Shown here: piece by piece, positions 1 through 32,848 of the stretch | How the letters are laid out: every line of letters begins with the position of its first letter | How positions within the stretch are numbered: the first letter of the stretch is position 1 | From: Nitrospirae bacterium RIFCSPLOWO2_02_FULL_62_14 | GTDB taxonomy: Bacteria; Nitrospirota; Nitrospiria; Nitrospirales; Nitrospiraceae | DNA length: 32,848 nucleotides | Direction of reading: 5' to 3' | Assembly: GCA_001805245.1 (NCBI GenBank) | Contig: MHEU01000007.1 | Location: 31,662 to 64,509 of the forward strand | Made by a program: the position numbers and the translations under genes | Notes under the pieces: generated by a model | Database searches by the model: none | The model's input: only the letters and a program-made list of their open reading frames with translations | What the model was told of the DNA's origin: nothing

Positions 1-151
1 AGACCGCTCACAGGCCTGTCCCCGCCAACGCTTCGCCACGTTCTGCAGGCAACGCCGGTAGTGATAGTCCTGCAAACCTTGAATATCCCTACTTTCTTCC
101 CCGAGCCTGTCCCCGCTCGGAAGGGGGTACGTATAACCTTCTTGCGCCGCC
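1..151. other. Non-coding or remnant sequence at window edge
   Basis: No start-to-stop gene can be supported here. The minus strand reads open from about 120 to position 1 with an Arg/Cys-rich peptide, so this may be the interior of a gene leaving the window, but no family is recognised. The 11-mer CCTGTCCCCGC occurs twice (about 15-25 and 106-116). Similar GGGGACAGG words are common in dispersed bacterial repeats, so a degenerate repeat is also possible. Confidence 0.3.
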
Positions 152-784
152 TTGAGAAAGCGCATAGGATTTGCCGCAATCCATCATTTACGGAAAGGAT
201 ATGCTGATCAGCATATTCAATGGTTAGATTGCGTGTACCCGGTCAAGCTCGGATACGACGAAGCTGTACGGCGCATACGTGCGCTTATTCACAACGGGCA
301 TCACGCCGAGGCGCTCGTGACTTCAGTTTTTACTATCGAGAAGACTCTGCGCCGCGTCCTTCGAGCACTGGTAATCTTAGCAGGTTTCCCGTCAACGCAG
401 GCGACTGTCCTCATGGGAAAGTTTGATGGGATGGACAAGGTGAAGCAGATTTGGGAGTGTTTTGATCCACAACTTGAGAAACTTTCCAACTTTGTAGCCC
501 CTGCAACATTGCAGGCGATCGCCGAGACGCAAACGATGCGCAATAAGCTTGTCCATGGCAGTCAGGTCTTCGCCCTCGGTAAGTGTAAAGACGAGGCCGA
601 ACGTGCACTTCGCGCGCTGGATGATCTACGACAAACGATGGAAGATCGGTATGGCTACGATGGGTGGACCAAGATCAAAGCGCGAAAAACCAGCGCATTG
701 CACTTGGACCCACGCGTAAAGGTTGCACGGAATCTAACCCCGGCTTCAACTCGGGCACGCGCAAGAGCGGCGCGCGCCCGTTAA
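152..784 (+). CDS. HEPN-like domain protein (putative RNase/defence related)
   Basis: A 210-residue, mostly helical protein of unknown substrate. Residues 130-135 read RNKLVH, which fits the R-x4-6-H signature of HEPN-fold RNases and toxins. The family link is inferred from that motif, its helical context and the defence-type neighbourhood. The tail (about 190-210) is Arg/Ala-rich and low complexity. The start is uncertain: 152 is TTG with no clear ribosome site, an in-frame stop lies at 134, the next option is GTG at 233, and there is no Met before residue 88. The gene could be truncated at its 5' end. Codon use and G+C match the island genes downstream rather than the backbone. It is followed after 39 bp by another small unknown gene on the same strand. 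Confidence 0.6.
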   Translation: MRKRIGFAAIHHLRKGYADQHIQWLDCVYPVKLGYDEAVRRIRALIHNGHHAEALVTSVFTIEKTLRRVLRALVILAGFPSTQATVLMGKFDGMDKVKQIWECFDPQLEKLSNFVAPATLQAIAETQTMRNKLVHGSQVFALGKCKDEAERALRALDDLRQTMEDRYGYDGWTKIKARKTSALHLDPRVKVARNLTPASTRARARAARAR

Positions 785-823
785 GTGGAGCAATGCTTTG
801 TTGTCAGTTGATCAAATAAGAAG

Positions 824-1210
824 ATGATCGATACCGTTCTTGGTTGGTTATTCAAGATTGCAAGTCTCATGCGACACGTTCGTGTTCGCACGCATCGTGC
901 GTACCTGCCAACTAATACAGACTGCTATTTCATCAATGTCACAAATTTATCCCCGCAGAGGGATGCTGAAATAACTCACGTGTGGATGGCTTCTGACCCT
1001 GAAGTACATGTCTTAAATTCGCAGAGGCCGTTACCGCGCCGTCTTCGCCCCGAAGAGTCCTGGGAAACATGGATTCAGGTGGATAGATTACCCGAAAATG
1101 TTCGTGAGACCGCCCATGCGCTTGCACGTGTTCGACTTTCTACCGGCAGCGTCATTAAGTCTAAACGTAACGAGAATGTTCCACCAATCGGTTCCATCCC
1201 TGGCAGCTAA
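824..1210 (+). CDS. Hypothetical protein, beta-rich
   Basis: A 128-residue protein that I cannot assign to a named family. A short amphipathic N-terminus (WLFKIASLM, residues 8-16) precedes a stretch with alternating hydrophobics (about 33-100) that looks like a small beta-sandwich, including NVTNLSP, THVWM and a Trp-rich EESWETW segment. No catalytic signature and no convincing transmembrane helix is visible. It lies between a HEPN-like gene and a DUF4145 gene in the low-G+C island, so an accessory or defence role is possible only by association. The ATG at 824 has a weak AAGAAG just upstream. Confidence 0.5.
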   Translation: MIDTVLGWLFKIASLMRHVRVRTHRAYLPTNTDCYFINVTNLSPQRDAEITHVWMASDPEVHVLNSQRPLPRRLRPEESWETWIQVDRLPENVRETAHALARVRLSTGSVIKSKRNENVPPIGSIPGS

Positions 1211-1227
1211 CTAGATGTTCAAACGAA

Positions 1228-1256
1228 GAAAAATAATGGGGTCTGCCCCCTTAAGT
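1228..1256. repeat. Degenerate repeat, copy A (GAAAAATAATGG core)
   Basis: GAAAAATAATGG (1228-1239) followed by a small hairpin, GGGG-tctg-CCCC, and then TTAAGT. The 12-mer recurs exactly at 2821-2832, followed by a related TTGAGT-ending stretch. The two copies bracket the DUF4145 and PIN-like genes. Confidence 0.45.
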
Positions 1257-1322
1257 CCATCTCCGCGCGGTTCGTGGCTGACCGCCAAATCGTTAGGCTG
1301 AGTAAAGAGAGGAACGAATCAC

Positions 1323-1976
1323 ATGTCGCAAGCCGAGTTTGATGTCTTCTGCCCAAGTTGCAACATGCTCGTTGCTGCAAAAGTTGTGGCGGAAGGAAAT
1401 GGTGGATTCCGAAGAGATGCGGTTAGCCCGCTTGATGCAGTTGACGCTGAGTATCACGGAGAGCACTACTACGTCTGTCTGTGCGGTCGGTGCAGTCAGC
1501 CATTCCTAATTCGTCAATCGCTTTTCGGGGTTCCCGCAGAATTCGAGACCATAACCGACGAGAAGATTCTGTACCCCAGCGAGAAGAAGCTTCCGCTTGA
1601 TGGTGTGCCCAATACAATAAAATCAGCTTACGATCAGGCCGCACGTTCCTTTTCCGCTTCACTATTCGAGCCGTGCGTACTAATGTGCCGAAAGTGTCTT
1701 GAGGCAACTTGCAGGAACCTCGGTGCCAAGGGGCGTGACCTCAACTTCAAGTTGCAGAGCCTATTTGACGGGGGACACATTGATTCTCGGCTTCTGAACT
1801 GGGCGCACGAAATTCGGTTAATTGGAAACGAAGCCGCACACGATCCTGACACCAAAGTAACGAAGCACGATGCACGAGATGTCCTTGACTTCACTGAGGC
1901 TATCCTGATCTATGTCTTCTCTCTCACATCCCGCTTCGAGGCATTCCGTGCCAGGCGCGCCTCAGACAAGCTATGA
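1323..1976 (+). CDS. Zn-ribbon + DUF4145 (HEPN superfamily) protein
   Basis: A 217-residue protein. The N-terminal part carries two CxxC knuckles (C10/C13 and C54/C57) that can form a zinc ribbon. The C-terminal half (about 98-200) is a helical DUF4145-like domain containing the family block IRLIGNEAAHD at 164-174, with Arg165 and His173. DUF4145 is placed in the HEPN superfamily and is frequent in restriction and anti-phage loci; nuclease activity here is inference. A good ribosome site (AGAGAGGA, spacing about 9) supports ATG 1323. A GTTAGGC motif lies about 25 bp upstream of the start. The PIN-like gene follows 85 bp downstream, and together they could form an RNA-targeting pair. Confidence 0.75.
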   Translation: MSQAEFDVFCPSCNMLVAAKVVAEGNGGFRRDAVSPLDAVDAEYHGEHYYVCLCGRCSQPFLIRQSLFGVPAEFETITDEKILYPSEKKLPLDGVPNTIKSAYDQAARSFSASLFEPCVLMCRKCLEATCRNLGAKGRDLNFKLQSLFDGGHIDSRLLNWAHEIRLIGNEAAHDPDTKVTKHDARDVLDFTEAILIYVFSLTSRFEAFRARRASDKL

Positions 1977-2061
1977 AGATAGATAAAGGGTGGTGGGGAG
2001 TCTCTTTTTAAACCTGCGGTAACCTTTAAGGCTTGTTCAAGAGGAAATTAGGCCCCAGAAA

Positions 2062-2775
2062 ATGTACTCTGACCCTGATACTCCTGATACTCCAAAAATG
2101 TCCCAGGCAAAAGTATTTCTCGATACGGCCGCAGTGAAACATTCGATCCGTTCGCGGACAGTTCTTCGTCCCAAGCGGCAGACTATGACTTGGGGCAACC
2201 AGGTGCACGAAGTCGTTGTTCATGACATCGTAGAGATAGACCCCACGGCAGATGTTACCGTTGAACCGCTGAGGACGGAGATTGATCTTCTCTCAGAGAT
2301 CGCAAAGCGCGCGACGGCCGATGATATTGAACTGTTATGGAACATAGAATCCGAGATCGAATTCTTCGGGATTTATCCGTTAGGAGGCGGGGCTTCCGAA
2401 CTTATAGATGCAGGGGTCACAATGGTGGAAGGTCCCGTGAAGTACGACCGACTTCTTACTCCCATGTCTCCGTTCTTAGGCGAAACGTGGCGGAGCATTC
2501 GGACGGACTTTCTGAGAGGACTCGATCATCCGCGTTACCATCAGTTGCAACGGGCTTGCGGTGCGCACCAAGGGGATCGGATTAACGAGAATCAGTTGGT
2601 TGATGCGTTTCATGTTTGGTGCGCCGAAGTCGCTGGCGCGTCACACTTTTTAACCACCGACCTGAAGCTAGTTCGGCTCGTCCGTGACCATAAGTCGGCC
2701 CCACCAAAGGTACGAGTTGTCACACCGTCCCAATTGCTTAGCGAGCTTGCCGCGAATGCTCAGAACAGCGCCTAA
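2062..2775 (+). CDS. PIN-like nuclease domain protein
   Basis: A 237-residue protein with a PIN-type layout: an N-terminal strand with Asp (VFLDTA, D21), a long helical middle, then the C-terminal signature QLVDAFHVWCAE followed by HFLTTDLKL, matching the conserved Asp and T-x-D of PIN RNases. It is longer than the ~130 residues of VapC toxins and has no obvious small antitoxin gene beside it, so a classical VapBC module is unlikely. ATG 2098 (MSQAKVF) is an alternative start that would begin directly at the first PIN strand. Neither start has a strong ribosome site. The stop is followed at once by GCCTAAC. Assignment is by motif; the substrate is unknown. Confidence 0.65.
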   Translation: MYSDPDTPDTPKMSQAKVFLDTAAVKHSIRSRTVLRPKRQTMTWGNQVHEVVVHDIVEIDPTADVTVEPLRTEIDLLSEIAKRATADDIELLWNIESEIEFFGIYPLGGGASELIDAGVTMVEGPVKYDRLLTPMSPFLGETWRSIRTDFLRGLDHPRYHQLQRACGAHQGDRINENQLVDAFHVWCAEVAGASHFLTTDLKLVRLVRDHKSAPPKVRVVTPSQLLSELAANAQNSA

Positions 2776-2820
2776 CCTACACACGATGGCCGGCTAGCTT
2801 TGCACAATAAAATTGCTGGG

Positions 2821-2850
2821 GAAAAATAATGGATCAGACTGCTTGAGTGG
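2821..2850. repeat. Degenerate repeat, copy B (GAAAAATAATGG core)
   Basis: An exact copy of the 12-mer found at 1228-1239, followed by a diverged tail ending TTGAGT. It lies between the PIN-like gene and the convergent methylase gene. With copy A it flanks a two-gene segment. Confidence 0.45.
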
Positions 2851-2852
2851 GT

Positions 2853-3740
2853 TTACAATGTATATGTCAGCAACAGCCTGTCAGACACGACTTCCGATTC
2901 GAGAGTTTGACCTTCCATTTGAAACCGACGCAGCATTGAGCGACCAACGTTGACGAAAATTTCTTCCTCAAAGAGATCATCTGGAGTAGGAAGATCGCAA
3001 AGCATCTCGCCCGATTTCTTTGTGCCGTCGATACTCAAAGCCACATACACGCCCCTAGACTTACACTGAAGTATCTCCTCAAACAATTCCTCTAGCCGGA
3101 ACTGCTGCCCACCGTAAAGAATCGACTGGCTATGCCTATATGGTGGGTCGCAATAGATAAGATCGCCCTTCCGAGCTTTTTTCATCGCATCACGGAAATC
3201 CATCACAACAAAGTCTGTGGAGTGAATTCTCTCGTGCCACAAGTCTACTCGTCTGTTGAAGCTATCCGGTGTTATAGGCTCATGAACACCGCATGGTGTT
3301 GACATATATCCATCGGCTTGACGGAAGCGCACAACTCCGCCATAGCAGGAACGACATAGAAACAGAAGGTCGGCACCATTTGGGGCGCGATTGTACGATG
3401 CTTTGATTTTCTCGTAACCCTCATGCTTTCTCTCACCGTGTGCATTTTGCCAGCGTTCCCGATACCATTCCTTCAATTGTTTGGGGTTGGCTTTTAGCGT
3501 GAGCCATATCTCCATGAGTGGCGCGAAGGTGTCTGAAACAAGGGCATTGACTGGCGCGAGAGTAGCCAATACTCCCCCACTTCCTAGAAACGGCTCATAG
3601 TAGCGGTCAAACTTTTCTGGGAACGACCCAACTATTTCATAAGCGAATCTCTGCTTATTACCTACCCATTTCAATAGCTGGGTAGTGAATGGCCGGATGT
3701 ACTTATGAGGGGCATCCTTAAAGAGTATGTGCTGCATCAT
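2853..3740 (-). CDS. D12-class DNA adenine-N6 methyltransferase (type II R-M)
   Basis: Modifies adenine in the recognition site of the adjacent restriction enzyme. With the start at 3740 the protein is 295 residues. It shows the D12/Dam-family order: KWVGNKQ (24-30), motif I EPFLGSGG (49-56) for AdoMet binding, and motif IV DPPY (198-201) for catalysis. This alpha-type order is shared by Dam, M.DpnII and M.EcoRV; sequence specificity cannot be read by eye. An upstream in-frame ATG at 3779 is rejected: it lies ahead of the predicted transcription start (promoter TTGACG-N17-TATTGT, 3804 to 3776) and has no ribosome site, whereas 3740 has GGGGGA about 11 bp upstream. The gene diverges from the XRE controller, so one operator can govern both transcripts. 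Confidence 0.88.
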   Translation of the reverse strand: MMQHILFKDAPHKYIRPFTTQLLKWVGNKQRFAYEIVGSFPEKFDRYYEPFLGSGGVLATLAPVNALVSDTFAPLMEIWLTLKANPKQLKEWYRERWQNAHGERKHEGYEKIKASYNRAPNGADLLFLCRSCYGGVVRFRQADGYMSTPCGVHEPITPDSFNRRVDLWHERIHSTDFVVMDFRDAMKKARKGDLIYCDPPYRHSQSILYGGQQFRLEELFEEILQCKSRGVYVALSIDGTKKSGEMLCDLPTPDDLFEEEIFVNVGRSMLRRFQMEGQTLESEVVSDRLLLTYTL

Positions 3741-3775
3741 TGAAGTCGCGTCCCCCAAGAACTTTTGCCTGCATA

Positions 3776-3804
3776 ACAATATCCGAATTTGGGATATTCG
3801 TCAA
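3776..3804 (-). promoter_or_regulatory. Promoter of the methylase gene
   Basis: On the minus strand, TTGACG (3804-3799), a 17 bp spacer, then TATTGT (3781-3776). It interpenetrates the oppositely oriented controller promoter. Confidence 0.55.
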
Positions 3805-3810
3805 TAGAAT
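3784..3810. promoter_or_regulatory. Candidate C-box/operator between divergent R-M promoters
   Basis: Two linked inverted repeats: CGAAT (3784-3788)/ATTCG (3796-3800) and ATTC (3796-3799)/GAAT (3807-3810). They overlap both -35 boxes, the position expected for a controller-protein operator in a type II R-M system. Binding by the neighbouring XRE protein is inference. Confidence 0.45.
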
Positions 3811-3817
3811 CTATAGT
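3789..3817 (+). promoter_or_regulatory. Promoter of XRE controller, probably leaderless
   Basis: TTGGGA (3789-3794), 17 bp spacer, TATAGT (3812-3817). The ATG of the controller begins only 7 bp beyond the -10 box, so the transcript should start at or next to the start codon. Leaderless controller mRNAs are documented in some R-M systems. Confidence 0.5.
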
Positions 3818-3823
3818 GCTGCA

Positions 3824-4069
3824 ATGCGCAGGAGTAGGGAAACACAGAAACGCAAAGTACGGGAGCTTCTTCGCGACCTTCGTGAAGCGGCGGGGCTCCG
3901 ACAGGTCGATTTGGCCGCACGTCTGAAGAGGCCCCAATCCTTTGTTAGCAAGTACGAGTCCGGGGAGAAGACCTTGGATTTTCTTGAGGTCAGGGAAGTA
4001 TGCCGCGCCTTGGGTGTGCCTCTGGCCGACTTCGTGCGTCGTTACGAGGAAGCGCCGGATGAAGGCTGA
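3824..4069 (+). CDS. XRE-family controller (C) protein of the R-M system
   Basis: An 81-residue single-domain helix-turn-helix protein. Residues 11-73 form the XRE fold: LRDLREAAGLRQVDLAARL, then SFVSKYESGEKTL (recognition helix and tight turn), then LEVREVCRALG. Size and position match C proteins, which bind operators near their own promoter and delay nuclease expression until methylation is established. The reading frame is open upstream to 3740, but ATG 3824 is preferred because it begins just before the conserved fold and just after a strong -10 box. The last 11 bp overlap the start of the nuclease gene, implying translational coupling. Confidence 0.85.
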   Translation: MRRSRETQKRKVRELLRDLREAAGLRQVDLAARLKRPQSFVSKYESGEKTLDFLEVREVCRALGVPLADFVRRYEEAPDEG

Positions 4070-4916
4070 TCCTAAATTCGCAACACTTCCGAAATCCTTT
4101 TGGGCGGCTGTGCGGAGCGTTAGCCAAGAAGTCGGATACACGATACGAGGCAAAAGCCAGGTCAAGATTCCTACTGTTGGCGAGATCCGCCGATCATTTG
4201 AAAGCCTATGCTTGAATCCTGATCGCATTGGTGATGCAGAAACTCCAACTGATCTTGCAGCCATGCTGCTCGCATATTACGAACACCGGGCCAACGTTCT
4301 CAACAACTTTGTTGAGCCGCGTCTCATGGATGTTAAGCGTGCAAAATCAGAGTTCGGCGCATTAAAGAAAAAACTCAAGCCAACCTGCGCTATACCTTTG
4401 AACAAGCAAAAAGGGAAAAAGAAAGCGCCTGCATATTTCACTGGCATTATTAACATGCTGATAGAAGCTCACTCGAAAGGTCTTCCTTGTGACTTCGATC
4501 CTCGTGAACTCACGACAGTTACAAGGGACGGAATTCCGCTCCGGACGCTGGCGCGGCGCGTAGATGGCGCTTTCCCGAGCACGGTTAACCCTGTTGCAAT
4601 ATGGGAGGTCAAAGAATACTACTACACGACGACATTCGGTAGCCGTGTTGCCGATGGTGTCTACGAAACGCTGCTGGATGGTATGGAACTAGAAGAGCTT
4701 CGCGAACATGAAAGAATAAAGGTCCTGCATTACCTGATGCTCGATGCTCATTATACGTGGTGGGACTGTGGGAAGTCATACCTATGCAGGATTGTCGACA
4801 TGCTGCATATGGGCTACACAGATGAAGTACTCTTTGGTTACGAAGTAGTTGAACGCTTGCCAGAGCTTGTTAAGAGCTGGGCAAGACTTGCTTCGAAGAC
4901 GAAAGATCGGGCTTAG
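4059..4916 (+). CDS. Probable type II restriction endonuclease (PD-(D/E)XK type)
   Basis: A 285-residue protein. The supportable catalytic core is Asp169 followed 14 residues later by E183-V-K185 (IWEVKEYYYTTTFGS), the spacing of a PD-(D/E)XK site. Hydrophobic strands surround EVK, as in restriction nucleases. No other family is apparent, and the specificity is unknown. The role is supported mainly by context: it overlaps the XRE controller by 11 bp and is divergent from a D12 adenine methylase, the classical C-R versus M arrangement. ATG 4059 is chosen because GAGGA lies about 10 bp upstream inside the controller gene; an upstream in-frame start at 3942 would lie wholly inside the controller. 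Base composition matches the island. Confidence 0.72.
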   Translation: MKADPKFATLPKSFWAAVRSVSQEVGYTIRGKSQVKIPTVGEIRRSFESLCLNPDRIGDAETPTDLAAMLLAYYEHRANVLNNFVEPRLMDVKRAKSEFGALKKKLKPTCAIPLNKQKGKKKAPAYFTGIINMLIEAHSKGLPCDFDPRELTTVTRDGIPLRTLARRVDGAFPSTVNPVAIWEVKEYYYTTTFGSRVADGVYETLLDGMELEELREHERIKVLHYLMLDAHYTWWDCGKSYLCRIVDMLHMGYTDEVLFGYEVVERLPELVKSWARLASKTKDRA

Positions 4917-4994
4917 CAACGTATTGAGGATCGAGAAAAGAGGCGAGATTTTTTCCTAAATTTCTCCCCGATGATATTTGGCTATCTCCGAGCT

Positions 4995-5106
4995 GTTCAA
5001 AAAGACATTCCAGCGAGGCCACAGCGAGCGAGGGACCGAGGCATACTTTTTTCGGTATGTTGAGGTTCCGAGTGATGCGAGAACGAAGCTGGAGGTCTTT
5101 TTCAAC
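4995..5106. repeat. MITE-like imperfect palindrome at island boundary
   Basis: Left arm GTTCAAAAAGACATTCCAGC (4995-5014) pairs with right arm GCTGGAGGTCTTTTTCAAC (5088-5106), about 17 of 20 positions with one indel. Inner stretches (GGACCGAGGCATAC and GTATGTTGAGGTTCC) also pair, so the whole ~110 bp could fold as one long hairpin. It sits exactly where the A+T-richer accessory region gives way to the G+C-rich backbone. The rest of 4917-5111 shows no gene. Confidence 0.6.
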
Positions 5107-5111
5107 TGCCG

Positions 5112-5303
5112 CTAATCTGCTTCCGGTTCGGACCCGCCATGCTTGTGAGTAACCTTATCCTCGTTGAACAGCTCGGCCATTTCTTCGGCGATCATGTCGC
5201 GGTCGTTGGGGACGGAAACGAGGGGAATCTCCTTGCGGCCCTTGGGCGGACACGCAGGGGCGTCGGGTTCGGGAGGGTGCTTGGGTTTCTTCGAATCGCT
5301 CAT
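5112..5303 (-). CDS. Small acidic/proline-rich hypothetical protein
   Basis: A 63-residue protein starting MSDSKKPKHPPEPD. The N-terminal half is rich in Pro, Lys and Cys (PDAPACPPKGRK). The C-terminal half has a short amphipathic helix (MIAEEMAELFNED) and a His/Glu-rich tail. No family or membrane segment is recognised. An upstream in-frame ATG at 5321 would add six residues; neither start has a clear ribosome site. It is read in the same direction as the Zn-ribbon gene upstream and may be cotranscribed with it (34 bp gap). Confidence 0.45.
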   Translation of the reverse strand: MSDSKKPKHPPEPDAPACPPKGRKEIPLVSVPNDRDMIAEEMAELFNEDKVTHKHGGSEPEAD

Positions 5304-5337
5304 GCAATCACTATACACCATCTAATGAACATCGGCT

Positions 5338-5697
5338 CTATTCAAATGTTTCCAGCGAGGATTTCTCCGGAAACTGATGCAGGCAGGCCCTGCAGGTGAC
5401 GAAGTAGTAGGCTTCCCGCACCGACAGGACGATCCGGAAATCCAGGTCCACGCCGTGTTTCTCGCATTTCGGGCAGGGGATGGTCTTCATCAGATAGGGA
5501 ATGTCCGGCTGGGTCCGCTGGTAAAACTCCATGTCCGTATGCACCGGGAAGGAGTAGCGGCACTGCTTGCACATCGCCTTGCATTCGCCGTCCGATTGCA
5601 GGGTCCGGCGGTCGACCATGAAGGTGCTGGTTTTGCAGATCGCGCAGCGAACGCCGCTCAGGCGGGATTCGACATGTTCTATCGCTGGACCGGCCAT
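5338..5697 (-). CDS. Double Zn-ribbon hypothetical protein
   Basis: A 119-residue cytosolic protein with four CxxC knuckles: CAIC, CKQC, CPKC and CRAC. They suggest two zinc ribbons separated by a region containing the phrase HTDMEFYQRTQPDIPYL. No enzymatic motif is visible; such proteins are usually annotated as hypothetical, and nucleic-acid or protein binding is a guess. The frame is open to 5799, but ATG 5697 is preferred: it has CAGGAGT about 6 bp upstream, and a TTGCGG-N18-TATACT promoter lies just before it, inside what would otherwise be coding. Confidence 0.6.
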   Translation of the reverse strand: MAGPAIEHVESRLSGVRCAICKTSTFMVDRRTLQSDGECKAMCKQCRYSFPVHTDMEFYQRTQPDIPYLMKTIPCPKCEKHGVDLDFRIVLSVREAYYFVTCRACLHQFPEKSSLETFE

Positions 5698-5713
5698 ATT
5701 GGACTCCTGCGGA

Positions 5714-5719
5714 AGTATA
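5714..5719 (-). promoter_or_regulatory. -10 element of Zn-ribbon gene
   Basis: TATACT on the minus strand, 17 bp before the ATG at 5697, with TTGCGG 18 bp further upstream. It supports the short start. Confidence 0.4.
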
Positions 5720-5845
5720 GCGGCCTTTTCTTCCAATCCGCAACCGGCAGATCCGCCTTCGTGAGGCTTCGGCGGGATACCCGTTTTACATTTAGTCATC
5801 AGCAGGGGCGGGTAAAATCAGTCGCGCCGGCAATCGCGACCTCGC

Positions 5846-5851
5846 TATAAT
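5846..5851 (+). promoter_or_regulatory. -10 box abutting the phosphatase start (leaderless candidate)
   Basis: A consensus TATAAT ends 7 bp before the ATG at 5859, and no ribosome site is present. No good -35 is seen. Transcription would begin almost at the start codon. Confidence 0.4.
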
Positions 5852-5858
5852 ACCGCCC

Positions 5859-6269
5859 ATGCATCATGTGACGGACTCGCTGCTGGTCGGCAACGTCGAG
5901 GACGCGAAGAATCCGCCTTCATTTGTTGAAGGCGTGTTGTTTCTCGCCAAAGAGCATGACATCCCGCCGCCGGACGGCATCCTATTCGCAAAGATTCCGC
6001 TGGTTGAATTCGGCCAGGCCGATCCGCAGCAGGTCTACGAGGCGGTGGCCTGGCTGGAACGGCATGCTCCCAAAAAGAAAGTCATGGTCTGCTGCCGCGC
6101 GGGAATGGGCCGGTCCGTCTCGATGGTGATCGCCTATCTCTGCTGCGCGCAGGGGATGGACTATAGCGAAGCAGTTCAACTGCTCAGATCGCGCCGGCCG
6201 GGAGCGACACCGCTGCCGAACCTGGACGCCACGATCCAGCAAGTGATCCGAATGAGGCAAAATGGCTAA
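5859..6269 (+). CDS. Dual-specificity protein phosphatase family protein
   Basis: A 136-residue single-domain cysteine phosphatase. The P-loop CRAGMGRS (79-86) gives nucleophile Cys79 and Arg85 in the CX5R signature. The usual His before the Cys is replaced by Cys78. The fold order fits a compact DSP: N-terminal VTDSLLVGNVEDA strand-turn, IPLVEFGQAD (residues 46-55, possible general acid Asp55), P-loop, then helices ending with GATPLPNLDATIQQV, similar to the P-x-x-x-Q segment of this family. Substrate may be phosphoprotein or another phosphate ester. It is divergent from the Zn-ribbon gene. Confidence 0.82.
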   Translation: MHHVTDSLLVGNVEDAKNPPSFVEGVLFLAKEHDIPPPDGILFAKIPLVEFGQADPQQVYEAVAWLERHAPKKKVMVCCRAGMGRSVSMVIAYLCCAQGMDYSEAVQLLRSRRPGATPLPNLDATIQQVIRMRQNG

Positions 6270-6282
6270 AGAATCGAAAACC

Positions 6283-6379
6283 GTCTGTTCGGTCGTCAGG
6301 TCTATCTTGTCTGTTCAGTCTGCCCGGAAACCAGATAAACCAGATAAACCAGACAAACCAAATAAACCAGATAGACCAG
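6283..6379. repeat. Inverted array of 9-bp words upstream of fpg
   Basis: Right arm: five 9-bp units of the type CCAGATAAA at 6331, 6340, 6349, 6358 and 6367. Left arm: GTC-headed words (GTCTGTTCG-like) at 6283, 6292, 6300, 6309 and 6318, roughly the reverse complement of the right-arm words. It fills the space just before the Fpg start codon. Related architectures occur at four other junctions in this window. Confidence 0.6.
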
Positions 6380-6385
6380 GGTCAG

Positions 6386-7219
6386 ATGCCTGAGCTGCCT
6401 GAAGCGGAAGTCGTCACCCGGCAGCTGCGGCAACGTATTCTTGGTGCCACCATGAAAGAGTGCTGGGTGGGCCGCGAGGATATTGTCCGGCAGGGCATTC
6501 ACACGCTGCCGTGGTATCGCAGCGCGCGCATCGCCAGAGTCGAGCGATATGGGAAATGCGTGGCCCTGGCCTGCGAGCGCGACGGCGAGACGCGCTATCT
6601 CGTCGCCGAGCTGGGCATGACCGGCCTGCTGCTGTTCGGTCCGCTTGCCCCACGCTATCAGAAACACACGCATTGCATCCTCACGCTGGATGGCGGGCAG
6701 GCCTCGGATCTCCGCTATTGGAATCCGCGCCGCTTCGGGCGCCTGTACCTGCTGGACCGTCCTGGTCTTGAGCAGTTCGTATCGCGCCGGTTCGGCTGCG
6801 ATCCCCTGACCGTTTCGTGGAACGAGTTTCGCAACCTCGTGCATGGACGGCGCGGGCGCATCAAGCCCCTCCTCATGCACCAACAAATGATTGCCGGCAT
6901 CGGGAACATCTACGCGAACGAGATCCTGTTCCGCGCCAGGCTTCATCCGGCGCGCCAGGCCTGCCGGGTCAATGAGCAAGCCCTGGGGCGGCTCTACCGC
7001 GTCATGCGGCAGGTGCTGGCACAGGCGATCAAGGACGGCGGCTCCAGCGTGCGGGACTTCTTCGCGCCGGACGGCAGCGAAGGGCGCTACCAGCGCCGGC
7101 ATCTCGTCTACGGCAAAGCAGGGAAGCGCTGCCCGTTCGGATGCGGCGGGACTATCAAGCGGATACGGGGTGCGGACCAACGCAGCTCGTTCTACTGTCC
7201 CGTCTGCCAGAGAAAGTAG
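6386..7219 (+). CDS. mutM: Formamidopyrimidine-DNA glycosylase (Fpg/Nei family)
   Basis: A bifunctional base-excision repair enzyme that removes oxidised purines such as 8-oxoguanine and nicks the abasic site. At 277 residues it has the family length. It starts PELPEAE (catalytic Pro after Met removal, Glu3), has the conserved Lys57 in RYGKCVAL, the helix-two-turn-helix IAGIGNIYANEILF, and a C-terminal zinc finger with two Cys pairs. The first pair reads CPFGC, so the cysteines are separated by three residues instead of the usual two, followed by the expected SSFYCPVCQ. Fpg rather than Nei is favoured by the N-terminus and the Zn-finger type; the exact substrate range is not certain. The start lies immediately after a tandem-word array, with no clear ribosome site. 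Confidence 0.93.
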   Translation: MPELPEAEVVTRQLRQRILGATMKECWVGREDIVRQGIHTLPWYRSARIARVERYGKCVALACERDGETRYLVAELGMTGLLLFGPLAPRYQKHTHCILTLDGGQASDLRYWNPRRFGRLYLLDRPGLEQFVSRRFGCDPLTVSWNEFRNLVHGRRGRIKPLLMHQQMIAGIGNIYANEILFRARLHPARQACRVNEQALGRLYRVMRQVLAQAIKDGGSSVRDFFAPDGSEGRYQRRHLVYGKAGKRCPFGCGGTIKRIRGADQRSSFYCPVCQRK

Positions 7220-7332
7220 GGGCGAGACATTGGACAAACGCGACACTGCAGAAGCTAGATCATGAACATTCAGTAAGATGAACATCAAGATTATCCGGAC
7301 GGTGATCGCCTAAACGAGTTGAGAAAATTAGC

Positions 7333-7662
7333 ATGGCGATTCAACACAAGGAACTAGCGGCTGGGGGATGGCAACGACTCTCGCTTGCCGAACAACTGGC
7401 CAATGTCGGCAGCGAAGTCGGACGCATGCGGCGGTGGCACGGACACAATCCGGAGGTCTGCGAACGTGCTTTCCTCCGGGCGCTGGAATTGCTCGATCTG
7501 ACACTCAGCGACACGCGATGGAGCGGCCGTCGCAAGGAACTTTCCCGTATCCGGGCGTTTTTGTGCGACGCCATGCTGGGCGGCAGAGAACACGGAAGCA
7601 CCCTTGAGGATCTTGATCGGTATTTCCTGGCATTTGCAGTCGCTGCCCGTGCCGGGCGGTAA
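7333..7662 (+). CDS. Conserved hypothetical helical protein
   Basis: A 109-residue, Arg-rich, apparently all-helical cytosolic protein. Segments that look conserved are LSLAEQLANVGSEVGRM near the N-terminus, FLRALELLDLTLSD in the middle and GSTLEDLDRYFLAFAVAAR at the end. I have seen proteins of this type in other environmental bacteria without an assigned function. Its helical repeats and LxxxLxxVGSEV pattern recall small HEPN-type or antitoxin-like proteins, but the R-x4-6-H motif is absent. The 113 bp before it hold no other gene. Confidence 0.6.
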   Translation: MAIQHKELAAGGWQRLSLAEQLANVGSEVGRMRRWHGHNPEVCERAFLRALELLDLTLSDTRWSGRRKELSRIRAFLCDAMLGGREHGSTLEDLDRYFLAFAVAARAGR

Positions 7663-7729
7663 TGTGTTGCTCTAGGGTGGTTCGTTGCAACAGCCCCGTT
7701 TATCATCGAAAATAGGCCGTTTTTCCCAC

Positions 7730-7759
7730 TTGACTGGCTCCCTCCCAATCGCCTAGACT
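7730..7759 (+). promoter_or_regulatory. Distal promoter of the reverse TCA cluster
   Basis: TTGACT (7730-7735), 18 bp spacer, TAGACT (7754-7759), about 180 bp before aclB. It would give a long 5' leader. Confidence 0.5.
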
Positions 7760-7854
7760 TGTTCTTCTTTGTTTGTAATTTCAGTAACTTAGACAGGTCA
7801 GTAGAAAAGGAACCGATAGGCCTTTTGCTAGGGGCCGGTAGTCCGTTTGGCGGA

Positions 7855-7883
7855 TTGAGTCTGTCAGGGAATTCCGCTAGACT
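7855..7883 (+). promoter_or_regulatory. Proximal promoter of the reverse TCA cluster
   Basis: TTGAGT (7855-7860), 17 bp spacer, TAGACT (7878-7883). It has the same -10 hexamer as the distal promoter, with the start codon 55 bp downstream. Confidence 0.5.
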
Positions 7884-7938
7884 CCGCTGCTCTTTTCGAC
7901 GGACACACGAAAGATTTTCAGACACAAGGAGTGCGCGC

Positions 7939-9141
7939 ATGGCCAAGGTGCTCGAAGGCCCCGGGATGGGGTTGATGAAGAAGTGGGGGATTGCGGTCCC
8001 CAATTATGTGGTCATCACCTCGGTGGACGAGCTGGCGAAACTCGGCGAAGCCAACGAGTGGATGAAGAAATCCAAGCTGGTCGCCAAGGCGCACGAGGCG
8101 CTGGGTTCGCGCTTCAAGCTGGGCCTCGTGAAGGTCGGGCTGGATCTGAAAGGCGCGGTGGCGGCGGCGAAGGAGATGCTCGGTCGGCAGGTCGGCAGCA
8201 TCACCGTCACGCAGGTCATCGTCTCCGAGATGGTCCCGCACAAGGACGAATACTACGTCGCCGTCAAGTCCATGCGCGAGGGCTCCGAGGTGCTGGTCGC
8301 CAACTGCGGCGGCATCGAAGTGGAGTCGAACTGGGATCGCGTCAAGAAGCTACAGATAGACGTCGGCGGGAAGCCGTCCGAGGCCGCGCTGGAGAAGCTG
8401 GCGAAGGATGCGGGATTCTCCGGCGGGCTGGTGAAGAAAGTGGCGGAGTTCGCCGGAAAAATGTTCACGTGCTTCGACAGCGAGGATGCGCAGTACCTGG
8501 AAGTGAATCCGGTCGTCGTCCGCGAGGGCGACGGGGAACTGATCGCGCTGGACGCCGTGACGCTGCTGGACGGCGACGCCAGGTTCCGGCATCCGGATTG
8601 GAATTTTGCGTTCGCCGCCGAGTTCGGGCGCGCCTACAGCAAGGACGAGCTCGACGTCATGGCGGTGGATTCCAAGATCAAGGGCTCGGTCAAGTTCATC
8701 CAGATTCCCGGCGGCAACATCGCGATGCTGCCGGCGGGCGGCGGCGCCAGCGTCTATTACTCCGACGCGGTCGTGGCGCGTGGCGGCAAGCTGGCCAACT
8801 ACGCCGAATACTCCGGCGATCCCCCCGATTGGGCCGTGGAAGTCCTCACCGAGAAAGTGGCCTCGCTGCCGGACATCAAGCACATCATCGTCGGCGGCGC
8901 GATCGCCAATTTCACCGACGTGAAGAAAACCTTCGGCGGCATCATCGCCGGGTTCCGCAAGGCCAAGGCCGACGGCAAGCTCAAAGGCGTGAAAATCTGG
9001 GTCCGCCGCGGCGGCCCCAACGAGAAGGAAGGCCTGGAGCTCATGCGCAAGCTGAAGGACGAAGGATTCGACATCCACGTCTATGACCGCAAGACGCCGT
9101 TGACGGACATCGTCGACATGGCGTTGCAGAAAAAGAGCTAA
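7939..9141 (+). CDS. aclB: ATP-citrate lyase, small (ATP-grasp) subunit
   Basis: With AclA it performs ATP- and CoA-dependent cleavage of citrate to acetyl-CoA and oxaloacetate, the diagnostic step of the reductive TCA cycle. The 400-residue length matches AclB of green sulfur bacteria (about 398). It resembles the succinyl-CoA synthetase beta fold: an N-terminal ATP-grasp region (about 1-240) with YLEVNPVVV and LIALDAVTLLD as Mg-ATP ligands, then a Rossmann-like region with GGGASVYYSD and IIVGGAIANF. The frame is open upstream to 7759, but ATG 7939 has AAGGAG about 8 bp before it and starts at the conserved MAKVLEGPGM; upstream codons look non-coding and contain the proximal promoter. It is the first gene of the carbon-fixation cluster. 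Confidence 0.95.
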   Translation: MAKVLEGPGMGLMKKWGIAVPNYVVITSVDELAKLGEANEWMKKSKLVAKAHEALGSRFKLGLVKVGLDLKGAVAAAKEMLGRQVGSITVTQVIVSEMVPHKDEYYVAVKSMREGSEVLVANCGGIEVESNWDRVKKLQIDVGGKPSEAALEKLAKDAGFSGGLVKKVAEFAGKMFTCFDSEDAQYLEVNPVVVREGDGELIALDAVTLLDGDARFRHPDWNFAFAAEFGRAYSKDELDVMAVDSKIKGSVKFIQIPGGNIAMLPAGGGASVYYSDAVVARGGKLANYAEYSGDPPDWAVEVLTEKVASLPDIKHIIVGGAIANFTDVKKTFGGIIAGFRKAKADGKLKGVKIWVRRGGPNEKEGLELMRKLKDEGFDIHVYDRKTPLTDIVDMALQKKS

Positions 9142-9195
9142 TAGCGAGCAGATGATAGCTGTGACAAGTCCGATCTTCGCTACTAGCTATTAGCT
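9136..9195. repeat. Inverted word repeat between aclB and aclA
   Basis: A perfect 10-bp inverted repeat, AGCTAATAGC (9136-9145) and GCTATTAGCT (9186-9195). Flanking words GATAGCTG and GCTACTAGC continue the theme. It begins inside the last aclB codon and ends 16 bp before aclA. Possible roles are mRNA stability or adjustment of the subunit ratio. Confidence 0.55.
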
Positions 9196-9211
9196 ACCTG
9201 CTGGAGGAATC

Positions 9212-11038
9212 ATGAGCATTCTCGCGAATAAAGACACCCACGTGGTGATCCAGGGTGGGGTGGCCGGCCAGAACGCGGCACGCCGGATGGCCGAATTCTG
9301 CTATCTCAACAAGAAGTCGCTCTATGTGGACGCGTTCGTCTATCCGCCCGACGCCGGCAAGACCAACGAGATTCCCTACGGCAGCGGCCTGATCACGATC
9401 CCGGTCTACAAGACCGTGGCCGAAGCCACGAAGAACCATCCGCAGATCAACACCAGCCTCGTGTACATCGGCGCGGACCGGGCCTGCGCCGGCGGCATGG
9501 AAGCGCTGAACGATCCCAACATCAAGGTCGTCTCGATGATCACGGAAGGCGTGCCCGAAAAAGACGCGAAGCTGCTCGGCGCCCATGCCCGCAAGCTCGG
9601 CAAGGTGTTCAACGGGCCCTCGTCCATCGGGATCATCTCGTCAGGCTCCTGCCGGTTGGGTGTCATCGGCGGCGCCTACGACAACCTCGTCTCCTGCAAG
9701 CTCTACCGCGAAGGGTCATTCGGCGTCATCACGAAGTCGGGCGGCCTTTCCAACGAGATCATCTGGATCTGTTCCCAGTTCGCCGACGGCATCACGACGG
9801 CCATCGGCATCGGCGGCGACGCCTACCCGGGCACGGACTATGTCAGCTACCTGGAAATGTTCGAGCAGGACCCGCAGACCAAGGCGGTGGTGATCGTCGG
9901 CGAGATGGGCGGCGATCTGGAAGAGCGGGCGGCCGAGTGGTACGGCGCCAAAAAGCGGCGGATCAAGCTGCTGGCGGTCGTGTCGGGATTCTGCCAGGAG
10001 AGCCTGCCCAAGGGCATGAAGTTCGGCCACGCCGGTGCGAAGGAAGGCATGAAGGGCGAGGGTTCGGCCCGGTCCAAATCCGACGCGCTCAAGAAAGCCG
10101 GCGCGATCGTCCCGCCGACCTTCGGCGCGCTGGGTCCGGCCATCAAGGAAACCTACGAGGAACTGGTCAAGAGCGGGCAGGTGAAGCCGGTGTCCGACGT
10201 GGCCCCGGCCGAAGTCCCCAAGCTGCCGAAGACGGTCGAGCAGGCGATGAGGGACAACGAAGTCACCGTCGTGCCGCTGATCCGCACCACCATCAGCGAC
10301 GACCGCGGCGACGAACCCTGCTACGACGGCTACCCCGCCTCCGAATTGATCAACAAGGGCTATGAGATTCCCCACATCATCGGGCTGCTCTGGGACAAGC
10401 GGCTCATCAGCAAGCAGGAAGCCGAAATCGTCAAGCGCATCCTGATGCTGTCGGCCGACCACGGCCCCTGCGTCAGCGGCGCCTACGCGACGATCCTCGC
10501 GGCCTGCGCCGGCATCGGCCTTTCCCAGGCGGTGGCGGCGGGCATGATCATGATCGGGCCGCGCTTCGGCGGCGCGGTCACGGACGCGGGCCGCTGGTTC
10601 AAGTACGCGGTGGATCACAAGATGAGCGTGGACGAGTTCCTGGCCTACATGAAGAAGAACGTCGGGCCGGTGCCCGGCATCGGCCACCGCGTGAAGAGTC
10701 TGCGCAACCCGGACAAGCGCGTCAAGGAACTGGTCGGCTACGTGAAGAGCCTGAACATCAAGACGCCCTGCCTCGACTTCGCGCTCGCCGTGGAGCAGGT
10801 GACGGCGGCGAAGAAGGACAACCTGATCCTGAACGTGGACGGCACGATGGCCGCCGTGCTGGTGGACATCGGCTTCCCGGTGGACAGCTTGAACGGGTTC
10901 TTCATCCTGGCCCGGACGATCGGCCTGATCGGCCACTGGGTGGACCAGAAGCGGCAGGACAGTCGCCTGATCCGGCTGTTCGATTACCTGGTGAACTACG
11001 CGGCGCCCAAAAGGCGGGAGGTCCCTCCGTTGAAGTAG
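9212..11038 (+). CDS. aclA: ATP-citrate lyase, large subunit
   Basis: The catalytic large subunit, 608 residues, exactly the length class of bacterial AclA. Residues 1-330 resemble the succinyl-CoA synthetase alpha subunit, with a CoA-binding N-terminus and phosphohistidine His273 in FGHAGAKEG. Residues about 350-600 form the citrate synthase-like lyase module with SADHGPC (His417), IGPRFGGA, PGIGHRV (His492) and NVDGTMAAVL. A strong ribosome site (GGAGG, spacing 4) precedes ATG 9212. It is cotranscribed with aclB (70 bp gap carrying a palindrome). The presence of both subunits is strong evidence for CO2 fixation by the reductive TCA cycle rather than the Calvin cycle. Confidence 0.96.
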   Translation: MSILANKDTHVVIQGGVAGQNAARRMAEFCYLNKKSLYVDAFVYPPDAGKTNEIPYGSGLITIPVYKTVAEATKNHPQINTSLVYIGADRACAGGMEALNDPNIKVVSMITEGVPEKDAKLLGAHARKLGKVFNGPSSIGIISSGSCRLGVIGGAYDNLVSCKLYREGSFGVITKSGGLSNEIIWICSQFADGITTAIGIGGDAYPGTDYVSYLEMFEQDPQTKAVVIVGEMGGDLEERAAEWYGAKKRRIKLLAVVSGFCQESLPKGMKFGHAGAKEGMKGEGSARSKSDALKKAGAIVPPTFGALGPAIKETYEELVKSGQVKPVSDVAPAEVPKLPKTVEQAMRDNEVTVVPLIRTTISDDRGDEPCYDGYPASELINKGYEIPHIIGLLWDKRLISKQEAEIVKRILMLSADHGPCVSGAYATILAACAGIGLSQAVAAGMIMIGPRFGGAVTDAGRWFKYAVDHKMSVDEFLAYMKKNVGPVPGIGHRVKSLRNPDKRVKELVGYVKSLNIKTPCLDFALAVEQVTAAKKDNLILNVDGTMAAVLVDIGFPVDSLNGFFILARTIGLIGHWVDQKRQDSRLIRLFDYLVNYAAPKRREVPPLK

Positions 11039-11066
11039 ATGGAGGGAAGTGCCGCCGTTGAAGAAG

Positions 11067-11139
11067 GCTCGGGGTGAGAGGCACGGGGCGAGGGGTTCCC
11101 GATCGAAGCCCTCCAGCCACTAGCCTCGTGCCTCTGGCC
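11067..11139. repeat. Inverted word repeat between aclA and aconitase gene
   Basis: Left arm GAGAGGCACGGGGCGAGGGG (11077-11096) against right arm CCACTAGCCTCGTGCCTCTG (11117-11136), with AGAGGCACG perfect and most of the rest matching. It occupies the junction ahead of the aconitase ribosome site. Confidence 0.5.
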
Positions 11140-11156
11140 TGATCTGAGGAGAAAAC

Positions 11157-13403
11157 ATGTCGGTTGAAATGGTGAAGACACTCTACGCGAAGATGCCCAA
11201 GGTCGCCGAGAAGGCGCGCAAGAAGTTCGGCCGCGCCCTGACGCTCGCGGAAAAGATCCTCGTCTCGCACGCGGACGATTTCGACACGCAGGTCTGGGAG
11301 CGCGGCAAGGCCATGCTGGCGCTGCGTCCGGACCGGGTGGCCATGCAGGATGCGACGGCCCAGATGGCCATGCTGCAGTTCATGCAGGCCAACAAGCCCA
11401 AGGCGGCGGTGCCGAGCACGATCCACTGCGACCATTTGATCCGCGCCGAAGTCGGCTCCCAAAAAGACCTGCTGCGCGCGATGGACGAGAACAAGGAGGT
11501 CTATAACTTCCTCTCGTCCGCGGCCAAGAAGTACGGCATCGGATTCTGGAAGCCGGGCGCCGGCATCATCCACCAGGTGGTGCTGGAGAATTACGCGTTC
11601 CCCGGCGGACTGATCATCGGCACCGACTCGCACACGCCGAACGGCGGCGGGCTGGGCATGCTGGCGATCGGGGTCGGCGGCGCGGACGCCGGCGAGGTGA
11701 TGGCCGGCCTGCCCTGGGAAGTGCTGCACCCGAAACTGATCGGCGTGCGGCTGACCGGAAAATTGAGCGGCTGGGCTTCGCCGAAGGACGTCATTCTGTA
11801 CCTGTGCGGCCTGCTGACCGTGAAGGGCGGCACGAACAAGATCGTCGAGTACTTCGGCCCCGGCGCCGAGACGATCAGCGCCACCGGCAAGGGCACGATC
11901 ACGAACATGGGCGCCGAGCTGGGCGCGACCACGTCGGTGTTTCCCTTCGACCAGAAAATGGTGGCCTATCTCAACATCACGGACCGGTCGGACATCGCGA
12001 ACCTGGCCCAGGCGCACAAGGAACTGCTCGTGGCCGATCCGGAGGTCTACAAGTCGCCGGAGAAACATTTCGACCAGGTCGTGGAAATCGACCTCTCCAA
12101 GCTCGAGCCGCATGTGGTCGGCCCGCATACGCCCGATCTGGCGCGGCCCGTGTCCAAGATGGCGGCGGAGGCGAAAGAGAAGGGCTATCCGGTCCAGTTG
12201 AAGGCGGCGCTGATCGGCAGTTGCACCAACTCCTCCTACGAGGACATCGGCCGCGCGGCGCACATCGCCAAGCAGGGTTTGAAGGCCGGCCTCAAGGCGA
12301 AGACGCCCTTCCTGATTTCGCCCGGCTCGGAGCGGATCTTTCATACGATGAAGCGCGACGGTTTCCTGGAAACCTTCGAACAGATGGGAGGGACGGTGCT
12401 GGCGAACGCCTGCGGCCCCTGCATCGGCCAGTGGAAGCGTGCGGATGCGGTGAAGGGCAAGGCCGAGTCGATCGTCAGCTCCTTCAACCGGAACTTCCCC
12501 GGCCGCAACGACGGCGTGAACGAGACGCTCTCGTTCCTGGCGAGTCCAGAAATCGTCACGGCCTACGCCCTGTCCGGCGATCTCAATTTCGATCCGGTGC
12601 ACCAGACGATGAAGGGCGCCGACGGCAGGGAATTCAAGTTCCAGCCGCCGCAAGGCGAGGAACTGCCGGCCAAGGGCTTTGCGAAGGGCGAGGAAGGCTA
12701 TGTCGAACCGGCGGCCGACGGCTCCAAGCTGACCGTGGACATTCCGCCGACGAGCGAGCGGCTCCAGTTGCTGCAACCGTTCCCGCGGTGGGACGGCAAG
12801 GACATGGAGAAGCTGCCGCTGCTCATCAAGACGAAGGGCAAGACGACCACCGACCATATTTCGCCGGCCGGACCCTGGCTGAAGTTCCGCGGCCACCTGG
12901 ACAAGATCAGCGACAACATGTTCCTCGGCGCGACCAACGCGTTTTCGAGCGAGCCGGGGAAGGGCACCGACGTGCTGTCGGGCGAATCGAACCTGACCAT
13001 CGCCCAGATCGCCCGGCGCTTCAAGGCCAAGGGCATCGGCTCGATCGTCGTGGGCGACGAGAACTACGGCGAGGGCAGCAGCCGCGAGCATGCGGCCATG
13101 TCGCCGCGGTTCCTGAACGTGCGCGTCGTGCTCACGACGAGCTTTGCGCGTATTCACGAGACGAATTTAAAGAAACAGGGGATCTTGGCGTTGACCTTCG
13201 CTGACCCGAAGGATTACGAGAAGATCGAGCAGCAGGACCGCATCAGTGTGACGGGGCTGAATAGTTTGGCTCCCGCCAGACCGGTGCAGGTGACAATCCA
13301 CAAGGCGGATGGCAAGGCGCTCACCATCCAGACGAACCACAGCATGACGGAGCCGCAGATTGCGTGGTTTAAGGCCGGTTCGGCGTTGAACGCGCTGAAC
13401 TAA
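11157..13403 (+). CDS. acn: Aconitate hydratase, mitochondrial type
   Basis: A [4Fe-4S] enzyme interconverting citrate and isocitrate via cis-aconitate. It has 748 residues, closer to mitochondrial aconitase (about 750-780) than to AcnA (about 890) or AcnB. The three cluster cysteines are Cys356 in IGSCTNSS and Cys419/Cys422 in NACGPCIGQW. Active-site blocks GTDSHTPNGGGLG (155-167) and GDENYGEGSSREHA near the C-terminus (swivel-domain Ser/Arg) are intact. TGAGGAG about 8 bp upstream supports ATG 11157. Position between aclA and icd fits the reductive direction, making citrate for the lyase. The last ~260 bp are noticeably less G+C-rich than the rest of the gene. Confidence 0.95.
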   Translation: MSVEMVKTLYAKMPKVAEKARKKFGRALTLAEKILVSHADDFDTQVWERGKAMLALRPDRVAMQDATAQMAMLQFMQANKPKAAVPSTIHCDHLIRAEVGSQKDLLRAMDENKEVYNFLSSAAKKYGIGFWKPGAGIIHQVVLENYAFPGGLIIGTDSHTPNGGGLGMLAIGVGGADAGEVMAGLPWEVLHPKLIGVRLTGKLSGWASPKDVILYLCGLLTVKGGTNKIVEYFGPGAETISATGKGTITNMGAELGATTSVFPFDQKMVAYLNITDRSDIANLAQAHKELLVADPEVYKSPEKHFDQVVEIDLSKLEPHVVGPHTPDLARPVSKMAAEAKEKGYPVQLKAALIGSCTNSSYEDIGRAAHIAKQGLKAGLKAKTPFLISPGSERIFHTMKRDGFLETFEQMGGTVLANACGPCIGQWKRADAVKGKAESIVSSFNRNFPGRNDGVNETLSFLASPEIVTAYALSGDLNFDPVHQTMKGADGREFKFQPPQGEELPAKGFAKGEEGYVEPAADGSKLTVDIPPTSERLQLLQPFPRWDGKDMEKLPLLIKTKGKTTTDHISPAGPWLKFRGHLDKISDNMFLGATNAFSSEPGKGTDVLSGESNLTIAQIARRFKAKGIGSIVVGDENYGEGSSREHAAMSPRFLNVRVVLTTSFARIHETNLKKQGILALTFADPKDYEKIEQQDRISVTGLNSLAPARPVQVTIHKADGKALTIQTNHSMTEPQIAWFKAGSALNALN

Positions 13404-13414
13404 ACAGAAGCTGA

Positions 13415-15658
<2,244 letters not shown>

Positions 15659-15688
15659 AAGGCGCTCTAAAGAAGGCGTGAAAAGCGG

Positions 15689-15721
15689 GGAGTGAGGGGG
15701 GTATGATGTCTCTCTCACTCC
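15689..15721. repeat. Hairpin between icd and frdB
   Basis: GGAGTGAG (15689-15696) and CTCACTCC (15714-15721) form a perfect 8-bp stem with a 17-nt loop. No T-run follows, so it is not a typical intrinsic terminator; frdB starts 25 bp later. Confidence 0.5.
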
Positions 15722-15746
15722 TTGCGCGTTCCTGAAGGGTTTGTGC

Positions 15747-16460
15747 ATGGCGGACATCGATACCCAAAACATGATCGACCAGGAGGAAGTCCTCCGGCCG
15801 AAGATGGTCACGGTGGAGATTGCCGGCAAGAAGTACGACGTGCCGGAGGGGATCACCGTCATCAAGGCCCTGTGGTACGCGGGGCAGGAAGTCATCCGCG
15901 GCATCGGCTGCCTGGGCGGATTCTGCGGCGCCTGCGCCACCTACTACCGCACAAAAGACGATGCCAAGGTGAGAACCTGCCTCGCCTGCCAGATGGCGGT
16001 GCAGGACGGCATGTCGTTTTCGATGGTGCCGCCCTTCCCGGCGCGCAAGGCCATCTACAACATAGCCGAGTTGAAGGATCCCAAGCAGGATCTCTTTGCG
16101 CTCTATCCGGAAGCGCCGCTCTGCCGCAATTGCAACGCCTGCACGGAGGCCTGCCCGCAGACGATCGACGTGCGGGAAGGCGTGTGGCGCGCCGTGTTCG
16201 GCGACTTCAAGGCCGTTTCCGAGATGTTCATGGACTGCGTCATGTGCGGCCTGTGCGTGCCGGTCTGCATCGCGGACATCGCTCCCAATCTGGTCGCGCT
16301 CTATGCCAGCCGCGTCCAGGGCGCGCATTTCACGGAGAAGCCGGAGCGGCTGGAGCATCGCATCAAGGAAATCGCCGACGGCAAGTACCGGGACGAGTGG
16401 GCCCGTGTCATGAAGATGAACGAGCAGGAACTCGCAAAAGTCTGCGCTGAGTTGAAATGA
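15747..16460 (+). CDS. frdB: Fumarate reductase/succinate dehydrogenase-type Fe-S protein
   Basis: The electron-transfer subunit partnering the flavoprotein downstream, 237 residues. Its N-terminal plant-type [2Fe-2S] domain has C55, C60, C63 and C78 (GCLGGFCGAC...CLAC). The C-terminal half has two CxxCxxCxxxC blocks, C126-C136 and C164-C174, both able to hold [4Fe-4S]; classical SdhB/FrdB carry one [4Fe-4S] and one [3Fe-4S]. No membrane anchor genes (sdhC/sdhD-like) lie nearby, so a soluble or peripheral complex is likely. ATG 15747 is preferred over TTG 15741 because GAAGGG is suitably placed. Gene symbol is by function; TfrB-like or HdrB-associated relatives are alternatives. Confidence 0.85.
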   Translation: MADIDTQNMIDQEEVLRPKMVTVEIAGKKYDVPEGITVIKALWYAGQEVIRGIGCLGGFCGACATYYRTKDDAKVRTCLACQMAVQDGMSFSMVPPFPARKAIYNIAELKDPKQDLFALYPEAPLCRNCNACTEACPQTIDVREGVWRAVFGDFKAVSEMFMDCVMCGLCVPVCIADIAPNLVALYASRVQGAHFTEKPERLEHRIKEIADGKYRDEWARVMKMNEQELAKVCAELK

Positions 16461-16470
16461 TGCAGTCCGA

Positions 16471-16568
16471 AAGTCAAAAAGTCATCAAGTCGTCAAGTCG
16501 GGATCTCAATCATTGTTCGTTTCTCTGACTTCAGACTTTATGACTTTAAGACTTTACGACTTTTCGAC
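16471..16568. repeat. Inverted array of 8-bp words between frdB and frdA
   Basis: Left arm: AAGTC repeated at 16471, 16479, 16487 and 16495, exactly every 8 bp. Right arm: GACTT at 16527, 16534, 16542, 16550 and 16558 (then GAC at 16566), mostly every 8 bp. The arms are reverse complements of each other by word. The array fills nearly the whole 114 bp gap and stops 7 bp before the frdA ATG, leaving no recognisable ribosome site for frdA. Confidence 0.75.
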
Positions 16569-16574
16569 GTAATC

Positions 16575-18155
16575 ATGGATATCCATAAACTCCAAGAAAT
16601 CGTCCACAAGACCCGCGACGCCCGCCGCAAGCAGACGCTGCCGAAGTACGCGCCGGCCGAACGCGATACGCTGATCAAGAAATACCATCCGGATTTCCGG
16701 GAGAGCGCCTACCGCCCGATCGCGTTCGGCCCGAACGCCGGCGAAAAGACCGTCCGCGAGCTGGCCGCCCTGCTCGAAGGCAACAGCGTGGTCCCGATGG
16801 ATCTGGACCTGACCCCGCAGCACGCCTGCGACGTGCTGGTGGTCGGCGGAGGCGGAGCCGGCTGCGCGGCCGCGCTGCACGCGCAGGCGCAGGGCGCCAA
16901 GGTGATCCTGGCCACCAAGCTCCGTCTCGGCGATTCCAACACCGTCATGGCGCAGGGCGGCATGCAGATCGCCGTCACGAACGAAGACTCGCCGGTCACG
17001 CACTTTCTCGACACCCTCAAGGGCGGCCACATGAAGAACGACCACGACCTGCTCAAGGTCATGGTCGAGGAAGGGCCGTCCATCGCCAAGTGGCTGCTGA
17101 GCCTGGGCGTGCTGTTCGACCGGGATGCGGACGGCAACCTGCACGTGAAAAAGGGCGGCGGCAGCTCCAAGCCTCGGCTGCTCACGGCTTCGGACTACAC
17201 CGGCCTTGAGATCATGCGGGTGCTCAAGGACGAGGTGCTGAACCAGAAGATTCAGCTGCTGGAGTTTTCCGCCGCGGTCGAACTGCTGAGCGACGGCAAG
17301 GGAACGTGCACCGGCGCGGTGCTGCGCGATCTCGACAACCAGCGGTTCTTCGTCGTGGCGGCGAAGACCGTCATTCTCGCCACCGGCGGCATCGGTCGGC
17401 TTCATATCCAGGGGTTCCCGACCAGCAACCATTTCGGTGCGACCGGCGACGGCCTGGCCATGTCCTATCGCATGGGCGCGAAGCTGATGCACATCGATAC
17501 CTTCCAATATCACCCCTCGGGGGCGGTCTATCCCGAGCAGTTGATCGGCGCGCTGGTCACGGAGGGCATCCGGTCGGAGGGCGGCCATCTGGTGAACGCC
17601 AGGGGCGAGCGCTTCGTGAACGAGCTGGATACCCGCGACGTCGTGTCGTCCTCGATCATCCGCGAGTGCGAGGAGGGCCGCGGCATCCGGACGATGTCGG
17701 GCCGGATCGGCGTCTGGCTCGATACGCCGCTGCTGGAAGCGGAGCAGGGCGAGGGGACGCTGAACAAGCACTTCCCCGCGATGGTGCGCCAGTACGAGCG
17801 CTTCGGGATCAACATCGCCAAGGACCCGGTGCTGATCTATCCGACGCTGCACTATCAAAACGGCGGCGTGAAGATCGACGTCAACGGCGAATCCGACGTG
17901 AAAAACCTTTTCGTCGCCGGCGAGGCCTCCGGGGGGTTGCACGGGCGCAACCGTCTGATGGGCAACTCGCTGCTGGACCTGATGGTCTACGGCAAGCGGT
18001 CGGGGCTCACTGCCGCCGCGCGCGCACAATCCGGTTCGCAAGGCAAGCTGACGATGGAGCACGTGATGAAGTTCAAGGACGAAGCGAAAAAGCACCACGT
18101 ATCCGCCGACGTCATCTCGCCGATGCTGTTCCCGGCTTATGCGAAGAAAGAGTAA
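16575..18155 (+). CDS. frdA: Fumarate reductase/succinate dehydrogenase-type flavoprotein lacking the FAD-linking His
   Basis: The catalytic subunit reducing fumarate to succinate (or the reverse), 526 residues, shorter than SdhA (about 588). An ~84-residue N-terminal extension precedes the Rossmann motif VVGGGGAG (89-96). Catalytic residues of the family are all present: HPSG (His313), EGIRSEGG (Glu330, Arg333), TRDVV (Arg354), HYQNGG (His426) and RNRLMGNSLLD (Arg460). At the segment that binds FAD covalently in SdhA/FrdA (S-H-T-V) this protein reads S-N-T-V, Asn122, so FAD should be non-covalent, as in L-aspartate oxidase or thiol:fumarate reductase. NadB is unlikely given the Fe-S partner and TCA context. 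ATG 16575 has no obvious ribosome site. Confidence 0.85.
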   Translation: MDIHKLQEIVHKTRDARRKQTLPKYAPAERDTLIKKYHPDFRESAYRPIAFGPNAGEKTVRELAALLEGNSVVPMDLDLTPQHACDVLVVGGGGAGCAAALHAQAQGAKVILATKLRLGDSNTVMAQGGMQIAVTNEDSPVTHFLDTLKGGHMKNDHDLLKVMVEEGPSIAKWLLSLGVLFDRDADGNLHVKKGGGSSKPRLLTASDYTGLEIMRVLKDEVLNQKIQLLEFSAAVELLSDGKGTCTGAVLRDLDNQRFFVVAAKTVILATGGIGRLHIQGFPTSNHFGATGDGLAMSYRMGAKLMHIDTFQYHPSGAVYPEQLIGALVTEGIRSEGGHLVNARGERFVNELDTRDVVSSSIIRECEEGRGIRTMSGRIGVWLDTPLLEAEQGEGTLNKHFPAMVRQYERFGINIAKDPVLIYPTLHYQNGGVKIDVNGESDVKNLFVAGEASGGLHGRNRLMGNSLLDLMVYGKRSGLTAAARAQSGSQGKLTMEHVMKFKDEAKKHHVSADVISPMLFPAYAKKE

Positions 18156-18158
18156 GAG

Positions 18159-18258
18159 CGTATGGCCTATGGCGTATAGCTAATAGCAGGAAACTGCGGC
18201 TCAGCCATAAGCTCCTCTCACCATGCGCCATATGCCATTTGCCATAAGCTATAAGCTC
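18159..18258. repeat. Inverted array of 7-bp words between frdA and sucC
   Basis: Left arm reads TATGGCC-TATGGCG-TATAGC-TAATAGC (about 18171-18187). The right arm (18213-18258) is composed of the reverse-complement words GCCATAT, GCCATTT, GCCATAA and GCTATAA. Outer AGAGC (18159-18163 region) and GCTCT close the structure. It precedes the sucC ribosome site. Confidence 0.65.
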
Positions 18259-18271
18259 TTGTGAGGTACGA

Positions 18272-19482
18272 ATGAACGTTCATGAATTTCAGGCCAAGTC
18301 GTTGTTTGCGCAGTTCGGCGTCCCCGTGCCGCGCGGCAAGGAGGTCAAGACGCCGCTGCAGGCCGAGAAGTGGGCCAGGGAGCTGAACAGCCCGGTCTAT
18401 GTCGTAAAGGCGCAGATCCATGCGGGCGGGCGCGGCAAGGCGGGCGGCGTCAAGATCACCAAGAACCAGGCGGACGTGCCCGGGCTGGCCAAGGAGTTGA
18501 TGGGCAAGACGCTGGTCACGCACCAGACCGGCCCGAAAGGCCGCAAGGTCCGCCGCCTCCTGGTCGAGGAGGGCGCAGGGATCGCCAAGGAACTGTACCT
18601 GAGCCTGCTCGTGGATCGTGACACCGGCTGGCCGATCGTCATTGCCAGCACGGAAGGCGGCATGGAGATCGAGGAAGTGGCCGCGCACACGCCGGAGAAG
18701 ATTATCAAGGAACTGATCGACCCGGCTGTCGGGTTCCAGGGCTACAACGGCCGCAACGTCGCCTTTGCGCTGGGCTTGAACGTGATCGAGCCGGCGGTCA
18801 TCAATCCCTTCGTGCAGTTGCTCGGCAACCTCTACCGGATGTTCATGGACAAAAACGCGGCGATGGTCGAGATCAATCCGCTGGTCATCACGACGGACAA
18901 GAAGCTGATCGCGCTGGACGGCAAGGTGTCCTTCGACGACAACAGCCTCTTCAAGCATCCTGATGTCCAGGCCATGCGCGACCTGAACGAAGAGGAGCCG
19001 CTCGAGATCGAAGCGACGGCGAACAATCTCAACTACGTCAAGCTGGACGGGAACATCGGCTGCATGGTGAACGGCGCGGGCCTGGCCATGGCGACGATGG
19101 ACGTCATCAAGCTGGCGGGCAGCGAGCCGGCCAACTTCCTCGACGTGGGCGGCGGGGCGACGAAGGAAACGGTCGCGGCGGGTTTCCGCATCCTGCTCAA
19201 GGACAAGAACGTCAAGGGCATCTTCATCAACATCTTCGGCGGCATCGTCCGCTGCGAGCGCATTGCGCACGGCGTGATCGAGGCGGCCAAGGAAGTCAAG
19301 ATCACCGTGCCGCTGGTCGTGCGGCTGCAGGGCACGAACGCGGAAGAGGGCCGCACGCTGCTCAAGGACTCCGGCCTCAAGCTCGACGTGGCGGACGACC
19401 TCTGGGAGGCAGCCCAGAAAATCGTCGGCATGACGGGGAAGAAGCGAGCGAGGCCGACGGCGGCGGCTGGAGGAGCGCACTA

Positions 19483-19483
<1 letters not shown>
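18272..19483 (+). CDS. sucC: Succinate-CoA ligase (ADP-forming), beta subunit
   Basis: Forms succinyl-CoA from succinate, CoA and ATP together with SucD. It has 403 residues. The N-terminal ATP-grasp domain begins [20 protein letters not shown] and includes [15 protein letters not shown] (ATP binding), VEINPLVIT and [13 protein letters not shown] (metal ligands). The C-terminal ligase domain has [24 protein letters not shown] and [12 protein letters not shown]. About 15 extra residues rich in Arg/Ala end the protein beyond the usual length. GAGG 6-7 bp before ATG 18272. It overlaps sucD (TAATG), ensuring coupled translation of the two subunits. Confidence 0.96.
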
Positions 19484-20348
<865 letters not shown>

Positions 20349-20355
<7 letters not shown>

Positions 20356-20583
20356 AACAGGTCCCCAACTTCGTTCTCGGTCGCCCGTCTCCTTGCGACG
20401 TACCGAAAAGGCCTACTAGAGGCAAAGTAACTATCCGCTCGCATATGATCGAAGCGAGCGGTTCAAGCGAAGCTTGGTATGTACCTTCTCAGTCGCCGGG
20501 CTCCCTGCGGCCTTGCCACGGGAAAGACGCGCGTCTTGGCGCGCGTGGGGCAGGCGGGTGAGATGATGGCCGTTTTCAGCGTC
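20349..20583. repeat. MITE-like element, copy 1
   Basis: Ends ACGCTGAAAC (20349-20358) and GTTTTCAGCGT (20572-20582) are inverted. The 72-bp core at 20415-20486 matches 21382-21453 at about 68 positions and contains the perfect 8-bp stem CCGCTCGC/GCGAGCGG. There is no transposase gene, so a non-autonomous element or structured repeat is likely. It accounts for almost all of the gap between sucD and the secreted protein gene. Confidence 0.75.
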
Positions 20584-20602
20584 CTATGTGAGCAAGTCGA
20601 TT

Positions 20603-21310
20603 ATGCGCAAGAGAAAATCTATCCGGGTTGTAATGGTTGCGCTGGCGAGCTTGGTAGTTGACGTGCCAATCGGCATGGCCGCCGACGAGGCGACCGAGCA
20701 ATTGATTGAAATCCAGGCGCTGCACCAGCAGGCGGCGGTCGAAACCATGCATGCGCAGGACAAGGCCGATCTCCACGTCAAAAGGACGACGAAACGAAAA
20801 GCCGATCCGGAGGACGGCCAGCGGGCGGAGGAGGTCGTGCAGACGCTCAGGCAGGCCATCGAAAAGTACAAAGATCCACGGGTGGCGCTCAACAAGGGCT
20901 TCCGGCCCTTCCTGCCGAACGCGCCGCAACCTTATTACCACTACACGAAAAAGCTCAATCGCTTCAAGGCCCCGCTGACGTTCGACCCGGCACAGCCCAC
21001 CTCGCTCCTGTATCGGAGGACTGACAGCGGTTTTGAATTGATCGGCGCCATGTACATGGCGTCAAAAGATTCAAGCGAGCGGGAGCTCCATGCGCTCGTC
21101 CCGTTGAGCGTGGCGCAGTGGCATGCGCACGTCAACGTCTGCATCCCGCCGAAAGGCACGACCGATTGGGCCAGGTTCGGCGTGAAAGGCTCGATCGCGA
21201 CCGAGAAGGACTGCAAGAAAGCCGGAGGGCAGTTCGTTCCCCAGTTGTTCGGCTGGATGCTGCCGGTGTTTCCCTTCGAAGATGCGCCCGAGAAAATCTG
21301 GGCGCAGTAA
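20603..21310 (+). CDS. Secreted conserved hypothetical protein
   Basis: A 235-residue exported protein of unknown function. Residues 1-27 form a signal peptide (MRKRKSI, hydrophobic VVMVALASLVV, then MAA). The mature part begins with a charged helical stretch (about 30-90). A conserved-looking globular domain follows, with PQPYYHYTKKLNRF, LLYRRTDSGFELIGAMY, WHAHVNVCIPPKG and FGWMLPVFPFEDAP. The HAHVNVC segment and a second Cys (KDCKKAGG) could bind metal or form a disulphide. GTG 20588 would add five residues; ATG 20603 gives the better signal peptide. The gene is exactly bracketed by two copies of a MITE-like repeat, so it may have been mobilised or rearranged. Confidence 0.7.
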   Translation: MRKRKSIRVVMVALASLVVDVPIGMAADEATEQLIEIQALHQQAAVETMHAQDKADLHVKRTTKRKADPEDGQRAEEVVQTLRQAIEKYKDPRVALNKGFRPFLPNAPQPYYHYTKKLNRFKAPLTFDPAQPTSLLYRRTDSGFELIGAMYMASKDSSERELHALVPLSVAQWHAHVNVCIPPKGTTDWARFGVKGSIATEKDCKKAGGQFVPQLFGWMLPVFPFEDAPEKIWAQ

Positions 21311-21311
21311 C

Positions 21312-21503
21312 GGACGCTGAAAAAAGTTTTTGACTGCGTTCTCGATCGCCTGCCTCCCTGCGACGTACCCGCTTCAAGCCAACTAGAGGCAACGTAACTA
21401 TCCGCTCGCATGTGATTGAAGCGAGCGGCTCAAGCGAAGCTTGGTATGTACCTCCTCGGGTTCTCGCTCACTGCGGTCTTGGCAAAACTCTATTTGAGCG
21501 TCC
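21312..21503. repeat. MITE-like element, copy 2
   Basis: Same orientation as copy 1. Ends are GGACGCTGAAAA (21312-21323) and TTTGAGCGTCC (21493-21503). The 72-bp core 21382-21453 differs from copy 1 at about four positions and keeps the CCGCTCGC/GCGAGCGG stem. It lies between the secreted protein and the 3' end of the iron transporter gene. Confidence 0.75.
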
Positions 21504-21529
21504 GCGAGAGAGCCTGCACCAGCAGATTT

Positions 21530-22513
21530 CTAAACGGAGACGCCCCAGAGTGTCCGTGCGGCAATCCCGATGGCGTAGGTGACGCCCACGGCGATCGTGA
21601 TGATGACGAGGTTGAGCGCGACCCGCTTCTTGATGTCCATGCCGGAAAGAAACGCGAGCAGAGTGGAGACCAGGATCGTCATGGCGCCGGCGGTGAACAG
21701 CGATACGACCGCCGTCTTCGCCCCGAGCAGGACCGGCAGCACCGGCACCAGCGCCCCCAGGAAGTAGCTGCAGCCGACCACCACGGCGGACCGGAGCGGC
21801 GATTCCTCCGTGCCCGATTCGCCGGCGGTCTCTCCGAGGAACCGCTTCTTGTTGAGATCCGTCGTTTTCACTTCCGTCTCGGAATTCAGCGCGGCGTAGG
21901 CGCCGGCCCCCATGGAGATCGCGCCGGCCACGGCGGTGGTCGAGGCGGCGATCAGGACCGTCATCGCGTCGCCGAACGCGCCGAAGAAGCCGCTCACCGC
22001 GCCGAGAATCTCCACCAGCCCGTCGTTCAATCCCAGGAAAATGTTGCGGATCCGTTCGGGATTGATCTTCCGTTCGGTCAGTTGCGAGACCAGCACGTCC
22101 TCGTGCTTGAATTCGTCCATCAGGATGCCCTTCAGCGCGTTGCCCAGCGGCTGGTCCTTGTAGATGTTCCAGAGCGTGAGGTATTTCCGCACGCCGTGGA
22201 CTTCGATCGCTTCGAGAACGAGGTGGATGCCCGTGGTGCCGAGGAGCCGGCAGGCCAGGATCATGAACTGCAGCTTCAGCCGGCGGCCGGGATCGAGGGC
22301 GGTGAGGCGGGAATCGAAGAACTTCTGCCAGAAGGCCAGGTGCTGCGTTTCGACGACGATCAGCTCGTCGAGGACCTTCTGCGACTCCGTGTCGTCGGAA
22401 ATATTCCGCAGGGCCTTGTACAGCGAGAGGTCGAACAGCTCCTCCAGGATGAGCATCCGCGCCAGCGCGGGATCGTGGGAAGCGGCGGTCGCCATCAGCG
22501 GGGCAGTTGCCAA
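21530..22513 (-). CDS. Ferritin-like domain fused to VIT1/CCC1 transporter (MbfA-like)
   Basis: A membrane iron or manganese transporter, 327 residues. Residues 15-145 are a ferritin/rubrerythrin-like four-helix domain with diiron-type ligands LEEL (Glu24/25), E55-x-x-H58, EAIE (101-104) and E134-x-x-H137. Residues 150-327 are the VIT1/CCC1 domain: IRNIFLGLNDGLVEILGAVSG plus hydrophobic segments near 183-207, 241-263, 270-292 and 303-322. This domain order is that of MbfA, described as an iron exporter in alphaproteobacteria; function here is by homology. The TTG start at 22513 has GAGG close upstream; ATG 22495 is the alternative. It is separated by 8 bp from the sensor kinase-cyclase gene upstream, so both are probably in one operon. 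Confidence 0.85.
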   Translation of the reverse strand: MATAPLMATAASHDPALARMLILEELFDLSLYKALRNISDDTESQKVLDELIVVETQHLAFWQKFFDSRLTALDPGRRLKLQFMILACRLLGTTGIHLVLEAIEVHGVRKYLTLWNIYKDQPLGNALKGILMDEFKHEDVLVSQLTERKINPERIRNIFLGLNDGLVEILGAVSGFFGAFGDAMTVLIAASTTAVAGAISMGAGAYAALNSETEVKTTDLNKKRFLGETAGESGTEESPLRSAVVVGCSYFLGALVPVLPVLLGAKTAVVSLFTAGAMTILVSTLLAFLSGMDIKKRVALNLVIITIAVGVTYAIGIAARTLWGVSV

Positions 22514-22521
22514 TCCTTCCT

Positions 22522-25053
22522 CTACCCGGTCAACCCGACGATATTGTACGTCGCCACCGGGGCCTGGAAGCCTTTGAGTCTCAGGTCGCCGATCGGCTCG
22601 GCCTGGACCAGCGGTTTGACCAGTTCATGGACGCGGCCTGACACGAGGATCTGGCCATGCTGCGCCTCGCTGCAGAGCCGCGCGGCGAGGTTCGTCACTT
22701 TTCCGATGGCGGCATAATCCGTTCGTTTTTCGAAGCCGACGATACCCAGGGTCGCATAGCCGGTCGCAATGCCGACGCCGGCTCCGAGATCGAAGCCGTA
22801 CCGCTTCCAGCCCTCCTGCAACTGGTTCACGCGGTCGCGCATCGCGATCGCCATCCGCACCGCCTGCTCCGGATGGTCTGGAAGCGGCAGCGGATCGTTG
22901 AAGAAGACCATCATGGCGTCGCCAGAAAATCGCTCCAGCGTGCCCTGATACGCGGTGACGATCCTTCCCATTTCTCCTTGATATTGGCGGAGCACCGCCA
23001 TGACGTCTTCGGGGTCCGCGCTGTCCGCGAACGCGGTGAAGCCCCGCAAGTCGATGAACAGCACCGTGATCTCTTTCCGACGGCTCTTGAGCAGCTGCTC
23101 GGACTGCCCTGATGTTAACAAATCCGCGACTTGCGCGGGCAGGAACCGTTTGAGCTGTTCCTGCTGCAAGGCAAGCAGTTCGCGCTCCTGCGCGCGGGCC
23201 TTGATCAAATTTCCGACGCGGGCGAACACCTCGTGCTCGTCGAACGGTTTGGCCAGGTAGTCGTCGGCGCCCGCCTCCAGCGTCTCGACGCGGGCATCCG
23301 TGCCGGCCCGCGCGGTCAGGAAAATGACCGGCGTGGAGCGCAGCTGTTCGTCGCTTCGCACGGCCTTGAGCAGGTCGTCCCCGCTCATCCTGGGCATCAT
23401 GGCATCGGTCAGGATCATGTCCGGCTTGTGCGCCCTCGCCAGCTCCCAGGCCTCGGCGCCGTCCTTCGCGAGCATGACGCGGTAGCGGCTGCTGAGGATC
23501 CGTTCCAGGTAGCGGCGCATGTCGGGGTTGTCGTCCGCCGCGAGCACCAGGGGAAGATTGCCGTCGGATGCCGGTGTGGCGGCGGCTTGCGCGGGGGTTT
23601 CGAGGCCGTCGCGATACGCCTCCGGGACCTCGAATGCGTCTTCGTCTCCGAGATCTTCAATGATTCCCTGCGGCCGGCCCGTACGCGGCAGGGTGATGGT
23701 GAAGGTCGAGCCCCGGTCGACGATGCTCTCGACAGCCACCCGGCCCCCGTGGGTGGCCGCGACCTCCTTGACCAGCGCCAGCCCGATCCCGGTACCCTCG
23801 TAGCGTCGCGTCGCGCTTCCCTCCACCTGGGTAAACCGGTCGAAGATCTGGTCCAGGTGTTCGCGTGGGATCCCGATGCCGTTATCCTCCACCGTCAGCT
23901 CGACGCTGTCCGGTTTCTCGGTCAGCCCGATCCAGACCTGGCCTTCCTCGGGATCGCTGAATTTGAAGGCATTGGAGAGGAGGTTGTAGAGGACTTTTTT
24001 CATCTGCCGGAGGTCGGCGTCGATCGGAACCAGCCCGCTCATGCCTCGCAAGTGAACCCGCCGCCGGCCCGAGGATTCGAAATTGGCCGCCACGTTCCTG
24101 ACCAGCGCGCACAGGTTGAACCATTGCTTTTTGGTCTGCGCGCGGCCGCTGTCGAACCGCGCAAGGTCCAGGAGTTCATTGATCAGGTACAGCAGGCGGG
24201 ACGCGTTTCGAGTCCCGGTCTGGGCGAGTTCACGGCTTTCCGGCGTGGGCGCGAGCCTGCCCAGCGTCCGGAACGTCCCCAGGCACAGGGTCAAGGGAGT
24301 CCGGAGCTCGTGGCTGATGTTGGCGAAGAACTCGCTTTTGAGGCGGTCCAGATCGAGCAGCTTCTGGTTCGTCGCCTCGAGTTGCTGGCGGGCCTGGCGC
24401 TCCGAGACTCGCGCGCGGAACTCGTTGTGCTGCACGCGCTCGTAGAGATAGACCGAAAACAGCACCGCGACGCAGGTCCAGACCAGGAAAAAGGAGTTTT
24501 CGATGGCGGCATTGACCGCGGCGGCATCCGGCGGGTGAACGTAGAAATTGGACCCGTAGTACGAAATCAGCACGACCAGTTGCGCGAACAGGTGGCTCGG
24601 CCAGGAAATCGGAACGATCACGCCCGCGGCCAGGAACACCAGATTCAAGCCGTTGTAATACTGCGCGCCGAATCCGCCCAGCTCGACCGTCATCTGCACG
24701 ATGCAGAGGTTCCCGACCAGGACCCACAGGATCAGCAGCGCTTCCGGCGTGACCAGCGTGAGGCCGCGGATCAGCATGAAAAAGCAGATGATGAGCCCGA
24801 GCTCGAGATAGGCGCGAATCTCCAGCAGGGGCCGGAGGTGTTCGCGATGGAGCAGGACGTCCGCGGCGACGAACGCCAGATTGGCCGTCAGCCCGAGATA
24901 GTACAGCACTCTGAGACGTTCACGCGCGAACCGGCTGCGCCAGGTCTCGTAGCTGTCCGGCAGGTCCGTGTCAGGGGGAGCGGCGGGCTTGCCGGCTGTG
25001 GGGGCGCCTGGAGCCGGCTGCGCCTCGATGGGCTGAGGCAGGGACTGTGCCAT
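22522..25053 (-). CDS. Membrane histidine kinase-receiver-adenylate cyclase fusion
   Basis: An 843-residue signalling protein joining two-component and cAMP outputs. In order: a Pro/Ala-rich N-terminus (1-35), about six membrane helices (50-205) with no extracytoplasmic sensor of note, a short coiled coil (207-235), HisKA with phospho-His248 (ANISHELRTPL), HATPase with DNGIGIP and GTGIGLAL, a linker, a receiver with phospho-Asp550 (ILTDAMMPRMSG) and Lys602 (LAKPF), and a class III cyclase (about 660-840). In the cyclase the metal ligands are FIDLRGF and SGDAMMVFF, and EKRTDYAAIG has the Lys/Asp pair that selects ATP, so cAMP is the predicted product. ATG 25053 follows GGAGG; a TTG one codon upstream is less likely. 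Confidence 0.9.
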   Translation of the reverse strand: MAQSLPQPIEAQPAPGAPTAGKPAAPPDTDLPDSYETWRSRFARERLRVLYYLGLTANLAFVAADVLLHREHLRPLLEIRAYLELGLIICFFMLIRGLTLVTPEALLILWVLVGNLCIVQMTVELGGFGAQYYNGLNLVFLAAGVIVPISWPSHLFAQLVVLISYYGSNFYVHPPDAAAVNAAIENSFFLVWTCVAVLFSVYLYERVQHNEFRARVSERQARQQLEATNQKLLDLDRLKSEFFANISHELRTPLTLCLGTFRTLGRLAPTPESRELAQTGTRNASRLLYLINELLDLARFDSGRAQTKKQWFNLCALVRNVAANFESSGRRRVHLRGMSGLVPIDADLRQMKKVLYNLLSNAFKFSDPEEGQVWIGLTEKPDSVELTVEDNGIGIPREHLDQIFDRFTQVEGSATRRYEGTGIGLALVKEVAATHGGRVAVESIVDRGSTFTITLPRTGRPQGIIEDLGDEDAFEVPEAYRDGLETPAQAAATPASDGNLPLVLAADDNPDMRRYLERILSSRYRVMLAKDGAEAWELARAHKPDMILTDAMMPRMSGDDLLKAVRSDEQLRSTPVIFLTARAGTDARVETLEAGADDYLAKPFDEHEVFARVGNLIKARAQERELLALQQEQLKRFLPAQVADLLTSGQSEQLLKSRRKEITVLFIDLRGFTAFADSADPEDVMAVLRQYQGEMGRIVTAYQGTLERFSGDAMMVFFNDPLPLPDHPEQAVRMAIAMRDRVNQLQEGWKRYGFDLGAGVGIATGYATLGIVGFEKRTDYAAIGKVTNLAARLCSEAQHGQILVSGRVHELVKPLVQAEPIGDLRLKGFQAPVATYNIVGLTG

Positions 25054-25111
25054 CAAGATCCTCCGAGGTCCAACGATACCCAGCGTGATGGGTGATGTGA
25101 GACTGAAGGAT

Positions 25112-25127
25112 GTCTAGGAGGCTAGAC
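25112..25127. promoter_or_regulatory. Perfect palindrome over the kinase promoter
   Basis: GTCTAG-gagg-CTAGAC, a 6-bp inverted repeat with 4-bp centre, covering the -10 region of the kinase-cyclase promoter. This is a good position for a repressor operator; the protein is unknown. Confidence 0.45.
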
Positions 25128-25147
25128 TTTCACTCCATTCGTGTCAA
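25119..25147 (-). promoter_or_regulatory. Promoter of the kinase-cyclase/iron transporter operon
   Basis: On the minus strand TTGACA (25147-25142), 17 bp spacer, TAGCCT (25124-25119), about 66 bp before ATG 25053. Confidence 0.55.
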
Positions 25148-25183
25148 GCGCGGGATCCGGGCCTGTTTAACATCCTGGACGGG

Positions 25184-25966
25184 TTACTCGGCGGAGAACA
25201 GCGAACCCAGAATATGGTAACCCCCGTCCACGTAGATGACTTCGCCGGTGATGCCCCGGCCCAGCGAGCTGAGCAGAAAGAGGGCGGTGTCGCCGCATTC
25301 CGACTGTTCCGTCGCGTGGCGCAGGGGCGCGAATTCGCGGTGATGGTCCACCATCTTGCTGATGCCGGCCACGCCGCGCGCCGCCAGGGTGCGGATCGGA
25401 CCGGCCGAAATCGCGTTCACGCGGATGTTGTTGGGGCCGAGATCGTGCGCCAGGTAGCGGACGGAGGATTCCAGCGCCGCCTTGGCCACGCCCATCACAT
25501 TGTAGTGCGGGACCACGCGCTCGCTGCCCAGATAGGTGAGGGTGACGACGGAGCCGCCCTCGGTCATGAGCGGGGCGGCCGCCCGCGTGACGGCGATCAG
25601 CGAATAGGCGCTGACGTCCAGCGCGGTCGCGAAGCCCTTCCGCGTCGTGTTGACGAACTGCCCCGTGAGCTCCTCGCGCGGGGCGAAGGCGACCGAGTGG
25701 ACGAGGAAATCGAGCTTGCCGAATTCCTTTTCGACCTCGTTCAGAAGCGCGTCGATCTGGGCGTCGTCACTGACGTCGCAGGGAAAAATCCTGGAGCCGG
25801 GAACCGTCCTGGCAAGCTCGTCCACGTTTTCCTTCAGCCGCTCGCCCTGGTAGTTAAAAAAGAGCTGCGCCCCCTCGCGGGTCGTGGCCTCCGCGATCGC
25901 CCAGGCGATGCTGTGCTTGTTGGCGACCCCGACGATCAGTCCCTTTTTGCCGTCCATCAGCCTCAT
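25184..25966 (-). CDS. fabI: Enoyl-[acyl-carrier-protein] reductase (NADH)
   Basis: Catalyses the last step of each elongation cycle in type II fatty acid synthesis. It has 260 residues. The SDR fold of the FabI branch shows GLIVGVANKHSIAWAIA as the NAD-binding loop, FLVHSVAFAP, TLTYLGSERVVP, and the catalytic Tyr-x6-Lys as YNVMGVAK, with the FabI spacing rather than the classical Y-x3-K. The C-terminus has SAGPIRTLAARGV and ITGEVIYVDGGYHILG. Start 25966 has AAGGAG about 8 bp upstream; Met4 is an alternative. It is read in the same direction as the kinase gene but ends about 130 bp before it, with that gene having its own promoter. Confidence 0.95.
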   Translation of the reverse strand: MRLMDGKKGLIVGVANKHSIAWAIAEATTREGAQLFFNYQGERLKENVDELARTVPGSRIFPCDVSDDAQIDALLNEVEKEFGKLDFLVHSVAFAPREELTGQFVNTTRKGFATALDVSAYSLIAVTRAAAPLMTEGGSVVTLTYLGSERVVPHYNVMGVAKAALESSVRYLAHDLGPNNIRVNAISAGPIRTLAARGVAGISKMVDHHREFAPLRHATEQSECGDTALFLLSSLGRGITGEVIYVDGGYHILGSLFSAE

Positions 25967-26012
25967 GCGGTCCGCTCCTTATCTGGCGGGCTGGTTCCCC
26001 CGACCGGGCGCC

Positions 26013-26041
26013 AAGATACCATGATTCACGGCCCAAGTGAA
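26013..26041 (-). promoter_or_regulatory. Promoter of fabI
   Basis: On the minus strand TTCACT (26041-26036), 17 bp spacer, TATCTT (26018-26013), about 47 bp before the start codon. Confidence 0.5.
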
Positions 26042-26133
26042 CCCTCCGGAAGCGGCTGTTGCGGGACATCGGCCGGAAACGTAGAATGTCCCCGTTTTGC
26101 GTCCGTTTTGTTCAGGGCGTGGCGAGGGGAGTC

Positions 26134-26478
26134 ATGCGGATTCTGACCACATTGAGCGCGGTGCTGCTGGCCGGCGCGCTGGCCGGGTGCGCGGATCTCA
26201 AACAAGACCTTTACTACGAAACCCACGAAATCAAGAACCTGACCGTGATTCTTCTGGACGACAAGGCGCTGCAACGGCGCTGGCAGTACGTCTCCGGGCA
26301 GCCGGCGAGCAGGACCATCAAGTTCACGGTTGCCGGCAGCCAGATCAGCATGGCGGACACGGTCAAGGGCTTCTTCGATTACAAGACGAACACGATCTAT
26401 TGCACCAAGGACAATTTCGACGTCTGCGGGCACGAACTGTTCCATGCCATCATGGGCCGCTTCCACGAGGAACGGTGA
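26134..26478 (+). CDS. Small lipoprotein with HExxH motif
   Basis: A 114-residue lipoprotein. The signal peptide MRILTTLSAVLLAGALAGC ends in lipobox LAGC with Cys19 as the lipidation site. The mature domain is small and ends with CGHELFHAIMGRFHEER: H100-E-L-F-H104 is a zinc-metallopeptidase-type HExxH motif close to the C-terminus, with His111 or Glu112 as possible third ligands and a potential Cys90-Cys98 disulphide. A minimal metallopeptidase or a zinc-binding lipoprotein are both possible. The frame is open upstream to 26059, but ATG 26134 gives a textbook lipoprotein signal and has GAGGGGAG just upstream. Confidence 0.7.
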   Translation: MRILTTLSAVLLAGALAGCADLKQDLYYETHEIKNLTVILLDDKALQRRWQYVSGQPASRTIKFTVAGSQISMADTVKGFFDYKTNTIYCTKDNFDVCGHELFHAIMGRFHEER

Positions 26479-26505
26479 CCGGTCTCGGGCGCAGGGGTGT
26501 GAGGC

Positions 26506-26796
26506 ATGAATCCAGACGAACGGGAGCCGTACATCCGTGAGCACATCGCTGAACTCGCCGGAGAATCCTTCCCGGACGATGTCGGTCCCTGGCGCATCCT
26601 GGAGATCGCCCACCACGGCGAGCACAGCACGGTGGCTTTCGAGGAGCCGCCGCACCCCGATCCGCGCGTGAGCCATCGGTTCAAGCTGATTCTGTCGTTC
26701 GGGTCGACACTGCCTCCGGAAACGGTGGGCGGCTATGAGTTCCATAACCAGGCGAAGAACTGGCGCCTGCTGTTCGGCGTCGATCCCATGCAGTAG
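26506..26796 (+). CDS. Hypothetical protein
   Basis: A 96-residue acidic cytosolic protein that I do not recognise. The N-terminus is a charged helix (EREPYIREHIAELAGE), followed by alternating strands (WRILEIAHH, STVAFEEPP, HRFKLILSFGS) and a terminal NWRLLFGVDP. No metal or catalytic motif stands out beyond scattered His. AGGGG lies about 9 bp before ATG 26506, and it follows the HExxH lipoprotein gene after 27 bp, so cotranscription is likely. Confidence 0.55.
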   Translation: MNPDEREPYIREHIAELAGESFPDDVGPWRILEIAHHGEHSTVAFEEPPHPDPRVSHRFKLILSFGSTLPPETVGGYEFHNQAKNWRLLFGVDPMQ

Positions 26797-26910
26797 GGCA
26801 GGCGATCGGAAAGATGCAGGAGGCCACCCGGCCGGCCCCCCTCCACCGGCGGTTCCCGCAATGCTGGATGCCCCCCTGAATAATAGTTGCATAAAGGCCC
26901 CCGGGGTCAT

Positions 26911-27019
26911 GGTATGCTGTTCGTGGACGTATAAGCCTCGCTGACTGTCCCATCCCTCGCGCTTCCGACCTCCTCCCAGCGCGACTGATTCCCCAGTCTC
27001 CGCCGCTTCAACGCCGGAG
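26911..27019 (+). ncRNA. Conserved leader, copy 1 (possible structured RNA or leader)
   Basis: About 109 bp, aligned without net length change to 28781-28889. Both copies begin with GGTAT(G/A)(C/T)TG, a -10-like box, share CTCGCTGACTGTCC, GCGCTTCC, GATTCCCCAGTCTCCGCCGCTTC and ACGCC, and end near GAG. Both keep GACTG near the 5' end and CAGTC near the 3' end, able to pair, with a GCGC/GCGC pair inside. No coding frame fits both. It precedes a group of small genes starting at 27085. The rest of 26797-27084 shows nothing else. Confidence 0.5.
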
Positions 27020-27084
27020 CCGCTCGCAATACAAGAGGCCGTGGTGTTGCATGCCGGCCGCAATTGGCTCCACAAGGGAGATAC

Positions 27085-27315
27085 ATGACCTGCCCTCGTT
27101 GCCGCGGTCTGATGATCATCACCGCATTGATGGACGTGGGACGCTCCACGGACCGTCCTTCCGGATGGCAGTGCCTGATGTGCGGGGAGATCACCGATCC
27201 CGTCATCGCCGCCAACCGGAAAGGGCACTGCGAGCCGGTACGCAATGGCGCGCGCCCGCCCGGCTCGCCAACGGTGTCCGGCAACAACGTCAAGCGCAAG
27301 CGGGCGGGCCTCTGA
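27085..27315 (+). CDS. Small Zn-ribbon protein
   Basis: A 76-residue protein with a zinc ribbon formed by C3-P-R-C6 and C30-L-M-C33, separated by a short beta region (GLMIITALMDVG). The C-terminal part is basic and low complexity (KGHCEPVRNG to VKRKRAGL). Probable nucleic-acid or protein binding, not assigned. AAGGGAG at about 6 bp before ATG 27085 decides the start; an in-frame TTG at 27064 would add seven residues ahead of it. It is the first gene after leader copy 1. Confidence 0.65.
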   Translation: MTCPRCRGLMIITALMDVGRSTDRPSGWQCLMCGEITDPVIAANRKGHCEPVRNGARPPGSPTVSGNNVKRKRAGL

Positions 27316-27383
27316 AACCGGTTTCGTGCACGATCGTGGAAACGTCAACCAACCTCGGAGTACGGAGTAAAGGAGATCACACC

Positions 27384-27674
27384 ATGAAGACCCAACTCAT
27401 TACACGCACCATCCTGATCGCCCTGCTGGCGCTGATTCCCTGGATTGCCGCGTCATCCGCCGAAGCGGCCGGGAAAGCGCCGAAACCATCCGCTCCGCCG
27501 ACCCAGTCGGAAGGGCGCAGCATCGTGGCGTCGGGCGCGGTCGAAGACTCGCAGGAGGCCTGCCTGGCCAGAATTCCCAAGGACGCCACATCCGGCCAGC
27601 GCATGATCGCCGAACAAAGCTGCAATCGGGACCAGACGTCCAGGCAGTCGATCCAGGACGTACCGGGCCGCTAG
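27384..27674 (+). CDS. Small secreted hypothetical protein
   Basis: A 96-residue exported protein. Residues 1-29 are a signal peptide (MKTQLITRTILIALLALIPW, cleavage near SAEA-AG). A Pro/Ala/Ser linker follows (KAPKPSAPPTQ), then a short domain with two Cys, Cys60 and Cys80, in QEACLARIPKDA and AEQSCNRDQ, likely forming a disulphide. Strong ribosome site AAAGGAG before ATG 27384. No known family was recognised; it is probably a periplasmic protein of this lineage. Confidence 0.65.
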   Translation: MKTQLITRTILIALLALIPWIAASSAEAAGKAPKPSAPPTQSEGRSIVASGAVEDSQEACLARIPKDATSGQRMIAEQSCNRDQTSRQSIQDVPGR

Positions 27675-27694
27675 GCACAGGAGGCGTGACGACC

Positions 27695-28036
27695 ATGAGC
27701 GAAGAAAAATCGGGAAAGGCTGCCGTCGGATCGCCCTGGATCAGGATCCCGAACGGGACCAAGGTCCGGCACAAGGCCGAGGGGAAGGACGGCGTCGTGG
27801 ACGGCTTGACGGAAATCGTCGAGGGGCCCGGCCGGAATCCGGACGGGCGGACGCAGTATCGCATCGATGTGGCGGGGGCGCCCGCCATGCACCTGGCGGC
27901 CGAGGACGATCTGGTGCTCCTCACGGACAAGGCCGGACTGGTCCTCATCCTCAAGCAACAGGAAGGGTATCGTCGCCGCATCACGGAGCGGCTCCACGCC
28001 ACATTCGCCGCTGACCGGTTCGTGGTCTTGAAGTGA
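27695..28036 (+). CDS. Hypothetical protein (SH3-like beta barrel?)
   Basis: A 113-residue soluble protein. Residues about 14-72 read as a small beta barrel resembling an SH3 or KOW-like module: PNGTKVRHKAEGKDGVVDGL, then GRTQYRIDVAG and the DDLVLL strand. The C-terminal 40 residues are helical and basic. The function is unknown. AGGAGG lies about 10 bp before ATG 27695; a GTG at 27686 would be too close to that site. Short gap (20 bp) from the secreted protein gene. Confidence 0.6.
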   Translation: MSEEKSGKAAVGSPWIRIPNGTKVRHKAEGKDGVVDGLTEIVEGPGRNPDGRTQYRIDVAGAPAMHLAAEDDLVLLTDKAGLVLILKQQEGYRRRITERLHATFAADRFVVLK

Positions 28037-28083
28037 CCGGGCCATTCAACGCGGACGGATCGGCCATAGCAGAAGGAGAGACG

Positions 28084-28443
28084 ATGAAAACGGAGATCAT
28101 GCGGAAGATCGTGATCAATACCAGCTTCGAAGATTTTTGCCTCAGCCACGCGGCATTTCTCCGCCTGCGCGAACTAGGGCAGAAGGATGCGCTGCAGGAG
28201 GTTGACCTGGGAGCGTACTGGCCCCAGGCAGCCGCTCCGCAGGAGCCGAGCCTGAACCGCTGCGGGCGGGAGGTTCCGAGGGACGATCGGCATCTGGTCC
28301 GGGTGGTGGAGGAACTGGGCATGCGGGCCAACGGGCATGCCGCCTCGCTCAAGATTGTGGAAATTCCCTCCGACGTCACGTGGAAAATCGAAAAGGTCGG
28401 GGGACAGGAGCGCGTGAGCGAAGCGCACCGCATCTGGGGCTAG
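28084..28443 (+). CDS. Conserved hypothetical protein
   Basis: A 119-residue soluble protein. Segments that look conserved are KIVINTSFEDFCLSHAAFLRLRE at the N-terminus, LVRVVEELGMRANGHAASL in the middle, and the terminal VTWKIEKVGGQERVSEAHRIW with its two-strand, Trp-ending module. Proteins with this ending occur in other bacteria without known function. AAGGAGAG before ATG 28084 supports the start over an in-frame codon at 28033. It is probably cotranscribed with the preceding gene (47 bp). Confidence 0.6.
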   Translation: MKTEIMRKIVINTSFEDFCLSHAAFLRLRELGQKDALQEVDLGAYWPQAAAPQEPSLNRCGREVPRDDRHLVRVVEELGMRANGHAASLKIVEIPSDVTWKIEKVGGQERVSEAHRIWG

Positions 28444-28495
28444 CGTGCCTCGAGCCTGTCTCCTCCCCGATGGGCCGGTGCGTGACAAGGCGGTC

Positions 28496-28753
28496 ATGGC
28501 TGATACCTGCTATTACAAAGGAACGAAGATCCTCCTCGTGTTGCGCCGGAACGCCCGCGGGAAATGGGCGTGCCAATTCACGATTCCGGGATTAACGGTG
28601 CCGGCAGCCGGGAAGTACGAAGGCCATCCGCCGAAGGAATACGAAACGGAGCTGGAAGCGGAAACGGCTGCATTCGAGCGCTCGAAGAAGATTCTTGACG
28701 CGTCACATCAGGGCACGGGCGAGAGCGGGTTTCTCCGGAAACAACACGGGTAA
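28496..28753 (+). CDS. Hypothetical protein
   Basis: An 85-residue soluble protein with a beta N-terminal half (TKILLVLRRNARGKWACQF, TIPGLTVP) and a charged helical C-terminus (EYETELEAETAAFERSKKIL). The pattern suggests a small stress-type or RNA-binding-like fold, but no family is recognised. ATG 28496 follows AAGG by about 7 bp. It is the last gene before leader copy 2. Confidence 0.5.
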   Translation: MADTCYYKGTKILLVLRRNARGKWACQFTIPGLTVPAAGKYEGHPPKEYETELEAETAAFERSKKILDASHQGTGESGFLRKQHG

Positions 28754-28780
28754 ATAGTCAACAGACACCCTTTGAGGCGT

Positions 28781-28889
28781 GGTATATTGAGTTATGTCGT
28801 ACTGAGCTCGCTGACTGTCCTATCCTCGCGCTTCCCGCTTTCTTCCCGGCGCGCCCGATTCCCCAGTCTCCGCCGCTTCTACGCCAGAG
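28781..28889 (+). ncRNA. Conserved leader, copy 2 (possible structured RNA or leader)
   Basis: Partner of 26911-27019, with TATATT as -10-like box at 28783-28788. The outer GACTG/CAGTC pairing and the inner GCGC/GCGC pairing are retained although intervening bases changed. It leads into the DUF1328-like gene at 29025 after a further 135 bp of non-coding sequence in which I see no other feature. Confidence 0.5.
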
Positions 28890-29024
28890 TTTTTCGGCAG
28901 CGCCGCATGCTGCATGGTGTGACCGCCAGGGCCGGAGCCCGTCCGATGGTCCGAGCCCGTTCGGATGCATGGAGATGCCGCGGACCGCTCGCGAACATCC
29001 GTCATCTGCGAGGAAGAACTCGAT

Positions 29025-29183
29025 ATGATCTACTACACGTGCATGCTCGTGCTGGTCGGATTGGTTACGGCAATCCTGGGATTCGACGGGGTGAGTGCGG
29101 TCGCGATTCAAATTGCCGCGATCCTGTTCGTGGTCGAGATGGTGATGTGCCTGGCGACGGGACGCACCGTTGAGGCTCCGTGA
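29025..29183 (+). CDS. Small membrane protein, DUF1328-like
   Basis: A 52-residue protein that is nearly all membrane: helix 1 about 4-18 (TCMLVLVGLVTAILGF), a Gly/Ala turn (DGVSAVAIQIAA), helix 2 about 30-46 (ILFVVEMVMCLA). The order LxxxLVxAxLGF-x-GxxxxAxxIAxILF resembles DUF1328 (YtjA-type) proteins, often found with stress genes. GAGGAAG before ATG 29025. It is too short for a transporter by itself; role unknown. Confidence 0.65.
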   Translation: MIYYTCMLVLVGLVTAILGFDGVSAVAIQIAAILFVVEMVMCLATGRTVEAP

Positions 29184-29267
29184 CCGGCGAATGCCGGGCT
29201 GTCCAGCCGGCAGAAACCCGGGAGAGTATTCGTTCATTTAACGTACGACTATCAGAAGGAGGATCCA

Positions 29268-29588
29268 ATGGCAGACGAGAGAGGGTTTTCAGCAGGAGCA
29301 GCGGGCCTGATCTTTTTGATCGGGGGACTGGCCGGGGCGGCGGCGGCGCTGTTGCTGGCGCCACAATCCGGTCGTGAGTCGCGGGAACAGTTGCGGCGGT
29401 ATGCGCGGCGCACGGAAGAGAATTTTCATGAGCTGGCCGATAAGGCCACCGAGGCCCTGGGTCGGGCGGTGGATGCGGGACGCGGGGTCATCCAGGAGAA
29501 AAAGTCGGTCCTGTCCGGTGTGTTCGAGGCCGGTCGCGACAATATTCGGCAGAAGTACGAGGAGTTGGCCGGCGAGAAGAAGGGGTGA
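29268..29588 (+). CDS. YtxH domain protein
   Basis: A 106-residue protein with an N-terminal Gly/Ala-rich membrane helix (GLIFLIGGLAGAAAALLLAP, 14-33) followed at once by the PQSGRESREQLR signature of YtxH-family (general stress) proteins, then a long amphipathic helix to the C-terminus suggestive of a coiled coil. YtxH proteins are stress-induced in Bacillus; the biochemical role is not known. Strong ribosome site AAGGAGG before ATG 29268. Confidence 0.85.
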   Translation: MADERGFSAGAAGLIFLIGGLAGAAAALLLAPQSGRESREQLRRYARRTEENFHELADKATEALGRAVDAGRGVIQEKKSVLSGVFEAGRDNIRQKYEELAGEKKG

Positions 29589-29590
29589 CG

Positions 29591-29758
29591 GTGAACGAAC
29601 AAGTGGTGATCGGCCAGGAGGAAGAGGAGCGGTCTGCCGGCAGCAAGGACGGCACGAATCCGGGCGACAGGCATCACGGCAGCCTGCACCAATGCTTCGC
29701 TCCCAAGTGGAAGTGTCTGCGGAAAAATGATCACTGCGGAAAAGGAGACGCGCAATGA
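29591..29758 (+). CDS. Putative 55-aa Cys-containing small protein
   Basis: A GTG-started frame 2 bp after the YtxH stop, with AAGGGG about 6 bp upstream. Its stop overlaps the next start (ATGA at 29755-29758), which argues for real translation. The N-terminal half is acidic (QEEEERSAG). The C-terminal half is basic with Cys35, Cys42 and Cys49 (HQCFAPKWKC, then KNDHCG), a possible metal site. No family recognised. Confidence 0.45.
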   Translation: MNEQVVIGQEEEERSAGSKDGTNPGDRHHGSLHQCFAPKWKCLRKNDHCGKGDAQ

Positions 29759-29898
29759 CAGCCGAAGAGCAAATGGTGAAGATGACGACGGCGATCAAGC
29801 AGGCCATCAAGGTGATGGGGGACCGGTTCGGGTCCACGGAGGAAGAGGTCGCGAGGGTCATTCAGGAACTGAAGGCGTCGCTGCAGGGCGCCGCGTAA
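29755..29898 (+). CDS. 47-aa helical hypothetical protein
   Basis: A small protein predicted as two helices: EEQMVKMTTAIKQAIKVM and STEEEVARVIQELKASLQ, joined by GDRFG. Its start overlaps the preceding stop (ATGA), and AAAGGAG lies about 7 bp upstream. The composition suggests a small regulator or protein-binding peptide; no family assigned. Confidence 0.55.
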   Translation: MTAEEQMVKMTTAIKQAIKVMGDRFGSTEEEVARVIQELKASLQGAA

Positions 29899-29926
29899 CC
29901 GTGTCCCCGAGGCAGAGGAGGAGCGC

Positions 29927-30160
29927 ATGAAAAACCAGCCGCGGATCTACCTGCTCACGATGAATTCGCCGTCCCACAAAGCTCCCCGGCTGTGGACGGG
30001 GAGGAGCATCCACGCATTGCGCCGCTGTTCGGCCAAGCAGGTCGGCAATGCGCTGGTTGAGATGCAGCAGAGCGTGGACGATCTGCAAAAAGACATGAGC
30101 ACGTTGAGGTACGCGAAGGCATCGGGGGCTCTATCAACAAAAGGGGTGGAACGACCATGA
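29927..30160 (+). CDS. Hypothetical protein with C-terminal coiled coil
   Basis: A 77-residue protein: a basic N-terminus (PRIYLLTMNSPSHKAPRLW), then a heptad-like helix (VGNALVEMQQSVDDLQKDMSTLRYA). GAGGAGGAG about 4 bp before ATG 29927. Its stop overlaps the next start (ATGA), implying coupled translation. The function is unknown. Confidence 0.5.
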   Translation: MKNQPRIYLLTMNSPSHKAPRLWTGRSIHALRRCSAKQVGNALVEMQQSVDDLQKDMSTLRYAKASGALSTKGVERP

Positions 30161-30318
30161 AAAATGACAACGCCAAGTCTCCCAAGGAGCATAGCGACCG
30201 GAAAACCGACACCGTGCGCAAACGGGGCAGCGCGCGCGCGCCGCAACGGGCCGGCGACGGCCTGACGTGCAGCGAAGCCCAGGTGGAGGCTCTGCTGTCC
30301 GAGGGCGAGTCAACCTAG
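30157..30318 (+). CDS. 53-aa basic hypothetical protein
   Basis: A small protein with a Lys/Arg-rich, likely disordered first half (KSPKEHSDRKTDTVRKRGS) and an acidic helix at the end (CSEAQVEALLSEGE). ATG 30157 overlaps the stop of the preceding gene (ATGA), with AGGGG about 10 bp upstream. The end helix resembles the N-terminus of small response proteins, but no family is assigned. It is the last gene of the small-gene run; 30319-30448 shows only a hairpin (GACGC/GCGTC near 30358-30372). Confidence 0.5.
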   Translation: MKNDNAKSPKEHSDRKTDTVRKRGSARAPQRAGDGLTCSEAQVEALLSEGEST

Positions 30319-30396
30319 GCGCCTGCGCACAGTCCCGGAAAGCTGTTCCTCCCCTGGACGCATCACGCGTCGGTCCCTGCACGGGCGGGGACGACT

Positions 30397-30417
30397 GTCG
30401 CCGTCGGCGGACGACTC
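30397..30417. repeat. GTCGCC-TCGGCGG repeat, copy 1
   Basis: Matches 17 of 21 positions with 31030-31050 and is locally palindromic (CGCC-gtc-GGCG). Confidence 0.35.
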
Positions 30418-30448
30418 GCGCAATGATGAATGTCCCCCTGCCCGCTCC

Positions 30449-30871
30449 TTAATCAATGATTTTCATTTGTGGATTCCAGACGATTTCCCACAAATGGCCG
30501 TCAGGATCCTGGAAATAACCGGCATAGCCGCCCCAAAAGGTCTCTCCGGCTGGTTTGGTGATGCTGGCGCCCGCTCGTTTCGCCTGCGCCATCACCGCGT
30601 CAACTTCTTCCGTGCTGCCGACGTTATGGCCGATGGTGCACTCGGTCGGGCTGTGTGGAGATTGGGAAATGTTCGCGTCCCAGGCGATGTTCTCGCGGGG
30701 CCAGATGGCCAGCATCAGCCCCGGCTGCAAATCGAAAAAGACCACCCCGCCACGCTCGAACTCCGCGCCGACAATCCCCTCCGTCGGAAAGCCCAGCCCG
30801 TCGCGATAAAATCGAAGCGAGCGTTCCAGGTCGTCCACGCCGATCGTCATGACGGTAACGCGCGGTTTCAT
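30449..30871 (-). CDS. VOC (glyoxalase/bleomycin resistance) family protein
   Basis: A 140-residue single-subunit vicinal-oxygen-chelate protein. It has the paired beta-alpha-beta-beta-beta layout: VTVMTIGVDDLERSLRFYRD at the start, GVVFFDL, an NVGSTEEVDAVMAQAKRAGA helix, and the family ending GYAGYFQDPDGHLWEIVWNP with the metal-ligand Glu. The dioxygenase, isomerase and resistance subtypes cannot be told apart by eye. ATG 30871 with GGAGG about 6 bp upstream is clearly the start; the frame is open further upstream into non-coding sequence. It is divergent from the TPR gene. Confidence 0.85.
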   Translation of the reverse strand: MKPRVTVMTIGVDDLERSLRFYRDGLGFPTEGIVGAEFERGGVVFFDLQPGLMLAIWPRENIAWDANISQSPHSPTECTIGHNVGSTEEVDAVMAQAKRAGASITKPAGETFWGGYAGYFQDPDGHLWEIVWNPQMKIID

Positions 30872-31025
30872 GCGGAGCCTCCAAATTCTGGCGGCATTGT
30901 AGGCTTCCATGCCGGGCAAGGGAAGGGCTGCATGGGAGATTTCGCCGGACGCGCGGGGAGTGGGGGCATGGGCGTCGTTCGTATCTCGTGAAGCGTCGTA
31001 CGCTGGCGGTGGGGCGTCAGGGGAC

Positions 31026-31050
31026 GTCCGTCGCCATCGGCGGGTGTCTC
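31026..31050. repeat. GTCCG-rich direct repeat, copy 2
   Basis: A 25-mer matching 32785-32809 at 22 positions. It contains a CCGTCG-ccat-CGGCGG stem with one G-U pair. The two copies bracket the TPR gene. Confidence 0.4.
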
Positions 31051-31071
31051 GATCCAACGGCAAAAATGGAA

Positions 31072-31077
31072 TATACT
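31072..31077 (+). promoter_or_regulatory. -10 box abutting the TPR gene start (leaderless candidate)
   Basis: TATACT ends 6 bp before ATG 31084. No ribosome site and no clear -35 is visible. Confidence 0.35.
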
Positions 31078-31083
31078 AAATGC

Positions 31084-32769
31084 ATGAACTGGATTTTTGG
31101 CGCGACATTAATGCTGATGTTGGCGATGGGGCTCCCGGCGTTCGCGGAGGAACCGCAGGCGCTGTCGGAGGAGCAGATCGCCGAACATGCGAAAGGCGCG
31201 TGGGAGAGCGGCGCGGTCAACGCGGCGCTGGAGATCCTGGACGCATGGATTCAGGAGCATCCCCCCGCGCTCGCGCTGCACAAGTTGCGCGGCGATATTT
31301 TATCCACAACCCGCCGCCCCCGGGAGGCAGTGATGGCCTACGAGACGGCGCTCGCCGGGAAACCGGCCGCGCTGGATGTCCGGTGGGCGAAGTGGAGCGT
31401 GTTGACCCGTTCGGGGCAGGAGGAGGAATCCATCGCCGAACTGCGGCGCATCGCGCAGATCGATGCCGGGAATCCCCTGGTTCATTTGCGGCTGGCGCAG
31501 GAACTCCGGAAGCTCGACCGCCTGGAGGAATCGCTCGAACCGTACAAGAAGGCCGTGGAACTCGCGCCGGAGCTGCTGAGCTGGCGGTTGGGGATGGCCC
31601 GGGCGCGATTCGATCTGCTGGACTATCAGGGCGCGGACGAGGAAGTCCAGTACGTGTTGCAGCGGGTGCCGCCCGGTTCCCCGCTGGAGCTCCCCGCCAA
31701 AAATTTCCTCTCCGTGATCTATGGATCCATGGAGCGGGGCCGGCGCTTTGATCCCTATCCGCCGTCGCAAGTGACCCCGGAGAAGCGCAAGGAATGGGCC
31801 CTGATGCGCGCCGACGCCTGGAGATTGTTCGAGGCGGGACGGTTTCAGGAGGCCGAGCCGGTCTACCGCAAGCTGCTGGCCCTCAACCCCAAGGATCCTC
31901 TCGCCACCCATCAATTGGGAGTGATCCTGATGAAGCTGGGCCGATGCAAAGAGGCGCTGGACGTATTCGGGAACCTGTTCAACCTCGATCCCGGCGAGGA
32001 AGACTATGCGGATACGGTGTTCCGCATGGGCCAGTGCCTGGTGGAACTGGAACGGTGGGAGGAGGCCTTCGTCCATTTTCAAACGCTTTACGACACGGCC
32101 GTCGAATTCGAGGAACGCTACAAGAACGTCGCAATCCCCCCCGGCACGCGCGTGCTGGACAAGGAGAAACTGGGCCGGTGGCTGGAAAAGGTCCGTCCCC
32201 ATGTTTCCAAGGAGGTCGCGGACAGCCTGCGGACAAGAATTCCTTCCGGTCCGCCGGCCCGGTCGGAGGACGATCTGTTCGCCAAAATAGCGGCCGAGCC
32301 GATCAAGCCCCAGAAGCCGCTGGACACGCGGGCGTCGCTCATGGGCCGGGACGCCGATTTCAGCTGGTTCCGGTTTGTCATTCCGGCGGGTCAGGTCATG
32401 CGGGATGATTTTCCCACCGGCGAGCATGACTTTATTCCCATCAATCCGGGGGACAGCCTGCCCGCGACGCAGAAGGAGATCTACCTGGTGTTCGGATTGG
32501 TGTCGGCCTCGTACGATGCGGTGCCCCTCACCGCGCAATGCATGCTGGAAACATCCGAGGCGACCGGAGAGCCGCGCATTCTGGCGCAGGACCGGGTCGT
32601 CATGTCCATGAGCGACCAGTCCGGCTATTTCATGCTGTCCCCGCCGAAGGCAGGATGGACGCCCGGCCTCTACCGCTGCGGCCTGTTCGAAGGGGAGCGG
32701 ACGTCCGCCTACGCGCAGGTGGATGAAGTCCGGTTCCGCATCCTGAAACCAAAAGACAAGAAAGCCTGA
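31084..32769 (+). CDS. Secreted/periplasmic TPR-repeat protein
   Basis: A 561-residue exported protein. Signal peptide 1-20 (WIFGATLMLMLAMGLPAFA-EE). Residues about 30-180 and 240-340 carry tandem TPR-type helix pairs, e.g. LAQELRKLDRLEESLEPYKK, RLFEAGRFQEAEPVYRKLLA and LGVILMKLGRCKEALDVF. The C-terminal part (about 430-560) is a beta-rich, Ig-like domain with IYLVFGLVSASYDAVPLTAQ and PGLYRCGLFEG. It is probably an envelope scaffold for protein-protein interaction; no enzyme motif. Met at 31084 gives a clean signal peptide; an upstream frame to 30988 passes through a repeat and a -10 box and is rejected. Confidence 0.75.
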   Translation: MNWIFGATLMLMLAMGLPAFAEEPQALSEEQIAEHAKGAWESGAVNAALEILDAWIQEHPPALALHKLRGDILSTTRRPREAVMAYETALAGKPAALDVRWAKWSVLTRSGQEEESIAELRRIAQIDAGNPLVHLRLAQELRKLDRLEESLEPYKKAVELAPELLSWRLGMARARFDLLDYQGADEEVQYVLQRVPPGSPLELPAKNFLSVIYGSMERGRRFDPYPPSQVTPEKRKEWALMRADAWRLFEAGRFQEAEPVYRKLLALNPKDPLATHQLGVILMKLGRCKEALDVFGNLFNLDPGEEDYADTVFRMGQCLVELERWEEAFVHFQTLYDTAVEFEERYKNVAIPPGTRVLDKEKLGRWLEKVRPHVSKEVADSLRTRIPSGPPARSEDDLFAKIAAEPIKPQKPLDTRASLMGRDADFSWFRFVIPAGQVMRDDFPTGEHDFIPINPGDSLPATQKEIYLVFGLVSASYDAVPLTAQCMLETSEATGEPRILAQDRVVMSMSDQSGYFMLSPPKAGWTPGLYRCGLFEGERTSAYAQVDEVRFRILKPKDKKA

Positions 32770-32809
32770 CCCGCAGGCCTGACCGTCCGCCGTCATCGGC
32801 GGGCGTCTC
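32764..32809. repeat. Two hairpins with GTCCG direct repeat, copy 3
   Basis: GCCTG-acccg-CAGGC (32764-32778) overlaps the TPR stop codon, followed by CCGCCG-tcat-CGGCGG inside the 25-mer 32785-32809 (a repeat of 31026-31050). It may act as a transcript 3' end, although no T-run follows. The remaining bases to 32848 hold no gene. Confidence 0.4.
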
Positions 32810-32848
32810 ACAAAATTCTGAATGAGCTAGCCCCACTTTCGTGGACAC

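Follow-up and report, generated by a model that had tools for sequence, protein, structure and literature searches.

A predicted BclI-type restriction-modification locus whose XRE controller and operator appear to differ from those of BclI

Introduction

Where a methylase gene diverges from a small XRE-family gene that runs into a nuclease gene, two questions arise: to which type of restriction-modification (R-M) system the enzymes belong, and how a single controller protein could act from one short intergenic region on transcription in both directions. Such a locus is present in the window, the 32,848-nucleotide stretch of contig MHEU01000007.1 of Nitrospirae bacterium RIFCSPLOWO2_02_FULL_62_14 analysed here, to which all positions refer unless another locus is named. 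An initial annotation, made from these letters, had proposed a compact type II R-M system with interlocked divergent promoters and a leaderless controller.

Results

The divergent order of methylase versus controller plus nuclease is present in the window (Table 1), and gene calls and family profiles agree with the coordinates and the 11-bp overlap given initially for what is a predicted compact type II R-M system. The controller frame runs from ATG 3824 to TGA 4069 and the nuclease frame from ATG 4059 to TAG 4916, with positions 4059-4069 common to both. The most probable methylase start is ATG 3740 or 3737, with GGGGGA ten bases 5′, since a longer frame that opens with TTG at 3779 begins within the promoter and is disfavoured.

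Table 1. Features of the R-M locus and of the segment that holds it
Feature	Position	Strand	Details
M, D12-class N6-adenine DNA methylase	2853..3740	minus	295 aa; Pfam PF02086 E 1.6e-25; PADLOC MTase_II E 4.5e-68
C, XRE controller, predicted leaderless	3824..4069	plus	81 aa; HTH_31 E 1e-12
R, BclI-type PD-(D/E)XK restriction endonuclease (predicted)	4059..4916	plus	285 aa; PADLOC REase_II PDLC03423 E 7e-63
Predicted catalytic core D169-x13-E183-V-K185	4563..4613	plus	D169, E183 and K185 invariant in 44 sequences
Controller residues 37-43 (PQSFVSK), predicted recognition segment	3932..3952	plus	37 and 43 covary with operator position 5
O1, conserved operator ATATCC-N7-GGATAT	3779..3797		19-bp palindrome; all 12 arm letters match in window
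O2, weaker second copy ATATTCGTCAATAGAATCT	3794..3812		9/12 letters; 15 bp from O1
Predicted methylase promoter	3776..3804	minus	-35 TTGACG 3804-3799, spacer 17, -10 TATTGT 3781-3776
Predicted controller promoter	3789..3817	plus	-35 TTGGGA 3789-3794, spacer 17, -10 TATAGT 3812-3817
Segment absent from same-genus genome	~185..5112		755 bp between kept flanks in G199

Pfam matches of the nuclease are to DUF7690 and DUF7687, and searches of NCBIfam and of PDB sequences returned nothing useful on this protein. The D-x13-EVK core that had been proposed is present, its three catalytic residues unchanged throughout the alignment. An AlphaFold2 model (44 sequences, pLDDT 95.7) has its best fold matches among PD-(D/E)XK restriction enzymes, with BstEII at Z 11.9 (156 aligned, 3.2 A), SgrAI at 9.0 and PspGI and BsoBI each at 8.8; Foldseek alone gave no match below E 0.001, the best being BstEII at 0.011. 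BamHI and BglII are not among the fold matches listed, and no inference is placed on their absence.

The initial annotation recognised this core and left the nuclease subtype unnamed; it can be identified as the BclI type. A tblastn search of plasmids with the nuclease returned four records, the best of which is pBcl1 from [Bacillus] caldolyticus NEB414, the BclI source strain. On pBcl1, a DNA adenine methylase gene diverges from an HTH gene that is followed by a nuclease gene annotated as hypothetical. Both window enzymes are colinear with their pBcl1 counterparts, R with 41.9% identity over 289 columns and the catalytic core aligned, M with 49.6% identity over 284 columns; the blocks held in common include PSTVNP..IWE.KEYYYTTTFGSR.ADGVYET and TWW..GKSYLCRI.DMLHMG in R and GYMSTP, CDPPY and HSQSILYG in M. 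The pBcl1 HTH protein matches C.BclI (PDB 2b5a) letter for letter across the 68 residues compared, and of the four m6A motifs documented for the NEB414 genome the II alpha one, TGATCA, is assigned to M.Bcl (PMC5805893). For these two reasons, pBcl1 very probably carries BclI itself. Given the colinearity with the pBcl1 pair, we infer that R and M are a BclI-type pair for which T^GATCA is the expected site of cutting and methylation. TGATCA is not depleted in the host genome, with 1081 copies in 2.66 Mb (~0.41 per kb), a density within the range of 59 other genomes of the family (~0.30 to 0.50 per kb, from rounded genome sizes); the reversed control ACTAGT was dropped from the site counts, being rare itself. 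The DUF7687/DUF7690 pair, of which no mention was found in the literature searched, is now tied to the BclI type of enzyme.

Scanning genome contigs once identified 62 related loci, distributed over Planctomycetota, Verrucomicrobiota, Pseudomonadota, Chloroflexota, Nitrospirota, Acidobacteriota and other phyla. The order methylase, controller, nuclease, with a window-type controller, is found in 46 of these 62 relatives; five have a divergent methylase and nuclease with no controller detected, four have another arrangement and seven have no methylase match in the available piece. The methylase tree places the window together with L002 and L033 (support 100/99), from records labelled Deltaproteobacteria and Nitrospinota. 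PF24736 has matches in three phylum genomes out of 198, one of them the window's own. Nuclease relatives are present on four plasmids and on three viral contigs in which no controller was detected, and had no match in 50,697 phage records. One locus from the window's own family (L134, genome G278) has the same DNA as L031, a Nitrospira record, over 3210 bases, so the genome of the window probably belongs to Nitrospiraceae; L134 was set aside as adding no new evidence. L138 and L129 are one locus, as are L145 and L128. In one decaying relative (L035:3290-3529) the nuclease frame is broken and the operator degraded, with the controller and methylase frames persisting.

The flanks of the segment that holds the R-M genes are ~4.9 kb apart in the window versus 755 bp in G199, a genome of the same genus, and the GC content is ~50% inside the segment versus 55-65% to its right. 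A recent local gain is favoured over loss in the relative, and horizontal acquisition is the best explanation for the presence of the R-M system. The same inserted segment encodes a DUF4145 protein (1323-1976) that matches PADLOC PD-T7-4 (E 4.8e-12), an anti-phage defence family, and three frames (152-784, 824-1210 and 2062-2775, the last directly adjoining the methylase gene) with no Pfam match at E up to 1. At the right edge of the segment lies a dispersed repeat of ~113 bp (4994-5106), which has inverted ends and many copies across the genome and the genus, and a second dispersed repeat of ~40-50 bp, also with many copies in the genus, lies downstream of a phosphatase-like frame (6329-6380).

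The divergent promoter boxes are located where the initial annotation had placed them, and the shared operator region that it proposed between them is conserved across relatives. The repeats then noted, CGAAT/ATTCG and ATTC/GAAT, exist; the conserved element is, however, the overlapping palindrome O1, which fills the spacer of the methylase promoter, touches the methylase -10 and contains the controller -35. CGAAT/ATTCG was rejected as the operator, as it is not the element kept among relatives, and the ATTC/GAAT pair belongs to O2. With the operator scored as matches over its 12 arm letters, a score of at least 9 is reached in 43 of 49 loci with a BLAST-detected controller, and all 12 letters match in 16; the six below 9 are L018, L019, L031 and L034 (8 each) and L035 and L068 (7 each). 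Among 10 loci with no BLAST match to the window controller only pGA2 reaches 9; both pGA2 and pBcl1 carry HTH genes of their own. None of the eight loci without a known controller, some of which are nearly identical, reaches 9 (L004, L006, L012, L038, L047 and L074-L076), and four further loci with another arrangement score 7, 7, 7 and 10 (L052).

The exact operator occurs once in the 2.66-Mb genome, at this locus. Across the phylum, exact ATATCCNNNTTTGGGATAT is found in 6 of 395 genomes versus 1 match for the reversed pattern. A controller-like gene lies close downstream in 6 of the 44 stretches examined with the exact operator (39 from viral contigs and 5 from other phylum genomes), and many of the remaining stretches look like chance or coding sequence. 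A second site is positioned 15 bp downstream in the window and several relatives and ~28 bp downstream, at the controller start, in others, with any second site present in 18 of 40 loci; the second copy in L002 is perfectly palindromic, in the ATATTC form.

In many relatives the -35 boxes stand at a fixed offset from the operator. TCAA, the reverse of the TTGA in the methylase -35, is located 3 bp past the site in 17 of 40 loci when sites are picked on arm letters alone. TCAA or GCAA is found at that offset in 35 of 47 when the site choice favoured a nearby TCAA/GCAA, a count biased by that choice, in which the L031 site differs from that of the covariation table and, for L023, L036, L045 and L057, the other of two adjacent sites is used. 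The methylase -10 shares part of its TAT with the operator. Site choice made no use of the controller -10, which matches at least 5 of 6 letters in 17 of 47 loci versus 2% of flank draws. In the window six bases separate this box from the controller ATG, and a TAnnnT box 3-12 nt before an in-frame start, mostly 6-7 bases away, is present in 28 of 47 loci versus 40 of 980 random ATGs. On the strength of these boxes a leaderless controller is predicted in more than half of the loci, which supports the earlier prediction for the window.

Position 5 of the operator arm is variable and, where it changes symmetrically, the recognition segment of the controller varies too. The covariation table holds 47 of the 49 loci; L035, with its degraded site and interrupted nuclease frame, and L068, with a controller of C.BclI type, are excluded. 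R43 is present in all four loci with G (3) or A (1) at position 5 and in none of the 43 others, and S or T37 in all five loci with ATATTC/GAATAT-type arms and in none of the 42 others; by shuffled mutual information, K43 and P37 are the two top columns for position 5. Outside this set, agreement is seen in pGA2 (T37, ATATTC/GAATAC) and in L148 (S37, ATATTC/GAATAT, with the site 142 bases upstream). Controllers with P37/K43 and a clear site outside the set have the CC/GG form or one altered arm (L100, L107, L126, L130, L138, L140, L143 and L144), and H37 is found in L145. In L158, whose controller match is weak, P37/K43 occurs with a TAC/GTA palindrome, a case that breaks the rule or is chance. 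No clear operator site was found at the L137, L139, L142, L147 and L149 controllers. Mapped onto the methylase tree, each operator change requires three events or more, and the supported independent pairs, two and one, are too few for a sign test. As the operator changes symmetrically with residues 37 and 43, the case for direct binding of the controller to O1 is good, not conclusive. The pGA2 locus, on a C. glutamicum plasmid (L069:4709-4727), combines a BclI-type nuclease with a third XRE class, and its operator form fits the residue-37 rule.

The BclI system of pBcl1 has the same divergent order of methylase, controller and nuclease as the window. The controllers themselves, in contrast, belong to different XRE classes: BLASTP gave no match between the window controller and C.BclI at E up to 1, and phmmer links the two at 1.3e-7, as fellow XRE proteins. 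The closest PDB sequence to the window controller is 3f6w, with C.BclI third. A C-box class of the GACT/AGTC type is familiar from classical C proteins. Boxes of this type lie upstream of C.BclI, whereas the window has ATATCC-N7-GGATAT and no GACT-N3-AGTC in 3741-3823; the class is described in PMC3115060. The controller and nuclease genes overlap by 11 bp in the window and are separated by a 2 bp gap in pBcl1. From these comparisons the window controller is placed outside the C.BclI or classical C-protein class. It has features predicted for a C protein in the broad sense, being a small HTH protein encoded directly upstream of a nuclease, with an operator at its own promoter and a leaderless start.

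Discussion

We give a probability of roughly 0.7 to a reading in which, jointly, the enzymes are of BclI type, the controller binds the operator and the methylase is repressed. By homology with the BclI pair, R would cut and M would protect TGATCA. The XRE controller, presumably as a dimer, would bind O1, with residues 37 and 43 recognising position 5 in each arm. Because O1 occupies the spacer of the methylase promoter and covers the controller -35, the bound controller would be expected to keep RNA polymerase off the methylase promoter. When the system enters a cell, this promoter would fire first, with controller and nuclease building up slowly from the leaderless transcript of a weaker, interlocked promoter; the controller at O1 would then turn the methylase down, and O1 together with the weak O2 beside the controller -10 would cap controller and nuclease. 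Since O1 also covers the controller -35, it is not evident that the methylase would give way cleanly to the nuclease. The net sign at the controller promoter is a guess based on geometry, with relief of competition at low controller level and repression at high level, and the alternatives that concern this sign share ground with the main explanation and do not exclude it.

Under the logic of classical C proteins, a dimer at O1 would help polymerase and so activate controller and nuclease, and occupancy of O2 would repress at high level. This would account for the unequal sites in the window, O1 being the stronger and O2 lying beside the controller -10, and for a controller gene directly before the nuclease, and it is the logic described for EcoRV (PMC6237814). 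The centre of O1 is, however, ~36 bp ahead of the predicted start, and the -35 hexamer falls within O1, a placement that usually blocks polymerase, and the distance from O1 to the second site varies (15 or ~28 bp), with many relatives having no second site; we regard activation from O1 as rather unlikely. Pure autorepression, in which the controller lowers both promoters together to a low steady level with no ordered switch, is possible if doubtful. O1 overlaps core elements of both promoters and HipB, which has the same half-sites, is a repressor (PMC3376134 and PMC3920265), but a delay of the nuclease on entry would then be unexplained unless promoter strength alone suffices, and O1 reaches further into the methylase promoter than into the controller promoter.

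Two further alternatives concern the enzymes and their activity. The pair may be BclI-like in sequence and act at a different site, for example another sequence that contains GATC, and identities to the pBcl1 pair of only 42% (R) and 50% (M), together with the lack of TGATCA depletion in the genome, fit such a divergence; the long conserved blocks in both R and M nevertheless make it improbable. A relic, with the genes present and the system silent or inactive in the host, would have a parallel in the decay of the related L035, with its broken nuclease frame and degraded site, and the host is known only from sequence. With three open frames, intact catalytic residues and an operator that retains 12/12 arm letters, it is nonetheless a very improbable account of the window locus.

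For the preferred reading, repression of the methylase from a shared operator, C.Kpn2I provides the nearest described logic. As reported in PMC6237814, the Kpn2I methylase promoter overlaps divergent controller promoters, and repressing the former is said to raise the latter; C.Kpn2I and the window controller both resemble general XRE proteins more closely than classical C proteins. The two differ in that the Kpn2I operator is inside the controller gene, where it acts as an elongation roadblock, and the nuclease has its own promoter, whereas in the window the operator is intergenic and the nuclease gene overlaps the controller gene. A second likeness is to HipB, which binds TATCC-N8-GGATA at hipBA operators (PMC3376134 and PMC3920265). 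The half-sites in the window, TATCC/GGATA, are those of HipB, with a spacer one bp shorter (N7 versus N8); in contrast to HipB, a nuclease gene follows downstream and no HipA-like gene lies beside. NCBIfam couple_hipB scores 37.3 bits against the controller, below its cut-off of 71.65, and the controller is therefore not called HipB, an identity to which the N7 spacing and the nuclease partner are likewise opposed.

Similar controller-operator pairs are found beyond the BclI family. At L129 and L130 a window-type controller and operator precede a nuclease of the MvaI/BcnI family (PF15515, E 1.1e-20 and 2.7e-43), and at L129, L130 and L144 the controller class and operator are as in the window, whereas the nuclease family is unrelated. 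One of these three loci has a methylase-like frame beside it. Window-type controllers with the operator are also present on viral contigs (L100, L107 and L126), with no nuclease recognised beside them. Since the same controller and operator precede MvaI/BcnI-family nucleases, the pair is a cassette common to unrelated R-M systems. We lean slightly towards the wider proposal that this is a portable XRE cassette, reading ATAT-X-C-N7-G-X′-ATAT via residues 37 and 43, that has been recruited in many phyla by unrelated type II R-M systems (BclI and MvaI/BcnI types) and by mobile elements.

The enzymes are ordinary members of the known BclI type, and what may be mildly new is the controller-operator pair within the BclI family. 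C.BclI was reportedly studied by Sawaya et al. in 2005, and a C-box survey by Sorokin et al. in 2009 is said to have listed 10 motifs; the pair described here may already be among those 2009 classes. No description of this operator or of a HipB link was found in the R-M literature searched, mostly open-access papers. A 2025 paper puts C proteins in a branch named HipB (PMC12376442), so the protein class as such is not new. What the locus offers is a testable two-residue recognition rule for an R-M controller. If the portable cassette is real, the BclI family would have swapped its controller class with enzymes and gene order kept, and its letter code would allow cross-regulation or mutual exclusion between R-M systems to be predicted from their sequences. 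Incompatibility between R-M systems that acts through their C proteins is described in PMC3874152, and being able to read controller specificity from sequence is relevant to the question of which R-M systems a cell can take up together.

Follow-up and report, generated by a model that had tools for sequence, protein, structure and literature searches.

The sibling small RNAs LhrC of Listeria and cuckoo/CcsR of alphaproteobacteria occur in multiple copies, carry CU-rich apical loops and are transcribed from promoters of their own. A chaperone of the Hfq type is usual in many, though not all, systems of this kind. In Escherichia coli, the ompA leader is a 5′ stem-loop that stabilizes its mRNA, and the leaders of the cspA family are 5′-terminal structured leaders repeated before several stress genes. 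Nitrospira is responsible for much of the world's nitrite oxidation and also performs complete ammonia oxidation; to our knowledge, RNA-level regulation in Nitrospira is almost unstudied. The element of Nitrospirota described here resembles LhrC and cuckoo/CcsR in its multiple copies, CU-rich apical loops and own predicted promoters, and differs from them in its leader position, its fixed distance to a same-strand gene and the lack of a detectable terminator or Hfq. As in the ompA leader, its helix starts on, or directly beside, the predicted transcription start (+1); unlike in ompA, its loops are conserved in sequence and many different genes lie downstream, suggesting recognition besides 5′ protection. 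The cspA leaders share with it the repeated position before stress-type genes, and the likeness extends to the gene side, where some element operons hold DEAD-box helicase, RRM, desaturase or HSP20 genes (and also DUF2934 genes). In contrast to the cspA leaders, which Rfam lists as 'cspA thermoregulator', the element has no Rfam match at E ≤ 1 and shows little temperature effect on Shine–Dalgarno (SD) accessibility in silico. Identity with a cspA cold-shock leader was rejected, the cold-box-like TGACGTACNGA, which we take to represent the E. coli cold box, being present in just 11 of 251 copies.

The window, that is, the whole stretch of DNA analysed, comprises 32,848 nucleotides of Nitrospirae bacterium RIFCSPLOWO2_02_FULL_62_14. 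A first-pass annotation had proposed that two stretches of about 109 bp in it (26911–27019 and 28781–28889) align over their full length, each with a −10-like box at its head, conserved outer and inner arms around a drifting loop and no shared reading frame, and that they may represent an undescribed RNA element. The alignment is borne out, repeat finding in the window giving 88% identity across 49 nt and a second block of 23 nt, and the landmarks are present in both copies:

26913–26918, + strand: −10-like box of copy 1, TATGCT; relatives carry TTGAC-N17/18-YAGNNTGA here
26925–27019, + strand: leader RNA element copy 1, from alignment and pair counts; predicted transcript start about 26925; covariance-model match 106.6 bits
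26943–26998, + strand: core hairpin of copy 1; outer arms GACTG/CAGTC (26943–26947/26994–26998), ATC 26952–26954 with GAT 26987–26989, inner arms CGCGC/GCGCG (26958–26962/26979–26983)
26963–26978, + strand: pyrimidine-rich apical loop of copy 1, TTCCGACCTCCTCCCA
28783–28788, + strand: −10-like box of copy 2, TATATT
28795–28889, + strand: leader RNA element copy 2, from alignment and pair counts; predicted transcript start about 28795; covariance-model match 104.9 bits
28813–28868, + strand: core hairpin of copy 2; outer arms GACTG/CAGTC (28813–28817/28864–28868), inner arms CGCGC/GCGCG (28827–28831/28849–28853)

The first start codon follows after 65 nt in copy 1 (27085) and 135 nt in copy 2 (29025), and the loop between the inner arms drifts as annotated. 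Across copies the length of the hairpin loop varies freely modulo 3, so the element is not coding. A micro-ORF of the form AUG-ACG-UNN-UGA, found at the 5′ end of many copies, was rejected on inspection of the alignment because it is lost in the DUF1328, ErpA and cluster-7 groups. In single-sequence folding, copy 1 agrees with the hairpin (z = −2.8), and copy 2 folds no better than shuffled sequences (z = −0.5).

The duplication is not a matter of chance, since plain DNA similarity located a third site of this genome (3.8e-16), which precedes a DUF1328 and a CsbD-like gene, the covariance model raised the number in this genome to five, and the element was found in 57 of 100 related genomes by a plain DNA search (at most six copies in each). 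Searching related genomes with the element thus yielded the further copies anticipated: a profile search of the relatives' loci returned 138, and a later set holds 251 distinct copies. With the covariance model R1, 165 of the 236 genomes of the order were positive, a lower bound because of the strict filters, with 26 of 37 genera represented and up to 12 copies per genome. In a phylum-wide draw of 296 genomes there were 69 positives, 67 of them in the same order; the other two are a clear case from a different family within the same class (G330) and a weak one (G302). When about 85,000 bacterial and archaeal species were scanned for an exact pattern, 113 stretches were returned. The 80 matches listed all bear Nitrospira, Nitrospirae, Nitrospiraceae or Nitrospirota labels, N. 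moscoviensis, N. defluvii and N. lenta among them, except for one metagenome-assembled genome named 'Deltaproteobacteria DP_1', and those later matches that could be named are Nitrospirota too. The DP_1 contig (L137) carries the element and a DUF1328–CsbD gene layout identical to that of a Nitrospirae contig, and it is therefore likely mis-binned.

Comparison with Rfam 15 returned no family that matches the element: the whole window gave no match at the gathering score, copy 1 none at E ≤ 1, and ten relatives' loci at E ≤ 0.1 only a tRNA and pieces of group II introns. Nothing on the element was found in the literature on small or structured RNA and CsbD in Nitrospira, and the N. moscoviensis transcriptome paper, for which small RNAs had been removed, mentions neither the element nor its genes. 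The element is therefore a new RNA family of a known kind, the structured 5′ leader, confined as far as seen to Nitrospirota.

The first pair counts were made on an alignment of 133 copies built with MAFFT and no structural information (A2). It supports one long, interrupted hairpin, GACGU-AGC-CG-GACUG-AUC-CGCGC...GCGCG-GAU-CAGUC-CG-GCU-ACG, in which standard pairs fill 91.3% of cells. Double compensatory changes, at least one per pair, are seen at 15 of 23 pairs, where shuffles average 9.2 and none of 500 gets as high; sliding the partner by 1–3 columns lowers pairing to 27–48%. Because the structure had been derived from the A2 sequences, the count was repeated on 79 copies kept out of the model, where 91.2% of cells are paired and 15 pairs carry double changes, against a maximum of 13 in 300 permutations. 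Compensatory change, named at the outset as the check on the RNA reading, is thus seen in both sets. Cells with G–U number 233 and those with A–C 72, so pairing is better on the + strand, on which the downstream genes lie, than on its complement; shuffled partners likewise have more G–U than A–C, base composition adding to the skew. The apical loop is 84% pyrimidine, the strands of the internal loops are 97–100% pyrimidine and several unpaired positions are strongly conserved. The element has a conserved RNA structure on the coding strand, as a leader RNA does. A function at the DNA level only, as a promoter whose palindromic operator would serve a stress regulator, duplicated as a cassette, would account for the conserved promoter at a nearly fixed distance to the element, but we consider it very unlikely, since G–U pairs are kept where the other strand would carry A–C mismatches and the feature is an interrupted hairpin of about 90 nt with compensatory changes and an indel-tolerant loop.

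The promoter itself, TTGAC-N17/18-YAGNNTGA, lies upstream of 167 of 192 dereplicated copies, compared with 20 of 192 in shuffled controls. Its −10 starts 31–32 nt before GACTG in 122 of the promoter-bearing copies, a nearly fixed spacing by which the predicted +1 roughly coincides with the first base of the outer helix. The copies in the window keep the −10 position (30 nt before GACTG) and have no clear TTGAC −35. Use of the promoter, the +1 and read-through into the genes are inferred from sequence. The same promoter form also stands at places with no reported copy, some of them divergent to one, as at G034:C8:204197-204227 and G182:C1:1416810-1416840, and the promoter class possibly extends beyond the leader family. 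Head-to-head pairs of elements in opposite orientation, about 115–130 nt apart, occur at L044:1493-1828 and L056:2280-2627.

Downstream of the element, the first conserved ORF is on the same strand in 216 of 241 copies, and most of the remaining 25 have an antisense ORF across the element, after which a family gene follows on the same strand. The typical distance to the same-strand gene is 50–140 nt. Where 700 nt or more of sequence is available downstream, only 14 copies have no conserved same-strand gene within 600 nt; all of these have same-strand ORFs, and no clear orphan was found among copies with that much sequence. The genes that come first belong to a small number of families, of which the commonest are CsbD-like (48–50 copies, with a weak Pfam score), followed by small exported proteins (25–28), DUF1328 (22–25), the Zn-ribbon type and cluster 7 (23 each), cluster 3 (14–15) and the ErpA/IscA type (12–13). 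The last is often followed by a 2-oxoacid oxidoreductase-like gene, a name given by eye, Pfam yielding only a weak thiamine-pyrophosphate-enzyme match. Within each family the start codon lies at a nearly constant distance from the element (DUF1328, 117 nt; cluster 3, 130 nt; ErpA, 132–134 nt; cluster 7, 52–53 nt), and the nearest related element has the same downstream family in 145 of 228 cases, where 24.6 are expected. These two regularities mark the copies as inherited leaders and not scattered repeats. They are placed anything but randomly with respect to genes, with the same strand, fixed distances and recurring families, and the rival explanation of a mobile repeat (MITE or REP), which would scatter irrespective of gene start and orientation, fails on the same data.

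The two operons of the window (27085–28753 and 29025–30318) consist largely of families that recur in the copy set:

27085–27315, + strand: Zn-ribbon-like small protein, first behind copy 1 (cluster 2); no Pfam match
27384–27674, + strand: small exported protein, cluster 5, which comes first behind 25–28 copies in the set
27695–28036, + strand: small protein, cluster 8
28084–28443, + strand: small protein, cluster 1; second, after CsbD-like genes, in 40 copies
28496–28753, + strand: small protein, cluster 16; weak similarity to DUF6566
29025–29183, + strand: DUF1328 small membrane protein, first behind copy 2 (Pfam PF07043, 1.4e-6)
29268–29588, + strand: YtxH-family protein (Pfam PF12732, 1.8e-15)
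29755–29898, + strand: small protein 'MTAEEQMVKM...', cluster 3, first behind 14–15 copies in the set
29927–30160, + strand: small protein, cluster 27; after cluster 3 elsewhere
30157–30318, + strand: small protein, cluster 30

Elsewhere in the window, a large gene on the minus strand (22522–25056) appears by eye to encode a histidine kinase/receiver/adenylate–guanylate cyclase fusion. Among the relatives, an operon of element, DUF1328, CsbD, DUF2934 and HSP20 recurs (L031, L046, L202, L229 and L267), with an additional, well conserved stretch of leader, about 117 nt long, between element and DUF1328. In several gene families a second, family-specific hairpin is predicted between element and start codon; it could be the actual switch, which counts against the reading favoured below. 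A divergent sub-family, CGGTNACTATCC...CCCTAGT (L050:2232, L069:7928, L035:1802, L125:1269, L170:5291 and L209:2181), precedes genes for fatty-acid desaturases, small exported proteins or cluster 24, themselves followed by RRM genes; the arrangement recalls cold-shock operons.

How the leader might act was approached through the known routes. A transcription attenuator was rejected, U-runs showing no excess before the gene (11 of 228 copies, 12.3 by chance). That count also bears on the possibility that the copies are sibling small RNAs with their own promoters, whose CU-rich loops block the ribosome-binding sites of other mRNAs in trans, the adjacent stress genes being mere neighbours or fed by read-through. 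The own promoter, the several copies per genome and the anti-Shine–Dalgarno-like loops agree with such RNAs, and a processed leader could still act in trans; however, no terminator-like U-run follows the element, its distance to the start codon is nearly fixed within each gene family, its similarity tracks the downstream gene, clear orphan copies are absent and Hfq was found in none of 31 relatives, with positive controls. We regard this reading as unlikely. On these grounds, of the three candidates named in the first-pass annotation (structured 5′ leader, small RNA gene family and binding platform), the structured 5′ leader is favoured and the free-standing small RNA disfavoured. An RNA on the opposite strand, GGA-rich and titrating CsrA in the manner of CsrB/RsmY, was also rejected: it runs against the wobble pattern, and CsrA is missing from many carriers, not being found in the genome of the window or in several others (10 of 31 in all).

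A switch of translation in cis, or an RNA thermometer, in which the SD sequence forms pairs with either the CU-rich loop or the 3′ UCUCC strand, is suggested by the stress-type genes and by copy 2, whose loop has UUCUUCC, the complement of GGAAGAA ahead of the DUF1328 gene. Yet matched pairs of loop and SD are no better than permuted ones, overall and within families, SD sequences of the regulon pair no better than background ones with any segment of the element, and pairing with the SD is lower for native elements than for shuffled ones, with little temperature effect in silico, all of which makes this mechanism highly improbable. SD sites are stronger in genes that come directly after the element, with a mean of −9.4 kcal/mol against −8.3 kcal/mol for the remaining genes of the loci. 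A new riboswitch, in which the leader would bind a stress-signalling small molecule or ion and switch expression, is quite unlikely: although a conserved, structured, multi-copy leader before many genes, with conserved unpaired positions, is what such a device would look like, the element is a single unbranched hairpin with pyrimidine internal loops and no junction, the downstream genes have no obvious pathway in common, and neither terminator nor SD coupling was found.

The missing Rfam match, terminator and Hfq, together with the gaps in CsrA, point to a structured 5′ leader and not a free-standing small RNA or mobile repeat, and the element lies between a promoter and a same-strand gene with no terminator intervening. 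The proposal of an undescribed structured RNA is thus upheld by compensatory changes, non-random gene position, the Rfam result and the failure of the mobile-repeat account, and the element is very probably a structured 5′ leader. With attenuation, SD pairing, CsrA and Hfq unsupported, what remains is a helix at about +1 and its pyrimidine tracts, which suggests a leader acting in cis, with a shielding role at the 5′ end and a protein as its reader. Each copy would be transcribed from its own predicted promoter, the outer helix beginning at about +1, and the RNA would form a single long, interrupted hairpin whose internal loops hold pyrimidines only and whose apical loop is rich in them. The transcript would continue past the hairpin into the small-protein genes, the leader would serve in cis as a common handle that shields the 5′ end, and an RNA-binding protein may read it, which would allow all these messages to be tuned jointly in stability or translation. 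We assign this explanation as a whole a probability of roughly 0.6; its protein-read step is tentative, at somewhat less than even odds. RRM or cold-shock proteins are our guess for the reader. Of 100 relatives, 99 have RRM proteins, whether or not they carry the element; co-occurrence is therefore uninformative, and they are candidates only. That in the Hfq-less Nitrospirales a single pyrimidine-tract-binding protein, for example of the RRM type, reads the 5′ hairpin on all these mRNAs is a more doubtful proposal still. If it is true, a post-transcriptional stress regulon would extend across the lineage, with the element as its recognition site and the fates of its mRNAs set jointly. The widespread and uncatalogued RNA family described here, with up to a dozen copies per genome, marks out a putative regulon of stress proteins that are small and for the most part unnamed, and it gives a way into post-transcriptional control in bacteria where Hfq was not found.
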